64,000 nt of DNA from Halalkalicoccus jeotgali B3 (lineage in GTDB: Archaea; Halobacteriota; Halobacteria; Halobacteriales; Halalkalicoccaceae), in NCBI RefSeq assembly GCF_000196895.1, contig NC_014297.1, forward strand, positions 2,618,468 through 2,682,467, in the 5' to 3' direction. Position numbers and translations under genes: made by a program. The notes beneath the pieces are model-generated. The model made no database searches. It saw only the letters and a list, made by a program, of their open reading frames with translations, and was not told the DNA's origin. Below are positions 1 through 64,000 of this stretch, in pieces; positions within the stretch are counted from its first letter, which is position 1; each line of letters opens with the position of its first letter.

Positions 1-450
1 GAGCGAGTCGAGATACCGCGTCATGTCGGCGCCGTCGCCGCCGACGAAGGTGCTCCCCTCGGCCATCGCCAGGTCGCCACAGACGATCGCCCCGTCGATC
101 ACGAAGGCGACGTGATCGGGGGCGTGCCCGGGGGTCTCGAGGACGGTCAGGCCGGCGAGACGATCGCCCGCCGAGAACGTCGCGTCGGGGGCGACGCCGG
201 TTGCCTCCTCGAAGCGCGCCTCGTGGCCCGACAGAACCCATACCGTCCGCGAGTCGGCGTACTCGGCGATCGCCCCGACGTGGTCCGGGTGGGTGTGGGT
301 CACGGCGACGTGGCTCGCCGACTCGGCGGCGGCGTCGAGGGCGTCGGTGCGGGTCGCGGGGTCGATCAGGAGATCGCCCACCCGGTAGGCGTTGGTCGTC
401 CCGGTCGGCGCGCGCGTGGGCGTCGGGACCGAGAACCGGTCGAGGTCCAT
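1..450 (-). CDS. MBL-fold hydrolase (N-terminal part)
   Basis: Reads leftward from an ATG at 450 and runs off the window edge, so only the first 150 codons are seen. The metallo-beta-lactamase signature HTHPDH sits at residues 52-57, a third metal-binding His in PGHAPDH at about 109, and a bridging Asp in VCGD at about 126. This order matches glyoxalase II-like hydrolases that bind two metal ions and cleave thioesters or similar substrates. No signal peptide is seen, so it is probably cytoplasmic. The substrate cannot be told from this part. The next gene upstream on the same strand is a winged-helix regulator ending 30 bases away, but a functional link is only a guess. Confidence 0.85.
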   Translation of the reverse strand, partial: MDLDRFSVPTPTRAPTGTTNAYRVGDLLIDPATRTDALDAAAESASHVAVTHTHPDHVGAIAEYADSRTVWVLSGHEARFEEATGVAPDATFSAGDRLAGLTVLETPGHAPDHVAFVIDGAIVCGDLAMAEGSTFVGGDGADMTRYLDSL

Positions 451-480
451 ACACGGAGTTGGTCGCGCCGGATCGAGAAC

Positions 481-756
481 CTACCGGCGCAGGAAGTAGA
501 CCTGTTTTCTCGCGTCCCGGAAGCTATAGCGCGAGGCGACGATGTCGACTTCCTCCAGCCGGTTCAGCGCGTAGCGGACGGTTCGGTCGGGCAACAGCGA
601 TTCCTCGGCGAGTCGGCCCTGTGAAAGCGGCGCGTCCGTCTCGAGGACCTTCGCGACGAGTTTGGCACTCGGCGGCAGTTCGACGAGCCGTTCGGTGTAC
701 TCCTCCTCCGAAAGAACCGCTTCCGTCCCGCTCAGGCCGTCCGCGCGTGTACTCAT
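481..756 (-). CDS. Winged-helix (MarR-like) transcriptional regulator
   Basis: A 91-residue acidic protein. Residues about 28-88 have the helix-turn-helix plus wing pattern: the segment LSQGRLAEESLLPDRTVRYA looks like recognition helices, followed by LNRLEEVDIV and a beta wing ending KQVYFLRR. Small single-domain regulators of this kind are very common in haloarchaea. It is divergent from the PPOX-type oxidoreductase at 883, and the shared 126-base gap carries an AT-rich inverted repeat, so it may control itself or its neighbour. No ligand domain is present. Confidence 0.8.
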   Translation of the reverse strand: MSTRADGLSGTEAVLSEEEYTERLVELPPSAKLVAKVLETDAPLSQGRLAEESLLPDRTVRYALNRLEEVDIVASRYSFRDARKQVYFLRR

Positions 757-792
757 GGGCGACTATCGCGCGGGACCCGTGGTAAACATTGG

Positions 793-817
793 CTATAGTT
801 ATATGAAAACAATATAG
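793..817. promoter_or_regulatory. AT-rich inverted repeat in a divergent promoter
   Basis: CTATA at 793-797 and TATAG at 813-817 form an inverted repeat in an unusually AT-rich patch (about 785-840) in otherwise GC-rich DNA. It lies between the winged-helix regulator (start 756) and the oxidoreductase (start 883). It could hold TATA boxes for both directions and an operator for the regulator. The arms are short, so the operator reading is inference. Confidence 0.4.
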
Positions 818-882
818 ACACACTAAGGAGTATAATTGTCATATTGAGGAACGGCTTTCGGCCCGTCGGTCCAATCGGGGGT

Positions 883-1281
883 ATGGCATCGATCCCCGAG
901 GAGTACGAGGGGCTGTTCGGCCGGAAGACGTTCGCACACGTCGCGACGCTCATGGACGACGGCACCCCGCAGGTGACGCCGGTCTGGGTCGACTACGACG
1001 GCGAGTACGTCCTGATCAACACGGTGCGGGGCCGCCAAAAGGAACGCAACCTGACGCGCGATCCGAAGGTCGGCCTCTCGATCCTCGACCCCGAGGACCC
1101 CTACACGTACCTCTCGATCCGGGGGGAAGTCGCGGAGGTGACCGAGGACGGCGCCGTCGAGCACATCGACTCGCTGGCCCGCCGGTACATGGACGTCGAG
1201 GAGTACCCCTATCACGACGCCGAGGACGAGCCGCGCGTCATCGTCAAGATCCGCCCCGAGCGGGTGGTCACGGGCCAGTGA
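883..1281 (+). CDS. PPOX-class flavin/F420-dependent oxidoreductase
   Basis: A 132-residue single-domain protein of the pyridoxamine-5'-phosphate oxidase-like split-barrel fold. The opening (KTFAHVATLMDDGTPQVTPVW at about residues 15-35) and the following RGRQKERNLTRDPKVGLSI segment are typical of the class that uses F420 or FMN to reduce small molecules. The ATG at 883 is chosen over an upstream in-frame start because the family begins just before the EEYEGLF segment. It probably acts in the cytoplasm; the substrate is unknown. Confidence 0.85.
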   Translation: MASIPEEYEGLFGRKTFAHVATLMDDGTPQVTPVWVDYDGEYVLINTVRGRQKERNLTRDPKVGLSILDPEDPYTYLSIRGEVAEVTEDGAVEHIDSLARRYMDVEEYPYHDAEDEPRVIVKIRPERVVTGQ

Positions 1282-1289
1282 TTCAGTAG

Positions 1290-1299
1290 GATTTTATCC
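1290..1299 (+). promoter_or_regulatory. TATA box for the methyltransferase gene
   Basis: GATTTTATCC is centred about 26 bases before the GTG at 1321. That is the spacing expected for a leaderless haloarchaeal transcript, and it supports the GTG start. Confidence 0.55.
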
Positions 1300-1320
1300 C
1301 CCGACCGAAGTAGTGAAACC

Positions 1321-2028
1321 GTGAAGGGCAAGGAGTGGTACCAGACGGCCGAGGTCGCCGAGGAGTACGAAGACAAGCGGTTCTCCAGGGGCGGCCGGCT
1401 GATCGACCGCCGCGAGAAGGAGGCGGTCAGCTCCGCGCTTGGCGATCTGGAAGGCAAGAAGGTCCTCGAGATCGCCTGTGGGACCGGTCGGTTCACCGCG
1501 ATGCTCGCCGCCCGCGGTGCGGAGGTCGTCGGCCTCGACATCTCGGACGCGATGCTCTCTCAGGGGCGCGAGAAGGCGCGGGTGGCGGGTCTCTCCGAAC
1601 GCGTCGAGTTCGTCCGAGGTGACGCCGCCCGCCTACCGTTTCCGGACGGTCACTTCGACGCGGTGCTGGCGATGCGGTTTTTCCACCTCATCCCGAACCC
1701 GGATCGGTACCTCCGGGAGATCCGTCGGGTAACCGATGGACGACTCGTCTTCGATACGTTCAACACGCCGAGTACGCGCTCGATCTACAACTGGCTGTTG
1801 CCGATGGGATCGCGGCTGTACGCCGACGAGGACGTCCACGCGATGCTCGACCGGACGGGCTATAAACTGGCCGACTCCAGTCACGATTTCCTGTTGCCCT
1901 ACGGGTTGTACCGGGCGATCCCGCGCGCGCTGGCCGACGGGTTCTACCGGATCGAGTCGGAGCTTCGCGCCACCGAGTTCCTCGGGGAGTTCCCGTCCGT
2001 TTCCTACTGGAGCGCTCGTGTCAGCTAG
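1321..2028 (+). CDS. Class I SAM-dependent methyltransferase
   Basis: A 235-residue protein starting with GTG, supported by a TATA box 26 bases upstream. Motif I of Rossmann-fold methyltransferases is VLEIACGTGRFT at about residues 49-60, followed by VVGLDIS (acidic residue for the SAM ribose) and a motif IV/post-motif region FDAVLAMRFFHLIPN. This matches the UbiE/Methyltransf_11 group acting on small molecules or lipids. The substrate is not evident. A glycosyltransferase follows 65 bases downstream with its own TATA box, so they need not be one operon. Confidence 0.85.
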   Translation: MKGKEWYQTAEVAEEYEDKRFSRGGRLIDRREKEAVSSALGDLEGKKVLEIACGTGRFTAMLAARGAEVVGLDISDAMLSQGREKARVAGLSERVEFVRGDAARLPFPDGHFDAVLAMRFFHLIPNPDRYLREIRRVTDGRLVFDTFNTPSTRSIYNWLLPMGSRLYADEDVHAMLDRTGYKLADSSHDFLLPYGLYRAIPRALADGFYRIESELRATEFLGEFPSVSYWSARVS

Positions 2029-2040
2029 CTATCTATAGTT

Positions 2041-2070
2041 CGACAGGTGTCGGTCCACCGTATTTTTAGT
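2041..2070 (+). promoter_or_regulatory. Promoter of the GT2 gene with adjoining palindrome
   Basis: TATTTTTAGT at 2061-2070 lies about 28 bases before the ATG at 2094. Just upstream, CGACAGGTGTCG (2041-2052) is a perfect 5-base inverted repeat with a 2-base spacer, placed where a BRE or activator site would be. The TATA call is fairly secure; the palindrome as an operator is inference. Confidence 0.5.
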
Positions 2071-2093
2071 GTTCGGGCGCGGTATCCGGTGGT

Positions 2094-3053
2094 ATGGAGT
2101 TGTCCGTCGTGGTTCCGACATTGAACGGTCGGCGACAGCTCGTGGGCTGTCTCGACGCGCTCCGCGAGCGCCTGCCGGCCGTCGAGACCATCGTCGTCAA
2201 CGGACCCTCGACGGACGGCACGAGCGGCATGGTCCACGAGCGCCCCGACGTGGACGTACTCGTGGAGATCGCCGACCGGAACATCAACGTCGCGCGAAAC
2301 GCCGGCCTGGAGGTCGCGAGCGGCGAGGTGGTGGCGCTGCTCGATCAGGACCACCGTATCGAGGACGGCTGGGCGGGGGCGATCGAGGCCGGGATCGCCG
2401 GCAACGACATCGACGCCGTCACCGGCCCGACCCACCGGCCGATCCGCGGGGGCCACACCACCGAAGCCCGGGAACGCCGGACCATCGCCGGGCGGGAGGT
2501 CACCTACTTCAACGGCGGGAACGTCGCGCTGACCCGGGCGGTCCTCGACGAGTTGGACGGGTTCGACGAGTACCTCGAGACCGGCGGGGCACGCGATCTG
2601 GCCCACCGGCTCGCGGGTCAGGGCCGGGCCGTGAGCTGGCAGTCGGCAATGGGCGTCCGCGAGGGGGTCGAAACCGACGGCGGGGACGACACCGACCCAC
2701 GGATCGTCCACCGGGCCAGCAGCTTCATCGGCAGCGAGGCCAGCCAGCGCTGGGGACTCAAGTACCGGGCGTTGGCCTACCGGCTCGCGAAGAACTACGG
2801 TCCGCGACCGACGGTGCTTCGGCGGCTGGTCGGCCATACGGCCGCCGACGGCGTCACCTCCGCACGGAGCGTTCTCCGAGGAAGCGTGCGGCCCACCGCG
2901 TGGGTCGGCGGCGGGAGCGCGGTGACGGCAAACACGCTCGTCGGGCTGAAAGACGGCCTGCGGGCACGCGTGAGTGACCGAACGCCGCGGCGAAACCCCC
3001 ACGGGATCTCCGGGCGACGCGATCGGGCGATCGAACGGTACGACTGGCGATAA
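2094..3053 (+). CDS. GT-A glycosyltransferase (family 2-like)
   Basis: A 319-residue protein with a GT2 N-terminus: the beta-strand start ELSVVVPTLNGRRQL, then VETIVVNGPSTDGTS, and the metal/nucleotide-sugar acidic motif LLDQDHRIEDGW (DxD-like DQD at about residues 83-85). The FNGGNVALTRAVLDELDGFDE segment (about 140-160) matches the acceptor-side region of GT2 enzymes. No transmembrane helix is evident, so it is probably cytoplasmic or peripheral. It would transfer a sugar from a nucleotide-sugar to a lipid or glycan. Donor and acceptor are unknown. The C-terminal 100 residues are basic and variable. Confidence 0.82.
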   Translation: MELSVVVPTLNGRRQLVGCLDALRERLPAVETIVVNGPSTDGTSGMVHERPDVDVLVEIADRNINVARNAGLEVASGEVVALLDQDHRIEDGWAGAIEAGIAGNDIDAVTGPTHRPIRGGHTTEARERRTIAGREVTYFNGGNVALTRAVLDELDGFDEYLETGGARDLAHRLAGQGRAVSWQSAMGVREGVETDGGDDTDPRIVHRASSFIGSEASQRWGLKYRALAYRLAKNYGPRPTVLRRLVGHTAADGVTSARSVLRGSVRPTAWVGGGSAVTANTLVGLKDGLRARVSDRTPRRNPHGISGRRDRAIERYDWR

Positions 3054-3103
3054 CCCCGCCGGAGGGGATTGTCACGTCCTATCAGGGATGTAAAGAATAG
3101 AAA

Positions 3104-3141
3104 CTATTATATAGAACCGCTAACGACCCCTATCTGAGGAG
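3104..3141 (+). promoter_or_regulatory. Thermosome promoter and ribosome binding site
   Basis: An AT-rich TATA element (CTATTATATAG, about 3105-3115) is followed by a short leader with GAGGAG at 3136-3141, five bases before the ATG at 3147. A leader with a Shine-Dalgarno sequence stands out in a window where most promoters look leaderless, and fits a highly expressed chaperonin gene. Confidence 0.6.
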
Positions 3142-3146
3142 TACAT

Positions 3147-4730
3147 ATGTCACAAGCATCACAGCGGCGCATGGGCGGACAGCCGGTCTTCATTCTCAAC
3201 GACGACAGCTCCCGGACGCAGGGCAAGGACGCACAGTCCTCGAACATCGCGGCGGGCAAGGCCGTCGCCGAGGCCGTACGCACGACGCTCGGCCCGCGCG
3301 GGATGGACAAGATGCTCGTCGACAGTTCGGGCGAGGTCGTCATCACCAACGACGGGGCAACGATCCTGAACGAGATGGACATCGAGCACCCCGCGGCCCA
3401 GATGATCGTCGAGGTCGCCCAGACCCAGGAGGACGAGGTCGGCGACGGGACGACGACGGCCGCGGTGCTCGCCGGCGAACTGCTCGCACAGGCCGAGGAC
3501 CTCTTCGAGGACGACGTCCACCCGACGACGATCGTCGAGGGGTATCACGAGGCCGCCCGCATCGCCCAGGAGGCGATCGAGGAGATCACCGTCGAGGGCG
3601 AACTCGATGACGAGCACCTCCGCGCGGTCGCTGAATCCAGCATGACCGGCAAGGGCACCGGCGACATCGGCGCCGAACGGCTCGCGGAGATCGTCGTGGA
3701 GACGGTCAAGCAGGTCCGAACCGACGAGGGCATCGCGCGTGACGAGATCCGCGTCCAGCCCCAGGTCGGCGGCTCGTCGAGCGCGACGAAACTCGTCGAG
3801 GGCGTCATCGTCGACGAGGAGCCCGCAAACGACAACATGCCCCGCTCGGTCGAGGACGCGACCGTTGCGGTGCTCGACATGGAACTCGGCGTCCGAGAAG
3901 CAAGCATCGACGCCGAGTACAACATCACCGATATCGACCAGCTCAACGCCGCCATCGAGGCAGAAGAGGGCGAGCTTCGGGGCTACACCGAGAAACTCTC
4001 GGCGGCGGGCGTCGACGTCGCCTTCGTTACCGACGACATCGAGGACCGCGTCGCGAGCGCGCTCGCGGAGGCCGGCATTCTGGCCTTCGAGAACGTCGGC
4101 AACAAGGACGCCCGCGCGATCGCGCGAGCGGTCGGCGCGAAACGGATCGGTAGCCTCGAGGACCTCGACAGCGAGGACTTCGGGCACGCCGAATCGACCG
4201 CCGTCGAGAAGTACGGCGACGATGAGCTCGCGTTCGTCGAGGGTGGTGCCGAGGCCGAGGCCGTCACGCTGTTCCTCCGTGGGGGCACCGAACACGTCGT
4301 CGACGAGCTCGAACGCGCGCTCGACGACGCGCTCGACGTCGTGACCGCCGCGCTCGATTCGGGCGGGATCGTCCCCGGCGCGGGCGCGACCGAGATCGCC
4401 ATCGCCGAACGAGTCCGCAGCGAGGCCGCCGGCATCTCCGGGCGCAAACAGCTCGCCGTCGAGGCCTTCGCCGACGCCGTCGAAGTCCTGCCCCGGACGC
4501 TGGCGCGCAACACCGGCATGGATCCCATCGACGCGCTGGTCGACCTGCGCGCCGAGTACGATTCTAGCGGTCGGGCGGGGATCATCTCGAAGGGTCAGAC
4601 CGGCGAGGTCGCAGACCCCATCGAGGAGGGCGTCTTCGACCCCGCCGCCGTCAAGCGCGAGGCCGTCGAGAGCGCCACCGAGTCCGCGACGATGATCGTC
4701 CGCATCGACGACATCATCGCCGCCGACTGA
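3147..4730 (+). CDS. Thermosome (group II chaperonin) subunit, CCT3-like short form
   Basis: A 527-residue group II chaperonin subunit that folds proteins in an ATP-driven double ring in the cytoplasm. Visible signatures are [10 protein letters not shown] (47-56), NDGATIL (68-74), the ATPase GDGTTT motif (99-104) and [12 protein letters not shown] near residue 405. It ends right after IDDIIAAD, with no acidic/Gly-Met-rich tail of the kind found on many thermosome subunits. Its length is like the tail-less third subunit (CCT3) known from Haloferax, so it is probably one of several paralogues. It stands alone with its own promoter, a Shine-Dalgarno site and a T-run downstream. Confidence 0.95.
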
Positions 4731-4738
4731 GCGCACGC

Positions 4739-4787
4739 ACTTTTTTACACTTCGGGTGTCCTCACACGCTTCGCGTGCTTCGGACAC
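4739..4787 (+). terminator. T-run terminator plus nested hairpin after the thermosome gene
   Basis: A run of T residues starts 9 bases after the thermosome stop codon (4741-4746), the usual archaeal termination signal. Just beyond is a nested hairpin: GTGTCC (4756-4761) pairs with GGACAC (4782-4787), enclosing CACGC (4765-4769) paired with GCGTG (4773-4777). It lies between convergent genes and may help end transcription from both sides. Confidence 0.55.
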
Positions 4788-4858
4788 CACTCGGTGCAAA
4801 AACCTGCACTAAAAAAGCCGCTCGCGCCTGCGCCGCTCACGGGTGCAACGGAGGACCG

Positions 4859-5464
4859 CTACACCGTCGGCAGCCGCCAGCCCCGACGCAGCGCGAGCAG
4901 GCGAAGGACGAGAGCCGCCCCGGCACAGCCGAGCGTCGCGGTTCCGACGGGGATAGCGATCGAGACGGCGATCCAGAAGACCACGCCGCCGACGACGGCG
5001 GGCGTCGCATAGAAGTCCTCGCGGAGGACGACCGGGACACGGGTGAGTAAGAGATCACAGAGGCTGCCGCCGCCGACGGCGGTCAGCGTGGCGAGGACGA
5101 CGATCCCGAAGGGGGTAAGGCCGGCCTCGTAGCCGACCGAGGCGCCGGTCGCGGCGAACGCGGCGAGTCCGACCGCATCGGGAAGCACCACGAGCGGGTG
5201 CTCGCGGAGGTCGCCGAACCGTCGGATGAGGACGAGCGCGAGCGCGACGCCGAGGAGCACAACCAGCACGTCGGTCGTCGCGCGGAGCGCGAGGGGGACC
5301 CGCCCGACGAGCGTATCGCGGACGATCCCGCCACCGAGCGCGGTTAGAACCCCGAGGACTGCGACCCCGAACAGATCGAGATCGGCCTCCGCGCCCTTGA
5401 GCGAGCCGACGATCGCGAAGGCGAGCAGCCCGATCACGTTCATCAGCGCGAAGGCGTCGCTCAT
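4859..5464 (-). CDS. TRIC/UPF0126 family cation-channel-like membrane protein
   Basis: A 201-residue polytopic membrane protein with two repeated halves. The first has NVIGLLAFAIVGSLKGAEADLDLFGV and GGGIVRDTLVGRVP; the second has LAAFAATGASVGYEAGLTPFG and GGGSLCDLLLTRVP. This duplicated three-helix pattern with conserved Gly-rich GGG(I/S)(V/L)xD segments defines the prokaryotic TRIC-like (YicG/UPF0126) family, proposed to be trimeric cation channels or, in some bacteria, glycine transporters. The ATG at 5464 is chosen because the family starts just before the first helix; an upstream in-frame ATG would add 11 non-hydrophobic residues. The transported substrate is unknown. Confidence 0.85.
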   Translation of the reverse strand: MSDAFALMNVIGLLAFAIVGSLKGAEADLDLFGVAVLGVLTALGGGIVRDTLVGRVPLALRATTDVLVVLLGVALALVLIRRFGDLREHPLVVLPDAVGLAAFAATGASVGYEAGLTPFGIVVLATLTAVGGGSLCDLLLTRVPVVLREDFYATPAVVGGVVFWIAVSIAIPVGTATLGCAGAALVLRLLALRRGWRLPTV

Positions 5465-5696
5465 GCAGTCGGTGTCGAATCGGCCCCGCGTAATCACCCG
5501 TTCGGTACGAACTGACCACCCGAGGCGAGCGCCCGATCACGAATCCACCCCGGTCATCCGCCAGCCGGCGAGGGCGATGGGCGAAAGCCCGGGGACGACC
5601 GAGCCCGTGGGCTCTAAACGCACCGGTAGCGGCGATCCGAATGAGCCTTCCATCGCAACGAACACCCTCAACAGCGAACCAGGAGTATCGCGGGTC
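5465..5696. other. 232-base divergent intergenic region
   Basis: Lies between the TRIC-like gene (minus) and the SDR gene (plus). It holds a 6-base-pair hairpin GAGCCC-GT-GGGCTC at 5601-5614 and a TATA-like CTCTAAAC just after it (about 5612-5619), which is too far from the ATG at 5697 to make that transcript leaderless. A 38-codon minus-strand reading frame (5537-5653) is possible but unsupported. Confidence 0.35.
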
Positions 5697-6581
5697 ATGA
5701 CCAGTCAGGAAGCCCGCGAGAAGGCAGCGGCGATCGAGGCCCAGGAACAGGACCGCCAGCCCGGCCTCGAAAGCGAGATGCAACCGCCCGCGGAGTTCAT
5801 CCGCGAGGACTACGAGGGCAGCGGCAAACTCGAAGGGAACGTCGCGATCGTCACCGGCGGGGACAGCGGGATCGGTCGCGCGGCCGCGGTGCATTTCGCC
5901 CGAGAGGGGGCTGACGTCGCCGTGCTGTACCTCGACGAGGAGGCCGACGCCGAGACGACCGCTGAAATGGTCGAGGACGAGGGCCAAGAGAGCCTGACGA
6001 TCGCGGGCGACGTCCGCGACAGCGCGTTCTGCCAGGTGGCCGTCGAGGAGGTCGTCGAGGAGCTCGGTGATCTGAACGTCCTGGTGAACAACGCGGCGGT
6101 CCAGGTCGTGAAGACCGATCTGACCGACATCACCGACGAGCAGTGGGAGGAAACGTTCGCAACGAACATCCACGGCTACTTCTACATGACCAAGGCGGCG
6201 CTGCCCCACCTGCAGGACGGCGATACGATCGTCAACACGACCTCGATAAACGCGTTCAAGGGCAACGACACCCTGGTCGACTACTCGACGACCAAGGGTG
6301 CGATCGTCGCCTTTACCCGCTCGCTCTCCCAGCAACTCGCGGGCGAAGGGGTTCGCGTCAATCAGGTCGCACCGGGGCCGATTTGGACGCCGCTCATCCC
6401 GGCGACGATCGGCCAGTTCGACCCCGAGGCGGTCGCCGAGTTCGGCCGGGACGTCCCGATGGGCCGGCCGGGCCAGCCGAGCGAACTCGGCCCGGCGTAC
6501 GTCTATCTGGCCTGCGAGGATTCGTCCTATATGAGCGGCCAGACGCTCCACATAAACGGCGGGTCGATCATCGGCGGGTAA
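5697..6581 (+). CDS. Short-chain dehydrogenase (YhdF/general-stress-39 type)
   Basis: A 294-residue SDR oxidoreductase. After a 45-residue charged N-terminal extension, the NAD(P)-binding TGGDSGIGRA motif appears at about residues 56-65. Then come NNAAVQ (structural NNAG variant), the catalytic Ser in NTTSINA, and YSTTKGA (YxxxK). The family's long N-terminus containing QPG...MQPPAEF is typical of the bacterial general stress protein 39/YhdF branch, whose real substrate is not settled. The ATG at 5697 gives the family's usual length. The protein is cytoplasmic. Confidence 0.9.
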   Translation: MTSQEAREKAAAIEAQEQDRQPGLESEMQPPAEFIREDYEGSGKLEGNVAIVTGGDSGIGRAAAVHFAREGADVAVLYLDEEADAETTAEMVEDEGQESLTIAGDVRDSAFCQVAVEEVVEELGDLNVLVNNAAVQVVKTDLTDITDEQWEETFATNIHGYFYMTKAALPHLQDGDTIVNTTSINAFKGNDTLVDYSTTKGAIVAFTRSLSQQLAGEGVRVNQVAPGPIWTPLIPATIGQFDPEAVAEFGRDVPMGRPGQPSELGPAYVYLACEDSSYMSGQTLHINGGSIIGG

Positions 6582-6603
6582 GTGAGTAAGCGAAACGCTT
6601 CGC

Positions 6604-7377
6604 TCAGAACGAGATCGTCACGTCGGAGCCGACGCCAACACCGAAGGCGTCGTCGCCGCGGCCGACGTTGACCGCGAGCTCGACGTTGCCGTGGCTGCCG
6701 ACGGTGACCAGCCGGTGGCCGGGTTCGACACCCGCGTAGCTCCGCTCTGCGGGGACGGCGGTGCCGTTGACGGCGACCTCATCGCCGAAACGGTCCTCCA
6801 GAAGGCTCCCGGGGATGTTGGTGATCGCGTTCCCGAAACGATCGGTGACCAGTACCTCACCGCTCGCCTCCCGGCCCCGGAGGTCGGGTTCGGGGAAGCG
6901 AAGCTCCTCGGGGTCGTCGAGCGCCGAGAGCCACCCGAGTCCCTCCAACTCGTCGACGCCGGTTTCGTGGACCGCCGCGACAGCAGGTGCAAAAACGTCC
7001 CGGCCGTCGAAGGTGCTCCCCTCGCCGCCGGTGGCGGGGAATTCCCCGTGGTGGGGGTCGATCGCGAACACCTCAGGCTCGCCGAGTTCGCGTGCTGCGG
7101 GCATGAGGACGCCGTTGTCCGGTCCCACGAGGGCGCTCTCGCCGGCCCGGACGACGAGCGCCGCCCGGTCGGTTCCGACGCCGGGGTCGATCACCGCGAG
7201 GTGGACCGCCGGGGGAAACCACGGCAGGGTTTCACGGAGCCAGAAGGCGGCGGTGCGGGGCTCCTGTCGAGGGAGGTTGTGGGCGACGTCGACCAGTTGG
7301 GCGTCGGTGCGCGAGAGCAGGACGCCCTTCATCGCCGCGGGGTACGGCTCACCGAAATCGGAGGCGAGCGTGATCAT
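6604..7377 (-). CDS. SAM hydrolase / SAM hydroxide adenosyltransferase (DUF62)
   Basis: A 257-residue protein of the DUF62 family, which hydrolyses S-adenosylmethionine to adenosine and methionine and is related to chlorinase and fluorinase. It shows the N-terminal ITLASDFG motif, VHLAVIDPGVGT (about residues 58-69), the GPDNGVL motif (about 84-90) and the C-terminal DRFGNAITNI segment. Its start overlaps the end of nadM by four bases, so the two are probably translated together. The reason for linking NAD synthesis to SAM hydrolysis is not known; the family may control SAM levels or act as a repair enzyme. Confidence 0.9.
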   Translation of the reverse strand: MITLASDFGEPYPAAMKGVLLSRTDAQLVDVAHNLPRQEPRTAAFWLRETLPWFPPAVHLAVIDPGVGTDRAALVVRAGESALVGPDNGVLMPAARELGEPEVFAIDPHHGEFPATGGEGSTFDGRDVFAPAVAAVHETGVDELEGLGWLSALDDPEELRFPEPDLRGREASGEVLVTDRFGNAITNIPGSLLEDRFGDEVAVNGTAVPAERSYAGVEPGHRLVTVGSHGNVELAVNVGRGDDAFGVGVGSDVTISF

Positions 7378-7892
7378 ATCCCGTTGGCGTCGGTCTCGCT
7401 GACCCGCTGGATGCGCTCGATGCCGTCGGTCTCGGAGATCACGTCGGTGACGGGTCCGGGAACGAGACTCTCCCAGTCCTCGTCCTCGATCATGCGTTCT
7501 CGCACCTCCGTCCCTTCGAGTTCCTCGCGGTTGAACATCGGGGACTGGCGGACCTCGACGCCCGCCTCCTCGAAGAGTTGAATCACGAGGGGGTTGTTCG
7601 AGTAGGCGACCTCGAAGTCGGGGCTCATGCTCTGGACGTGACTGACCCAGACGGAGTTGCGATCGAGGTCCTCGATGGGGACGGCGTAGGTCACCAGATC
7701 GTACTCGACGAGCGACTTGGTGATCATCATGATGCGCTCGCCGGCGGTAAAGGGATCGTGCCTGGAGTGTGAATCGCCGGCACTGCCGATCCCGAGGACG
7801 AGTTCGTCGACCTCGCTCGCGATTCGGTCGACCATGCGGTGGTGACCGTTGTGGTACGGCTGGAACCGACCGATATAGAACCCCCGTGTCAT
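7374..7892 (-). CDS. nadM: Nicotinamide-nucleotide adenylyltransferase (archaeal type)
   Basis: A 172-residue enzyme joining NMN and ATP to form NAD. The nucleotidyltransferase signature GRFQPYHNGHHRM (HxGH type) is at residues 7-19, and a C-terminal MIEDEDW region follows the usual archaeal layout. The ATG at 7892 is chosen because it places the conserved TRGFYIGRFQP start at the N-terminus; an upstream in-frame codon would add 18 residues. It is the first gene of a two-gene operon with the SAM hydrolase and is divergent from lonB, 112 bases away. Confidence 0.93.
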   Translation of the reverse strand: MTRGFYIGRFQPYHNGHHRMVDRIASEVDELVLGIGSAGDSHSRHDPFTAGERIMMITKSLVEYDLVTYAVPIEDLDRNSVWVSHVQSMSPDFEVAYSNNPLVIQLFEEAGVEVRQSPMFNREELEGTEVRERMIEDEDWESLVPGPVTDVISETDGIERIQRVSETDANGI

Positions 7893-8004
7893 CGTCCTGT
7901 CGAACCCGACAGGACGTGCCACCAAAAGCGTAGCGAGTCCGCCCAACGGCAGGGAGAAAGTATATCAGTTGCGCAACCTTCGTTTTCATCAGCGACCAGA
8001 TTCT

Positions 8005-10047
8005 ATGAGCAACGAGAGAGACACCGAAGATCGCCCCGTAGACGGGGCGAGCGAGTCGTCGGACCACGACCCCGGGCCCGACGACGTCGAGGAGGAGTCC
8101 ACGCCCGAGGACTCGGGTGGCGGGTTCGGCAGCGACGTCGATGTCGAGTTCGACGCCGAGATCTCCGAGGACGACGACGACTTGCTGGGTGGGTTGCGAG
8201 TCGAGTCGACCGAGGACATCAAGGTCCCCGAAAAGCTGGTCGATCAGGTGATCGGCCAAGATCACGCCCAGGAGATCGTCCGCAAGGCCGCCAAACAGCG
8301 CCGACACATCCTGATGATCGGCTCGCCCGGGACGGGCAAGTCGATGCTGGCGAAAGCGATGACCCAGCTCCTCCCGAACGAGGACCTCCAGGACGTCCTG
8401 ATCTACCACAATCCCGACGACGGCAACGAGCCGAAGGTCAGGACAGTGCCCGCCGGAAAGGGCGATCAGATCGTCGACGCCCACAAGGAGGAAGCCCGCA
8501 AGCGAAACACGATGCGGACGATCCTCATGTGGCTGATCATCATCGTCATTCTCGGATATTCGCTGTTCATCGGGAACATCCTGCTTGGGATCATCGCCGC
8601 CGCGATCATTTACCTCGCGTTCAAGTACGCGAACCGCGGCAGCGACGCGATGATCCCGAACCTCCTGATCAACAACGCCGACCGCACCACCGCGCCCTTC
8701 GAGGACGTAACGGGTGCCCACGCCGGCGCACTGCTGGGCGACGTCCGTCACGACCCGTTCCAGTCGGGCGGGATGGAGACGCCGAGTCACGATCGCGTGG
8801 AAGCGGGTGGGATCCACAAGTCCCACCGCGGCGTGCTGTTCATCGACGAGATCAACACGCTCGACGTCCGCAGCCAGCAACACCTGATGACCGCGATCCA
8901 GGAGGGCGAGTTCTCCATTACTGGCCAGTCCGAGCGCTCCTCGGGTGCGATGGTCCAGACCGAGCCGGTCCCGTGTGACTTCATCATGGTCGCAGCCGGG
9001 AACCGCGACGCACTGGAGAACATGCATCCTGCACTGCGGTCGCGGATCAAGGGCTACGGCTACGAGGTGTTCATGGACGACACCATCGAGGACACCCCCG
9101 AGATGCGCCGCAAATATGCGAGGTTCGTCGCCCAAGAGGTCGAAAACGACGGGCGGCTGCCCCACTTCACGCGCGAGGCCGTCGAGGAGGTCATCCTCGA
9201 GGCCAAGCGCCGGTCGGGGCGCAAGGGTCACCTGACGCTTCTCTTTCGGAGCCTCGGCGGGCTGGTTCGGGTCGCAGGCGACATCGCCCGGGCGGAGGAC
9301 GCGGAGTTCACCACCCGTGATCACGTCCTGCAGGCGAAGAAACGCTCGCGCTCGATCGAACAGCAACTCGCCGACACGTACATCGAGCGCTACAGCGACT
9401 ACGACATGACGATGAACGAGGGCGGCGTCGTCGGCCGCGTCAACGGCCTTGCGGTGATGGGCGACGACAGCGGCATCGTCAAGCCGATCATGGCCGAGGT
9501 CACCCAGGGCCACGGCGAGGTCATCGCGACCGGGAAGCTCCAGGAGATCGCCCAGGAGTCGGTTCAGAACGTCTCGGCGATCATCAAGAAGTTCACCAAC
9601 CAGGACATCAACGAACTGGACGTTCACATCCAGTTCCTCCAGAGCTACGAGGGCGTCGAGGGCGACTCGGCGTCGATCTCGATCGCCACAGCAGTGATCA
9701 GCGCTTTGGAGGAAATCCCGATCGCCCAGGACGTCGCGATGACCGGCTCGCTGTCGGTCCGGGGCGACGTCCTGCCCGTCGGCGGCGTCACCCACAAGAT
9801 CGAGGCCGCCGCGAAGGCCGGTATCGATACGGTGATCATTCCCAAATCCAACGAACAGGACGTGATGATCGAGGACGAATACGAAGAACAGGTCGAGGTC
9901 GTCCCCGTCAGCCACATCAGCGAGGTGCTCGAGATCGCACTGGTCGGCGAACCCGAAAAGGACGGGCTGGTCGACCGCCTGAAGAACATCACGACCGCGC
10001 TCGAACGGGATCGGCAGGTCCCGAGCGGCTCGCCGACGCCGCAGTAG
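8005..10047 (+). CDS. lonB: Membrane-anchored ATP-dependent protease LonB
   Basis: A 680-residue archaeal Lon. It has an acidic N-terminal tail (1-65), an AAA+ module with Walker A GSPGTGKS (106-113) and Walker B VLFIDEIN, and a transmembrane hairpin inserted within the AAA+ domain (about residues 172-210, starting ILMWLIIIVILGYSLFIG). The C-terminal protease domain has the catalytic Ser at about 555 (GDSAS) and Lys at about 598 (VTHK). In haloarchaea, LonB is the essential membrane protease that controls membrane lipids and carotenoids. The ATG at 8005 is the first in-frame ATG. A CPBP protease gene begins two bases after its stop. Confidence 0.96.
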   Translation: MSNERDTEDRPVDGASESSDHDPGPDDVEEESTPEDSGGGFGSDVDVEFDAEISEDDDDLLGGLRVESTEDIKVPEKLVDQVIGQDHAQEIVRKAAKQRRHILMIGSPGTGKSMLAKAMTQLLPNEDLQDVLIYHNPDDGNEPKVRTVPAGKGDQIVDAHKEEARKRNTMRTILMWLIIIVILGYSLFIGNILLGIIAAAIIYLAFKYANRGSDAMIPNLLINNADRTTAPFEDVTGAHAGALLGDVRHDPFQSGGMETPSHDRVEAGGIHKSHRGVLFIDEINTLDVRSQQHLMTAIQEGEFSITGQSERSSGAMVQTEPVPCDFIMVAAGNRDALENMHPALRSRIKGYGYEVFMDDTIEDTPEMRRKYARFVAQEVENDGRLPHFTREAVEEVILEAKRRSGRKGHLTLLFRSLGGLVRVAGDIARAEDAEFTTRDHVLQAKKRSRSIEQQLADTYIERYSDYDMTMNEGGVVGRVNGLAVMGDDSGIVKPIMAEVTQGHGEVIATGKLQEIAQESVQNVSAIIKKFTNQDINELDVHIQFLQSYEGVEGDSASISIATAVISALEEIPIAQDVAMTGSLSVRGDVLPVGGVTHKIEAAAKAGIDTVIIPKSNEQDVMIEDEYEEQVEVVPVSHISEVLEIALVGEPEKDGLVDRLKNITTALERDRQVPSGSPTPQ

Positions 10048-10048
10048 C

Positions 10049-10744
10049 GTGCCCGAGTGGGCGACGTTCGTCGGACTGTCGGGCGTCGTCACCGGTTTAC
10101 TTCTCGCGCTGTCGCGAACGTCCCAGTCGACACTCGAAGAGCCCGACCCCGATGTCGAACTCACGAGCGGACTCATGCTGGCGAACGTCGCGCTCTCACA
10201 GGGACTCTTTCTGTGTCTGTTGCTCGTGGCCGCTTGGTACACGCAGATACCACTCGAAGCACTCGGTATCGGGACGAGCACGGCGAGGACGACGCTTTCG
10301 GTCGGTGTGGGACTCGGGGTCGTCCTCTATCTGGCGTCGGAACTCGGTGGCGCGACGGCCGAGCGACTGGGAGGCGAGTACGACGAGGGGTTGCGCGAAC
10401 TGCTGGCACCCGGTTCGGCCGGCGGGTGGGTCGTCCTGCTCGGGGTCGTCCTCCCGGTGATCGCCGTCTTCGAGGAGTTCCTGTTTCGGGGCGTGCTGAT
10501 CGGCGTCGTCTGGGCTGGCTACGGCGTCTCGCCGTGGCTGCTTGCCGTTCCGTCTTCGGTCCTCTTTGCGGCCGGTCACAGCGCACAGGGAATCACGGGT
10601 GTCCTCGTTACGGGACTGCTGGGGCTCGCCCTCGCGGTGGCGTTCGTCCTCACGGAGAGCCTTCTAGCCGTGGTCCTCGCCCACTACCTCGTGAACGCCC
10701 TCGAATTCGTGATTCACGAAGGGCTCGGCGTCGAGTGGACCTAA
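10049..10744 (+). CDS. CPBP (CAAX-like) intramembrane metalloprotease
   Basis: A 231-residue, strongly hydrophobic protein with several predicted membrane helices. The three Abi/CPBP motifs are present: FEEFLFRG (EExxxR, residues 142-147), FAAGH at about 173-177 and HYLVNA near residue 217. These residues form the metal site of Rce1-like intramembrane proteases. Some members are active proteases and others appear to serve as immunity or scaffold proteins, so catalysis is probable, not certain. It starts with GTG one base after the lonB stop codon, so the two are co-transcribed, suggesting a shared role in membrane protein quality control. Confidence 0.88.
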   Translation: MPEWATFVGLSGVVTGLLLALSRTSQSTLEEPDPDVELTSGLMLANVALSQGLFLCLLLVAAWYTQIPLEALGIGTSTARTTLSVGVGLGVVLYLASELGGATAERLGGEYDEGLRELLAPGSAGGWVVLLGVVLPVIAVFEEFLFRGVLIGVVWAGYGVSPWLLAVPSSVLFAAGHSAQGITGVLVTGLLGLALAVAFVLTESLLAVVLAHYLVNALEFVIHEGLGVEWT

Positions 10745-11196
10745 CCGCCCGCTTCGATCGCTCGGAGTCCGCGGTCGAGACCGCCGGGGAGAACGTCGGG
10801 TCCGTCGACGATCCGGTGGCTCGGAATCAGGATCGGAACGGGGTTCGCCTCCAGTGCGGTTCTGACGGCGTTCTCGTCGTCCTCGTCGAACCCCGGCGTT
10901 CGTCGGGCGAGGCTCGCCACGTCGGTCGTTTCGCCGTACGGTATCTCGCACACCCGTTCGAGGACCGCCCGGTGGTCGGTCGGGACGGTGAGCGCGATCG
11001 GGACGTCCTCGAAGTCATCGGGTTCGCCGTCAATGTAGTCCTCGATCCGATCGAGTAGCGCGTGCTCTCGCGTCGCCTCCTCGGAGGGGGCGTCGGGTAT
11101 CGAGAGGCTAATCACCCGACCGGAGGCGATCCCGATCTGTACGACCCCCACGTCACCGACCTCGCGGGCGTAGATCCCTGTCTCGCTTTCGTCCAT
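10741..11196 (-). CDS. O6-alkylguanine-DNA alkyltransferase homologue lacking the active-site Cys
   Basis: A 151-residue protein whose C-terminal half is the Ogt/MGMT DNA-binding domain: [15 protein letters not shown] (helix-turn-helix entry), [16 protein letters not shown] and a terminal [12 protein letters not shown]. In active enzymes the core motif is PCHR; here the codon (10815-10817 region, minus strand) is AGC, giving PSHR. Without Cys, suicidal alkyl transfer is not possible. It may act like alkyltransferase-like (ATL) proteins, which usually have PWHR and flag lesions for nucleotide excision repair. The ATG at 11196 avoids a 14-residue upstream extension. The stop codon overlaps that of the convergent CPBP gene. 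Confidence 0.85.
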
Positions 11197-11273
11197 ATCC
11201 GACACAAGTCGGAGGGAGACTTCAACCCCGGGTCGCAAGTCTTATGTGCAAATCAGTACGTTATCGTACAGTA

Positions 11274-12026
11274 ATGAACACTAGCGAGCCGATCGCGCCG
11301 ACCGTCGAGTCCATCCTCGCGGCGGCGTGCGAACGCGAAGGGGGCAAAGAGCGCCTCTCGGTCGAGGCCCGATCGTTCCCCGAGGCGGTCGCGGAGGCCG
11401 AGAAGGACGGACGAACGCCGGTGATCGCCGAGGTCAAACCGACCAGCCCGACGACCAAGGGCGTCCGCGAGGACGATCCAGTAGAACTGGCCCGGGAGAT
11501 GGTCGCTGGCGGGGCAACGGCGCTGTCAGTACTCACCGAACCCGAGCATTTCGGGGGATCGCCCGAGACTCTACGGCGGGTTCGTGAGGCGGTGGACGTC
11601 CCGGTGCTGCGCAAGGACTTCCTGCTGCGCGGGGAGCAACTCGACGTCGTCGAGGCCGACCTGGTCCTCCTGATCGCCCGGTTCGTCGACGACCTCGCGG
11701 GGCTCGTCTCGGCGGCCAAGGAGCGGGGGTTCCAGCCGCTCGTCGAGGTCCACACCGCGGCGGAGCTCGGGGAAGCGATCGAGGCCGGCGCCGACGTCGT
11801 CGGGATCAACAACCGGGATCTCGCCCAGCTGGAGGTCGACCTCGCCACCTTCGAATCGGTCGCGAGCGAGGCGCCCGAGGACGTGCTGTTGGTCGCCGAA
11901 AGCGGGATCGGCTCGAAAAAGGACGTCCGTCGGATGCGCGAGGCGGGCGCGGACGCGCTGTTGATCGGCACTGCCATCATGGACGGCGACGTACGCGAGA
12001 ACACGAGGGAGTTCACCACGACATGA
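11274..12026 (+). CDS. trpC: Indole-3-glycerol-phosphate synthase
   Basis: A 250-residue TIM-barrel enzyme of tryptophan synthesis that converts CdRP to indole-3-glycerol phosphate. Visible are [14 protein letters not shown] (catalytic Lys, about residues 46-60), [10 protein letters not shown] (catalytic Lys, about 107-116), GINNRDL and LLVAESGI with the phosphate-binding [12 protein letters not shown] near the end. It opens a trpC-trpB-trpA operon with 4-base ATGA overlaps to trpB and from trpB to trpA. The ATG at 11274 is chosen over an upstream in-frame ATG because the family begins near this point and the upstream region has promoter character. Confidence 0.96.
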
Positions 12027-13258
12027 GCCAGAGCAAGTTCGGACGCTACGGCGGCCAGTACGTACCCGAGGCGCTGATGCCCGCGATCGAGGAACTGGAG
12101 GACGCATATCAGAGGTATATCCTCGAGAACGAGGACGGGTTCATGGACGACTTCCGCACCCGGCTGCGCGATTTCGGGGGGCGGCCCACGCCGCTCCAGC
12201 ACGCGGAGGCCCTCTCCGCGCGCTACGACCGGGAGGTGTATCTCAAGCGCGAGGACCTCCTTCATGGGGGTGCGCACAAGCTGAACAACGCGCTGGGCCA
12301 GGCCCTACTGGCGAAGTACATGGGCAAAGAACGGATCATCGCCGAGACCGGCGCCGGGCAACACGGCACCGCCACCGCGATGGCGTGTGCTCACTTGGGG
12401 CTCGACTGTGAGATCTACATGGGCGAGCGCGATATTAACCGCCAGCGACCCAACGTCTTCCGGATGCGCCTCAACGGTGCCGCGGTCAACCCCGTGACGA
12501 CGGGCCGGGGAACGCTCAAGGAGGCGATCAGCGAGACGATGCGCGACTGGGCTACCTCGGTCGAGGACACCCACTACGTGATCGGCAGCGTGGTCGGCCC
12601 GCATCCGTTCCCGCGAATGGTCCGGGACTTTCAGGCGGTGATCAGCGAGGAGGCCCGCGGGCAGGTGATCGAGAAGACCGGGGGACTCCCAGACAGCGTG
12701 CTCGCGTGTGCAGGCGGGGGCTCGAACACGATGGGGGCGTTCCACCAGTTCGTCGGCGAGGAGGGGGTGGAACTGTACGCCGTCGAGGCCGGCGGGAGTA
12801 GTTTAGAGGTCGACGAGGACGGTGGCGTCGCGCCCAACTCCGCGTCGCTTTCGACTGGCTCGGAGGGAGTCCTCCACGGCGCACGAACCAAACTGCTTCA
12901 GGATTCCGACGGTCAGATCATGGAATCCCATTCCGTTTCCTCGGGGCTCGATTACGCCGGGGTGGGTCCGGAACTCGCCTACCTCGTCGACGAGGGTCGG
13001 GTCACGCCGGTGAACGTCGACGACGACGGGGCCCTAGAGAGCTTTCATCGCCTCTCACAGCTGGAGGGGATCATCCCCGCACTGGAGACGGCCCACGCCT
13101 TCGCCTTCCTCGAAGAGGAGTACGAGACCCTCGGCGAGGTCGTGATCGTCAACGTCTCCGGGCGGGGCGATAAGGACCTCGAATCGGTGATCGAAGAAAC
13201 CGCGGAACGCGACATCGAGAACGCGCCCGAAATGGACGTGTTCCGGGGTGGACTATGA
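12023..13258 (+). CDS. trpB: Tryptophan synthase beta chain
   Basis: A 411-residue PLP enzyme joining indole and serine. The protein starts with [11 protein letters not shown], typical of TrpB1. The PLP lysine is in [14 protein letters not shown] (about residue 86), the catalytic Glu in ETGAGQHG (about 108), and the phosphate loop is [10 protein letters not shown] (about 232-241). It pairs with TrpA in the alpha2-beta2 complex. Its ATG overlaps the trpC stop. Confidence 0.97.
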
Positions 13259-14085
13259 GCGGGAGTCGCATCGACGAGGCCCTGCGGGGGGAACCGGCGT
13301 TCATCCCGTATCTCGCTGCGGGCGACCCGGACGTCGAATCGACCAAAGAGTACGTCCGCGCGCTGGTCCGGGGCGGGGCCGATATCGTCGAACTGGGGCT
13401 TCCCTTCTCGGAACCGATCGCCGAGGGCTCGACAATCCAGAACGCGATCGTCCGGTCGCTGGACGGCGGGATGACTCCCGACGCCTACTTCGATCTGGTC
13501 GAGGATCTGGACGTGGAGGTGCCGATCGTCTGCATGACCTACTACAACCTGATCTATCGGTATGGTTCGGAGGAAGGGCCCGAGTCGTTCGTGCGCCGGG
13601 CCGCGGAGGCCGGGATCGACGGCTTCGTCGTCCCCGACCTGCCCGCCGAGGAATCGGACCCGCTCCGGGAGGCCTGTGATTCCTATGGGTTAGACCTGGT
13701 CTTCATCGTCGCGCCGACGACGCGCGGCGACCGCCTGAAACGGATCATGGACCAGGTCTCGGGCTACGTCTACGTCCAAGCGCGCCTCGGGACCACGGGT
13801 GCACGGACCGACGTGAGCGAGCAGACCGACATGAGCCTCGGACGGCTAGAAGAGTGGGACGTTCCGAAGGCCGTGGGCTTCGGGATCAGCGAGCGTGAAC
13901 ACGCAGAACGCATCGTCGCGGGCGGGGCCGACGGGATCATCGTTGGGAGCGCGCTCGTCGATATAGTAGCCGAGGGCGATACGGACGACGGAACGGTCGC
14001 CGAGCGCCTTGAACGAAAAGCGAGGGAACTGAAGGAAGGCGCACTCGCGGGTGCGGAAAGCCGGCCGCAACCGGAACGTCCATAA
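13255..14085 (+). CDS. trpA: Tryptophan synthase alpha chain
   Basis: A 276-residue TIM barrel that splits indole-3-glycerol phosphate and channels indole to TrpB. It has [24 protein letters not shown], and the phosphate-binding [10 protein letters not shown] and [13 protein letters not shown] segments. The catalytic Glu of ELG is present. The second active-site acid, equivalent to Asp60 in E. coli (within LADG), is Glu here (IAEG). The C-terminus is charged and slightly long. The gene overlaps trpB by four bases. Confidence 0.95.
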
Positions 14086-14112
14086 CCGCTCCATGCCGGA
14101 GTGTCTCATACT

Positions 14113-14907
14113 ATGACCGCGGGATTCGACGCACGACTCGACAGGATCGGCACCGACGGGAACTACCTCATCGTCCCGATGGACCACGGGATCACCATGG
14201 GCGCGGTGAAGGGCCTAAAGGACATCGAGGGGACGATCGACGCCGTAACTCGGGGCGGGGCCGACTGTGTACTCACCCAGAAGGGGATCGCCCCGCGGGT
14301 CCACCCCAACACCAACGGCGCGGGCTACGTCGTCCACGTCAACGGCTCGACCACCATCGGCCCCGACGAGAACGACAAGCGGGTGACCTGCACCATCGAG
14401 GAGGCGATCCGCGCGGGCGCGGACGCCGTCTCGTTCCATATCAACGTCGGCTCCGACTACGAGCCGAAACAGATCGAGGGACTCGCGGAGTTGACCGGGG
14501 AGGCAGAACGCTTTGGCATCCCCGTACTGGCGATGGCCTACGCGCGCGGGCCAGGGATCGACAGCGCCGACCCCGAGGCGCTGGGCCACGCGGTTCGGCT
14601 GGCGGAGGAACTTGGTGCGGACGTCGTCAAGACGGGCTACTCGGGCGACGCCGAGAGCTTCCAGCACGTCGTCGAATCGACCCGACTGCCCGTCGTGATC
14701 GCCGGCGGCGCGCGCGGGACCGACCGGGCGACCCTGGAGAAGGTCCGCGGGGCGGTCGACGCCGGCGGCGCGGGCATCTCGATGGGCCGGTCGATCTTCC
14801 AGCACGACGACCCCGAGGCGATCACCAGAGCGGTGTCGGCGGTCATCCACGAGGACGCGAGCGCCGAGGAGGCCATCGAGGAGGCGGGGCTCGCGGTCGA
14901 AGCCTGA
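14113..14907 (+). CDS. ADTH synthase (2-amino-3,7-dideoxy-D-threo-hept-6-ulosonate synthase)
   Basis: A 264-residue class I aldolase-like (DhnA/FbaB-type) protein. It has YLIVPMDHGITMG near the N-terminus, the Schiff-base lysine in GADVVKTGYSGD, and phosphate-binding GGARGTDR and GGAGISMGRSIFQ segments. In archaea lacking DAHP synthase this family makes ADTH, the precursor that 3-dehydroquinate synthase II (18190-19365 here) converts to 3-dehydroquinate. Its position directly after trpCBA supports this role over glycolytic aldolase. I chose the ATG at 14113; a GTG at 14101 would add four residues. Confidence 0.88.
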   Translation: MTAGFDARLDRIGTDGNYLIVPMDHGITMGAVKGLKDIEGTIDAVTRGGADCVLTQKGIAPRVHPNTNGAGYVVHVNGSTTIGPDENDKRVTCTIEEAIRAGADAVSFHINVGSDYEPKQIEGLAELTGEAERFGIPVLAMAYARGPGIDSADPEALGHAVRLAEELGADVVKTGYSGDAESFQHVVESTRLPVVIAGGARGTDRATLEKVRGAVDAGGAGISMGRSIFQHDDPEAITRAVSAVIHEDASAEEAIEEAGLAVEA

Positions 14908-14912
14908 GACGA

Positions 14913-14928
14913 CGACTGCAGGCACAAC
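14913..14928 (+). promoter_or_regulatory. Repeated 16-base upstream element, copy 1
   Basis: CGACTGCAGGCACAAC begins 47 bases before the ATG at 14960. The identical 16-mer begins 47 bases before the ATG at 16258. A TATA-like CCTAAC follows at about 14931. It looks like a promoter element or protein-binding site upstream of, or overlapping, the BRE; the factor is unknown. Confidence 0.55.
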
Positions 14929-14959
14929 GCCTAACGCGGGCGGCGGCGAACCGCCGTCC

Positions 14960-16207
14960 ATGCCGCGCGAACTCCGTCCCGGTGGAGAGCCACCGCTCGA
15001 CGAAGAGTTTCCGAACCTCGCAGTCCTCTCGAAATCGCCCGAGAACGCCGAGGTCGCATCCCGATCGGACCTCGACGGGCTGTTGACGCCCGCGGGGACC
15101 CACTACATCCGCAACCACTACCCGACCCCCGAGACCGACGCCGCGGGGTGGGAGATATCGTTAACGGGACTGGTCGACGGAAGCGGGGAGACGGGACCGG
15201 ACGCCGAGGGCCCCACCGTCGGGTTCGAGGAGCTGCGCGAGGACTATCCTACGGAATCGGTCGTCCACACCATGGAGTGTTCGGGCAACGGGCGGGCCTC
15301 CTTCGAACCGGACGCGGAGGGCCATCAGTGGACCGACGGGGCGGTGAGCACCGCCGTCTGGACAGGCACGCCCGTGCGGGCGCTGCTGGAGGAGTACGGG
15401 GCGACCGACGAGGGCTGGGTTGCGGTCGTGGGCGGGGACGCCCCCGAGGGCGAGGAGGTCTTCTGTCGGTCCCTGCCGATAGGGAAAGTGAGGGAGGACT
15501 GCGTGCTCGCCTACGAGATGAACGGCGGGCCGCTGCCGCCCGATCACGGCCATCCGGTGCGCCTGCTGGTGCCGGGCTGGTTCGGCAACAACAGCGTCAA
15601 GTGGGTCGACCGGATCCACGTGGCCGATTCGATGCCCACGGGCGAGGAGTGGGAAGGGTATACCAAATACCAGCAGCTGGAGTACCGTCTGCGCTTCGAC
15701 GACGATGACGAGCCCGAAGAACTCGACTCGGTCGAGACGACGGACACCGACGAGCAGATGGCGGCCGAGGAGCCACGCCACGCCTACTTCTTCGACCAAC
15801 TCCCAAAGTCGCTGATCACCGCCCCCACCGACGGCACGAGCCTGTCGGCCGACGAGACCGTCGAGATCCGGGGGCTAGCGTGGGCCGGCGAGACCCCCGT
15901 CGAGCGCGTCGGGCTCTCCGTCGACGGCGGCGAGACGTGGACCGACACGGACCTCGGGGAGCCGGCGCTGGGCCGGTACGCCTGGCGGCGCTTCCGGACC
16001 GAGTGGTACCCCGAGGCGGGCGAGTACCGCCTGCTCGCGCGGGCGACCGACGCGAAGGGGCGAACCCAGCCGGCGCGGATCGCCGACCCCGACCCCGAGC
16101 AGACTGGGATCGCCGGGGACGCCTACCCGTGGAACACCCAGGGCTACGGCAACAACGCCCACGAGCCGCTGGGGGTCTCGGTGCGCGTCGGGCTCGACGG
16201 CGTGTGA
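14960..16207 (+). CDS. Sulfite-oxidase-like molybdopterin oxidoreductase
   Basis: A 415-residue protein with the sulfite oxidase layout. The molybdopterin domain covers about residues 40-230, with the Mo-ligand Cys in HTMECSGNGR (about 101-110), followed by LPPDHGHPVRLLVPGWFGNNSVKWV. A C-terminal Mo-co dimerisation domain (about 275-410) contains VERVGLSVDGGETW and W..F.....P.GEY segments. No Tat or Sec signal is present, so it appears cytoplasmic. The substrate might be sulfite or another oxyanion; the electron acceptor is not encoded nearby. No heme domain is fused. It has its own promoter with the repeated CGACTGCAGG element. Confidence 0.85.
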   Translation: MPRELRPGGEPPLDEEFPNLAVLSKSPENAEVASRSDLDGLLTPAGTHYIRNHYPTPETDAAGWEISLTGLVDGSGETGPDAEGPTVGFEELREDYPTESVVHTMECSGNGRASFEPDAEGHQWTDGAVSTAVWTGTPVRALLEEYGATDEGWVAVVGGDAPEGEEVFCRSLPIGKVREDCVLAYEMNGGPLPPDHGHPVRLLVPGWFGNNSVKWVDRIHVADSMPTGEEWEGYTKYQQLEYRLRFDDDDEPEELDSVETTDTDEQMAAEEPRHAYFFDQLPKSLITAPTDGTSLSADETVEIRGLAWAGETPVERVGLSVDGGETWTDTDLGEPALGRYAWRRFRTEWYPEAGEYRLLARATDAKGRTQPARIADPDPEQTGIAGDAYPWNTQGYGNNAHEPLGVSVRVGLDGV

Positions 16208-16210
16208 TCT

Positions 16211-16226
16211 CGACTGCAGGCACAAC
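16211..16226 (+). promoter_or_regulatory. Repeated 16-base upstream element, copy 2
   Basis: CGACTGCAGGCACAAC, identical to 14913-14928, starts 3 bases after the Mo-enzyme stop codon and exactly 47 bases before the ATG at 16258. A weak TATA-like GATTT lies at about 16228-16232. Identical sequence and spacing before two neighbouring genes argues for a shared control site. Confidence 0.55.
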
Positions 16227-16257
16227 CGATTTGCCCGACGAACGAGGTCCCGCTAGC

Positions 16258-17046
16258 ATGGGCGACGTACACTTCGACTTCGCCGACGAGACGGTGATCG
16301 TTACAGGAGGGTCCTCGGGTATCGGCCGGGCGATCGCGCTCGGGTTCGGAAACGCGGGGGCGACCGTGATCGTCGCGGATCAGCGCGAAGAACCGAAGGA
16401 CCCCGACGCACAGCTCCCGACCCACGAAGCCATTGAGGAATCGGGAGGGGAAGCCGAGTTCGTCGAGACTGACGTCGCCGACCCCGAGCAGGTGCGCTCG
16501 GTGGTCGAGGCTGCACGCGATTATGGCGGCGTGGACGTGATGGCCAACAACGCCGGCGTGTTCGTCGGCGGCTCCTTCGTTGACTACGACTCGAAGGATC
16601 TGGATACGGGCTACGAGGTCAACGTCCGAGGAATGTTCGTCGGCACGCAGGCCGCCGCAAGCGACATGATCGAGCGCGGAGTCGAGGGTTCGATCGTCAA
16701 CACCGCCTCGATCAGTTCGAACCTCGCCCAGCACGGCCAGGTCGCCTACGACACGACCAAGGGCGCACTGCGGATGCTCACACGGGGCGCAGCGCTCGAA
16801 CTCGCTTCCGAGGGGATCAGGGTCAACGCCACCGCGCCGGGGCAGATCGCCACCGAGTTCACCGAGAACGGCACCGAGAGCACGCAGGAACGCGCCGGCG
16901 ACGGGGAGTTCTTGAAACCGATCCCAATGGGGCGGGCGGGCTTTCCCGAGGACGTCGCCGACGCCACGCTCTATCTCGCGAGCGACGCCGCCGGCTACAC
17001 GACCGGCGAGTTGCTCTCGGTCGACGGTGGCTGGCAGATCGCATAG
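16258..17046 (+). CDS. Short-chain dehydrogenase/reductase
   Basis: A 262-residue classical SDR. The nucleotide-binding TGGSSGIGRA is at about residues 19-28, then NNAGVFVGG (about 98-106), the catalytic Ser in NTASISSN (about 146) and YDTTKGA (YxxxK, about 162-166), ending in the usual LLSVDGGWQ. An acidic residue after the second strand (VIVADQREE) favours NAD over NADP. The substrate is unknown. It sits 50 bases after the Mo-oxidoreductase and shares its upstream promoter element. Confidence 0.9.
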   Translation: MGDVHFDFADETVIVTGGSSGIGRAIALGFGNAGATVIVADQREEPKDPDAQLPTHEAIEESGGEAEFVETDVADPEQVRSVVEAARDYGGVDVMANNAGVFVGGSFVDYDSKDLDTGYEVNVRGMFVGTQAAASDMIERGVEGSIVNTASISSNLAQHGQVAYDTTKGALRMLTRGAALELASEGIRVNATAPGQIATEFTENGTESTQERAGDGEFLKPIPMGRAGFPEDVADATLYLASDAAGYTTGELLSVDGGWQIA

Positions 17047-17111
17047 GGACCGTTTTACTCCTCGGATACGCTCGCCCCGTTTGCGTACCCCTCGAAGCAA
17101 AAGCCTCCTCG

Positions 17112-17140
17112 AAAAACCCGGTGCGGCGGAGCCACACCGG
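17112..17140 (-). terminator. Hairpin plus T-run terminator of the ArsA-like gene
   Basis: Reading the minus strand past the stop codon at 17169, CCGGTG and CACCGG (17118-17123 with 17135-17140) form a 6-base-pair stem closed by complementary GGC/GCC, followed directly by five T residues (17112-17116). This is a bacterial-style intrinsic terminator shape. Confidence 0.55.
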
Positions 17141-17168
17141 TCCCGCTATCGCAGCCGACCCCAAACCG

Positions 17169-18104
17169 CTATAATTCCAACCGTTCAGCGATCCGCTCCA
17201 AGGACTCGACTCCGTGGACCTCGCCGGTCTCGTCGGGGACAGTCACGATCTCGAACGCCGGGAACGTCTCGTGGATCTCCGCGAGGCGCTTTCGGTGCTG
17301 GTCGCGCCGAGTGCGACAGCGCGAACAGCCCTCGTCGACGTCCTCTAGGACCTTGTTCACGACGAGCGTCTCGACGGGCATCTCGACCTCGTGCAGGCGC
17401 TCGACTAAGCGCTCGGTCTCGGCGATCGCCATGCGCTCGGGGATGAGGACGGCGCGAAACGCCGTGCGCTCGGGGTCCCGAAGCACCTCGCGGGCGCGCT
17501 CCATTCGCGCTTTCAGTTCGGCGAGTTCGTCCTCGCCGCCCTCGCGCCCGAAGTAGGCGGCGGGGCCCATCAGCATGCTCCGGGTCGAGGTCGCCATCCG
17601 GTGGAGCTGGCCCCGCACGGAGTCGGTGGTTTCGAGCGCGGCGTCGAGCACGTCGGGCAGTTCGAGCAGCCGAAGGGTATGCCCCGTCGGCGCGGTATCG
17701 AAGACGATCCGGCCCCAGTCGCCCGAGTCGACGTACTCGGCGAGCACGTCGAGGGCGGCGGCCTCATCACCTCCCGCAGGAATGCCCGAGCCGAACAGGC
17801 GCTCGACCTCGTCCTCCGAGAGGCTGATCCCCACGGCCCGGAGATCGCTCGCGATCGCCGAGACGATCGACTGGTAGCGGTCCGCGCGGCTCTCGGGGTC
17901 GATCTCGACCGCGAAGAGGTTCTCTCGAACGGCGCTCGGCTCCCCGTCGAGGGCGAGTTCGAACGAGTCCGAAAGCGAGTGGGCCGGGTCCGTCGAGACG
18001 ACGAGGGTGCGCTCGCCGCGCTTTGCGGATGCCAGCCCGGTCGCGGCGGCCATCGTCGTCTTTCCCACCCCGCCCTTCCCGCCGTAGAGGACGTGTTCTG
18101 TCAC
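17169..18104 (-). CDS. ArsA/Get3-family ATPase
   Basis: A 311-residue P-loop ATPase. The deviant Walker A GGKGGVGKTT is near residues 8-17 and the switch segment FDTAPTGHTLRLLELP near residue 136, both typical of the family. C-terminal EGCSRCRTRRDQH supplies the paired CxxC cysteines found in Get3-like members. Only one ATPase domain is present, as in archaeal Get3 homologues that dimerise, and no arsenic genes lie nearby, so tail-anchored protein targeting or redox chaperone work is more likely than arsenite pumping. I chose the GTG at 18104 because it gives the family's short TEHVLYGGKGG start. Confidence 0.88.
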   Translation of the reverse strand: MTEHVLYGGKGGVGKTTMAAATGLASAKRGERTLVVSTDPAHSLSDSFELALDGEPSAVRENLFAVEIDPESRADRYQSIVSAIASDLRAVGISLSEDEVERLFGSGIPAGGDEAAALDVLAEYVDSGDWGRIVFDTAPTGHTLRLLELPDVLDAALETTDSVRGQLHRMATSTRSMLMGPAAYFGREGGEDELAELKARMERAREVLRDPERTAFRAVLIPERMAIAETERLVERLHEVEMPVETLVVNKVLEDVDEGCSRCRTRRDQHRKRLAEIHETFPAFEIVTVPDETGEVHGVESLERIAERLEL

Positions 18105-18189
18105 GCACACGCTACGGGCCCCAGCGCTAAAGCTCCCACCCGGCGCCGAAAAGGTTGGTTTCAAGCCCGCCCCGTACGAGCGACGAGAC

Positions 18190-19365
18190 ATGACACGATC
18201 CGTCTGGCTGAAGGCCGACGACGCGGTCGGCGACTGGGACGCGCGCAGACGACGAATCACCGCCGGTCTGGAGGCCGGCGTCGACTGGGTGCTCGTCGAC
18301 GAGGCCGACGTCGAACGGGTGCGCGAACTCGGCAGCGTGAACGTCGCCGCCTTCCGCTCCGGCGGCGACGTCCACGTCATGGACGCCGAGGAACCCGAAA
18401 CCGACGCCGAGCCGGATGCGGTCGTCGTCGGCAAGAAAGGCGAGGGCGACGGCACCGTGGACCTCCCACAGGACTTCTCGGGCTCGGCGGACCTCTCGGC
18501 GCTGCGCCGGGAGGAGGAGGCCGAAACGGGCGCCTATATCAGGATCCTCGACGAGTACTACGAGGCGTTCGCCGAGCAGGCGGCCGATGAGGCCGACTAC
18601 ACCATCGTGATCGGCGAGGACTGGACGATCATTCCCCTCGAAAACCTGATCGCGAGGATCGGCGAGGAGACCGACCTGATCGCCGGCGTGCAGAGTGCGG
18701 AGGAGGCCCGCACCGCCTTCGAGACGCTCGAACTGGGTGCCGATGCCGTCCTGCTCGATTCGGACGATCCCGATACGATCCGCGAGACGGTTGCCGTACG
18801 CGACAGCGCCGAGCGCGAACAGCTCGATCTGGAGTGGGCGACGGTCACCGAGATCGCCCAGACGGGGAGTGCGGATCGAGTCTGTGTCGACACGGGCAGC
18901 CTGATGGAGCACGACGAGGGGATGCTCGTGGGCTCGATGAGCCGAGGCCTGTTTTTCGTCCACGCCGAGACCGCAGAATCGCCATACGTCGCCTCCCGGC
19001 CCTTCCGGGTGAACGCCGGGGCGGTCCACGCCTACGTGCGCACGCCAGACGGCGGCACGAAGTACCTCTCGGAGCTCGAAAGCGGCGACGAGGTCCAGCT
19101 CGTGAACACGGACGGACAGACCCGCGAGGCGATCGTCGGCCGGGTGAAGATCGAGAGCCGGCCGATGTTCCGCGTCGAGGCCGAAACCGAAAGCGGGGAT
19201 CGCGTCGCGACGCTGCTCCAGAACGCAGAGACGATCAAGGTCCGCACCCGCGAGGGGCGGAAAGCGATAACGGAGCTCGAAGCGGGCGACGAGGTGTTGT
19301 TGTACTACGAGACGGTGGCTCGCCACTTCGGCGAGGCCGTCGAGGAGCGGATCATCGAGAAGTAG
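18190..19365 (+). CDS. 3-dehydroquinate synthase II
   Basis: A 391-residue protein of the archaeal DHQ synthase II (AroB') family, which oxidises and cyclises ADTH with NAD to form 3-dehydroquinate. The N-terminal SVWLKADD, the central DTGSLMEHDEGMLVGSMSRGLFFVHAE and SRPFRVNAGAVHAYV motifs, and the C-terminal EAGDEVLLYYETVARHFG are characteristic. Together with the ADTH synthase at 14113 and trpCBA it marks this region as an aromatic amino acid locus, though three unrelated genes lie between. It overlaps the convergent zinc-ribbon gene by 14 bases. Confidence 0.93.
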   Translation: MTRSVWLKADDAVGDWDARRRRITAGLEAGVDWVLVDEADVERVRELGSVNVAAFRSGGDVHVMDAEEPETDAEPDAVVVGKKGEGDGTVDLPQDFSGSADLSALRREEEAETGAYIRILDEYYEAFAEQAADEADYTIVIGEDWTIIPLENLIARIGEETDLIAGVQSAEEARTAFETLELGADAVLLDSDDPDTIRETVAVRDSAEREQLDLEWATVTEIAQTGSADRVCVDTGSLMEHDEGMLVGSMSRGLFFVHAETAESPYVASRPFRVNAGAVHAYVRTPDGGTKYLSELESGDEVQLVNTDGQTREAIVGRVKIESRPMFRVEAETESGDRVATLLQNAETIKVRTREGRKAITELEAGDEVLLYYETVARHFGEAVEERIIEK

Positions 19366-19756
19366 CGTCGTCCCCGGCCAGCGGTTCGGTACACCAGTGA
19401 CAGAACTCCAGATCGAGCTCGTCGACCTCGCGCCCGCAGTTCGGACAGCGCCGACCCGTCTCGTGGCCCGCCGTCCGGTCGGCCTGCCAGTAGGCGTCGG
19501 CGGCGCTGAAGGCGATCACGACGAACAGGGCGATTTGGGCCTCGAAGGGCAGGTCGGCCGAGACCGCCATCGCGTCGCCGATCGAGGTGACGCCCTCGAC
19601 GAGGTCCTCGGGGACGAACAGGACCGCCGAGAGGACGACCATCCAGAACCAAAGCAGGGCTCGCATCCAGGCATGGAGGTAAACGTGGCCGAGACCGGGG
19701 AACGCGATCGACAGAAAGGCCGCGAGCCACGGTCGCTTGTGCGAACCCTCGCTCAT
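19352..19756 (-). CDS. Membrane protein with C-terminal zinc ribbon
   Basis: A 134-residue protein. Residues about 8-75 contain hydrophobic segments (WLAAFLSIAFPGLGHVYL; ALLWFWMVVLSAVLFV) and a third near ALFVVIAFSAADAYW. The C-terminus is a rubredoxin-like ribbon, CPNCGREVD...FCHWC. Haloarchaea have many such small TM-plus-ribbon proteins of unknown role, often with an FPGLGHxYL motif as here. The ATG at 19756 is the only sensible start. Confidence 0.8.
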   Translation of the reverse strand: MSEGSHKRPWLAAFLSIAFPGLGHVYLHAWMRALLWFWMVVLSAVLFVPEDLVEGVTSIGDAMAVSADLPFEAQIALFVVIAFSAADAYWQADRTAGHETGRRCPNCGREVDELDLEFCHWCTEPLAGDDATSR

Positions 19757-19797
19757 GGGGCGGACCTCGGACCCAGGGGTACTTAACCGACGCGGTC

Positions 19798-19941
19798 TCA
19801 GCGCCCGAGCACACGCAAGAGGACGCCCAGACCGACCACGAGCAACCCGAGTCCGATCCCGATGCCGGGGATAGGAACGGGAAGCAGGCCGATACCGAGA
19901 ACGATGCCGACGACGATCACGACCGTCGAGATCCGGACCAT
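19798..19941 (-). CDS. 47-residue hydrophobic membrane protein
   Basis: Translated by hand from the ATG at 19941 to TGA at 19798. The protein begins MVRISTVVIVVGIVLGIGLL and continues PVPIPGIGIGLGLLVVGL, ending LLRVLGR. It would form two short membrane helices joined by a Pro-Gly turn. It resembles the neighbouring 46-residue protein at 20000-20140 in length, start (MV.xS) and the LPxPGxG turn, which supports both being real. Function unknown. Confidence 0.65.
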   Translation of the reverse strand: MVRISTVVIVVGIVLGIGLLPVPIPGIGIGLGLLVVGLGVLLRVLGR

Positions 19942-19999
19942 GGTCGGTGGTTCCGCGCAACGTCCAAAGGGCTTGGGCCGGCGAGTGCGCCGGCGGCGC

Positions 20000-20140
20000 T
20001 CAGTAGCCGGCTTTCCACGCGAGGGCGCCGGCGACCGTCACCAGCAGCCCGAACAGGAGGCCGGTCCCTGGAAGCGGGACGATCCCGAACAGCACGCCGA
20101 CGATACCGACCGGAACGAGCACCGCAGAAGCCTTGACCAT
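20000..20140 (-). CDS. 46-residue hydrophobic membrane protein, paralogue of the next gene
   Basis: Translated by hand from ATG at 20140 to TGA at 20000. It begins MVKASAVLVPVGIVGVLFGI, then VPLPGTGLLFGLLVTVAGAL, ending AWKAGY. Two short helices flank a Pro-Gly turn, as in the 47-residue protein 58 bases downstream. The pair looks like a tandem duplication. Both lie upstream of, and divergent to, the AIR-synthase-like gene. Function unknown. Confidence 0.65.
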   Translation of the reverse strand: MVKASAVLVPVGIVGVLFGIVPLPGTGLLFGLLVTVAGALAWKAGY

Positions 20141-20180
20141 GCACGACCCATCCGGCGGCAGCCCAAAGGCGTTTGCCCGG

Positions 20181-20208
20181 CGACTGCAGGATCACCACCG
20201 CTAAGTAC
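20181..20208 (+). promoter_or_regulatory. CGACTGCAGG element and TATA box before the AIR-synthase-like gene
   Basis: CGACTGCAGG at 20181-20190 starts 49 bases before the ATG at 20230, and CTAAGTA at about 20201-20207 is a plausible TATA box 26-28 bases before that ATG. The 10-mer matches those at 14913, 16211 and 31791. Confidence 0.5.
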
Positions 20209-20229
20209 CACAGCATCATTGCTGGACCC

Positions 20230-21246
20230 ATGAGCGATCTGGGCAAGGTAGACCGCGCCTTTTTCGACGAGCACATCTACCCGAACCTCGGCGCCGATCG
20301 GGAGGACGTGCGACTCGCACCACAGCACGGCGTCGATTTCGGGGTGATCGACGCCGGCGAGCAGGTCCTCGCGCTGGCGACCGACCCCGTGTTCGTCATG
20401 CCCTCGCTGGGGTTCGACCGGGCGGCGTGGTTCGCGTTTCACATCCTGATGAGCGACGTCGCGGTCTCCGGACTCCGGCCGACGCACCTCTCGATCGACC
20501 TGAACCTCCCCGCCGAGATCACCGACGAGCAGTTCGCGACCGTCTGGGAGCGAATGCACGAGGAGGCCGAGGAACTGGGCGTCTCGGTCGTAACCGGCCA
20601 CACCGGTCGGTATGCGGGCTGTAACTACCCGATGGTCGGCGGCGGCACCGCGCTCGCGGTCGGTGACCCCGACGCGCTGGTGCGCCCGGACGGCGCGCGC
20701 GCGGGCGACGCGGTGATCGTCACCAAGGGGCCCGCGATCGAGGCGACCGGGCTTCTCTCGATCCAGTTCGAGGACCTGCTCGACGGGGAGGACCTCGCGG
20801 CGGCCAAAGAGCGCTTTTACGACATGAGCCCGGTGCGTGACGCGCTCGTAGCCTCGGCGGCCGGGCCCGTGAGCGCGATGCACGACGCCACCGAGGGCGG
20901 GGTCTACGGCGGCCTCCACGAGATAGCCCGGGCCGGCGAGGTGCGCATCGACGTCGAGCGCGAGGCGGTGCCGGTCATGGACGGGGTCGAGGAGACGTGT
21001 GCGGCCTTCGACATCGACCCGTGGATCTCGATCAGCGAGGGGACCCTGCTCCTGACCGTCGAGAGCGACGGCGCCGAGGCCGTGCTCTCGGCGCTCGAAT
21101 CGGAGGACATTCCGGCGGCGGTCGTCGGCGAGGCCTCGGCGGGCGAGGGCGTCTACTTCGACGGCGAGCCCGTCGAGCGCCCCGAACGCGACCCGTTCTG
21201 GGCGGCCTTCGAGAAGGGGATGGCAGAGCTGGAGGAGGCGCGATGA
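20230..21246 (+). CDS. AIR-synthase-related protein (PurM/HypE/ThiL superfamily)
   Basis: A 338-residue protein with the two-domain PurM fold. The N-terminal half has [10 protein letters not shown] and [16 protein letters not shown], the [20 protein letters not shown] segment lies near residue 125, and the C-terminal half has [16 protein letters not shown], the hallmark DxTEGGV..GL loop. This superfamily binds ATP and phosphorylates or dehydrates small substrates; HypE-like proteins are the nearest relatives, but no hydrogenase genes are nearby. Its stop overlaps the thiDN start by four bases, so a role linked to thiamine synthesis is a reasonable guess. The ATG at 20230 is supported by the TATA box. 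Confidence 0.82.
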
Positions 21247-22610
21247 GCCGCCAGCCGGCACCCCAGTCCCGGCCCGTGGCGCTCACCGTCGCGGGCAGCG
21301 ACTCGGGCGGCGGGGCGGGCGTGCAGGCCGACATCAAGACCATGGAGGCCCACGGCGTCTTCGCGACGAGCGCGCTCACTGCGGTGACCGCCCAGAACAC
21401 CCGTGGGGTCGAGCGCTCGCACGTCCTCCCCACGGCGGAGATCGACGCCCAGATCGACGCGGTGCTCGACGATTTCGAGGTGGGCGCGATCAAGACCGGC
21501 ATGCTCGCGACGGGCGAGGTGGTCGAACTGGTCGCCGACCGACTCGCGGCCTACGACGGATCCATCGTAATCGACCCGGTGATGGTCGCGACGAGCGGGG
21601 ATCGTCTGCTCGAACCCGAGGCCGAGGCGGCCTACGAGGCGCTGATCGGGGAGGCCACCGTGGTGACGCCCAACGCCGACGAGGCCGCCGTCCTGACCGG
21701 AACCGACCCCGAAGACGCAGACGACGCCCGCGAGGCCGGCGAGGCGCTCGTGGGGATGGGCGCCGAGGCGGCGCTACTCAAGGGCGGGCACCTGCCGACC
21801 GAGGACGTACAGGACGTACTGGTGACCGACGCGGGGAGTCGGGTCTTCGAGCACGCGCGGGTCGATACCGAGGCGACCCACGGTTCGGGCTGTACGCTGG
21901 GCTCGGCGATCGCCGCCCGCCTCGCACGCGGCGAGGCGCTCGACGGAGCGGTCGCGGGCGCGCTCGATTTCATGGAGCGGGCCGTCAGGTATCCGCTTGC
22001 CGTCGGCGAGGGGCCGGGCTCGATCCACCACCTCGCTGCGCTCCGAAACCGCGCGGCACGCGAACCGACGGCCGAGGAAGTACAGGAGATCGTCGAGCGG
22101 TTCGTCGCGGCGGACCTCCGAGGACTCGTCCCCGAGGTGGGCCTGAACGTCGTCGGAGCGACCCCCTACGCCGAGGGAGTGAGCGAGACCGCCGCCGTCG
22201 AGGGACGGATCACCAAAACGATGTCGGGGATCGCACCCAACAGAGGCGTGCGCTTCGGCGCGTCGAGTCACGTCGCACGCTTCCTGCTGTCGGCCCGCGA
22301 GTTCGCGCCCGACCTCCGATACGCGGTGAACTGCCGGTTCGACGAGGACGTGGAAGGGGCACTCGACGCGCTCGACGCCCCGGTCACGGAGTTCGACCGC
22401 GCGGCGGAACCCGAGGACGTCAAAGCAAAGGAGGGCAGCACGATGGGCTGGGGTGCCCGCCAAGCCTTCGACGTCGCGGAGACGCCCGCGGCGGTGATCG
22501 ACCGCGGCGAGGTGGGCAAGGAGGCCATCGTCAAACTGGTCGCGCCCGACCCCGAGACGCTGATCGAGCGGACGCTTACGGTTCACGGAGCGCTCGACGA
22601 AACGGTGTGA
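21243..22610 (+). CDS. thiDN: Bifunctional HMP-phosphate kinase / ThiN-domain protein
   Basis: A 455-residue fusion. Residues about 10-260 are ThiD, a ribokinase-fold enzyme that phosphorylates HMP and [21 protein letters not shown] near the start, [15 protein letters not shown], and the ATP/anion-hole motif [12 protein letters not shown]. Residues about 275-450 are ThiN, the archaeal domain that can join HMP-PP and thiazole phosphate: [22 protein letters not shown] and [15 protein letters not shown]. The ThiDN fusion is standard in archaea. Translation is coupled to the AIR-synthase-like gene. Confidence 0.93.
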
Positions 22611-22626
22611 CTGAGAGCCTCAAGGA

Positions 22627-22632
22627 TTTTTT
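22627..22632 (+). terminator. T-run after thiDN
   Basis: Six T residues start 17 bases after the thiDN stop codon, enough for archaeal termination. The next plus-strand gene begins at 22646, so some read-through is possible. Confidence 0.4.
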
Positions 22633-22645
22633 GTCGGAATAACGA

Positions 22646-22840
22646 GTGGGGATCGTGGAGATACGCTACGAACGACAGTTTCAGTTGGTCGCGGTGGTGC
22701 TGCTCGCAGTTCTCGGGCTGATCGCGCTGGGGTTCGCCGGCGTGGTCTCTGAAGCGACTGTTCGCGGAGTCCTCGTTCCGGCCAGCACCGTCGCGGTCGT
22801 CGTGTGGCTCGGCGCGTGGCTCTGGAGTCGGTTCGGATAA
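22646..22840 (+). CDS. Small two-helix membrane protein
   Basis: A 64-residue protein starting with GTG. After a short charged segment (EIRYERQFQ) come two hydrophobic helices, LVAVVLLAVLGLIALGFAGVV and a second of about 18 residues ending AWLWSRFG. The start is uncertain: a second in-frame GTG lies 9 bases later. I do not recognise the family. The gene ends 8 bases before the convergent 5-FCL-like gene. Confidence 0.6.
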   Translation: MGIVEIRYERQFQLVAVVLLAVLGLIALGFAGVVSEATVRGVLVPASTVAVVVWLGAWLWSRFG

Positions 22841-22848
22841 CAGGCGAG

Positions 22849-23550
22849 TCAGGACTCGATCACACCCAGTACGGGAATCTCGTCGATCCGCTCCTTGGAG
22901 AGCGCGCTCCAGTCGATCCCGGTCGGTTTCTCCCCGGCCTCGGTTCGGACCACCCCCTCGGGCGAGACCACGAGGTCCATGGGCACGTCGTGGGCGTCGG
23001 GGTCGGGGGCCTCGGGGACCATCTGGATCCCGTGAACGGTCGTCGCCGTCGGTGTCTCGTCGCCCACCAGATCGAACTCCCGGAGGACCGCGAATTCGAG
23101 GTCGGAGTAGCCCTCGCCCTTGCCGATGCGGGTTCCCTCGGCGGTGACGGCCACGCTACCCGAGACGATCAGGTCTATTTCGGGTATCCCGTCGGGGCCC
23201 ACCGGGACGCCGTGTTTGGAGACCCCCGAGACGGTCGTCGCCTCGTCGATGTCGCGCACCTCGGCGGGATCGAGCTCGAGGAAGGGTTTCTCGCTTTTGA
23301 GCCGGGGCTGGGCCATATAGAGGGTCTTTCCCTCGCGAAGCGCCTTCCGACGCACGGGGAGCTGTGGCGCGTCGGGATTGGCCTTGATCGTTTCCGCTTG
23401 CCGCCACTCGGGCGTTTCGGCCAACCGGTCTGCGGCGTCGTCGGCTCCGGCGAAGTTGGGGATCCGACCGTGGGGCGGGAACGGAAAGCGCGCGATCCCC
23501 TCCGATTCGAGCGCGTCCCAGATCCGCTCGCGCAGGTCCTGTTTGTCCAT
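22849..23550 (-). CDS. 5-formyltetrahydrofolate cyclo-ligase-like protein
   Basis: A 233-residue protein of the 5-FCL-like family. The N-terminus is basic and acidic (MDKQDLRERIWDALESEG), and the fold signature GTRIGKGEGYSDLEFAVLRE lies at about residues 146-165, matching the substrate loop G.R.GKG.GY.D of the cyclo-ligase family. True cyclo-ligase activates 5-formyl-THF. Haloarchaea use folates, so this is possible, but the branch to which this protein belongs (MTHFSD-like) may have another role. It stands alone on the minus strand. Confidence 0.8.
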   Translation of the reverse strand: MDKQDLRERIWDALESEGIARFPFPPHGRIPNFAGADDAADRLAETPEWRQAETIKANPDAPQLPVRRKALREGKTLYMAQPRLKSEKPFLELDPAEVRDIDEATTVSGVSKHGVPVGPDGIPEIDLIVSGSVAVTAEGTRIGKGEGYSDLEFAVLREFDLVGDETPTATTVHGIQMVPEAPDPDAHDVPMDLVVSPEGVVRTEAGEKPTGIDWSALSKERIDEIPVLGVIES

Positions 23551-23597
23551 GCGGGCGATAGAGGGATGGGGGCCAAAACGCCGCCGGTCGCCGCCGG

Positions 23598-23608
23598 AGT
23601 TTTTTAGT
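23598..23608 (+). promoter_or_regulatory. TATA box of the cupin gene
   Basis: AGTTTTTTAGT is centred about 28 bases before the ATG at 23632, giving a leaderless or near-leaderless transcript for the cupin and zinc-ribbon genes. Confidence 0.5.
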
Positions 23609-23631
23609 GCCGGGCCGCGACTGATCGGCGT

Positions 23632-24003
23632 ATGTCCGACGGCTACAGCGCTATCGACATCACCGACGCGGACCGAACCCCCTCGGCCTCGTCGGGGACC
23701 GACAACGTGGACCTCGTCTCAGAGCTCGGCTGTACGGAGATGCGCCCGCGGGTCTGGGAACTGGCGCCGGGCGACGCGATGAGCTATCACCGCCAGCGCG
23801 AACAGGAGGAGTTCTACTACGTCCTCTCGGGGCCCGCCCGGCTCCGGATCGGTGACGAGCGCCTCGACGTCCCCGAGGGAACCGCGCTCAGGATCCCGCC
23901 CGAGACGCCGCGACAGGTGTTCAACGACACCGAACACGATCACCAGTGGCTGATCGTCGGGGCGCCGCCAGCCGAGGACGACGGCGTGGTGCTGGAGGAC
24001 TGA
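23632..24003 (+). CDS. Cupin-domain protein
   Basis: A 123-residue single-cupin protein. The two metal-binding motifs are visible: SYHRQREQEEFYYVLSGPARL (about residues 51-71, GxHxHxxxE-like with some change) and a second segment PPETPRQVFNDTEHDHQWLIV (about 89-109). Cupins of this sort bind a metal ion and act as isomerases, dioxygenases or sensors. It is followed without a gap by a zinc-ribbon gene. Confidence 0.82.
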   Translation: MSDGYSAIDITDADRTPSASSGTDNVDLVSELGCTEMRPRVWELAPGDAMSYHRQREQEEFYYVLSGPARLRIGDERLDVPEGTALRIPPETPRQVFNDTEHDHQWLIVGAPPAEDDGVVLED

Positions 24004-24207
24004 ATGGACCGGCGCTGTCCCGATTGTGGCGTGACGATGGACGCCGGAACGCTCGTCAGTGCGGTCGACCGCGAGGCGGTGAAGCTCCGGACCGAGGAGT
24101 CGGCCGGCGGCGTGCTCGGGAAACTGGGGATGCGCGAGACGCTGCCGGTCGAGGCGCGGGCCTGTCCGGAGTGCGGGCTGGTTCGACTCTACGCCGAGTC
24201 CGAGTAA
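24004..24207 (+). CDS. Small zinc-ribbon protein
   Basis: A 67-residue protein with two CxxC pairs: RRCPDCGV at residues 3-10 and RACPECGLVRLY near residues 52-62. The ATG follows the cupin stop codon directly, so it is co-transcribed. It resembles the nucleotide-binding zinc-ribbon proteins (PF20097-like) common in archaea, but the exact role is unknown. Confidence 0.75.
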   Translation: MDRRCPDCGVTMDAGTLVSAVDREAVKLRTEESAGGVLGKLGMRETLPVEARACPECGLVRLYAESE

Positions 24208-24251
24208 CACGAACCCGACACGGTTTTGGCCCCCACGGACGTTCCTCGGAT

Positions 24252-26921
24252 ATGACAGAGGGCGGAATCGTCGGGGAGTTCCTCGGGCTGAAGGAGGAAA
24301 CCGACGCCGATCTGCTGGCGATGCAGTGTGGGGACTTCTACGAGTTCTTCGCCGACGACGCCGAACTGGTGGCGGAGGAACTCGACCTCAGGGTGTCGGA
24401 GAAGTCCTCCCATGGCTCCTCGTATCCGATGGCCGGGGTTCCCCTCTCGGAGCTCACGCCCTATCTGAAGGCGCTGGTCGAGCGGGGGTATCGGGTAGCT
24501 GTCGCGGAGCAGTACGATACCGAAGACGGCCACGCCCGCGAGATCGTCCGGGTGGCGACGCCGGGCACCCTCATCGAGACCGCAGCGGAGGACGCCCGAT
24601 ATCTCGCGGGGATCGTCCGCGTCGCTGAGGACTGCTACGGGCTCGCGTTCGCCGAGGTCACGACCGGGCGCTTTCTGGTCACCCGGATCGAGGGCGAGGA
24701 CGCCGCCGCCCGCGCGATCACCGAGTGTTACCGCTACGATCCCGTCGAGATCCTGCCGGGGCCCGACCTCCGCGAGGACGAGGCGTTTCTCAGTTCGCTC
24801 GCCGAGCGTACCGACGCCGAAGTGACCCGCCACGAGGCAAACGCCTTCGCGCCCGGCGCGGCGACCCACACGACGAGGGAGCAGTTCGGCCGCGAGACGC
24901 TATCGAGCCTCGGGCTCGAACCCGAGGGCCCGGCGGTTCGGGCGGCCGGTGCGGTGCTCTCGTACGTCGCCGAGACCGGCCTCGGCGTGCTGCCCTCGAT
25001 GACGCGGCTCCAACCCTACGGCGCCGACGACTTCGCCTCCTGTGACGTGACCACCCAGCGCAACCTCGAGATCACCGAGACGATGACCGGCGCGGGTCAG
25101 TCGCTCTTTGCGACGGTCGATCACACCGTCACGAGTGCGGGCGGACGGCTCCTGAAGGAGTGGCTCGGTCGCCCGCGGCGCTCGCTCGGCGAACTCCGCC
25201 GTCGTCAGGAGTGCGTGACAGCACTTTCCGAGCGTGCGCTCGCCCGCGAGGACCTCCGGGAGATCCTCGGGGAGGCCTCCGACCTCGAACGGCTCGCGAG
25301 TCGCACGACCCACGGCAGCGCCGACGCGGGCGCTCTGCTGAGAGCGCGCGACAGCCTCGCGCTCGTCCCCGAACTCGCGGACCTGATCGCGGGCGACGAC
25401 CGGCTCGCGGACTCGCCCCTATCGAAGGTCGTCGAGCGCCCCGATCGCGAGGCGACGGTTGACCTCCGGGAGGCGCTCGACGAGGGGCTGGCCAACGACC
25501 CACCCAAGACCCTGCGGGAGGGCGGGCTGATTGAACGAGGCTACGACGCCAACCTCGACGAGCTGGTCGAGCGCCACGAGGAAGCGCTGGAGTGGATCGA
25601 GGAACTCGGCCCCCGCGAGAAGGACGCACACGGGTTCGCCCACCTGCAGGTCGACCGCAACAAGACCGACGGCTACTACATCCAGATCGGAAAAAGCGAG
25701 GCCGAGGACGTCCCCGATAGCTACCGGCAGGTCAAGACGCTGAAGAACTCGGTGCGCTTCAGCACCGACGCGCTGGAGGAGCGCGAACGCGAGATCCTCC
25801 GGCTGGAAGAACAGCGCGGCGAACTCGAGTACGACCTGTTCTGCGAACTCCGCGAGCGGGTAGCAAAGCGCGCGACCCTGCTACAGGACGTCGGGCGCGC
25901 GATCGCAGAACTCGACGCCCTGGCGAGTTTCGCGACCCACGCCGTCGAGAACCGCTGGCGTCGCCCCGAACTCGAGGAGTCGCGCGCGCTCGACATCGAG
26001 GCGGGGCGCCACCCGGTCGTCGAGCAGAGTACGGAGTTCGTCCCCAACGACCTCTCGCTAACCGACGAGCGGGAGTTTTTGATCGTCACCGGCCCGAATA
26101 TGAGCGGCAAATCCACGTATATGCGCCAGGTCGCGCTGATCGTTTTGCTGGCCCAGGTCGGCAGCTTCGTCCCCGCCGAGCGCGCGCGGGTCGGGCTGGT
26201 CGACGGCATCTATACGCGTGTGGGCGCGCTCGACGAACTCGCACAGGGGCGCTCGACGTTCATGGTCGAGATGAGCGAACTCTCGAACATCCTCCACTCG
26301 GCCACGGAGGACTCGCTGGTGATCCTCGACGAGGTGGGTCGGGGCACGGCGACCTACGACGGGATCAGTATCGCGTGGGCGACCACGGAGTACCTCCACA
26401 ACGAGGTCCGCGCGAAAACGCTCTTTGCGACCCACTACCACGAGCTGACGGCGCTCGCGGAGCACCTCCCGCGTGTCGAGAACGTCCACGTCGCGGTGGA
26501 CGACAGCGGCGACGGGGTGACGTTCCTGCGGACGATCCGCGAGGGGCCGACCGACCGCTCCTACGGCGTGCACGTCGCCGAACTCGCTGGCGTGCCCGGT
26601 CCCGTCGTCTCGCGGTCGGACGAGGTGCTCGAACGCCTGCGCGCGGAGAAGGCGATCGAGGCGAAAGGCGGGGGCGGGGATAGGAAGTCGAGTGGGGAGT
26701 CCGGCACCCAGCAGGTGGTCTTCGACGTCGGGTCGGGCGAGATGCGGACCGCCTCCGCCGACGGAGGGAACGATCCCGGACCGGAGCCAGACGGCGAGGA
26801 CCCGCTCGATCCCGAGACCGAGGCCGTCCTCACGGAGCTCTCGGAACTGGAGCTCGCAAGCCTCTCGCCGGTCGAGTTGATGGGACGGGTTCAGGAGTGG
26901 CAGGGGTGGATCGACGAATGA
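24252..26921 (+). CDS. mutS: DNA mismatch repair protein MutS
   Basis: An 889-residue MutS1. The mismatch-reading motif GDFYEFF is at about residues 27-33, with the stacking Phe and Glu intact. The ATPase domain has Walker A GPNMSGKSTYMRQ (about residue 613), LVILDEVGRGTATYDG (Walker B) and TLFATHYHEL. A charged, low-complexity linker (GGGGDRKSSGESG) precedes the C-terminal helix-turn-helix/tetramer region. Full-length bacterial-type MutS is typical of haloarchaea and absent from most archaea. It overlaps mutL by four bases. Confidence 0.97.
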   Translation: MTEGGIVGEFLGLKEETDADLLAMQCGDFYEFFADDAELVAEELDLRVSEKSSHGSSYPMAGVPLSELTPYLKALVERGYRVAVAEQYDTEDGHAREIVRVATPGTLIETAAEDARYLAGIVRVAEDCYGLAFAEVTTGRFLVTRIEGEDAAARAITECYRYDPVEILPGPDLREDEAFLSSLAERTDAEVTRHEANAFAPGAATHTTREQFGRETLSSLGLEPEGPAVRAAGAVLSYVAETGLGVLPSMTRLQPYGADDFASCDVTTQRNLEITETMTGAGQSLFATVDHTVTSAGGRLLKEWLGRPRRSLGELRRRQECVTALSERALAREDLREILGEASDLERLASRTTHGSADAGALLRARDSLALVPELADLIAGDDRLADSPLSKVVERPDREATVDLREALDEGLANDPPKTLREGGLIERGYDANLDELVERHEEALEWIEELGPREKDAHGFAHLQVDRNKTDGYYIQIGKSEAEDVPDSYRQVKTLKNSVRFSTDALEEREREILRLEEQRGELEYDLFCELRERVAKRATLLQDVGRAIAELDALASFATHAVENRWRRPELEESRALDIEAGRHPVVEQSTEFVPNDLSLTDEREFLIVTGPNMSGKSTYMRQVALIVLLAQVGSFVPAERARVGLVDGIYTRVGALDELAQGRSTFMVEMSELSNILHSATEDSLVILDEVGRGTATYDGISIAWATTEYLHNEVRAKTLFATHYHELTALAEHLPRVENVHVAVDDSGDGVTFLRTIREGPTDRSYGVHVAELAGVPGPVVSRSDEVLERLRAEKAIEAKGGGGDRKSSGESGTQQVVFDVGSGEMRTASADGGNDPGPEPDGEDPLDPETEAVLTELSELELASLSPVELMGRVQEWQGWIDE

Positions 26922-28867
26922 GCCCCGAGAGAACCGAGATCCGCGCGCTCGATCCCGAGACGGTCGATAAGATCGCCGCGGGCGAGGTGGTAGAGAGGCC
27001 CGCCTCGGTCGTCAAGGAACTCGTCGAGAACAGCCTCGACGCCGGGGCGACGGGGATCACCGTCGCGGTCGGTTCGGGAGGACGCGATCGGATCCGCGTC
27101 GCGGACGACGGGGTTGGCATGAACGAGGGGAGCGTTCGGAAGGCCGTCGAACAACACACCACGAGCAAACTCCGGGACGTTGCGGATCTGGAGCGGGGCG
27201 TTTCGACGCTTGGCTTCCGGGGCGAGGCGCTCTATACCATCGGCGCGGTCTCCCGACTGGCGATCACGACCAAACCCCGCGGGTCGGAGACGGGGACGAA
27301 ACTCGTCCTCGCGGGCGGCGAGGTCGAGTCGGTCGAGCCGGCGGGCTGTCCCGAGGGGACCGCCGTCGAAGTGACCGACCTCTTTTACAACACGCCCGCG
27401 CGCAAGAAGTACCTCAAGCGCGAGGCGACCGAGTTCGACCACGTCAACACCGTCGTCACGCGCTACGCGCTTGCCAATCCCGGCGTGCGGTTCGCGCTCG
27501 AACACGACGGCCGGGAGGTGTTCTCGACGACGGGCCAGGGAGACCTGCAGGCGACGGTCCTCTCGGTCTACGGTCGGGAGGTCGCCCGCGCGATGGTGCC
27601 CATCGAGGGGCTCGCGGCGGGACCCTTGGAGGGGCTCTCGGGCTACGTAAGCGACCCCGAGACGACCCGGTCGAGCCCTGCCTACGTCTCGACGTACGTC
27701 AACGGCCGGTATGTGCGCTCGAAACCGATCAGATCGGCCGTCGTCGGGGCGTACGGCACCCAGCTGGCACCCGATCGGTATCCCTTTGCCGTCCTCGACC
27801 TCGACGTCTCTCCCGGGACGGTCGACGTAAACGTCCATCCTCGGAAGATGGAGGTCCGTTTCGGGGACGGGGAGGCGATCGAGGCCCAGATCGAGAAAAC
27901 GGTGAGAGAAACGCTGCTCGATCACGGGCTGATCCGATCGTCGGCCCCCCGCGGGCGCTCGACGCCCGAAGAGACCGAGATCGCCCCGTCGGCGGACGGG
28001 ACCGACGGAACCGACGGGGCGGCCGGATCGAACGACACCCCCGAACCGGGCTCCGGGGCGGGCGGCGACCGGCCAACGGGCGCAAGTCGGCAGGCGGGCG
28101 AGGCCCTCAAGCGATCCAACGATGCTGCCGACGGGGCGAACGATACCCCGCGTTCGGCCGCGTCGTCTCCGCCGGTCGAACGCGAGGAAAGTACAGAAAA
28201 ACGATTCTCGTCCCTGACCCGACAGGCAACGTTCGGAGAGCCCGACGAACCCAACTACGAGCGCCTGCCCGACCTGCGGGTGCTCGGGCAGATACAGGAC
28301 ACCTACGTGCTCTGTGCGGCCCCAAAGGGACTCCTCGTCGTCGATCAGCACGCCGCCGACGAACGGGTCCACTACGAGCGCCTGCGGGCGGAACTCGCGG
28401 GCGAGACGACCACACAGACGCTCGTCGAGCCGGTCGAACTCGAACTCACCGCCCGCGAGGCCGAACTGTTCGACGCCCACGAGGGGGCACTCGCTCGGGT
28501 GGGGTTCGCCGCGACCCGGGAGGGCCGAACGGTGCGGATCGGGGCGGTTCCGGCGGCCTTCGACGCGACGCTTTCACCCGAACTCCTGCGGGACGCGCTG
28601 TCGGCGTGTCTCTCGGGTGACCCCGGCGAGACCGTCGAGGCCACCGTCGACGAACTGCTCGGGGACCTCGCCTGTTATCCCGCCGTCACGGGCAACACCT
28701 CGTTGAGGGAGGGATCGGTCGTCGACCTGCTTGGGGCACTCGACGGATGTGAGAACCCCTACGCCTGCCCGCACGGCCGGCCGACGGTGATCCGGATCGA
28801 CCGCGAGGAACTCGCCGAGCGTTTCGAGCGCGACTACCCGGGCCACGCGGGACGCCGGGAGCCCTAG
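26918..28867 (+). CDS. mutL: DNA mismatch repair protein MutL (endonuclease type)
   Basis: A 649-residue MutL. The GHKL ATPase domain has ELVENSLDAGAT, VADDGVGM and LGFRGEALYT in the first 110 residues. The linker (about residues 335-430) is long and rich in Gly, Ser, Asp and Thr. The C-terminal domain has DQHAADERVHYE, which fits the endonuclease motif DQHA(x)2E(x)4E, and CPHGRPTVIRI, the metal site partner. It should therefore nick DNA itself, in keeping with the absence of MutH from this type of repair system. The ATG overlaps the mutS stop. Confidence 0.96.
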   Translation: MSPERTEIRALDPETVDKIAAGEVVERPASVVKELVENSLDAGATGITVAVGSGGRDRIRVADDGVGMNEGSVRKAVEQHTTSKLRDVADLERGVSTLGFRGEALYTIGAVSRLAITTKPRGSETGTKLVLAGGEVESVEPAGCPEGTAVEVTDLFYNTPARKKYLKREATEFDHVNTVVTRYALANPGVRFALEHDGREVFSTTGQGDLQATVLSVYGREVARAMVPIEGLAAGPLEGLSGYVSDPETTRSSPAYVSTYVNGRYVRSKPIRSAVVGAYGTQLAPDRYPFAVLDLDVSPGTVDVNVHPRKMEVRFGDGEAIEAQIEKTVRETLLDHGLIRSSAPRGRSTPEETEIAPSADGTDGTDGAAGSNDTPEPGSGAGGDRPTGASRQAGEALKRSNDAADGANDTPRSAASSPPVEREESTEKRFSSLTRQATFGEPDEPNYERLPDLRVLGQIQDTYVLCAAPKGLLVVDQHAADERVHYERLRAELAGETTTQTLVEPVELELTAREAELFDAHEGALARVGFAATREGRTVRIGAVPAAFDATLSPELLRDALSACLSGDPGETVEATVDELLGDLACYPAVTGNTSLREGSVVDLLGALDGCENPYACPHGRPTVIRIDREELAERFERDYPGHAGRREP

Positions 28868-29130
28868 GAGAGCGTCTCGCGAACGTAGGCGTCCTCGGCG
28901 CGGGCCGACCGGCGCTGGAGACGATCGAGCAGGCGATGCTCGCGGTAGGCCTGGAGCCCCAACAGGGGGACGGCCCCGCCGAACAGTGCCACCGCGACGG
29001 GAACGTCGAGCAGCGCCGCACCGGCCGTTCCGAGCGCGCTACCCGCACAGAGGCCGGCCCCGACGTACAGCCGCCGGCGGGTCCGCTCGATCGCCCCTCG
29101 TTCGTGCTCGGTGCCGTCGATCGGGAACAT
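28864..29130 (-). CDS. Small membrane protein convergent with mutL
   Basis: An 88-residue protein: a charged start (GTEHERGAIERTRRRLYV), a hydrophobic stretch from about residue 22 to 60 that can form two helices (LCAGSALGTAGAALL; VAVALFGGAVPLLGL) and a basic, Arg-rich tail (REHRLLDRLQRRSAR). Its stop overlaps the mutL stop by four bases. Family not recognised. Confidence 0.65.
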   Translation of the reverse strand: MFPIDGTEHERGAIERTRRRLYVGAGLCAGSALGTAGAALLDVPVAVALFGGAVPLLGLQAYREHRLLDRLQRRSARAEDAYVRETLS

Positions 29131-29230
29131 GGCCCCTAGTAGGCGCGCGACCGTTAAGAGACCCCGCCAAGCGGAGCGAAAGTGAAACCGCGGGACTCGC
29201 TCGGGGTCGCTTCGGGACGGCGGGATGACG

Positions 29231-29240
29231 GAGATTTTTA
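29231..29240 (+). promoter_or_regulatory. TATA box of kdgK
   Basis: GAGATTTTTA is centred about 26 bases before the ATG at 29263, indicating a leaderless transcript. Confidence 0.55.
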
Positions 29241-29262
29241 GCGTGGCGCGAGAAGGACGGTC

Positions 29263-30216
29263 ATGACCGACCTCGTGACCGTCGGCGAGACGATGTTGCG
29301 CCTCTCGCCGCCGGACAACGAACGCCTCGAAACGGCGACCGAACTCGAACTCCGGGCGGCGGGCGCCGAGAGCAACGTCGCGGTCGCGGCCACCCGACTG
29401 GGTACCGACGCGGTCTGGACCTCGAAGCTGCCCGACTCGCCGCTCGGTCGGCGGGTCACGAGCGAACTCGAGAGCTACGGGCTCGAAACCGCCCCCGTCT
29501 GGAGCGACGAGGGCCGTCAGGGCACCTACTACATCGAGTTCGCGGGCGAGCCCCGTGGAACCGACGTGATCTACGACCGGGCGAACGCGGCGGTGACGAG
29601 CGCCCGCGCCGAGGAACTGCCCACCGGGCGCATCAGGGAAAGCGAGTGGTTCTACACCAGCGGGATCACGCCCGCACTCTCCGACACCCTCGAAGAGACC
29701 ACCGAGACCCTGCTGTGGACGGCCACAGACGCCGGGACCAAGACCGCCTTCGACCTGAACTACCGGAGCAAGCTCTGGTCGCCCGAGGCGGCCCGCGAGA
29801 CGCTGACCGACCTGTTCGAGCACGTCGACGTGCTCGTGACCGCGGTGCGCGACGCAGAGAACGTACTCGGAGTCGAGGGCAGCGACGAAGCCATCGCGCG
29901 CGAACTGGCCCGAACGTGGGAGTTCGAGACGGTCGTGTTGACGCTCGGCGCCGAGGGCGCACTCGCACACCACGACGGGGAGATCACCCGTCAGCCGGCC
30001 TTCGAGACCGAGACCCACGATCCGATCGGCACCGGCGACGCCTTCGTCGGGGCCTTCCTCGCAGAGCGGATCGCCGGTGGGGACGTCGCGTCGGCCCTCG
30101 AATACGGGGCAGCGACGGCGGCGCTCAAACGGACGATCCCGGGCGACATCGCCATCGTCACGCCCGACGAAGTCGCGGGCGTGATCGACGCGGAGGGAAG
30201 CGGGATCTCGCGGTAG
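29263..30216 (+). CDS. kdgK: 2-keto-3-deoxygluconate kinase (PfkB family)
   Basis: A 317-residue ribokinase-fold sugar kinase. GETMLRLSPPDNERLETA, GGA-like AAGAESNVAVAATRLG (PfkB signature 1), FDLNYRSKLWSP and the catalytic anion hole IGTGDAFVGAF (signature 2, about residue 256) match haloarchaeal KDG kinases closely from memory of the family. The enzyme phosphorylates KDG in the semi-phosphorylated Entner-Doudoroff pathway, the main sugar route in haloarchaea. It ends 57 bases before a flavoprotein gene with its own TATA-like GGATAAAC. Confidence 0.9.
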   Translation: MTDLVTVGETMLRLSPPDNERLETATELELRAAGAESNVAVAATRLGTDAVWTSKLPDSPLGRRVTSELESYGLETAPVWSDEGRQGTYYIEFAGEPRGTDVIYDRANAAVTSARAEELPTGRIRESEWFYTSGITPALSDTLEETTETLLWTATDAGTKTAFDLNYRSKLWSPEAARETLTDLFEHVDVLVTAVRDAENVLGVEGSDEAIARELARTWEFETVVLTLGAEGALAHHDGEITRQPAFETETHDPIGTGDAFVGAFLAERIAGGDVASALEYGAATAALKRTIPGDIAIVTPDEVAGVIDAEGSGISR

Positions 30217-30273
30217 GGCGCGAGCGGGACACGAGCGGGCAACGGATAAACCGAACGCGGCCGAAAGGGAGGT

Positions 30274-31674
30274 ATGACACACGTCGCAATCGTCGGGGCG
30301 TACGGGAGCGCGGGCGTGGCAGTCGCCGAGTCGCTTGCGGACGCCGAGGAGGACGTCGAACTGACGCTGATCGACGACGGCGACCCCGGCGGCGGCCTCT
30401 GTATCCTCAGAGGGTGTATGCCCTCGAAGGCGGTGCTCTCGGCGGGCGCCCACCGGTTTCAGGCTCGCCACGACGACCGCCTCTCGGGGGTTCCGGAGGT
30501 CGACCTGTCGAGCGTGGTCGAGACGAAAGACGAGCAGGTGCTCGGCTTTGCGGAACACCGTCGGGCGGCGGTCCACGACCTCGCAGAGCGCGAGGACGTC
30601 GAGTTCCTCCACGAGACCGCCCGCTTTACCGGCCCGCACACGCTGGCGGTCGGCGACCGGGAGATCGAGGCCGACTACGTCGTGATAGCGACGGGGTCGA
30701 CGCTAAACGTCCCCGATCTGCCCGGGATCGAGGAGGTCGATCCCATGGGTAGCGCCGAGGTGCTCGATACGACGGCCTTCCCCGACTCGGGGATCGTCAT
30801 GGGATTCGGTTACGTCGGGCTCGAGCTCGCACCCTATCTCGCCGAAGCGGCCGGCATGGACCTCACCGTGATCGAACACGACGAGCGCCCGATCGACGAG
30901 GCTCCACCCGAGTACGGCGACGCCGTCCTAGAGCTCTATCGCGAGGCGTTCGGGATCGAGGTCCTGACGAACGCGCGCGAGCGCTCGGTCGAGGCGACCG
31001 CCGAGGGCGGCGTCCGGATGGAACTCGACTGCGAAGGGGAGCGAGAAACGATCGAGGCCGACCAGCTCTTTACGTTCACGGGTCGAAAGCCGAACCTCGA
31101 TCGGCTAGGCATCGAGACCACCGAGCTCTCGCCGGAGGCGGGCTGGGTCGAGGAGACGATGCAGGCCCGGGACGACCCTCGTACGTTCGTCGTCGGGGAC
31201 GTCAACGGCCACGAACCGATCCTTCACGTCGCAAAGGAGCAGGGCGTTCGGGCCGCAGAGAACGTCCTCGCACACAGCGAGGGCCGCGACCTCGAACCCT
31301 ACGAGAACGTCCACCACCACGTGATCTTCAGCGGGCTGGGCGTCTATCCGTTCGCCCGCGTGGGCCACACCGCCGAGAGCGCCCGGGAGGCGGGCTACGA
31401 CCCGATCGAGGTGAGCCGGCAGGCGAGTGACGACGGCGTGTTCAAAGTGAAGAACGTCCCCGAGGGGCTCGCGACGCTCGTGGTCGCCCGCGACGGGACC
31501 GTACTCGGCTATCAGGGACTGCACCACCACGCCGACTCGATGGCCAAGACGATGCAGATCGTCGTCGAACTCGGCCTCGACGTGCGCGAGCTCCCGGACC
31601 GAGCGTATCACCCGACGCTTCCCGAGATCCTCGACGGGCTGTTCCGGGAAGCGAGTGCCGAGGTCCGCGAATAG
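30274..31674 (+). CDS. Pyridine nucleotide-disulfide oxidoreductase (class I)
   Basis: A 466-residue flavoprotein with the dihydrolipoamide dehydrogenase/mercuric reductase layout. The redox disulfide motif GGGLCILRGCMPSK (C-x4-C) is at about residues 40-53, FAD contact ATGST near 138, a second nucleotide site GFGYVGLELAPYL near 172, FVVGDVNG near 308, and the dimer-interface His-Glu motif YHPTLPEIL near the C-terminus. The first Rossmann loop is GAYGSAG instead of the usual GxGxxG, which is odd. No E2/E3 complex genes lie nearby, so the substrate may be a low-molecular-weight disulfide. Confidence 0.88.
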   Translation: MTHVAIVGAYGSAGVAVAESLADAEEDVELTLIDDGDPGGGLCILRGCMPSKAVLSAGAHRFQARHDDRLSGVPEVDLSSVVETKDEQVLGFAEHRRAAVHDLAEREDVEFLHETARFTGPHTLAVGDREIEADYVVIATGSTLNVPDLPGIEEVDPMGSAEVLDTTAFPDSGIVMGFGYVGLELAPYLAEAAGMDLTVIEHDERPIDEAPPEYGDAVLELYREAFGIEVLTNARERSVEATAEGGVRMELDCEGERETIEADQLFTFTGRKPNLDRLGIETTELSPEAGWVEETMQARDDPRTFVVGDVNGHEPILHVAKEQGVRAAENVLAHSEGRDLEPYENVHHHVIFSGLGVYPFARVGHTAESAREAGYDPIEVSRQASDDGVFKVKNVPEGLATLVVARDGTVLGYQGLHHHADSMAKTMQIVVELGLDVRELPDRAYHPTLPEILDGLFREASAEVRE

Positions 31675-31706
31675 GGGAAGAGAACGGAAAGCGGTGCGGT
31701 GGCCGG

Positions 31707-31744
31707 TACGAACGTGGGCGGCACTTTCGCCGCCCGCGTTCGTA
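31707..31744. other. 16-base-pair hairpin in a convergent intergenic region
   Basis: Positions 31707-31722 pair with 31729-31744 over 16 base pairs with a single G-U, closing a 6-base loop (ACTTTC). It lies 33 bases after the flavoprotein stop codon. There is no following T-run on the plus strand, so it is not a standard terminator. Confidence 0.6.
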
Positions 31745-31769
31745 GGGCGGGGAAAGGCTGGTCCCGGAA

Positions 31770-31800
31770 GTGCCGTGTAATCGCATGGCACGACTGCAGG
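31770..31800. other. 8-base-pair hairpin abutting a CGACTGCAGG element
   Basis: GTGCCGTG (31770-31777) pairs with CATGGCAC (31784-31791) with one G-U. The last base of this stem is the first base of CGACTGCAGG (31791-31800), the same 10-mer found upstream of three genes. Downstream, TCATAAAAAGGG (about 31809-31820) could serve as a TATA box for a plus-strand transcript, but no gene follows on that strand before 32585. Confidence 0.45.
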
Positions 31801-31811
31801 CCTGGTGGTCA

Positions 31812-31845
31812 TAAAAAGGGCGAGGGCTGGCTGCCAAGCCAGCCC
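31812..31845 (-). terminator. Terminator of the FNR-like gene
   Basis: On the minus strand, a perfect 9-base-pair stem (31824-31832 with 31837-31845, loop of four) begins 10 bases after the stop codon and is followed by five T residues (31813-31817 complement). This is a textbook intrinsic terminator shape, unusual for archaea. Confidence 0.6.
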
Positions 31846-31854
31846 GAGGGGTTT

Positions 31855-32475
31855 TCAGCCGAAGTTCTCGACTTTCGCGTCGTCGAGATCGCCGCCCGCC
31901 TCTTCGAGGGCTTCTAGGGCCTCGGTGACGAAGTCCTGAAAGCCGTAGACGAAGACCTGCCCCCCGTCGTAGTAGCTCGCGACGTGGTCTTCGAGTTCGT
32001 CGGTGACAACCACGGTCACATCCTCGTCTCTGAGCGCGTTCAGACGCTCCTCGTGGACCGGCTCGTCGTCACAGTAGACGATCGTTACCGTGTTACCGTC
32101 CGCGAGCGCGCGCTCGCCGATCCCGACCGCGGGGCCGACGCCGGGCCCACCGGCCAGTATCAGCGAGTCGTCCTCGTCTTCGTAGTAGGCACTTCCATAT
32201 GGGCCCTCGACGGTGACGGTTGCGCCCTCGGCGTCGGCGATCCACGGGCCGAGTTCCCCCTCGGGATCGATCCCGATGGTGATCTCGATGGTCCCGTCCA
32301 CGTCTGGCGAGGAGAGGGTGTAGAATCGCGAGACGTGCTCGCCGTCGATGGTGGTCGAGAGCTTGAGGAACTGGCCGGGCTGGGCGTCGAACCCGTCGGG
32401 CGTTTCGAGATCGACGGCGACGGTGTCGGCACCCACCTCGCGGACGGCGGTGATCGTGGTCCGTGTCGGCTCCAT
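31855..32475 (-). CDS. Ferredoxin/flavodoxin-NADP reductase-like FAD protein
   Basis: A 206-residue flavoprotein. The FAD-binding barrel comes first, with HVSRFYTLSSPD (RxYS/T-type FAD motif, about residues 45-56) and a PGQFLKL segment before it. The NAD(P) domain follows, with LILAGGPGVGPAVGIGERAL at about 115. No iron-sulfur domain is present. It would move electrons between NAD(P)H and a ferredoxin or other carrier. It is divergent from korAB (gap 109 bases), whose product is reduced ferredoxin, so a working link is plausible. The ATG at 32475 trims an unlikely long upstream extension. Confidence 0.85.
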   Translation of the reverse strand: MEPTRTTITAVREVGADTVAVDLETPDGFDAQPGQFLKLSTTIDGEHVSRFYTLSSPDVDGTIEITIGIDPEGELGPWIADAEGATVTVEGPYGSAYYEDEDDSLILAGGPGVGPAVGIGERALADGNTVTIVYCDDEPVHEERLNALRDEDVTVVVTDELEDHVASYYDGGQVFVYGFQDFVTEALEALEEAGGDLDDAKVENFG

Positions 32476-32584
32476 GGAGGGGGTACTCGCCGGCGAGGAA
32501 AAGCCCTTGCTCTTGGCGACGGATCCCCGGCTGTAGGTGGTTACGCAAGGCTTTTTGTCCGCGGCGGGACTATCTCGACACCAC

Positions 32585-34333
32585 ATGCCTGAGGACCTAA
32601 ACTGGGCCGTCGGCGGGGAAGCCGGCGACGGGATCGATTCGACGGGGAAGATCTTCGCCCAGGCTCTCTCACGGGCTGGACGGCACGTCTTCACATCCAA
32701 GGACTTCGCCTCGCGGATCCGCGGCGGGTACACCGCCTACAAGATCCGCACGTCGGTGGACGAACTCAACAGTGTCGTCGACCGGCTCGACATTCTCGTT
32801 GCGCTGACCCAGCGTACCATCGACGAGAACCTCGACGAACTCCACGAGGACAGCGTCGTCATCTACGACGGCGAGCGCTCGTGGGACGCGGAGGTCCCCG
32901 ACGAACAGATCGACCTCGACGTCCCCCTGAAATCGCTCGCCGAGGACGCCGGCGGGGCGATCATGCAGAACGTCGTCGCGCTCGGGGCGGCCTGCGAGGT
33001 CGCGGGCTTCCCGATCGAACACTTAGACAGCGCCCTAGAGAAGCGCTTCGGCGACAAGGGCCAGAAGCTCGTCGACAACAACCAAGAGGCTGCCCGGAAG
33101 GGGCGCGATTACGTCCAGGAGAACTACGATCACGACTTCGGCTACAGCCTCGACACCACCGACAACGACTACGTCCTGCTCAACGGCGACGAGGCGATCG
33201 GCATGGGTGCGCTCGTCGGTGGCTGTCGTTTTTATGCAGGGTATCCCATCACGCCCGCGACGAACGTAATGGAGTACCTCACCGGTCGGATCGACAACTA
33301 CGGCGGCACCGTCGTGCAGGCCGAGGACGAACTCTCCGCGATCAACATGGCGCTGGGCGCCGCGCGCGCGGGGGCCCGGTCGATGACCGCGACCTCGGGT
33401 CCGGGGATCGACCTGATGACCGAGACGTTCGGGTTGATCGCCACCAGCGAGACCCCGATCGTCATCGCCGACGTGATGCGCTCGGGCCCCTCGACGGGGA
33501 TGCCGACGAAACAAGAACAGGGCGACCTGAACATGACGCTGTACGGTGGCCACGGCGAGATTCCGCGGTTCGTCCTCGCACCGACTACCATCGCCGAGTG
33601 TTTCCACAAGACCATCGAAGCGTTCAACCTCGCCGAGAAGTACCAGACCCCCGTCTACCTCGTTTCTGACCTGGCGATGGCCGTCACCGAGCAGACGTTC
33701 TCGCCCGAGGAGTTCGACATGGACGAAGTCGAGATCGACCGCGGTAAGGTCGTCGACGAGGACTCCATCGACCAGTACCTCGACGAACAGGGCCGATTCC
33801 AGCCCCACTACGACGCCGCCGACGGCGTCAGTCCCCGGGCGTTCCCCGGCACCGAGCAGGGCGCACACATGACCACCGGCCTCGAACACGACGAACTGGG
33901 CCGGCGCACAGAGGACACCGACGAGCGGGTCCAGCAGGTCGACAAACGGAACCGGAAGGTCGAAACCGCCCAGAACGAGGAGGATTGGTCGCCCCGGGAG
34001 TTCGGCGACGAAGACGCCGAGAACCTCGTGTTGACGTGGGGTTCGAACGAGGGTGCAATCAGGGAAGCGATGCAGGACCTCGACGTCGACGTGCGGCTCA
34101 TCTCGGTGCCGTACATGTTCCCGCGGCCGGACCTGACCGAGGCGGTCGAGGCGGCCGAAAAGACCGTGGTCGTCGAGTGTAACGCGACCGGGCAGTTCGC
34201 CGACGTCGTCGAGCGCGACACCCTTACACGGGTCGAGCGCATCAACAAGTACAACGGGGTTCGGTTCAACGCGGACGAACTCGCAGAGCGGATCACGGAG
34301 ACGTTCGCGGCCGAATCGGAGGCGAAAGCATGA
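32585..34333 (+). CDS. korA: 2-oxoacid:ferredoxin oxidoreductase, alpha subunit
   Basis: A 582-residue subunit with the gamma domain fused at the N-terminus (residues about 1-190: WAVGGEAGDGIDSTGKIFAQ, ASRIRGGYTAYKIR) and the alpha domain after it (GDEAIGMGALVGGCRFYAGYPITPATNVMEYL, then GPGIDLMTETFGL). This layout is that of archaeal and actinobacterial 2-oxoglutarate ferredoxin oxidoreductases. The enzyme oxidatively decarboxylates a 2-oxoacid to its acyl-CoA with reduction of ferredoxin. 2-oxoglutarate is likely but pyruvate cannot be excluded. It overlaps korB by four bases. Confidence 0.92.
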   Translation: MPEDLNWAVGGEAGDGIDSTGKIFAQALSRAGRHVFTSKDFASRIRGGYTAYKIRTSVDELNSVVDRLDILVALTQRTIDENLDELHEDSVVIYDGERSWDAEVPDEQIDLDVPLKSLAEDAGGAIMQNVVALGAACEVAGFPIEHLDSALEKRFGDKGQKLVDNNQEAARKGRDYVQENYDHDFGYSLDTTDNDYVLLNGDEAIGMGALVGGCRFYAGYPITPATNVMEYLTGRIDNYGGTVVQAEDELSAINMALGAARAGARSMTATSGPGIDLMTETFGLIATSETPIVIADVMRSGPSTGMPTKQEQGDLNMTLYGGHGEIPRFVLAPTTIAECFHKTIEAFNLAEKYQTPVYLVSDLAMAVTEQTFSPEEFDMDEVEIDRGKVVDEDSIDQYLDEQGRFQPHYDAADGVSPRAFPGTEQGAHMTTGLEHDELGRRTEDTDERVQQVDKRNRKVETAQNEEDWSPREFGDEDAENLVLTWGSNEGAIREAMQDLDVDVRLISVPYMFPRPDLTEAVEAAEKTVVVECNATGQFADVVERDTLTRVERINKYNGVRFNADELAERITETFAAESEAKA

Positions 34334-35193
34334 GCTCTCAGGCACACTTCACCGACTTCAAGTCGGACAAGCAACCCACGTGGTGTCCCGGCTGTGGCGA
34401 CTTCGGGACGATGAACGGCATGATGAAGGCGCTCGCGAACACGGGCAACACCCCCGACGACACCTTCATCTGCGCCGGTATCGGCTGCTCGGGCAAGATC
34501 GGCACGTACATGCACTCGTATGCGCTCCACGGCGTCCACGGGCGAGCGCTGCCGGTCGGAACGGGAGTGAAGCTCGCCAACCCCGACCTCGAAGTGATGG
34601 TCGCGGGTGGGGACGGCGACGGTTACTCCATCGGCGCGGGTCACTTCATCCACGCCGTGCGCCGGAACGTCGACATGACCTACGTCGTCATGGACAACCG
34701 GATCTACGGGCTGACGAAAGGCCAGTTCTCGCCGACGAGCCGCGAGGAGTTCGAGACCTCGACCTCACCCGAGGGGACCAAACAGTCGCCGGTTCACCCG
34801 CTGGCGCTGGCGATGGCCGCCGGCGGCAGTTTCATCGCCCAGTCCTTCTCCTCGGACGCGATGCGTCACACCGAGATCATCGAGCAGGCCATCGAACACG
34901 ACGGCTTCTCGCTGGTCAACACCTACAGCCCCTGCGTGACGTTCAACGACGTCGACACCTACGACTTCTTCCGGGATTCGCTGGTCGACCTCGACGAGGA
35001 GGACCACGACCCCACCGACTACGATCAGGCACGCCAGAAGATCATGGACTTCGATAACATCTATCAGGGTGTGCTCTATCAGGACGACGACAGCGTCGGC
35101 TATGAGAAGCGCCTCGGTATCGAGGAGCCGATGAATGAGATCCCCGAGGGCGCCCCCGAGGGTGCGATGGACCTCGTCCGCGAGTTCTACTAA
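34330..35193 (+). CDS. korB: 2-oxoacid:ferredoxin oxidoreductase, beta subunit
   Basis: A 287-residue subunit carrying thiamine diphosphate and a [4Fe-4S] cluster. PTWCPGCGDFG (12 residues after a short start) and CAGIGCSGKIG supply cluster cysteines, and the TPP/Mg motif is VAGGDGDGYSIGAGHFIHA followed by MDNRIYGLTKGQFSPTS. A further Cys lies in YSPCVTFN. Length and domain order fit KorB/PorB. It completes a two-gene operon with korA. Confidence 0.94.
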   Translation: MSSQAHFTDFKSDKQPTWCPGCGDFGTMNGMMKALANTGNTPDDTFICAGIGCSGKIGTYMHSYALHGVHGRALPVGTGVKLANPDLEVMVAGGDGDGYSIGAGHFIHAVRRNVDMTYVVMDNRIYGLTKGQFSPTSREEFETSTSPEGTKQSPVHPLALAMAAGGSFIAQSFSSDAMRHTEIIEQAIEHDGFSLVNTYSPCVTFNDVDTYDFFRDSLVDLDEEDHDPTDYDQARQKIMDFDNIYQGVLYQDDDSVGYEKRLGIEEPMNEIPEGAPEGAMDLVREFY

Positions 35194-35348
35194 GTACTCA
35201 AGGCGGGTCGGTGGCGGGAAGAGCGCGATCGGCTCGCGCGGGGCGTGTCCGTCGCCCGCCATTCCGTCGTCTCCGTCAGGTCGTGTCCGGGACGTGTCAA
35301 CGCAAGTATTACCACCCATTTTTATGAGACCGTCGTCTAGCCGGTGGC
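35194..35348 (+). promoter_or_regulatory. korB-ggr intergenic: long-range hairpin and promoter
   Basis: GGCGGG (35213-35218) can pair with CCCGCC (35255-35260), enclosing GCGCGA/TCGCGC (35223-35228 with 35234-35239): a two-stem structure after korB. Further on, CATTTTTATG (35317-35326) is a good TATA box about 27 bases before the ATG at 35349, implying a leaderless transcript for the reductase gene. Confidence 0.5.
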
Positions 35349-36713
35349 ATGAGCGAATCGTACGACATCGTCGTCGTCGGGGGCGGCACCGCGGGTGCGT
35401 TCGCCGCCGCGACGGCCGCTGGCAACGGTCTCTCGACGGTCCTCATCGAGCGTAAATCTCGAGAGGAGGCGGGCCACATCGCCTGCGGGGACGCCATCAA
35501 GGGAAAGAGCACGTTCCCGGACGTGATGGATCTGGAGTACCTGCGCGAGGAGTCCTTTACGAACCAGAACATCCGGCGGGCACGCTTCGAGAACCCCCGC
35601 GGCGGGGAGATCGACATCGAGTTCGACCAGGCGGGGTCGGTACTGGACCGCAAACGCTACGGCGAGGTCATCCTCGAAGAGGCCGAACGCATCGGCGCGG
35701 AGATCCACTACGACACGGTCGTCCAGGACGTCCGTCAGGACGAGGGCCGGATCACGGGCGTCCGGGCGAAACGAAAGGGCGAGGTCCGCGAGTACGACGC
35801 CGAGATCACGGTCGACGGGGCGGGGGCGCTCTCGATCCTCCAGGACAAGGCCGACCTCTCTGCGGCGACCTTCGACACCAACGTCACCTACTCGCAGTTC
35901 TGTTCTGCCTACCGCGAGATCGTCCACGTCGAAGAAGAAGTCGAGTGGAAGGACGCGATCGTCTTCAAGCCGACCGAGGAACTGGGTTATCTCTGGTACT
36001 TCCCGCGATCGGGCACCGAGATCAACGTGGGACTGGGCTTTCAGATGAACAAGCCCCCGATGGAACTCGTCGAGGTCCTCAAACGGGATATGGCGACCCG
36101 CCCGGAGTTCGAAGGCGCCACCGTCGAGGACAAACTCGGCGCCGCACTCCCGACCAGACGGCCCTACGATTCGGCGGTCGCCCCCGGGTTCATGGCCGTC
36201 GGCGATTCGGCCGGCCACGTCAACCCCACCACCGGTGGCGGGATCCCCGGGGCGGCAAAGGCGGGGTACTGGGCCGCCCAGCAGGCCATCGAGGCCATCG
36301 GCGAGGGCGATACGGGCGAGGCGGCACTCTGGGAGTACAATCGAAAGGTGATGACCGACTTCGGCAAGCGCTTTGCCGCGATCGATCTGTACAACATCTG
36401 GGGTGGCGCCCACGAGGTCGGGGAGCTCGTCGACGTCGTCTCGTCGATTCCGGGCCAGCAACTCGCCGACGCGATCGGGAAAAGCGGCACCTCCTCGATG
36501 GACATCGGGCTAAAGGTGAAGACGCTTATCAAGACGTTCGGTCACTGGGATCTACTGTACGAACTGTATCGCGTCCAGGACCGTGCGGCGACGCTCAGGG
36601 ACCACTACGACGCCTATCCGAGCACGCCGGTGGCCTTCGAAGGGTGGCGCTCCCAGCGCGATCGCGTCCTCGATGAGGTCTACGAGATCAGCGGCGCACA
36701 GCCGAAGTACTAG
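35349..36713 (+). CDS. Geranylgeranyl reductase family flavoprotein
   Basis: A 454-residue FAD protein of the geranylgeranyl reductase family. The Rossmann motif YDIVVVGGGTAGAFAA is at the N-terminus, the substrate-channel Cys lies in GHIACGDAIKG near residue 43, and the second FAD motif GFMAVGDSAGHVNPTTGGGI is at about residues 280-299. The best-known archaeal member saturates the geranylgeranyl chains of membrane ether lipids (digeranylgeranylglycerophospholipid reductase), which is the likely role. Other members act on menaquinone side chains. Confidence 0.88.
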   Translation: MSESYDIVVVGGGTAGAFAAATAAGNGLSTVLIERKSREEAGHIACGDAIKGKSTFPDVMDLEYLREESFTNQNIRRARFENPRGGEIDIEFDQAGSVLDRKRYGEVILEEAERIGAEIHYDTVVQDVRQDEGRITGVRAKRKGEVREYDAEITVDGAGALSILQDKADLSAATFDTNVTYSQFCSAYREIVHVEEEVEWKDAIVFKPTEELGYLWYFPRSGTEINVGLGFQMNKPPMELVEVLKRDMATRPEFEGATVEDKLGAALPTRRPYDSAVAPGFMAVGDSAGHVNPTTGGGIPGAAKAGYWAAQQAIEAIGEGDTGEAALWEYNRKVMTDFGKRFAAIDLYNIWGGAHEVGELVDVVSSIPGQQLADAIGKSGTSSMDIGLKVKTLIKTFGHWDLLYELYRVQDRAATLRDHYDAYPSTPVAFEGWRSQRDRVLDEVYEISGAQPKY

Positions 36714-36807
36714 TAGCGGGTGCCGGGCCACTCCCCGTCCCGCTTCCGCCGGTGGCCCGGACGAGGGCGACCGGATCATACTACACCGCCGAGTGCATAG
36801 GGGGCCC

Positions 36808-37191
36808 ATGCGCTTCGATCACGCCGGCATCGCGACCGACGACGCCGAGGGGTTGATGGACGTATTCGAGACCGCCTTCGACGCGTCACTCGTCCACGAA
36901 GAGACCTTCGAGGGGATGGACGTGCGATTTCTCGATCTGGGAAACGGCTTTTTCGAACTACTGGAGCCCCGAGACGACGGGCCGATCGGGACGTACCTCG
37001 AGCGAAACGGACCGGGAATCCACCACCTCGCACTCGAAACCGACGACGCCGAACGCGCACTCGAGCGTGCCCGCGAGGCCGATATCGACCCCATCGACGA
37101 GGAACCACGGCAGGGGGCGTGGGGCCACGACGTGGCCTTCCTGCACCCGAAATCGACGGGCGGCGTACTGATCGAGTTCGTCGAGCACTGA
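36808..37191 (+). CDS. mce: Methylmalonyl-CoA epimerase
   Basis: A 127-residue glyoxalase-fold protein. Metal ligands are in FDHAGIATDD (His4), IHHLALET (about residue 73) and the C-terminal VLIEF (Glu), in the order expected for the epimerase that interconverts (R)- and (S)-methylmalonyl-CoA. In haloarchaea this serves propionate/methylaspartate-type pathways. The mutase genes are not in the window. Its stop abuts the convergent acetyltransferase gene. Confidence 0.85.
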   Translation: MRFDHAGIATDDAEGLMDVFETAFDASLVHEETFEGMDVRFLDLGNGFFELLEPRDDGPIGTYLERNGPGIHHLALETDDAERALERAREADIDPIDEEPRQGAWGHDVAFLHPKSTGGVLIEFVEH

Positions 37192-37746
37192 TCAGTCGAC
37201 GTCCTTGAGGACCCGCGCCGGATTCCCGCCGACGAGCGCGCCCGCCGGTACGTCCTCGGTGACGACCGCGCCCGAGGCGATCACCGACCCGTCGCCGACA
37301 CTTACACCCGAATTGAGCACCGCCCGTCCGCCGATCCAGACGTCGTCCCCGACCGTGACCGGCGCGCCGGATTCGAGACCGGCGGCGCGCTCCTCGGCGT
37401 CGAGCGGGTGGGTCGCGGTGTAGACGTGGACGCCCGGCCCGAGCAGGCACCTCGTCCCGAACTCGACCCGGCGGACGTCCAGGATCACGCAGTCGAAGTT
37501 CGCGTAGAAGTTCTCGCCGACGTGGACGTTGTAGCCGTAGTCGCAGCGAATGGGCGGCTCGACGGTGGCGTCCTCGACGGAGCCGAACAGCTCCTCCAAG
37601 AGCCGCTCGCGCCGGTCGGACTCGGTCGCCGTGGTCCGGTTGTACTTGCGGGTGAGTTCGCGGGCGTGCTGGCGCTCGGCGACGAGTTCGGAGTCGCTCG
37701 CGTCGTAGGGCTCACCCCGAAGCATCCGCTCCTTCTCGCTGGTCAT
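37192..37746 (-). CDS. Maltose/galactoside O-acetyltransferase-like protein
   Basis: A 184-residue left-handed beta-helix acetyltransferase. The N-terminal MTSEKERMLRGEPYDASD is the Mac domain typical of maltose/galactoside O-acetyltransferases. Hexapeptide repeats run from about residue 65 (YGYNVHVGENFYANFDCVIL) to 180, with the catalytic His in YTATHPLDAEER and the closing GNPARVLKDVD. It transfers acetyl from acetyl-CoA to a sugar hydroxyl; the acceptor is unknown. Confidence 0.9.
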   Translation of the reverse strand: MTSEKERMLRGEPYDASDSELVAERQHARELTRKYNRTTATESDRRERLLEELFGSVEDATVEPPIRCDYGYNVHVGENFYANFDCVILDVRRVEFGTRCLLGPGVHVYTATHPLDAEERAAGLESGAPVTVGDDVWIGGRAVLNSGVSVGDGSVIASGAVVTEDVPAGALVGGNPARVLKDVD

Positions 37747-37876
37747 GGCTTTTCATCGAGCGCTCGCCCGAATACGAGTTGCTGTTCGAGCTATCGTCGG
37801 GCGGCTTTTTCGAGGGAGATTCTGGCAGGGTTCGAGCGAATGCAGTGAACGAGAACCCCTGTGAAAAGGTCCGCGT
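37747..37876. other. 130-base gap between fusA and the acetyltransferase gene
   Basis: Holds a GAGCGAA-N6-GAACGAG direct-repeat element (37834-37853) similar to one at 40148-40167, and a run of five T residues at 37806-37810. The acetyltransferase promoter must lie here, but no clear TATA box is seen. Confidence 0.35.
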
Positions 37877-40066
37877 CTAGAAGTAGTCGATCGACTCGGG
37901 CAGTTCGAGCTTCATGCCCTTTCGCTCGCGGATCTCCATGATCGTCTCGCGCTGGAGACTGTCGGACATCACGCGGAAGCCGGCGTTCTCGGTGTTCCAC
38001 GAGGCGCGACCCTCGGTCGCGCTGCGGATGTCCGAGGAGAAGCCGATCATCTCGTCAACGGGGGCGATCCCCTCGATGACCATCAGATCGCCCTCCTGGT
38101 ACATGTCGTCGACGCGACCACGGCGACCCTGGATCTCGCCGCTTGCCGAGCCCATGTGTTCGCTGGGAACGTCGATGCGGACGTCCTGGATGGGTTCGAG
38201 CAGCGCGACCTGGCCGGCGATGAGCGAGCGGTGGACCGCACGGCGCACCGCGGGGATGACCTGTGCGGGGCCGCGGTGGATGGTGTCCTCGTGGAGTCGA
38301 GCGTCGTTCAGGCGCAGCAACGTACCCTGAACGGGCTCGCCCGCAAGCGGCCCCTCGTCGAGGGCCTCTTCGAGACCCTCGATAACGAGCTCCATCGTCT
38401 CGTTGAGGTGCTGAATCCCTTTCGTGTCGTCGATGAGGACGTTGGTGCCGAAGATGTGCTCGACGTTCTGGGAGGTGTCCTTGTCCATGCCCGCCTCCTG
38501 GAGGGCCTCACGGCGCTCCTGTTCGGGCATGTCCATCGAGACCTCGCCCAGACGGATCTGGTCGACGATGTCCTCCGAGAGGGGTTCGGCGGTGAGGTAG
38601 AACCGGTTGTGGCGGTTCGGCGAGATACCTTCGACGGTGTCGGTCGCCCCGCGGATCGCCTCGCGGTAGACGACGATCGGCTCACCGGTGTTGACCGGGA
38701 TCCCCTGGTTGCGCTCGATGCGCTGGGTGATCACTTCGAGGTGGAGTTCGCCCTGCCCCGAGATGAGGTGCTCGCCGGTGTCCTCGTTGATCGTGATCTG
38801 GATCGTGGGGTCCTCCTTCGAGACCTGCCGGAGCGTCTCGATGAGTTTGGGCAGATCGTCCATGCTCTTTGCCTCCACGCTCTTGGTGATGACGGGCTCG
38901 GAGATGTGCTCGATCGACTCGAAGGGCGTCATCTCCACGCCGGAGACCGTCGAACCGGCGATGGCGTCGCGAAGCCCGGTGACGGCGGCGATGTTCCCGG
39001 CGGGAACGCGCTCGACTTCCTCTCGCTCGCCGCCCATGAACAGGCCGACGTTCTGGATGCGGTTCTTACCCGCAGTTCCCGAAACGTACAGCTCCTGGCC
39101 CTTCTCGAGCGTGCCCGAGAACAGCCGCCCGGTGGCGATCTCCCCGGCGTGGGGATCCATCGAGATGTCCGTGACCATGAAGACGACCTCGCCGTCGGGG
39201 TCGACCAGCCGCATCCCTTCCGCGAGCTCGCTCTCGTCGTCGCCACGCCAGATTCGCGGTACGCGGCGGGGCTGGGCGTTGAGCGGGTTCGGGAAGTGCT
39301 CACAGACCATGTCCAGCACGACGTCCGACAGGGGCGTCCGGTCGTGGAGCTCCTGGCGGTTGTCGTTGCGTTCGAGTTCGATGATGTCGCCGAAGTCGAT
39401 GCCGGTCGCCTGCATCGAGGGCATCGAGACGCCCCACCGATACAGCGCCGAGCCGAAGGCGACGGTTCCGTCCTCGACCGAGACCGTCCAGTCCTCGTCG
39501 ATGTCGTCCATGTCATCGGTCATCCCGCGGATCAGTTCGTTGACGTCGCCGATGACCGACATGAGACGCTGTTGCATCTCCTCGGGACCTTCCTGAAGCT
39601 CGGAGATGAGCCGGTCGACCTTGTTGATGAACAGCGTCGGCTTGACGCCCTCGCGCAGCGCCTGTCGGACGACTGTTTCGGTCTGGGGCATCGCGCCCTC
39701 GACGGCGTCGACGACGACCATCGCACCGTCGACCGCGCGCATCGCGCGCGTGACGTCGCCACCGAAGTCGACGTGGCCCGGTGTGTCGATGAGGTTGATG
39801 AGATGGTTGGTGTCCTCGTACTCGTGGGTCATCGAGACGTTCGCCGCGTCGATGGTGATCCCGCGCTCCTGTTCGTCCTCTTCCGTGTCCATCATCAGCC
39901 GGGTGGCTTCGCCCTCGTCGGCGATCATGCCCGCACCGGCCAGCAGGTTGTCGGTCAGCGTCGTCTTGCCGTGATCGACGTGTGCGGCGATGGCGATGTT
40001 CCGAATGTGATCCGGGTTGTCCATCAACCGTTCACACTCCTGAACGATCTTCTTTCGTCGGCCCAT
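37877..40066 (-). CDS. fusA: Translation elongation factor EF-2
   Basis: A 729-residue archaeal/eukaryotic-type EF-2, the GTPase that drives ribosome translocation. G1 [14 protein letters not shown] is at about residues 28-41, G3 DTPGHVDFG at about 94-102, and NKVD at about 151. The domain IV tip has the diphthamide-site context [21 protein letters not shown]; the modified His corresponds to a position in the preceding segment [14 protein letters not shown]. The gene is separated from rps7-rps12 by about 6 kb of plus-strand genes, whereas these often cluster in archaea. Confidence 0.97.
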
Positions 40067-40346
40067 TACCGTCTCCTACCGGCAGCGGGGTGAAAAGGGT
40101 AGTGTTTCGCGCGAGCGACTGCGAGCACAAAGCGGGGAGAGAGCCGCGAGCGAACGACGTGAGCGAACGGGAGCGCGTGCTCCACCCGGAGGGTTCCCCG
40201 TCGGGATCTATTTCACACGAACCGCTCCGGGCAAACCCCCTCGGAAAAGCCGCCTCGTCGGGGCTACGCCTCGCTGCCCTGCCACGGTCAGTCGAGGGCT
40301 GGCCGGGGCAACAGTCATACCCCTCGAACCCGTGGTACTGACAGAC
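40067..40346. promoter_or_regulatory. 280-base divergent region between fusA and the DUF5781-like gene
   Basis: Contains the fusA promoter (a weak BRE/TATA, CGAAACACTACCC on the minus strand at about 40098-40110), a GAGCGAA direct-repeat pair at 40148-40167 with a 13-base period, and a GC-rich stretch (about 40240-40320) with several short inverted repeats. No reading frame here is convincing. Confidence 0.35.
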
Positions 40347-41102
40347 ATGGACCTTCGAGTGACAGGTTCCGCCTCACCCTCCCCGTTTCTGAGTGCCCGC
40401 GACCGCTTCGAGACCGAATACGACCTCTCGCTTCCGGTGCGGGTCCGGATCCGCGAGGACCCCGACGAGCGAACCTGGACCGCCCACCCCGGCGAGTATC
40501 ACGTGCTCAACATCTCCCGGCAGGCCGCCACGAGCGCGATGGCCCGCGAACTCGCCCTCCACGAGTTCGCCCATATGCTTCGCAACGAGGGGGGCCACCC
40601 TTCACATACCCAGTCGACCGAGGAGGCACTCTTCCTCGCGCTCTCGGGGCGCACAGTCGAGCGCCGAAAGCTCGCACACTGCTATCAGATCGCGAACCAC
40701 ATGAAGGACATCTACGCCGACGACATCACCCTGACGCTCGGCCCGACTGACAAGCTCGTTTCCTTTCTCGAATCCGGGCTGGCGACGGCGCTTGCCGACC
40801 GTCCTGCCCCCCCGCGACCGGGGTTCGAACGGATCTCCCCGGGTTCGGATCCCGAGATCACGGTCGTCAATGCCGCCTTCGCGCTCGCGCTGGTCGAACG
40901 CCACGGCCTCGCGGACGAGGACCACCGCCTCTACGATCTGGCATACGCCGCGGCCCGCGACGCGCCGGGGGTCGGTTTCGAGTCGTTCAAGCGGCGGTTT
41001 CGGGACCTCGCGGACGACCCCGACGAGAGCGAGTACCGCAAGACGCTCGTGTCGGCGACCCGCACGTACGCTGTCGGGGATCCCACCGCGGCGGCCGACT
41101 AG
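40347..41102 (+). CDS. DUF5781-like protein with HExxH-type motif
   Basis: A 251-residue soluble protein with LALHEFAHMLRNEGGHPSHTQSTEEAL at about residues 72-98. HEFAH fits the HExxH zinc-protease motif, with a downstream Glu pair (TEEA) that might give the third ligand. The rest is helical and acidic with no membrane segment. I believe it belongs to a haloarchaeal family of unknown function. A protease role is suggested by the motif alone. I use the ATG at 40347; a GTG at 40332 would add five residues. It is divergent from fusA. Confidence 0.7.
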   Translation: MDLRVTGSASPSPFLSARDRFETEYDLSLPVRVRIREDPDERTWTAHPGEYHVLNISRQAATSAMARELALHEFAHMLRNEGGHPSHTQSTEEALFLALSGRTVERRKLAHCYQIANHMKDIYADDITLTLGPTDKLVSFLESGLATALADRPAPPRPGFERISPGSDPEITVVNAAFALALVERHGLADEDHRLYDLAYAAARDAPGVGFESFKRRFRDLADDPDESEYRKTLVSATRTYAVGDPTAAAD

Positions 41103-41376
41103 TCGGTCGTTCGCTCACGGATGGATGCGTTTTAGTGGTTGCGTGACGAACATGTCCCATGTCTGTCCACATGAACACGGTGAATCGTCCAGCAAGGGGT
41201 TTATCACGAAGGGCGTCCCAGAACTGCTACTAGAGGTGGGTAGGGATGATGACGTACACAACCATACCGTCGGGGAGCCCCCGCTGGACGCACGGCATCC
41301 TCGATAACGACACGGCGAGACCCGCACGGGCGCGATCGATCCTAATACGAGACGGCACGGACGGGCGGGCTGGCGA
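41103..41376 (+). promoter_or_regulatory. 274-base region upstream of the aglD-like gene
   Basis: TCCTAATACG at about 41339-41348 is a likely TATA box 32-36 bases before the ATG at 41377. A second TATA-like GGTTTATCAC lies near 41200. A 44-codon frame (41246-41380) ends in an ATGA overlap with the aglD-like start, but it has no family support and is more likely chance. Confidence 0.4.
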
Positions 41377-43185
41377 ATGAGCCGCACGGTAAGCGTCGTC
41401 CTGCCGGCGTACAACGAGGAGGCGACGATCGAGGAGACCGTCGAGACCACGATCCGGACACTGGAGGGGTTCCTGTCCGCCGAGGACTTCGAGGTCATCG
41501 TCGCGGAGGACGGCTGTTCGGACCGGACCCCCGAGATCGCGAGCCGACTCGCCGAAAAGGACCCGCGGGTGCGCCACTTCCATGGCGAGCAGCGCCTCGG
41601 GCGCGGCGGGGCGGTCGAACAGGCCTTCCGCGTCTCGGAAGGCGAGGTGCTGGTCTTTTTCGATACGGATCTGGCGACCGACATGCGCCACCTCGAGGAG
41701 CTCGTCGAGAGCGTCCGCACCGAGGGCTACGACGTCGCGACCGGTTCACGGTGGATGCCCGATCGGAAGGCCGACCGACCGCTGAAACGCGGCGGTGCGA
41801 GCCGCGTGTTCAACGGGCTGGTCCGGCTGGCGTTGCCCTCAGAGCTTCGGGATCACCAGTGTGGATTCAAGGCGTTCGACCGCGAGACGGCCTTTGAGTT
41901 GTTCGACGCCGTCGAGGACGACCACTGGTACTGGGACACCGAGGTGCTCGTGCGCGCCCAGAACATGGGCTATCGCGTCAAGGAATTCCCGGTCGAGTGG
42001 ACCTCCAAGGGCGACTCGACGGTCGACTTCTCGCGCGACGTCCTCGACATGGGCGGCGGGGTCGGGCGGATGTGGTGGGAGTACTCGGTCGACCCCCGCA
42101 TCACCCAGCGGACGACGATCGCGGGCGGGGTGGTGTTCACCTTGCTTCTGATCGTCTTCGGCGCGCAGTTCTTCGACCCCGCGGAGGTGCTCGCCCGCAT
42201 GAGCGAGGCCGACCCGCTGTTGATCGCGCTGTCGGCGCTGGTCTACGTGGTCTCGTTGCCCCTGATGGGGGTGCGCTATCGGGACATCCTCGCTGAATTG
42301 GGCTTTCACGAGAAGGTCGGGTTCCTGACCGGCGCGATCTTCATCAGTCAGACCGGCAACGTCGTCTTCCCGGCACGGCTGGGCGATCCGATCCGGGCGT
42401 ACGTCGTCAAGGCCCGCCGGAACGTCCCCTACCCATCGGGATTCGCCTCGCTGGCCATTGAACGGGTGTTTGACCTGTTGATGGTCACGGCGCTCGCGGG
42501 AACGGTGTTCCTGGGGCTCGCGGCCACCGGCGCGACGAGCGTCGGGGGGCTCTACACCGACATCGTCGGCAGCAACGTCCCGGGGGGCGGCCGGGCGACG
42601 ATGATCGCCGCCGCCACGGTCGGGCTGGCCGCGTTCGGGGCGATCGGGATGATCGTTCTGAGCGTGCGGACCGATCGCAACTACGTGCGCGCGGTCGGGA
42701 ACCGACTGGGGTCGGGCGCCTCAGCGGAGTTCATCACGGAGATCGCAGAGCGATTCGTCGGCGACATCCAGCTCGTTGCGGGCAACCGGCGGGCCTCTGC
42801 CCGGATCGCCGCCAGCAGCTTCGCCATCTGGAGCATCGACGTGCTCGCGGCCATCCTCGTCCTGCTCGCGTTCGGGGTCGAGATCTCGCCCGCGGCGCTG
42901 CTTTCGGTCGGCTTCTTCGCGGTCAGCGTCGGCAACCTCGCGAAGGTCCTTCCCCTCTCGCCGGGGGGGATCGGGATGTACGAAGGTGCCTTTACGGTGC
43001 TGGTCGTCGCACTCACGCCTATCGGTGCGAGCGTCGCGCTGGGTGCGGCGATCGTCGATCACGCGATCAAAAACGGCGTGACGGTGCTTGGCGGTGCGGG
43101 CTCGATGCTCGCGCTCAACGTCTCGCTGACGACCGCCGTCGAGGAGAGCCGCGAGGCTCGCGAAGTCGCGACCGAGTCGGATTAA
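41377..43185 (+). CDS. aglD: AglD-like dolichol-phosphate glycosyltransferase with flippase-like membrane domain
   Basis: A 602-residue two-domain protein. Residues about 1-235 are a GT2 catalytic domain: SVVLPAYNEEATIEETVE, EVIVAEDGCSDRT, the acidic motif VFFDTDLATDM (DTD), and GFKAFDRETAFELFD with the KEFPVEWTSKGDSTVDFSRDV end. Residues about 245-585 are hydrophobic with six or more helices of the LPG-synthase/UPF0104 type (LPLSPGGIGMYEGAFTVL motif). This fusion is that of Haloferax AglD, which loads a hexose onto dolichol phosphate for S-layer N-glycosylation. It heads a three-gene cluster on the plus strand. Confidence 0.88.
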   Translation: MSRTVSVVLPAYNEEATIEETVETTIRTLEGFLSAEDFEVIVAEDGCSDRTPEIASRLAEKDPRVRHFHGEQRLGRGGAVEQAFRVSEGEVLVFFDTDLATDMRHLEELVESVRTEGYDVATGSRWMPDRKADRPLKRGGASRVFNGLVRLALPSELRDHQCGFKAFDRETAFELFDAVEDDHWYWDTEVLVRAQNMGYRVKEFPVEWTSKGDSTVDFSRDVLDMGGGVGRMWWEYSVDPRITQRTTIAGGVVFTLLLIVFGAQFFDPAEVLARMSEADPLLIALSALVYVVSLPLMGVRYRDILAELGFHEKVGFLTGAIFISQTGNVVFPARLGDPIRAYVVKARRNVPYPSGFASLAIERVFDLLMVTALAGTVFLGLAATGATSVGGLYTDIVGSNVPGGGRATMIAAATVGLAAFGAIGMIVLSVRTDRNYVRAVGNRLGSGASAEFITEIAERFVGDIQLVAGNRRASARIAASSFAIWSIDVLAAILVLLAFGVEISPAALLSVGFFAVSVGNLAKVLPLSPGGIGMYEGAFTVLVVALTPIGASVALGAAIVDHAIKNGVTVLGGAGSMLALNVSLTTAVEESREAREVATESD

Positions 43186-43197
43186 ACAACTACTCAT

Positions 43198-44562
43198 ATG
43201 ACACGAACTGATGCGGACACCGTCGGGATCGTCGGCGGCGGCATCGCCGGACTGGCCGCGGCCTATCGACTGCAAAATCGGGGCCACGACGTGCAAGTCT
43301 TCGAGGCCAGCGACTCCATCGGTGGGCTGGCCGCGACCTACGAAACCGCGGGCGACCCCATCGAGAAGTTCTATCACCACCTCTCGAAGTCCGAACACAC
43401 TATCGTCGAGCTCGCCTCGGAACTGGGACTCGGGCCCGATCTAGAGTGGCGCGTCGGAGAGAACGCCTACTACGTCGACGGCGATGTCCACCCGCTGGAT
43501 ACGCCCCTCGAAATCCTCGCGTACCCCCACATGAGTCTCTACGATAAGGTCCGACTGGCCGCACTCACGAAGGAGATCGACCTCCGGGGGCCGATCCCGC
43601 GCCTCGACACCTACGAGGACATCGAGGCCTTCGAGGAGGTGCCCGTAAAGGAGTTCCTGCTCGAACACACCACCCGCGGGATCTACGAGAACTTCTTCGA
43701 GCCGCTGTTGGACGCGAAGTTCGGCTCCCGAAAGGAGGAGGTCAGCGCGGCGTGGCTGCTCGGTCGGGTGAAGTTCCGCGGCGAACGGGACCTCCGTCGG
43801 GGAGAGATCCTCGGGTACTTCGACGGCGGGTTCGCCCGACTGATCGACGCGCTGATCGGGACGATCGGCCGCGAGACCATCACCACCGGCGCGAGCGTGA
43901 CCGACGTCGAACTCTCGGACGGGCGGGTCGATCGACTGGTCGTCGAGCGCGACGGAAACGAGACACGCCACGAGGTCGATAGCGTGATCGTCGCCGCGAT
44001 GCCGAACGTCCTGGAGGAACTGACGGGCTACGAGTGTGATATCGAGTTCCAGGGGACGGTCTGTTCGGTGGTGAGCCTCGAGGAGTCGCTCATGGACACC
44101 TACTGGCTCAACATCGCCGACGAGGCACCGTTCGGGGCCTTGCTCGAACACACGAACTTCGTGCCCCGATCGCGCTACGGCGGCGAACACCTGCTGTACG
44201 CCGCGAGCTACATCCAGAGCCCCGAGGAGGACCTCTGGAAGATGGACGACGCGGAGGTCGAGGAGACGTGGCTCTCGGGTATCGAGTCGCTCTTCCCGGA
44301 GTTCGATCGCGAGAACGTCAACTGGATTCGGACGGCCAGAAACCCACGCAGCGCGCCGGTCTACGAGCGGGGCTACCTCGACATGGTCGTGCCCTACGAC
44401 CTCTCGTCGGCCGTCGGTGAGGGGGTCTACTACGCCGGAATGGCGAGTCGCGCCCAGTATCCCGAGCGCAGTCTCAACGGCGCGATCGAGGCCGGGTACG
44501 CGTGTGCGGATCTGATCGAGCGGGCGGATCGTCGCCAGCCCATCGCGGGATACGCGGAATAG
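43198..44562 (+). CDS. FAD-dependent amine-oxidase-like oxidoreductase
   Basis: A 454-residue flavoprotein. The FAD motif VGIVGGGIAGLAAAYRL is at about residues 10-26, then the GG doublet DSIGGLAATYE, and a C-terminal FAD contact VYYAGMASRAQYPERSLNGAIEAG. It belongs to the NAD(P)/FAD oxidoreductase group that includes protoporphyrinogen oxidase-like and UDP-galactopyranose-mutase-like proteins; members are often found in polysaccharide clusters. Lying between two glycosyltransferases, it probably modifies a sugar or the lipid carrier. It begins 12 bases after the aglD-like gene and abuts the next. Confidence 0.8.
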   Translation: MTRTDADTVGIVGGGIAGLAAAYRLQNRGHDVQVFEASDSIGGLAATYETAGDPIEKFYHHLSKSEHTIVELASELGLGPDLEWRVGENAYYVDGDVHPLDTPLEILAYPHMSLYDKVRLAALTKEIDLRGPIPRLDTYEDIEAFEEVPVKEFLLEHTTRGIYENFFEPLLDAKFGSRKEEVSAAWLLGRVKFRGERDLRRGEILGYFDGGFARLIDALIGTIGRETITTGASVTDVELSDGRVDRLVVERDGNETRHEVDSVIVAAMPNVLEELTGYECDIEFQGTVCSVVSLEESLMDTYWLNIADEAPFGALLEHTNFVPRSRYGGEHLLYAASYIQSPEEDLWKMDDAEVEETWLSGIESLFPEFDRENVNWIRTARNPRSAPVYERGYLDMVVPYDLSSAVGEGVYYAGMASRAQYPERSLNGAIEAGYACADLIERADRRQPIAGYAE

Positions 44563-46134
44563 ATGGCAGACGAGTACGCCCGGAGCGAGCGCGAGGAATC
44601 TGGGACGCTCACCGTCGGATCGATCCTCGACGAGGAGCGCTTCTGGCTCGTCGTCGCGGTGCTTGCGGGGAGTCTCGTCGTCGCGGGCTACTTCCTCAGC
44701 AAGCCCTATCCCGCCTACGCGACGGCGCTGTTTCCCCACATGGCCGAGGTCCTGATCGAGAACGGCTATCGCAGACCCGAAATGATCCCGCTGTACACCG
44801 CCGAGGGCCTCCCGTTTGCGTACCCGCCGCTGATGTTTTACGTCATGGCGGTGCTGATCGACGTCGGGATCGACCCGCTGTTGATCGTCCGCTTGCTACC
44901 GGGGGTCGCGTTCGTCCTCCTGTTGGTTCCGTACTTCTATCTGTCCCGGGAGTTCCTCCCGGTCAGACAGGCCGGGATCGCGACCGTCGTCTTCGCGACC
45001 GCCCCGCAGATCACGCGTTGGCACATCTCCGGGGGCGGGACGGTCCGGTCCCCGGCCGTGTTGTTCCTCCTGATCGGACTCTACGTCGGCGTGCGCCTGT
45101 TCAAGACCGGCGATCGACGCTGGGTCCTCCCTGGCGCGCTCTTGTACGGTCTGACGATGTTGACCCACCCAGTCCAGATGGCGTACTTCGGGATCTCTTA
45201 TCTGGTCTTGTTCGTCGCCTTCGATCGCTCCGTTCGCGGACTGCTCCACGGAGCGGGCGTCGCCGTCGGCGGTGCGATCGTCGGCGCGCCGTGGTGGCTC
45301 TACGTGGTCCGGACCTACGGCGCCGGGACGATCCTCAGTGCCTCGAACACGCACGGTGGGCTGGGAATAACGGAACTGGATGCGGTCCTCGAAGCCGTGG
45401 TGCTGTTCAACGACGCCGGGTTCCCCTCGGAGATACTCATCGCGTCGGTGGCGCTGGCCGGTGCCGTCTACGCGCTCACGAAGCACCGGTACGTCCTGCC
45501 GGCGTGGTTCGTCGTCACGATCCTCACCATCACGCAGGTACGTTTCGCCTACATCCCCGGCGCGATGCTGATCGGGATGGCGGTCGCCGGCGCGGTCGTC
45601 CCGTGGCTCGCCGAGGTCGTTCCGCGTCGCCTCGGGCGAGCCGACGGCGAGACCGTCACGACCGTCGCGCTCGCGGCGCTGATCCTCTCGACGACGTGGT
45701 TCGGCGCGCTCTACGTGACCGGCGACCCGCCGTTCGAACAACGGAACTCGCTGGGAGCGTACGTCGACGACGACGACATCGAGGCCATGGAGTGGGCCGC
45801 ACGCGAGACGCCGCCGGACGCACAGTTCGTCGTCCTCGACAACGCCGCGGAGTGGTTCCCCTTCGTCGCCGACCGAACCAGCCTGACCGTCTGGTGGGGC
45901 GCCGAGTGGACCACACAGGAGCGATACGAACGACAGCACGCGCTTCATGACGATCTGGCCGCCTGTAACAATGCGACCTGTGTGAACGAAACTACAGCGG
46001 AATACGACATCGACCCCGACTACGTCTACGTCGACAACGACCGGTTCGACGACCGAGGGTCGATGGTCGACCACGAGCGCTACGAACTCGCGTACGCGAA
46101 CGACGACGTGACGGTCTATCGGGTAACCGACTGA
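44563..46134 (+). CDS. GT-C-type polytopic membrane glycosyltransferase (PMT/GT39-like)
   Basis: A 523-residue membrane protein. After a charged 25-residue start, about ten hydrophobic helices run to about residue 390. A conserved acidic/aromatic loop after the first helix (AYATALFPHMAEVLIENG) and THPVQMAYFGISYL fit the GT-C superfamily. The last 130 residues are soluble, acidic and would lie outside the cell (EAMEWAARETPPDAQFVVL, with two Cys in ACNNATC). GT-C enzymes take sugars from dolichyl-phosphate carriers, so it may use the carrier made by the adjacent AglD-like protein. Its start abuts the preceding stop codon. Confidence 0.75.
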   Translation: MADEYARSEREESGTLTVGSILDEERFWLVVAVLAGSLVVAGYFLSKPYPAYATALFPHMAEVLIENGYRRPEMIPLYTAEGLPFAYPPLMFYVMAVLIDVGIDPLLIVRLLPGVAFVLLLVPYFYLSREFLPVRQAGIATVVFATAPQITRWHISGGGTVRSPAVLFLLIGLYVGVRLFKTGDRRWVLPGALLYGLTMLTHPVQMAYFGISYLVLFVAFDRSVRGLLHGAGVAVGGAIVGAPWWLYVVRTYGAGTILSASNTHGGLGITELDAVLEAVVLFNDAGFPSEILIASVALAGAVYALTKHRYVLPAWFVVTILTITQVRFAYIPGAMLIGMAVAGAVVPWLAEVVPRRLGRADGETVTTVALAALILSTTWFGALYVTGDPPFEQRNSLGAYVDDDDIEAMEWAARETPPDAQFVVLDNAAEWFPFVADRTSLTVWWGAEWTTQERYERQHALHDDLAACNNATCVNETTAEYDIDPDYVYVDNDRFDDRGSMVDHERYELAYANDDVTVYRVTD

Positions 46135-46250
46135 CGTCGTCTGCGGATCGACCGTATCGTCGGCGGTGCGGTCGCTGGTCGATTGCGAATTGCGAGGCGT
46201 CCGGACTCGTAAACGAGTACGAGAAAGACCCCGAAACGGGAGAAGCGACT

Positions 46251-46865
46251 TTAGCGGGCGGCTGCGGCGACGCGCTCTTTTTCCTCTTTCTGGTTGATCG
46301 CGTACGTCTGGACGTCGTAGTCCGCCGCGCCGATCAACTGCTGTGCGAGCGCCTCGCTTGCGTCCGTCGACGTCTTGAACGAGGCGTTGTACGCACCCTC
46401 GGCGAGGAACTTAAGCGACTGGTCGACGCGGCGCTGGGGGCCGACGTCGACGGCCTTGGGGACCGAGATTCCGCCGTATTTCAGGCGGACGGTCTCCTCG
46501 CGGGGCCCGGCGTTCTCGACGGCGTGGACGAGCACCTGAACCGGGTTCTCCTCGGTGCGTTCGTGGACCGTCTCGAAGGCGTCACGGACGATGCCGAGTG
46601 CCTGCTGTTTCTTGCCGGTGTTCTCCTCGGTCTGCATCAGGCGGTTGATCAGTCGCTCGACGATGCTGATCTCGCTTTTCTGGAACTGCTTGCCGGCGTG
46701 ACGGCCCATCGTGTGTGCGATGGGCGTCACCGTGATGTAGCGCTTGGTGCTCGGGTCGGCGTACTCGATCTCGCCGGTTTCCCAGCGCCCAAAGAGCAGC
46801 GCGTCGGTGTCGACCTCGTCGGAGCCGGCTGGTTGCTCCGGCTCGGGGGCTTCGCTTTCGGACAT
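46251..46865 (-). CDS. rps7: 30S ribosomal protein S7
   Basis: A 204-residue archaeal uS7. It has an acidic N-terminal extension (about 25 residues), then LFGRWETGEIEYADPSTKRYI, KSEISIVERLINRLM and LVHAVENAGPREETVRLKYGGISVPKAVDV, the signature RNA-binding region, ending with SDASEALAQQLIGAA-type helices. It binds the 3' major domain of 16S rRNA. It begins at the base where the rps12 stop ends, in one operon. Confidence 0.96.
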   Translation of the reverse strand: MSESEAPEPEQPAGSDEVDTDALLFGRWETGEIEYADPSTKRYITVTPIAHTMGRHAGKQFQKSEISIVERLINRLMQTEENTGKKQQALGIVRDAFETVHERTEENPVQVLVHAVENAGPREETVRLKYGGISVPKAVDVGPQRRVDQSLKFLAEGAYNASFKTSTDASEALAQQLIGAADYDVQTYAINQKEEKERVAAAAR

Positions 46866-47293
46866 TATCGCACCGGTTTCTCGGCGTTCCCTCGAACGAG
46901 CTCGATCAGGCTGACGCCGTTTACTTTGTCGACTTTGTAGTTCACACCCGAGAGGTCGCCCATCGCACGACCCTTCGCGCCGCCGATCCCTGCAATGGTG
47001 ACCTCGTCGTGCTCGTCGATGAAGCTGATCGCGCCGTCACCGGGACAGAAGGCGGTGACCTGCTTCCCGTTTTTGATCAGCTGGACCCGAACGCACTTTC
47101 GGATCGCCGAGTTGGGCTGTTTGGCCTCGATGCCGACCTTCTCGAGGACGATGCCCCGACCCTGGGGTGCGCCCTCAAGGGGGTCGGATTTCTTCTTGAG
47201 ACCGCGCTCCCGGCGGGCGTACTCCGAATCGGACCACCGGTGGTTCTGGCGGTCGCGCTTGAGTTTACGCGCCGCGTACTTGCCGTTTCCCAT
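46865..47293 (-). CDS. rps12: 30S ribosomal protein S12
   Basis: A 142-residue archaeal uS12. The decoding-site core [26 protein letters not shown] is at about residues 52-77 and the [23 protein letters not shown] segment follows. The start at 47293 gives the family's [12 protein letters not shown] opening. A TATA box 30 bases upstream suggests a nearly leaderless transcript, separate from the rpo-nusA operon. Confidence 0.97.
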
Positions 47294-47606
47294 AGTACCG
47301 TTTTCTACCCCATCGAGCCACTTAAGACTCGCCTTTTGGGGCGATCCGCTCGACAGATCGGGCCTCGCCGTGTGACCGGTGCGCACAGCACCGCCGATCG
47401 ACCATCTCCATGGTACTTGATAGCTCATCTCTGCTCGAACGGAGGAGTATTTAGTCTTGGATACGATAGTATAGCACTGTGATGGGTTGTGTAACCGCTC
47501 GAACAGGACCCCGGTTACGGTCCTGTTCACTTGGGAGAAGTCCGAAGCCCCGCGATATCGGGGCTTCGGCCGAGAACGCGCGCGCGCATTCGACAGAGGA
47601 GGACCG
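47294..47606. promoter_or_regulatory. Divergent promoters of rps12 and the PAP2 gene
   Basis: On the minus strand, GTCTTAAGTGG (about 47318-47328) provides a TATA box for rps12. On the plus strand, TATTTAG (47448-47454) or a second site GATAGTATAG (47465-47474) could start a PAP2 transcript with a leader of about 110-130 bases, which would include the hairpins at 47491-47569. This is the largest gap in the window (313 bases); I see no gene in it. Confidence 0.5.
47491..47569 (+). promoter_or_regulatory. Interlocking inverted repeats in the PAP2 leader
   Basis: GAACAGGACC (47501-47510) and GGTCCTGTTC (47519-47528) form a perfect 10-base-pair stem. GTAACCG (47491-47497) and CGGTTAC (47512-47518) form an alternative 7-base-pair stem that cannot coexist with it for lack of linking bases. 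A second perfect 10-base-pair hairpin, CCGAAGCCCC with GGGGCTTCGG, follows at 47542-47569. The start codon is 38 bases further on. The shape recalls a switch or a paired operator; no known riboswitch class is recognised. Confidence 0.5.
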
Positions 47607-48455
47607 ATGGACCTGATTACCATCCTCCTGATCGTTGTGGGCGGAGTGCTCGTGATGACCATGGCGGCCAGCGTCATCGTGATCGGGTTCGACTCCATCA
47701 GCAAGGCCCGCACCGAGCTACGCCATCAGATCCGTGAATCCGGCCCGTATCTCGTCGGGCTCGGCGTCGTCTATCTACTCAACAAGCTCGCCCACCACCT
47801 GACCACGACGCTGTCCGGGATAATCGGCGTCAACATCACCGACACCTTGGTGGCCATCGAGGGCGGGCTCGTCGGGCAGCTACAGGCGTTGCTCCCCATG
47901 CAGGCGGCCGTCTGGTACTTCACGTTCGCCTACGTGTTCGGGTTCGCGTTCGTACTGGTCTTCCCGATCATCGCGTACCTGCTGTTGCCGACCCAGCGAC
48001 ATCTCAAGGAGCTGTTGGTCGCGTATATGATCAACTACGGGGCCGGGACCGTCTTCTACACGCTCTTTATCGCGTACGGTCCCCGGCGAGCGCTCCCGAC
48101 GGAGGTCGGCCAGCCGATGTTCGAGCAGTTCCCCGAGATCATGACGCTCACGGCGGCGATCAACACGAGTTCGAACGTCTTCCCGTCGCTACACACGTCG
48201 ATGGCGATCACCGTCCTGCTGTTTGCGTGGTGGACCCGCGAGGAGTACCCCCGCTGGCTCTGGATCAGTGCGGTGTTCGTCCTCAGCATCGTCGTCTCGA
48301 CGATGTATTTGGGGATCCACTGGCTGATAGACGTCGTCGCCGGCGTGATCCTCGCGGTCGCAAGCGTCTATTTCGCCCGGTGGTTCGTGGCGTGGGCCGA
48401 CAACCGGAACGTCCCCAACCCACACACCAGTCTGGAAACCGAAACCCAGGACTAA
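47607..48455 (+). CDS. PAP2-family membrane phosphatase
   Basis: A 282-residue protein with about six membrane helices. The PAP2 phosphatase motifs are present in part: [12 protein letters not shown] (PSxHT, about residues 193-204) and [13 protein letters not shown] (SxxxHxxxD-like, about 236-248), with RR in YGPRRALP upstream. This fits the inositol-phosphorylceramide synthase/PAP2 branch. Substrates could be lipid phosphates such as dolichyl pyrophosphate or archaetidyl phosphates. The gene is inserted in reverse between nusA and rps12. The ATG at 47607 follows a GGAGGA site at 47597-47602. Confidence 0.82.
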
Positions 48456-48534
48456 TCCGTTTTTCGCGTCCGATCGAGAATTGTCCCGCTGGCGGCCGAA
48501 ATCCGAAACGAGCAAACGAGCGTCTCCGCCCGAC

Positions 48535-48954
48535 TCAGGTCAACTGGATGTCGTCCAGATCGAAGTGTCGTTTCGCCAGCGTGCGGGCCGTTTCGATGTT
48601 CTTCCCGCCGGTCCCGATCGCGACGCCGCGGTCGTCCTCTGCGACCTCCGCGTAGGCCACGAGGGTGTCGTTCTCGCTGATCGTGACGTGATAGACCGCC
48701 GCCGGCGAGAGCGCGTTCGCGACGAACGCCTCGGGGGTGTCCGCGTCCTCGACGAGGTCGACGGTCGCATTCAGTCGCTCCTCGAGTCGAGAGACGGTCT
48801 TCCCGCCGGGACCGATCGCTTGTCCCATCTCGCCGACGCTCACGACGAACACCAGCCGATCCCCGTCGATCACGCAGTCGATCGCGCTCGCGCCGGTCAC
48901 GTCCTCGAAGGCGGCGATATACCGACGGGCGTCGTCCGAGAGGGTCCGGGCCAT
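48535..48954 (-). CDS. nusA: NusA-like KH-domain transcription factor
   Basis: A 139-residue archaeal NusA of two KH domains without the bacterial N-terminal and S1 domains. KH loops are GEMGQAIGPGGKTVSRLE (about residues 41-58) and GVAIGTGGKNIETARTLA (about 109-126). It binds nascent RNA and, by family knowledge, works with RNA polymerase. It directly follows rpoA'' with no gap. Confidence 0.95.
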   Translation of the reverse strand: MARTLSDDARRYIAAFEDVTGASAIDCVIDGDRLVFVVSVGEMGQAIGPGGKTVSRLEERLNATVDLVEDADTPEAFVANALSPAAVYHVTISENDTLVAYAEVAEDDRGVAIGTGGKNIETARTLAKRHFDLDDIQLT

Positions 48955-50142
48955 CTAATCCGAACTGGTCGGCGACGAGATCGAACCCATCCGCAGGTCG
49001 ACGTCGCCGGTCCCGAGCTTGATCGGCTTGCCGACGATGACGTTCTCGATGACGCCGTTCAAGTCGTCGACTTCGCCGTGGATCGCCGCGTCGAGCAGGT
49101 GGTTGACGGTAACCTCGTAGGCCGCCCGCGCCAGCACGCTGTCCTTGTTGCCGGAGATGCCGTGGCGACCGATCGACTCGATCGTGCCACGGGTGGTCAT
49201 GATGTCCGAAACGAGCATCAGGTGTCGGACGTTCACGTCGTCGAGACCCTGCTCTCGCAGAGTGTCCATCGTCTCGTTGATGATGGTCTCACGGGCCGCC
49301 TCGACGCCCAGACTGCTATAGATCTCGTGGATGTTGTTACAGGTCGTCCGTGAAGCGTCGACGCCCTCGATCGCGAGGGCGTCGCCGAACTCCGAGCCCT
49401 CGGTGTAGAGGACGAACTCCTCGTCCTCACGCTCGTCGGTGTCCTCCTTGCGGACGACGACCCGTGAGACCTCCTCGATCCCCTTGAAGACGATCTCGCG
49501 AAGCTCCTCGACGAGCTGGAGGAGGTCGCGATAGCTCGGCTGTTCAGGGCCGAACTGGATGGCCGTCCCCTGCTGGACCGTCGACACTCCCAAGGAGTCC
49601 TCGATGATCTCGGCGACCTCCTCGGGTGTGAGCAGGCGCTCGGCGAGGGTGTCCTCGTTCAAGTCGATCTGGACGTTCATGTCCGCGACGTTCGTCGAGA
49701 CGTCCCCCAGCGCGAGAATGCGGGTGGCCTCGATGTTCCAGACGACCTCGTGGGCTTTCTCGCGGTCGGTCGCGTACTCGTCTTCGAGATACACCGTCAT
49801 CATCGGCGTGTCGGGGGTCTTGCGGGCGTCGACCAGCTCGATGAGTCTGGGAAGTCCCTGCGTGACGTCGATCTCCGCGACGCCCGCGTAGTGGAACGTG
49901 TTCATCGTCATCTGGGTCCCGGGCTCGCCGATCGATTGGGCGCTGACGGTGCCGACGGGGTCAAGCGGGTCCACGCGGGTGTCGAGATACCGGCTCTCGA
50001 CCCCGCGGGCGATCTCGTCGGCCTGCTCGGTGCTCGCCCCTTGGGCCTCGACGACCTCGTAGACCCGTTCTTTGAGCCGCCGGGGCAGATCGGTGTCCTC
50101 GACGACCGCCTCGACGTCGTCGCTGACGTCGTAGTCAGTCAT
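48955..50142 (-). CDS. rpoA2: DNA-directed RNA polymerase subunit A''
   Basis: A 395-residue C-terminal part of the largest subunit. It carries the trigger-loop/bridge-helix region [38 protein letters not shown] in the first third, and the jaw and C-terminal [35 protein letters not shown]. The A'/A'' split is universal in archaea apart from a few lineages. It overlaps rpoA' by eight bases. Confidence 0.97.
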
Positions 50143-53095
50143 CCGAGCTCACCCCCTCGATGGGGCTGTCCATCCGACGCGCGTCGGCGTGTTCCGAGAG
50201 GTTCGTCGTCGGCTCGCGCCGACCGAGGAACGCCCGTTTTTCCTCCTCCGAGGCGAACTCCTCGTCGAGGACGCGACTGGCGATCCCCTCGACGTCGATC
50301 GGGTTGTCCTCGTCGGAGGACACCCGCACCGGCGAGGTGCCGTCCTCGCCGAACTCGAACTGGACGATCTTATCGGACGTATCGCGTACCGTACCGTCGT
50401 ACTGCGTCTCGAGCTCCGAAAGAGCGTTGATAAGCCGGCGCTGGAGATACCCGGACTTCGAGGTCCGGACCGCGGTGTCGACCAGCCCCTCGCGGCCGCC
50501 CATCGCGTGGAAGAAGAACTCCCGCGGGGTAAGCCCCGCTCGATAGGAGTTCTCGACGAACCCGTGGGCTTCCGCCGAGAGGTCGCCTTCCTGGTAGTGG
50601 CTCAGGGTTCGACCCTCGTAGCCGCGGTTGATCCGCTCGCCGCGCACCGCCTGCTGGCCGACACAGCCGGCCATCTGCGTGAGGTTCAAAAGCGAACCAC
50701 GCGCGCCGGACTCGGCCATGATCACCGCGGGGTTGTCGTCCGCGAAGTGGTCCTCCGCGATGTCCCCGGCGCTGTCTCTGGCCTTCCCGAGCGTCTGCAT
50801 GATCTTCATCTCGAGGGTCTCGTCGACGGTGCGACCCGGGAGCGATTCGAGATCGCCGTTCTCGTAGGTCTCGATGAGCTCTTGGACCCGGTCGTAGGCG
50901 TTCTGAATGGCTTCGTCGATCTGCTCGCCCGCGGCGTCCGGGATCGACTCGTCGTCGATCCCGATCGAGAAGCCAAAGTGCATGATCGCCCGCATCGCCA
51001 GCGAGGCGACCTCGTTGATGAAGACGCGGGCGCGCGTCTCGCTGTGGTCCTTGACGAGCTGGTCGACGATCTCCCCGCCGAACGCGCCGACGCCGTCCTC
51101 GTCGACGGTCCCCTCGAGGAGGGTTCCGTCCTCGATGGTGACGGCGTCGCCCGCCGAGGAGGTGAACTCGAGGTCGAACCCGTCCGGGAGCAACTGGGAG
51201 AAGATCGTCCGTCCGGTCCAGTACTCGCCGCTCTCGTCTTCGCCGTCGGGTTCCGGCAGTCCGTCGACGCTCGTCCCGCGAAGCAGGTCGAGCGCCTGGG
51301 TTTCGTTGAACTGCGGGTTCTCGTGGGTCAGCAAGTAGAGCCCCGAGATGTGGTCCTGAATCGCCCCGATGATGTTCTCGCCGAAACGCGGCGAGAGGAT
51401 CTGCTCTTGGACGCGCATCAACACGCGGGCCTCGGCGCGAGCCTCCTCGCTCTGCAGTGCGTGGAGGTTCATCTCGTCGCCGTCGAAGTCGGCGTTGTAC
51501 GGCGGACAGACGACGGTGTTCAGTCGGAACGTCTTATAGGGCATCACGACCACCTCGTGGGCCATGATACTCATCCGGTGCAGCGAGGGCTGGCGGTTGA
51601 AGATCACGATGTCCCCGTCGACCAAGTGGCGGTTGACCTCCCACCCGGGCGCGAGACTCTGGATCTCCGCGGCCTCGTCGTCGAGGCCGGCGAGCGCCTC
51701 GCAGTTCTTCTCGGTGATCTTGAGGCGACGCCCGTCGGGCCGCCGGACGTAGTTCGCGCCGGGGTGTTCGTTGGGCCCGTTGGCGACGTACCGACGGGCC
51801 TGTTCGATGTTTCGCTCGGTGACGACCATCGTCTGGGTCATCTCGTTTGCGACGTGTTTCGGGATGCCGACCTCGTTGAGCGAGAGGGTCGGGTCCGGCG
51901 AGATGACGGTTCGGGCCGAGAAGTTCACGCGCTTGCCCGAAAGGGAGTTCCGGAACCGCCCGTCCTTGCCCTTCAGGCGCTGGGAAAGCGTTTTGAGGGG
52001 CCGTCCGGAGCGGTGACGGGCCGGGGGCGTCCCCGAAATTTCGTTGTCCATGAACGTGGTGACGTGGTACTGCAACAGCTCCCAGAGGTCCTCGATGATC
52101 AGTTGGGGCGCGCCGGCCTCACGGTTCTCCATAAAGCGCTGGTTGATCCGGATGATGTCGACCAGTTTGTGGGTCAGGTCGTCCTCGCTTCGCTGGCCGT
52201 TATCGAGCGTGATCGAGGGCCGGGCCGTGACCGGCGGCACGGGCAGCACGGTCAGGATCATCCACTCGGGGCGGGATTTCTCGGGGTTCATCCCGAGCAC
52301 CTCGATGTCCTCGTCGGGGATGTCCTCGAACCAGTCGCGGATGTCGCTTGGCATCAGCTTGTTGAGGTCCTCCTCGGTCAGGTCGATCCCAAGGGCCTTT
52401 TCGATGGCCTCCCGGTCCGCGCGGCGGGGTCGGAACTCCCCCGAGAGGATCTGGTTGATCCGCGAGACGTCGATGTCGGTTTCATCCGCGAGTTCCGGCG
52501 GCGTCGTCGCCTCGTCGTCCTCGTCCTCCCCGGGCTGCATCGCCCCCGCGATCTGCTCGGAGTACTCGCTGGTCAGGACCTGCTGGACCTCGTAATAGGT
52601 CGTCGGCTTCTCGTGTTGAATGTCGAACTGGACCTCGCCGCAGTGGGGACAGGAATCGGCCTTCCTGGCCTGCCGGATGGCCGCCTTCGTCACGTCGTTC
52701 GCGTCGTCACCGAGTTCGCGCGTTCGGACGAGCGACTCGCGGAACTCCTCCTTTTCGTCCTCCGTGAGCAACAGTCGCGAACACTCCCGACAGGTCCCTC
52801 TGAGGAGACGGCGGATGAGCTTCGTGAAGCCGACATGGATCACTGGAGCAGCGAGTTCGATGTTGCCGAAGTGGCCGTTGCAGGCCCCCGAGTGCTTCCC
52901 GCAGGTCTTACATTCCAGACCGGGATCGATCACGCCCAGTCGGGGGTCCATCAGCCCCATGTCGATGGGGAACCCGTCGTCGTCGTAGGTGTCGGCGGTG
53001 ATGATCTTCGTCGCGCTCATCTCCCGGTACTCCTCGGGGTCCATCAGCCCGAAGTCGATACGGTCGATCTGTTTGGGTGTCGTTTGTTGTGGCAT
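50135..53095 (-). CDS. rpoA1: DNA-directed RNA polymerase subunit A'
   Basis: A 986-residue N-terminal part of the largest subunit. Zinc-binding clusters are [18 protein letters not shown] near residue 61 and CRECS/CPHCG further on. The catalytic Mg motif is [13 protein letters not shown] (about residue 535). An acidic, variable insertion (about 185-270, [10 protein letters not shown] and a helix-turn-helix-like segment) fits haloarchaeal A'. No intein is present. Confidence 0.97.
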
Positions 53096-53115
53096 ATGTT
53101 GGGGTGTACGGGGCT

Positions 53116-54942
53116 TCAGACGGCCTCCGACAGTTCGAGTCGCGGTGCGATGCCAAGGGCCTTCATCTCGTCGAGCAGCAGGTTGAAGGCGTAGCTCATC
53201 TCGATTTCGTGGATGTCGGTTTCCTCGCCGCAGTTCGGACAGTAGACGCGCTGTTGCTGGACGTTCTCGACGGCGGTCATCCCACAGTTCCCACAGACGT
53301 CGATGTACTCCCGGTCCGAGGAGTCGAGCAAGCGCTCTTTGAGCACCATCGCCGCCCCGTGTCCGATGACGGTGTCACGTTCCATCTCACCCACCCGGAG
53401 CCCACCCTCGCGAGCGCGGCCCTCGGTTGGCTGGCGGGTCAGCACCTGCACCGGCCCGCGCGAGCGGGCGTGCAGTTTGTTCGAGACCATGTGGTACAGC
53501 TTGTGATAGAGGATGGTCCCGACGAAGATCTCGGCCTCGATCTTCTCCCCGGAGACGCCCGAGTACATGACCTCCTTGCCCGAGGACATGAACCCGCGCT
53601 CCTCGAGCGAGTCGCGCAGTTCGTCCTCGTCCCGGCCCGAAAACGGCGTCCCGTCGACACGCTGGCCTTCGAGTGCGCCGACCTTCCCGCCCAGCATCTC
53701 TAAAACGTGGCCGACCGTCATCCGCGAGGGCAGCGCGTGGGGGTTGATGACCAAGTCGGGGACGACCCCCTCCTGGGTGAAGGGCATGTCCTCTTGGGGT
53801 GCGAGGTGGCCAACGACGCCCTTCTGGCCGTGCCGTGAGGCGAACTTATCGCCCAGTTCGGGGATGCGCTCGTCGCGCACCTTCACCTTCGAGAGCTTCG
53901 ATCCGTCCTCGCCCTCCATCAGGGTGACGGTATCGACGATCCCCGACTCACCGCTTCGCATCGTCACGCTCGTCTCGCGGCGCTTCTGGACGCCCATCCC
54001 ACCCATGTCGTCGGGCTCCTCCAGGAACTTCGGTGGGGAGGTCTTGCCGAGGAGGACGGAGTTCTCCCCGACGTTCGTCTCGGGGTTGACCAACCCGTCC
54101 TCGTCGAGGTGCGTGTAGGCCTCCTCGCCGCGGCCCCCGCGAACCTCGTCGTTCGGGATCTCGAAGCGGTCCTCCTGACCGCCCGGATAGCGGCGTTCTT
54201 CGCCCTCGTAGGTCCGGAAGAAGTGCGACCGGGCGAGTCCGCGGTCGACCGAGCCGCCGTTCATCACGAGCGCGTCCTCGATGTTGAACCCCTCGTAGCT
54301 CATGACCGCGACGACGAAGTTCTGGGCGGCGGGCCGTTCGTCGAAGCCGATCTGTTCTGTGGTCTGGGTCTTGACCATCGAGAGCTGCGGGTAGTGCAGC
54401 AGGTGCTGGCGCGTATCGGGGCGGATCCGGTAGTTGGCGCTCGGGAGACCGAGCGACTGTTTCATCATCCCTGCACCCATCGTGATCCGCGGGCTGGCGT
54501 TGTGCTCGGGATACGGGATCATCCCCGCACCGATCCCGAAGATAAGCTGTGGGTCGATTTCGAGGTGGGTGTGGTCCTCGGAGACCTCCTCGCGGTCGAC
54601 CGCGACGTAGACGTCCTCCTCTTCCTCGGCGTCGATGAACTCGACGTAGCCGTGCTCGACGAGCGTCTCGAACTCGATCTCGCCGCTTTCGAGCGCCTCG
54701 ACCGCCTCGTCGGTGATCAGGGGTTCGCCGTCCTCGACGACCAACAGTGGCCGTCGGGCCCGACCGGCGTCGGCGTTGATCACGACCTCGCGGGTGCGGT
54801 CTTTCACCGAGACATTGACCATCTCGCTGACCTCGCCGCGGCGTCGTGCTTCGCGTACCTGTTCTGCGAGCTGTTCGGGGTCGGGGTGGGTGCCGACCAG
54901 ACTGCCGTTGACGTAGACTTTCGCGTCTCGTGCCTGTGCCAT
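53116..54942 (-). CDS. rpoB1: DNA-directed RNA polymerase subunit B'
   Basis: A 608-residue C-terminal part of the second-largest subunit. It has the conserved [38 protein letters not shown] (about 330-352), the [12 protein letters not shown]-like [14 protein letters not shown] segment, and the zinc site CGNCG...CPNCG near the end. The gene lies four bases after rpoB'' and 20 bases before rpoA'. Confidence 0.97.
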
Positions 54943-54946
54943 GATA

Positions 54947-56515
54947 TTAGTCGTCCGCGGGCGTTCGTGTGGTCGAATCGAGGCCCGGGATGCCCTCGAC
55001 GCCCATCGACGCCAGTTCTCGTTTGAGTCCCTGTTCGTCTTCGATGTTCTGGGTCAGCTCCATCGACTGTGCGAAATTCTTCACCAGTCCACAGTTCGGT
55101 CCCTCCGGGGTCTCGGAGGGACAGATCCGACCCCACTGCGTTGCGTGCAGGTCACGCGCCTCGAAGTGGGGCTGGCTCCGCGAGAGCGGGCTGCGCAGCC
55201 GCCGGAGGTGACTGAGTACACCCATGAAGTCGGTGCGGTCGACCAGCTGGCTCACACCCGAGCGCCCGCCGACCCAGTTGCCCGTCGCGATGGGGTGTTC
55301 GAGTCGCTCGGTCAGCACGTCCGAGCGCACGACCGTGTTGACCGAGAGCTGGCGGTTTCGCATGTTCGCGCGTTCGAGCTGGTACTTCACGTCGCGTGCG
55401 AGCTTGTTCAGCGCCGTCCTGAAGAGGTCGGTCATCAGGTCGCCGGACACTTTCAGGCGCTTGTTCGCGTAGTGGTCCTTGTCGTCCGATTCCCGGCGCT
55501 GTAAGGCGAGTTCGAAACACGCTTCCGCCATCCGACAGAGGTAAAACGCCTTGTTGATCCGGACGTCCTCGTCGGGAATCCCGTCCTCGTGGAGGTGCGG
55601 AAGCAGGTACCGGTCGATGACGTAGTTCGCCCGCTTGAGCTGGTAGTTCTTGCCCTGGCCCGAGGCGACGCGTTTCCCGAGCGTCTCGATGGCCTCCTCT
55701 GTCGTCTGGACGTCCGCTTCCTCCAGGTTTTCGAGCATGTACTTGACGATCTCGGGGTCGTCCGAGACCCGATGGACGATCTCCTCGTCGGATTCGAGCC
55801 CGAGCGCCCGCACGAGCGTGACGAAGTTGATCGAACCCGACACGGAGGGGAACGAGACCTCGAGCAGGCCGTCGCGGCCGCGCTCACAGAGCACGAGCGC
55901 GCGATAGCCACGGCGCTGGGAGAACGTTTTGGCGACCTGGATCTCGTCACCGTACTTGCTGTCGTATTCGGCGAGGATCTTGTTGGGCGCCAGGTCCTCG
56001 CTTGTCATCAGCACGCGCTCGGAGCCGTTGACGAGGAAGTACCCGCCGGGATCGGCCGGATCCTCGCCGATATCGATCAGCTCTTCGTCGGTGAAGCCAT
56101 CGATGTTACACTTCTCGGAGCCGACCATGATCGGCATTCGGCCGACTTTCGTCTCGGTCGTGTCGACGACCCGCTCTTCTTCCTCCTCGCCGCCCTTGAC
56201 GATCGACATCTCCATGAAGACGGGCGCCGAGTAGGTGATGTTGCGGAGGCGGGCTTCCTGTGGGTAGAGCAGTTCTTCCGAGCCGTCGGCCTCCCGAACG
56301 CGGGGCGTAACGACACGAACGTCACCGAGTTCGACGTAGACCGGCTCTTGGCCCTCCTTGTCGCCGATGTCGGTGTCGATCGTCTCCTTCTCGTCGACGA
56401 CCTGTTGCATCCCCCTGTTCAAGAAGTCGTTGAACGATCGGAAGTGGTGTTCGGCGAGTCGTTCCTTCGAGAAGTACTCCTCGGAGATCGTCCGTCGGTG
56501 TGTATGGTCTATCAT
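54947..56515 (-). CDS. rpoB2: DNA-directed RNA polymerase subunit B''
   Basis: A 522-residue N-terminal part of the second-largest subunit, ending with the fork-loop segment THWGR-like [26 protein letters not shown] near the C-terminus. The start overlaps the rpoH stop by four bases. B'' and B' as two genes is the haloarchaeal and methanogen arrangement. Confidence 0.97.
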
Positions 56516-56736
56516 TCGATCACCAGTCGATAGACGACCGCTCGGTCGGCCGTCCGCGATTCCCGGACGATCTTGACGACGTTCCCGACCTCGGCTTCGT
56601 CCGGTAGCGCGGGGTCGGCCCGTTTGATCTTCGGGAGATCTGTGCGCTTGATATCGTACTCCGCGAGCACCGTCTCGAGTTCGTCCTCGTCCATGAGACT
56701 GTGCTCGGGTACCAGGGTGTGTTCACTTACGTCCAT
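56512..56736 (-). CDS. rpoH: DNA-directed RNA polymerase subunit H
   Basis: A 74-residue small subunit matching eukaryotic Rpb5's C-terminal domain: [17 protein letters not shown] at the start, [10 protein letters not shown] in the middle and [24 protein letters not shown]-type end. The start at 56736 gives the family's usual length. It is the first gene of the rpo operon. Confidence 0.95.
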
Positions 56737-56814
56737 GTGTGTGGTCTGTCTGCCGGCCGGCTGGCGAGAGAAGCGGCTGTCACGAGATACTACAGGCAGG
56801 TAATGGGGGCGGGC

Positions 56815-56833
56815 AGTTAAGCGTTTCCAAACG
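56815..56833 (-). promoter_or_regulatory. Promoter of the rpo operon
   Basis: The minus strand reads CGTTTGGAAACGCTTAACT, a BRE (GGAAA) followed by a CTTAA TATA core. It matches 16 of 19 bases of the tRNA-Asp promoter at 56968-56986. Transcription should begin about 26 bases downstream, leaving a leader of roughly 55-60 bases before rpoH. Confidence 0.6.
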
Positions 56834-56967
56834 GAAGAGAGCGTCCGCTGAGCGACCCGCGGCCGCGGCGGGCGCGACGAGTACCGGTCGCTGCGATCCG
56901 GGGCGAATACGACCCGGTACGCGAGCGACGAAAATGAGTGTTTTGGGTAGACGGCACACGGGTCGAT

Positions 56968-56986
56968 CGTTTGGAAAGCCTTAAGT
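56968..56986 (+). promoter_or_regulatory. Promoter of tRNA-Asp
   Basis: CGTTTGGAAAGCCTTAAGT contains BRE GGAAA and TATA core CTTAA, centred about 33 bases before the mature tRNA 5' end at 57016. It is nearly identical to the divergent rpo promoter. Confidence 0.65.
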
Positions 56987-57015
56987 CTGCAAGCCGGAAA
57001 GGAGGAGATGCGTTC

Positions 57016-57088
57016 GCCCGGATGGTGTAGTGGCCCATCATACGACCCTGTCACGGTCGTGACGCGGGTTCAAATCCCGCTCCGGGCG
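57016..57088 (+). tRNA. tRNA-Asp (GTC)
   Basis: Acceptor stem GCCCGGA (57016-57022) pairs with TCCGGGC (57081-57087) followed by discriminator G. The anticodon stem CGACC/GGTCG (57043-57047 with 57055-57059) holds the loop CTGTCAC with anticodon GTC. The T-arm contains GGGTTCAAATCCC. There is no intron and CCA is not encoded. A BRE/TATA promoter lies upstream. Confidence 0.96.
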
Positions 57089-57300
57089 CTTTCTCGAACT
57101 CTCATCCCTGAGCGGCCGGCTTGCCGTGTTGTGCGGTTCTGGTTTCGAGAAACGCCGACAGAGGATTCGAAACAGGAAGTGCCGTGAGCGCCAGCGGACG
57201 GACCGACTGTGGTTCGAATCGGACTCCGAGCGGGGCCCGGTTTCGCGTCCGCGGGCGGTCGGTTTTCGGGTGCGAGCGAATGCACCGATCAGAAGAAACG
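57089..57300. other. 212-base gap after tRNA-Asp
   Basis: No gene seen. It contains a GAGCGAATGC sequence (57274-57283) like part of the dispersed GAGCGAA element, and a GGTTCGAATC stretch (57213-57222) that resembles a tRNA T-loop but has no matching stem. Confidence 0.4.
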
Positions 57301-57684
57301 TTAGCCATCGGGACGGACGCCCGGCTCGTCGAACCGATACTCCGAGAGCGGAAGGTCCTCGTCCTCCCATGCTCGGATCCCGCCCCGAAGGTGGTGGATC
57401 TCCGTATAGCCCATCTCTTGGAGGGTTCCGGTGACCTCCTGGCTCATTCCGTCGCTGCGACAGTACACCGCGATCGGGGTGCCGGCGTCGGGCAGGAGGT
57501 CCCGATGCTCGCGGATCGCGTCGTAGGGGACGAACGCGTCGGTCCCTTCGATGTGTCGTTGCTCGGGAGTGTGGACGTCGAGGGTGTAGACCGCCGGGCG
57601 GGCAACGACCGTGTGAAACGACTCCGGGCCGTGCTCGATAACGCCGTTCGATGGGGTCGCGTGCCGCTCGGGCTCGTCTTTCAT
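57301..57684 (-). CDS. Single-domain rhodanese
   Basis: A 127-residue rhodanese-fold protein. The active-site loop is VYCRSDGMSQ (Cys at about residue 74), preceded by LDVHTPEQRHIEGTDAFVPYD and followed by LQEMGYTEIHHLRGGIRAWED, all typical of the family. It would transfer sulfane sulfur. Its partners are unknown. It reads toward the tRNA gene. Confidence 0.9.
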   Translation of the reverse strand: MKDEPERHATPSNGVIEHGPESFHTVVARPAVYTLDVHTPEQRHIEGTDAFVPYDAIREHRDLLPDAGTPIAVYCRSDGMSQEVTGTLQEMGYTEIHHLRGGIRAWEDEDLPLSEYRFDEPGVRPDG

Positions 57685-57739
57685 ACCGTAAGGGCAGCTC
57701 GATTACGGATACCCGTTGTGGCCGAGGGCTCGGGACGGC

Positions 57740-57919
57740 TCAGCGCGTCACGAGGTGGGTGATCACAACCAGACCGGCCGTCGCAGCCGCGAACAGGAGC
57801 CATGAGAACTCGACGGCACCGACGAATGCGAGCCCGCGGAGAGCGACGTAGCAAAAGGCCGCCGAGAGGAGGAGGTTCATGACGACGAGCACGCGCGGGT
57901 CGCCCTGTGACCGGGCCAT
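57740..57919 (-). CDS. 59-residue two-helix membrane protein
   Basis: Translated by hand from the ATG at 57919 to TGA at 57740. It begins MARSQGDPRVLVVMNLLLSA, continues AAFCYVALRGLAFVGAVEFS and ends in a second helix WLLFAAATAGLVVITHLVTR. It resembles small haloarchaeal membrane proteins of unknown function. It starts 25 bases downstream of the PIMT-like gene and may be co-transcribed with it. Confidence 0.65.
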   Translation of the reverse strand: MARSQGDPRVLVVMNLLLSAAFCYVALRGLAFVGAVEFSWLLFAAATAGLVVITHLVTR

Positions 57920-57943
57920 ACCGCCCCATCCGACGAGAGGGAC

Positions 57944-58693
57944 TTATCGCTGCCGGCCCGCCTCCCAGTCGATCCACTCCTGTTCCCAGCCGTGCCGTCG
58001 CCGGGCGTTGCGCTCGGCGAACTCCCGGTCCTCGCGCTCGGTTCGGTTCCGTTCGGGCCGGCCGGGCTGTTGGCCCTCCAGGAGGAGGGGGCGGAACGCG
58101 ACCGGACCGTGTCGCTCGCGGACCTCGCCGCCGGCGTCGAGTGCGACCAGCGTCTGTTCGGTCGCGCCCATGGGCATCGCCAATCGCCCGTCGGGCGCGA
58201 GTTGGTCGGTCAGCGCTCGGGGCGGGCGGACGGCCGCGGCCTCGACGAGGATCCGGTCGAAGGGGGCGTACTCCGGAAACCCCCGTGAGCCGTCCCGTCG
58301 GTCGACGAGCACCCCGCCGTAGCCCGCCTGCTCGAGGTTCCGGCGGGCGGCGTAGACCATGTTGCGGTCGATGTCGATCGCCTGGACGTTCTCGGCGCCG
58401 GCGATCTCCGCGAGGACGGCGGCGGTGTAGCCGACCCCGCTGCCGGCGATCAGTATCGAGTGGCTCGCGCGGGCGTCGAGTGCTTCAAGGAGGCGGGCGG
58501 CTGTGCTGGGGGCCAGAACGGTCGTGCCGTCGATCTCGGTCGCGCGGTCGGCGTAGGCGACGCGCTCGTCGTTGACGAACGCCTCGCGGGGTACCTCGCG
58601 CATGGCGAGTGCGACCCGCTCGGTATCGAGGGCGGCCTTGGCCTCGTGTTCGAGGCTGTCGACCATGTCCTCGCGCAGGACGGCGGGGTCCAT
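57944..58693 (-). CDS. Divergent PIMT-family methyltransferase
   Basis: A 249-residue protein with the protein-L-isoaspartate methyltransferase fold: MREVPREAFV near residue 33, SILIAGSGVGYTAAVLAEIAG (motif I, about 81-101), VQAIDIDRNMVYAARRNL and FDRILVEAAA. In the place of the GQTIS.P substrate motif it has DGTTVLAPSTAARLLEAL, so the isoaspartate pocket is altered. The C-terminus (about 215-249) is an extra, highly charged Arg/Glu-rich tail. Some function other than isoaspartate repair is likely. The ATG at 58693 fits the family start. Confidence 0.82.
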   Translation of the reverse strand: MDPAVLREDMVDSLEHEAKAALDTERVALAMREVPREAFVNDERVAYADRATEIDGTTVLAPSTAARLLEALDARASHSILIAGSGVGYTAAVLAEIAGAENVQAIDIDRNMVYAARRNLEQAGYGGVLVDRRDGSRGFPEYAPFDRILVEAAAVRPPRALTDQLAPDGRLAMPMGATEQTLVALDAGGEVRERHGPVAFRPLLLEGQQPGRPERNRTEREDREFAERNARRRHGWEQEWIDWEAGRQR

Positions 58694-58774
58694 ACCGACC
58701 CTCGGCGACCGAGCACCAAGAGTCACGCGCTCGCGGGCGATACGGTCATGTCGGCTCGGGAACTAATAGTACGC

Positions 58775-59170
58775 ATGGGGGACTCGAACGCCCTGACCAA
58801 CGCGCTGATCGGCGCGATACTCACGGCGGTCCTCTCGTGGGTCGTGCCGCTGGCCCCGATCGGCGGCGGCGCGGTCGCGGCCTACCTCCAGGGGGCGGAC
58901 ACGGCTGCAGGCGTACGAACCGGCACGCTCTCGGGGGTGATCGCGCTGGTCCCGCTGGGAGTGCTCGGAGCGGCGGTCGTGGGGCTCGTCGGAGTGGTCA
59001 CCCTCGATCCGACCGGGACGGCCGTCTCGCTTGCGGTGGTCGCGGCTGCCCTGTTCGTGAGCACGCTGTACGTCGTCGGTCTGAGCGCTCTCGGTGGATA
59101 TCTCGGGACGTACCTGTTCGACGAGTACGGGCGGACGGGACGGTCGATCCGCCCCGAAGAGCGCCCCTGA
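58775..59170 (+). CDS. DUF5518-like membrane protein
   Basis: A 131-residue hydrophobic protein with about four helices: LTNALIGAILTAVLSWVVPL, then Gly-rich PIGGGAVAAYLQGADTAAGVRTG, and two more helices to residue 112, ending in a short acidic tail. The GGxxAxYLxG...xGxxxG pattern is typical of haloarchaeal DUF5518 proteins. I use the ATG at 58775; one at 58748 is also in frame. It lies in the opposite direction to, and between, two PIMT-family genes. Confidence 0.75.
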   Translation: MGDSNALTNALIGAILTAVLSWVVPLAPIGGGAVAAYLQGADTAAGVRTGTLSGVIALVPLGVLGAAVVGLVGVVTLDPTGTAVSLAVVAAALFVSTLYVVGLSALGGYLGTYLFDEYGRTGRSIRPEERP

Positions 59171-59194
59171 GGCGGCCCGGTTGCCCGGAGAGGA

Positions 59195-59818
59195 TCACGT
59201 CCGGACCGTGACGAACCGGACCGCACCGTGGGTCGTCCGCGCCGCGATCCCGTCGGGGCCCACCCGGGCACGGACGAGTCGCTGCCCGTCGGTGCCGACG
59301 GGCGCGACGATCGTTCCCCCATCTCGGACCTGTTCGAGGACGGGCGCGGGGATCTCGGGGACCGCACAGGTGAGGTAGGCGGCGTCGTAAGGGGCGCCCT
59401 CGGGCCAGCCCTCGCGACCGTCACCCTGCCTGATACTGATTTCGCCGTAGCCGATCCGCTCCAACGTTCTCCTCGCATTGTCGGCGAGGTCGGGACTGAA
59501 CTCGACGCTGAAAACGCTCTCGGCGCCGACGACTTCGGCGGTGACGGCGGCGTGATAGCCACAGCCGGTGCCGATCTCCAGGACGCGATCCCCAGATTCG
59601 ACGTCCAGCAGCTCGGTCATGATCGCGACCATGTGTGGCGCGCTGATCGTCTGGCCGTCGCCGATGGGAAGCGGACGGTCCGCGTAGGCGTCGTTTCGTC
59701 GGGGTTCGGGGACGAACACGTGGCGTGGCACCGCCTTCATCGCCGCGACGGTGGCCTCGGAGAGGCCCTCGCAGCGGGCGAGCCGATCCGCGAGCGCCTC
59801 GCGTTCGTCCTCGTACAT
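59195..59818 (-). CDS. pcm: Protein-L-isoaspartate O-methyltransferase
   Basis: A 207-residue canonical PIMT, which repairs age-damaged L-isoaspartyl residues using SAM. It has MKAVPRHVFVPEP (about residue 28), the substrate motif PIGDGQTISAPHMVA (about 50-64), motif I LEIGTGCGYHAAV (about 80-92) and GDGREGWPEGAPYDAAYLTCAV. The start is two bases after the stop of the zinc-finger gene, so they form an operon. Confidence 0.94.
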   Translation of the reverse strand: MYEDEREALADRLARCEGLSEATVAAMKAVPRHVFVPEPRRNDAYADRPLPIGDGQTISAPHMVAIMTELLDVESGDRVLEIGTGCGYHAAVTAEVVGAESVFSVEFSPDLADNARRTLERIGYGEISIRQGDGREGWPEGAPYDAAYLTCAVPEIPAPVLEQVRDGGTIVAPVGTDGQRLVRARVGPDGIAARTTHGAVRFVTVRT

Positions 59819-59820
59819 GC

Positions 59821-60468
59821 CTACCAGACCGACCACGCCGTCGATGAGTCGTCCTCGCCGAACAGGCGTTTGACGTCCTTTGCGTGGACGGTGTCGCCCT
59901 CGAAGTCGAGCTTCGACTTGTGGTAGCCAGTCGCGTCGCGCTTGACGTGGATACCCGTGATGACGAACTCCTCGTCGCCCATCTCCTCTCGTTCGCCGAC
60001 GGTGAACTCGTGATCGCCGGGGACCTGCAGTTTGACGCTGCGGCTCTCCTCGCGCTTCTCGTTGGGGTGGACGGTGAGATTGACCGAGACGTTGTCGACC
60101 GCGCGGGTCCAGAGCGTTTCGACCTCGTCGGCGCGGGCGCTCTCTTCCCGGCGCTCCTCGCCGAGTTCGACGCTTGTGATCCGGACGAGCATGATCGCTT
60201 CCTCGGTGTCCAGAACGAACTCCTCGCCGACGGCCAACTCCTCGTCCTCGGGGACCTCGGCACTCGCCGAGAAGGACTCGCCGTCCTGTGAGACAATCAC
60301 GTCGATCTCCGCTTCGTTTTCCTCTTCGATCGTCGTCTTGTGGGTGTGTCCGCAGGCCGTACACCGGACCGTCGCCTGCCCGCCGGGTTTCAGCACCTCG
60401 TGGACCGTCTGCTCCTCGGGCGAACACGAGGGACAGACCAGCGCCACCTGACTCGCTGTGTTGCTCAT
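59821..60468 (-). CDS. HVO_0476-family zinc-finger protein
   Basis: A 215-residue acidic protein with an N-terminal ribbon CPSCSPEEQ...CTACGH (residues 12-40). Two beta-rich domains follow, with DEELAVGEEFVLDTEEAIMLVRITSVE and a C-terminal EFVITGIHVKRDATGYHKSKLDFEGDTVHAKDVKRLF. The layout matches the haloarchaeal family named after HVO_0476, linked by context to RNA or translation but of unknown role. It precedes pcm in one operon. Confidence 0.85.
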   Translation of the reverse strand: MSNTASQVALVCPSCSPEEQTVHEVLKPGGQATVRCTACGHTHKTTIEEENEAEIDVIVSQDGESFSASAEVPEDEELAVGEEFVLDTEEAIMLVRITSVELGEERREESARADEVETLWTRAVDNVSVNLTVHPNEKREESRSVKLQVPGDHEFTVGEREEMGDEEFVITGIHVKRDATGYHKSKLDFEGDTVHAKDVKRLFGEDDSSTAWSVW

Positions 60469-60608
60469 TGAAGGCGAATAGTGTATCGCGCTATAAAAGT
60501 CGTCTGTGCTCGGGCTCGTGGGAATTCGATCGCCTCACTGTCTCACGGGCTACGCCCGTTCGACCGTTGGGAGGTCGACGACCTCCCCGCGTTCGCGACT
60601 ATCATCGC
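60469..60608. other. 140-base gap before the HVO_0476-type gene
   Basis: Minus-strand CTTTTATAGCG at about 60491-60501 is a TATA-like element 24-33 bases upstream of the start at 60468, giving a leaderless transcript for the zinc-finger/pcm operon. Nothing else is seen. Confidence 0.5.
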
Positions 60609-61550
60609 TCACTCGATACGTGGAAGCTCCACTTCCACACCATCCGCAAACACGGTCGGCTCGCGCAGGATCCCGTCCGAATGGATCGGCGCGTCGGTGT
60701 CGCCGCCGATGCCCGCGTCGTCCCCGATCGCGATGTGGACCGTTCCCGCGGCCTTCTCATCGAGCAGGACGCTTCCGACCAGCTCCGTGACCGCGACGTT
60801 CGTCCCGATTCCGAGTTCGGCGAGGTTGTAGGCGTCCCGACCGACCGCCGCTTCGGCCTCTTCGAGCTCCGCGCGCACGTCGGGGTCGCTCACCGAGGTG
60901 ACGAAGCCGTCCTCCACTTCGATCTCGATTTCGCCATCGAGCAGCCCGTGGGGGTGCATCGTCCCGTCGACCACGTAGGTTCCGGTCGCGTTCTCGGGGC
61001 TGACGAACACCTCGCCTGCCGGGAGGTTCGAGAAGTCGCCCGGCTCGTGGACGATCCCCGTATCCGCGAGCCACTCGCGGCTCCCCGGCTTGAAGGTGAT
61101 GTCCGTTCCCTGCGGCGAGGTCACGCTGATCTCCGTCGCATCCGCAACCCGTTCGAGCATCCGGTCGCACTCCTGGCGGATGCGCTCGTAGTCGGCGTCG
61201 AGCCCGGTGGTGAAGACCTCCTCGGTGATCCCTGGGAGGGTCGCGGCGCGCGTCCCCGCGTCGGTCGCCGCACCGCGCGCGCGGGTGTGGCTCAGGCTCT
61301 TGCTGGTCGGGGCGAGCACCACGTCCGCGCCGCTCATCGCCGCGGCGACCGGTTCGGGCGGTTCGGCGCCGTGCTGCGGTCCGGGCGGATATCGCAGGAG
61401 GACCGCGTCGTCGGTGATCTCGCGGGCCACCGTATAAAGCGCCTCGCCGACGGGCTCGCGCTCGTCGTCGGTGACGACCGCACACGATTCGTCCCCTTCG
61501 AGCGCCATACACTGGCGCACCGCGGTCTCGGCTGCGGGTCGCAGGTCCAT
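60609..61550 (-). CDS. M29-like aminopeptidase
   Basis: A 313-residue protein. The C-terminal half shows the metal-site segments of the M29/NicX superfamily: EVFVSPENATGTYVVDG, NLAELGIGTN (about residue 252), HIAIGDDAGIGGDTDAPIHSDG (about 283-304). These supply the Glu, His and Asp ligands of a two-metal site. Some haloarchaeal members are annotated as leucyl aminopeptidase; 2,5-dihydroxypyridine dioxygenases share the fold, so the reaction is not certain. It follows the exchanger gene by 37 bases. Confidence 0.8.
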   Translation of the reverse strand: MDLRPAAETAVRQCMALEGDESCAVVTDDEREPVGEALYTVAREITDDAVLLRYPPGPQHGAEPPEPVAAAMSGADVVLAPTSKSLSHTRARGAATDAGTRAATLPGITEEVFTTGLDADYERIRQECDRMLERVADATEISVTSPQGTDITFKPGSREWLADTGIVHEPGDFSNLPAGEVFVSPENATGTYVVDGTMHPHGLLDGEIEIEVEDGFVTSVSDPDVRAELEEAEAAVGRDAYNLAELGIGTNVAVTELVGSVLLDEKAAGTVHIAIGDDAGIGGDTDAPIHSDGILREPTVFADGVEVELPRIE

Positions 61551-61587
61551 ACCGGGCGCTCGCCCGGCGGGAGGATAGTCGTGACGA

Positions 61588-62520
61588 TCACCGCAGGAAG
61601 TCGAGCACCCACCTGATCAGTTCGGAGCCGACGAGGACGCCGCCCTCGCCCCTTGAGAGGCGGTGGCCGCTCCACAGCGAGACGGTCACGAACCCGGTGA
61701 CGGCGAGCAGCCAGCCCAGATCGGCGAGCGCGGCGGGATCGACCGCGAGCGGATGGACGAGCCCCGCGATCCCGAGGACGCCCAGCGCGTTGAAGACGTT
61801 GCTCCCGAGCAGGTTCCCGACCGATACCCCGACTCGCCCGCGCTGGAGCGCGAGCACGGAGACGGCGAACTCGGGCGTCGAGGTTCCCGCGGCGACCACG
61901 GTCGCACCGATGGCCCACTCGGAAACCCCCGCCGCCCGCGCGATATCGACCGCCGCGCCCACCAGCGTGTCGCCACTCACGAGCACGAGCACCAAGCCAC
62001 TGATCAGGAGAACCGGATCGCGGGCACGAAACGGTTCGCCGTCTTCACCGCCGGTCGGCGGCGCCTCCCCGGCCCGCGCGAGCGCGAACAGGTAGGCCAC
62101 GAGCGCGAGCACCAGCGCCGCGGCTTCCAACCGCCCGAGATGCAGATCCACGAGAACGAGCGCCGCGAGCGCGCTCGCGCCGAACAGGACGAGCCCGTCG
62201 CGGCGGGCGAGCGATCGGGGGACCACGATGGCACCGAACAGCGCGACGAACCCGAGGATCAACGCGAGGTTGAACACGTTCGAGCCGACGACGTTTCCGA
62301 CCGCGATGTCCCCGGTGCCCGTGAGGGCGGCCCCGACGCTCACGGCGACCTCCGGCAGCGAGGTGCCGACCGCGACGACGGTCAGCCCGATGGCCACCTC
62401 CGAGAGGCCCAGCCGGCGCGCGAGTCGCACGGCGCTCCCGACGAACAGGCGTGCGCCCAGCCAGAGGCCGACCACCGACCCGGCGAGCAGCGCGATCGAA
62501 ACGACGAGATCGGAGACCAC
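61588..62520 (-). CDS. CaCA-family sodium/calcium exchanger
   Basis: A 310-residue membrane protein with ten helices in two inverted halves. The alpha-1 repeat has VAVGTSLPEVAVS and GNVVGSNVFNLAL (residues about 50-90); the alpha-2 repeat has VVAAGTSTPEFAVSV and GNLLGSNVFNALG (about 205-245). These residues form the ion sites of Na+/Ca2+ exchangers such as Methanocaldococcus NCX. It starts with GTG at 62520, five bases after the pgk stop, in an operon with gap-pgk. Confidence 0.93.
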   Translation of the reverse strand: MVSDLVVSIALLAGSVVGLWLGARLFVGSAVRLARRLGLSEVAIGLTVVAVGTSLPEVAVSVGAALTGTGDIAVGNVVGSNVFNLALILGFVALFGAIVVPRSLARRDGLVLFGASALAALVLVDLHLGRLEAAALVLALVAYLFALARAGEAPPTGGEDGEPFRARDPVLLISGLVLVLVSGDTLVGAAVDIARAAGVSEWAIGATVVAAGTSTPEFAVSVLALQRGRVGVSVGNLLGSNVFNALGVLGIAGLVHPLAVDPAALADLGWLLAVTGFVTVSLWSGHRLSRGEGGVLVGSELIRWVLDFLR

Positions 62521-62524
62521 TCGC

Positions 62525-63724
62525 TTATCGTTTCAGGGCTTCGATCGCGACCAAGGATTCGCCCGTCAGCGCCCGGACATACGCTCCGCCCGCGATCGAG
62601 ACGTGCGAGAAGTCGTCCTCGTCCATTCCATAGAGTTCGATCGCCCGCGAGGTATCGCCCCCGCCCACGACCGAGAAGCAGTCGGTCCGGGCGATGGCCT
62701 CCAGCACGCCGACCGTCCCGTCGGCGAAGCGTTCGTCCTCGAAGACGCCGAGCGCCCCCTTGACGAAGACGGCCTCGCTGTCGGCGACGACCGACTCGTA
62801 CTCTTCGACCGTCCCCGATCCGACGTCGAGGAAGGAGGTCTCCTTCTCGACGCCCTCGACGGCTATCTCCGCCCGGTCGCCCGCCTCGTCCTCGTAGGCG
62901 AGATCCACGGGCAGGCGGATCCGATCCCCGTAGGAATCGAGCAACTCCCGGATGGTCTCTTCCTGTTCTGCCCACTGCTCGTCGAAGAAGTCGGTGCCCT
63001 CGACGTCGTAACCCACGTCGTAGCCCGCCGCCCTGAGGAAGAGTTCGCCGACGATCCCGCCCATGAGGAACGTATCGACCGTGTCCTCGACGCGCTCCAT
63101 CACGCCGATGAGGTCGTCGGCCTTCGTCCCGCCCAGCACCATCGCGACGCGGCCGTCGAACTCCCGCTGTTGAATCGCGGAGTTGGCCTCGTACTCGGTC
63201 TCCATGACGCGACCCGCGTAGGCGTCCATCACCCGCGGAAACCCGACGATCGAGGCGTGTCCCCGATGAGCGGTCGAGTAGGCGTCGTTGACGTAGGCGT
63301 CGAACTCCCCTGAGAGGGTCTCGACGAGCGCGCTTTCGGCGTGTGCTTCGGGCGTGCGGTCGGCGAGCTCCTCGTCGACCATCCGGACGTTTTCGAGCAG
63401 GAGGACCTCGCCGCCCCCGAGCCCGTCGATCGCCTCCAGAGAGGCTTCGCCGTAGGTGTCCGGGACGTATCGGACCTCGCGATCGAGGTGCTCCGAGAGG
63501 ATCTCGGCGTGTTGTTCGAGTGATACGAAGGTGTCCCGGCCGGGGCGACCCTGATGGGCGAGGACGGCGACCGCGTGGCCCGCGTCGGCGAGCTCCCGAA
63601 GCGTTTCGGCGTGGCGCGCAAAGCGGCGGTTGTTCCGGACCTCGCCGTCTTCGACCGGGGAGTTGGCGTCGATCCGAACGAGCAGCCGCTGGCTATCGGG
63701 GAGATCGTCGAGCGTCTTGAACAT
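62525..63724 (-). CDS. pgk: Phosphoglycerate kinase
   Basis: A 399-residue enzyme that interconverts 1,3-bisphosphoglycerate and 3-phosphoglycerate with ATP. It has LLVRIDANSPVEDGEVRNNRR (RxDxNxP), LAHQGRPG, VNDAYSTAHRGHAS, VMVLGGTKADD-type GRVAMVLGGTKADD, and the C-terminal nucleotide loop CFSVVGGGDTSRAI. The start at 63724 gives the usual archaeal length. It lies 38 bases after gap. Confidence 0.96.
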   Translation of the reverse strand: MFKTLDDLPDSQRLLVRIDANSPVEDGEVRNNRRFARHAETLRELADAGHAVAVLAHQGRPGRDTFVSLEQHAEILSEHLDREVRYVPDTYGEASLEAIDGLGGGEVLLLENVRMVDEELADRTPEAHAESALVETLSGEFDAYVNDAYSTAHRGHASIVGFPRVMDAYAGRVMETEYEANSAIQQREFDGRVAMVLGGTKADDLIGVMERVEDTVDTFLMGGIVGELFLRAAGYDVGYDVEGTDFFDEQWAEQEETIRELLDSYGDRIRLPVDLAYEDEAGDRAEIAVEGVEKETSFLDVGSGTVEEYESVVADSEAVFVKGALGVFEDERFADGTVGVLEAIARTDCFSVVGGGDTSRAIELYGMDEDDFSHVSIAGGAYVRALTGESLVAIEALKR

Positions 63725-63762
63725 GGCTCGTGGGTGGTCGAGCGCGATAATAAAGGTCGGTC

Positions 63763-64000
63763 CTACGCCGTCGCTTCGGCGGGCGTCTCCTCGTCCTGCG
63801 CGACGACGTACTGTGCGAGGTCGAGCATCCGGTTGGCGAAGCCGTACTCGTTGTCGTACCACGTCAGCACCTTGACCTGCCCGCCCTCAACCGCGATGGT
63901 CGAATCGAGGTCGACGTAGGACGAAAAGGGGAGCCCGACGATGTCCCGCGAGACGATCTCGTCGTCGGTGTAGCCGAGCACGCCGGCCAGATCGCCGTCC
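63763..64000 (-). CDS. gap: Type I glyceraldehyde-3-phosphate dehydrogenase (C-terminal part)
   Basis: The final 78 residues of a bacterial-type (class I) GAPDH, running in from the right edge: LAGVLGYTDDEIVSRDIVG, SSYVDLDSTI, and the NAD/phosphate segment VKVLTWYDNEYGFANRMLDL near the end. Type I GAPDH is bacterial in origin and is used with PGK for glycolysis in haloarchaea. The active-site Cys lies outside the window. Confidence 0.93.
   Translation of the reverse strand, partial: DGDLAGVLGYTDDEIVSRDIVGLPFSSYVDLDSTIAVEGGQVKVLTWYDNEYGFANRMLDLAQYVVAQDEETPAEATA

Follow-up and report, generated by a model that had tools for sequence, protein, structure and literature searches.

The closest described relatives of the protein analyzed here are the alkylguanine transferases of the AGT/Ogt type, such as SsOGT and human MGMT (PF01035, TIGR00589), and the ATL proteins, such as Atl1 of S. 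pombe and YbaZ of E. coli. According to the sections of PMC10779285 on these families, AGTs share the PCHR motif, a tyrosine, an arginine finger, an asparagine hinge, and a His-Glu pair, and the helix-turn-helix (HTH) segment of AGT binds DNA non-specifically in the minor groove. In the same sections, ATLs are described as keeping the tyrosine and the arginine finger, mostly carrying tryptophan in place of the cysteine, and having neither the N-terminal domain nor the asparagine hinge. Our search, which covered mostly open-access literature, found nothing on an Asp-type or haloarchaeal AGT/ATL protein. A term search in the main text of a review of replication and repair in Haloferax (PMC7776575) gave no match for methylguanine, Ogt, or direct reversal.

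An Ogt homolog with serine at the cysteine position in Halalkalicoccus jeotgali

The DNA analyzed is a stretch of 64,000 nucleotides from H. jeotgali B3 (contig NC_014297.1), hereafter called the window. It carries a gene that we call AGTL, whose main features are the following (Cys145 and similar positions refer to human AGT numbering).

10741 to 11196, minus strand: AGTL, gene of an Asp-type AGT-fold protein of 151 amino acids (ORF; PF01035, 39.3 bits)
10819 to 10821, minus strand (read 10821-10819): codon AGC of Ser126, equivalent to Cys145 of human AGT (sequence and alignments)
10795 to 10797, minus strand: codon of Asp134 in the shortened active-site loop (DGPD), 8 residues past Ser126 (site/loop count in 171 proteins)

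The ORF runs from an ATG at 11196 to the stop at 10741; starting instead at a TTG at 11238 would give a longer open frame. The PF01035 match lies above the Pfam cut-off of 27 bits; the 33 bits obtained with TIGR00589, the NCBI superfamily model, lie under its cut-off of 46.4. As a sequence-only reading of this DNA had noticed, PSHR with an AGC codon replaces PCHR. A sequencing error at Ser126 was considered and rejected, since a genome of the same genus (G194) also has serine at this site, encoded by TCA, and other members of the genus have glycine or aspartate. Because the two serine codons differ, the two serines may be separate events. The window protein has one cysteine, located away from the active-site position. 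The question of another Ogt in the genome, raised in the earlier reading, was answered by the absence of a second PF01035 match at E 0.001 in the host genome (3.7 Mb, 98.58% complete). Among the matches listed, all six sampled genomes of the genus likewise had no PF01035 match beyond AGTL, and the second haloarchaeal Ogt described below was not found in them. The scan used for viral contigs detected no relatives of AGTL.

The AlphaFold models were confident, with a pLDDT of 90.9 for the window protein and 95.7 for an Asp-type member of the family, and the order of structural elements is the same in both. In a fold search, the Asp-type model matched Sulfolobus OGT (4zyd_A) with a Z score of 18.0 and an rmsd of 1.9 over 139 residues. 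N-terminal strands are predicted in both models, and the Asp-type model aligns over its full length with two-domain AGTs. Pairwise comparison of seven proteins of the genus (21 pairs) gave dN of 0.13-0.30, dS of 0.51-1.07, and dN/dS of about 0.20-0.38. The best PDB sequence match of the window protein is SNAP-tag, in which AVKTAL, presumably an engineered stretch, resembles AVRTAL in residues 110-116 of AGTL (AVRTALE, 10846-10866, minus strand).

Active-site residues of AGTL across Halobacteria

A protein search with the window protein as the query found an ortholog in 390 of 391 sampled Halobacteria genomes; the sole genome without a match was G339, which is 88% complete. At the cysteine position, 373 of the 391 genomes have aspartate, seven serine, five threonine, three cysteine, one glycine, and one alanine, and one has no gene. 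The first 30 ortholog loci read gave a similar picture (Asp 27, Ser 2, Gly 1). The aspartate count comprises 367 genomes with a DNA motif for N-P-x-P-x-x-x-x-D-H-R-[VI], counted from the motif and not individually traced to the ortholog, and six genomes in which a motif variant lies outside the DNA pattern (G023, G054, G219, G221, G239, and G330). The reversed control motif gave 0 matches, and the 24 genomes beyond the 367 were read singly. Genomes having the Asp motif have it in single copy, except for two copies in G064, among the matches listed. Serine occurs in G000, G194, G002, G366, and G128 and in the deeply branching G217 and G382, threonine in G116, G179, G267, G301, and G381, cysteine in G328 of the main clade and in the deep G021 and G285, glycine in G225, and alanine in G346; the set in which non-Asp residues were read does not contain loci L010, L027, and L221. 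The Thermus ATL TTHA1564 also has alanine at this position. Threonine is frequent in one genus group (g48), where it is found in five of six sampled genomes (L253, L254, L257, L259, and L261) with serine in the sixth (L256), and it was further seen in loci L116 and L124, one of which is from a Halovenus MAG.

The comparison of haloarchaeal homologs thus bears on how the serine was first read. It is real and, as had been supposed, rare (7 of 391 genomes); it is not special to this gene, given that loss of the cysteine is nearly class-wide and that the usual residue is aspartate. The serine is a local variation within an Asp-type pseudo-alkyltransferase family in which aspartate is the rule, and in Halalkalicoccus itself the residue varies among Asp, Ser, and Gly. 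The opposing scenario that had been considered, many relatives with cysteine and a lone mutation in a degrading gene, is contradicted by the three Cys genomes among 391 and by a gene that is not decaying.

The rest of the active site was examined in an alignment of 158 distinct main-clade proteins, or 171 after the addition of 13 more. Asn137 and His146 are present in all 171, Arg147 and Glu172 in 170 each, and Pro138 and Pro140 in 169 each; the window protein has Asn137, His146, and Glu172. The 13 added proteins are more variable in the motif, with cysteine for Arg147 in L252 and with Pro138 and Pro140 varied in two each. Position 145 is occupied by Asp in 156 proteins, Thr in 7, Ser in 5, and Gly, Ala, and Cys in 1 each, and by Trp in none. 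The base-flipping Tyr114 and Lys165 are found in 0 of the 171; Val takes the place of the former in 145 proteins, the window protein included, and Glu that of the latter in 113. The arginine finger Arg128 is present in 29 of the 171 and is replaced by Asn in the window protein. The "Arg-containing helix" described as well kept in the earlier reading needs one correction: the arginine of NAVRTAL, present in 145 of 158 main-clade proteins, stands at human Gly131, one helical turn from Arg128. The conclusion that AGTL should not be a suicide methyltransferase is supported, because the site has no cysteine and there is no conserved substitute, 136 of the 158 proteins being free of cysteine altogether. 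Judging from the missing residue, AGTL should not carry out alkyl transfer.

The surroundings of the site differ as well. His146 and Glu172 are separated by 20 residues in 156 of the 158 main-clade proteins and by 19 in the other two, versus 24 in all four proteins of a deep haloarchaeal group and in 10 of 11 Ogts of other archaea, and by this measure the active-site loop of the main clade is about four residues shorter. Tyr114 and Lys165 are present in all four deep proteins, and the tyrosine, Arg128, the cysteine, and Lys165 in 11 of 11 Ogts of other archaea. Averaged over the main clade, the charge of the segment 93-137, which contains the HTH, is -6.0 (range -10 to 0); the deep group averages -4.2, the second haloarchaeal Ogt -1.8, and the Ogts of other archaea +4.7. 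Of the 156 main-clade proteins that have aspartate at the site, 122 have serine in the loop eight positions further on. The reverse pair, a site serine combined with a loop aspartate, was found in the window protein and in L193, which belong to different families and hold the only two loop aspartates among the 171 proteins. Two of the five main-clade Ser proteins thus show the swap and the other three do not (nominal P 7e-4, relatedness ignored). Since the pattern was seen after the fact, in two lineages, and with relatedness ignored, it is only suggestive; it hints at a direct contact between the site and the loop that may close the pocket.

Taken by the features of the described families, AGTL shares with archaeal Ogt and human AGT the two-domain fold, the PF01035 domain, the asparagine hinge, P-x-HR with its histidine, and the terminal glutamate, and differs from them in the loss of the active-site cysteine, the base-flipping tyrosine, Lys165, and in most members the arginine finger, as well as in the shorter loop and the acidic HTH segment. 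With ATLs it shares a C-terminal AGT fold without the cysteine (Z of about 6 for the Asp-type model with 3gva and 3gx4). However, it has Asp or Ser rather than Trp at the site and has not kept the tyrosine and arginine finger, whereas the N-terminal domain and the asparagine hinge, which are absent from ATLs as outlined in the sections of PMC10779285 cited above, are present. Fold and descent place AGTL in the AGT superfamily, but it is neither an AGT nor a typical ATL as these are functionally defined.

Descent from archaeal Ogt

For the tree, 91 proteins were used after thinning at 72% identity, with the column of the site removed and all non-Asp rows of the earlier-read set kept. In this quick tree, 45 of 88 inner forks were drawn open. 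The main haloarchaeal clade was recovered (99) and was joined with the four deep haloarchaeal Cys/Ser proteins (97). Together they were placed among the non-haloarchaeal Cys-type Ogts of archaea, and the second haloarchaeal Ogt branched elsewhere. The residue states at the cysteine site need at least seven changes on the tree. The cysteine is kept in two of the four deep haloarchaeal lineages. The second haloarchaeal Ogt has the Pfam domain and the organism class in common with AGTL and forms a separate branch. In the 30 distinct proteins of this type that were read, the cysteine and Tyr114 are present in 30 each and Lys165 in 29, while Arg128 is found in none (Val or Ile in 30 of 30); the presence of Arg128 therefore does not separate the classes. 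Many genomes contain such an Ogt with a strong PF01035 match besides a weakly matching AGTL, among the matches listed.

Gene order was compared using the genes on the stop-codon side of AGTL in the window.

7374 to 7946, minus strand: gene that we take from its sequence to be NMN-adenylyltransferase-like, with relatives also beside Cys-type Ogt in other archaea (ORF)
7969 to 10047, plus strand: gene of what is presumably a lonB-type protease, so named from its sequence and context (ORF, neighbor listing)
10049 to 10744, plus strand: gene of a CPBP-type membrane protease, convergent with AGTL and overlapping its stop by 4 bases (ORF)

The CPBP name was given by analogy with HVO_0784, which is reported beside lonB in Haloferax in a section of PMC9263693. 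The lon and CPBP genes separate the NMN-adenylyltransferase-like gene from AGTL in the window. In five of the 12 loci read from other archaea, an NMN-adenylyltransferase-like gene lies beside Ogt. Of the four deep haloarchaeal loci (L062-L065), three contain both this gene and lon. In all four, the Cys/Ser-type Ogt gene is directly downstream of a TBP gene on the same strand, and TBP is within the locus in three of the 12 Ogt loci of other archaea. The tree and the gene order together indicate that AGTL is a vertically inherited archaeal Ogt.

Possible roles of AGTL

The explanation that we favor, and to which we give somewhat better than even chances, is that AGTL is the haloarchaeal ortholog of archaeal Ogt and that, when haloarchaea had only begun to diversify, it became a non-catalytic protein of the AGT fold whose pocket is closed and which works through protein-protein contacts. 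The sequences show that the cysteine has been replaced, mostly by aspartate, that the base-flipping tyrosine and Lys165 have been lost, and that the active-site loop has been shortened, with the fold, the asparagine hinge, His-Arg, and the terminal glutamate almost fixed under purifying selection. The former alkylguanine pocket may have been closed in part by a polar contact of the residue at the cysteine position with the shortened loop, putatively Asp-Ser in most members and Ser-Asp in the window protein. A protein of this kind would neither take up a flipped base nor transfer alkyl groups, and could act as a scaffold or regulator through protein-protein contacts. That the pocket residue varies among Asp, Ser, and Gly in Halalkalicoccus suits a structural role of this residue better than a catalytic one. 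However, His146 and Glu172, which activate the cysteine in AGT, are near-invariant, and the structural explanation accounts for this only if the fold needs them. The closed pocket also has to be set against one main-clade member with cysteine (G328) and one broken copy (G316), and we counted against it that no partner or phenotype for AGTL was found. In almost every haloarchaeon sampled, AGTL was probably put to other use after the loss of the cysteine. More tentatively, and at somewhat less than even chances, a whole archaeal class may have re-used an inherited suicide repair enzyme for a new job, with Cys changed to Asp and the base pocket rebuilt, and left alkyl repair to the second, patchily distributed Ogt.

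An ATL-like sensor that binds O6-alkylguanine lesions, leaves them unrepaired, and passes them to UvrABC seems unlikely to us. Such a sensor for nucleotide excision repair had been proposed from the sequence. The part of the proposal that stands is a protein without the cysteine whose motif and fold are kept; a UvrA gene is present in the host genome, and another route for handling lesions would be useful in a genus in which six genomes have no other PF01035 match among the matches listed. The proposal is weakened by the shorter pocket loop and by the absence of the residues that AGTs and ATLs have in common in the sections of PMC10779285 considered here, namely the tyrosine (0 of 171) and the arginine finger (29 of 171), as well as by the N-terminal domain and asparagine hinge that ATLs do not have. 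The argument from Arg128 is itself weak, as the Cys-type second haloarchaeal Ogt is also without it. The acidic HTH segment speaks against a sensor too, but acidity is general in haloarchaeal proteins and the HTH is negative in the deep Cys/Ser group, so a charge of this kind is compatible with binding to DNA at high salt.

It is quite improbable, in our judgment, that AGTL is a new kind of enzyme or ligand sensor using an Asp-His-Glu set in the old pocket. The retention of His146 (171 of 171), Asn137 (171 of 171), and Glu172 (170 of 171) after the cysteine was lost, together with Asp in 373 of 391 genomes, would be expected of such a set. On the other hand, Ser, Thr, Gly, Ala, and Cys replace the aspartate in otherwise normal members, and the shortening of the loop should reduce the space in the pocket.

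The start-codon side of the gene suggested that AGTL might act locally as a regulator of trpCBA, an operon transcribed divergently from it; there the window contains the following features.

11274 to 12026, plus strand: gene that we take from its sequence to be trpC (indole-3-glycerol-phosphate synthase), divergent from AGTL, with a presumed start at 11274 (ORF, TrpC matches)
11242 to 11272, plus strand: conserved element TTATGTGCA-N5-GTACGTT-N3-GTACA just upstream of trpC (locus comparison)

In 100 of 126 loci (99 of 126 with a trimmed query, or 97 of 124 distinct proteins), AGTL and trpC are divergent neighbors, and in 80 of these 100 loci, the window included, the gap is 200 bp or less. The gap holds the conserved element, with the consensus TTnTGTnCA-N5-GTnCnTT-N3-GTACA across loci and a single site in the host genome. 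Our first impression of an operator shared by AGTL and trpC was weakened by the genomes in which AGTL lies elsewhere. A search covered 17 of the 26 loci without adjoining trpC, with the four deep loci, L116, L122, L124, L149, and L151, some of them on short contigs, outside it; 15 of the 17 genomes have one element each and two have none, and all 15 sites precede trpC. In loci where 0.6-4 kb separate the two genes, the element is likewise found at trpC. It is a feature of trpC that travels with trpC and not with AGTL, and the adjacency therefore does not support a role of AGTL in trp regulation. The four deep loci adjoin TBP rather than trp, and the AGT HTH, which is acidic in AGTL, binds the minor groove non-specifically according to the relevant section of PMC10779285; we regard a trp regulator as very improbable. 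Another interpretation of the element, an N-terminal extension of TrpC, was rejected on account of in-frame stops in some loci, judged by eye without a count. With its GTACA-type boxes, the element is perhaps a tryptophan operator of haloarchaea. The TrpY box is TGTACA, and we mention a TrpY-like regulator as the binder of the trpC element purely as an idea. TRP boxes and unexamined haloarchaeal TrpY homologs are mentioned in a passage of PMC6737238.

That AGTL is a decaying Ogt relic, for which the lost catalytic residue, the broken copy in G316, and the lack of a match in G339 might speak, is hardly credible, because the near-class-wide presence (390 of 391 genomes), the dN/dS of about 0.20-0.38, the near-invariant motif, and the confident fold show that the family is not generally decaying. 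A pseudogene as the general state was rejected on the same grounds of breadth, dN/dS, and model confidence, and for the window gene the earlier view that it is not decayed agrees with the open frame, the dN/dS in the genus, and the pLDDT. In the broken copy of G316 (L264 and L267), the ortholog is broken into pieces in different frames, and one piece contains five TGA codons; a frameshift or assembly error is the likely cause.

If the favored explanation is true, genomes such as the six sampled from this genus may have no recognizable O6-methylguanine alkyltransferase, and a gene that is likely annotated as a methyltransferase could not be one. The Cys, Ser, and Asp forms within one ortholog group constitute an evolutionary series in which to explore what the AGT fold is capable of once the cysteine is gone. 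Since AGTL is near-universal and its Asp motif mostly single-copy among the matches listed, its deletion in a tractable haloarchaeon should be informative. A natural test case for whether the cysteine alone gives activity is provided by L250 of G328, a main-clade member with cysteine at the site (PCHRVRDGPSAAPP) and yet an Asp-type loop.
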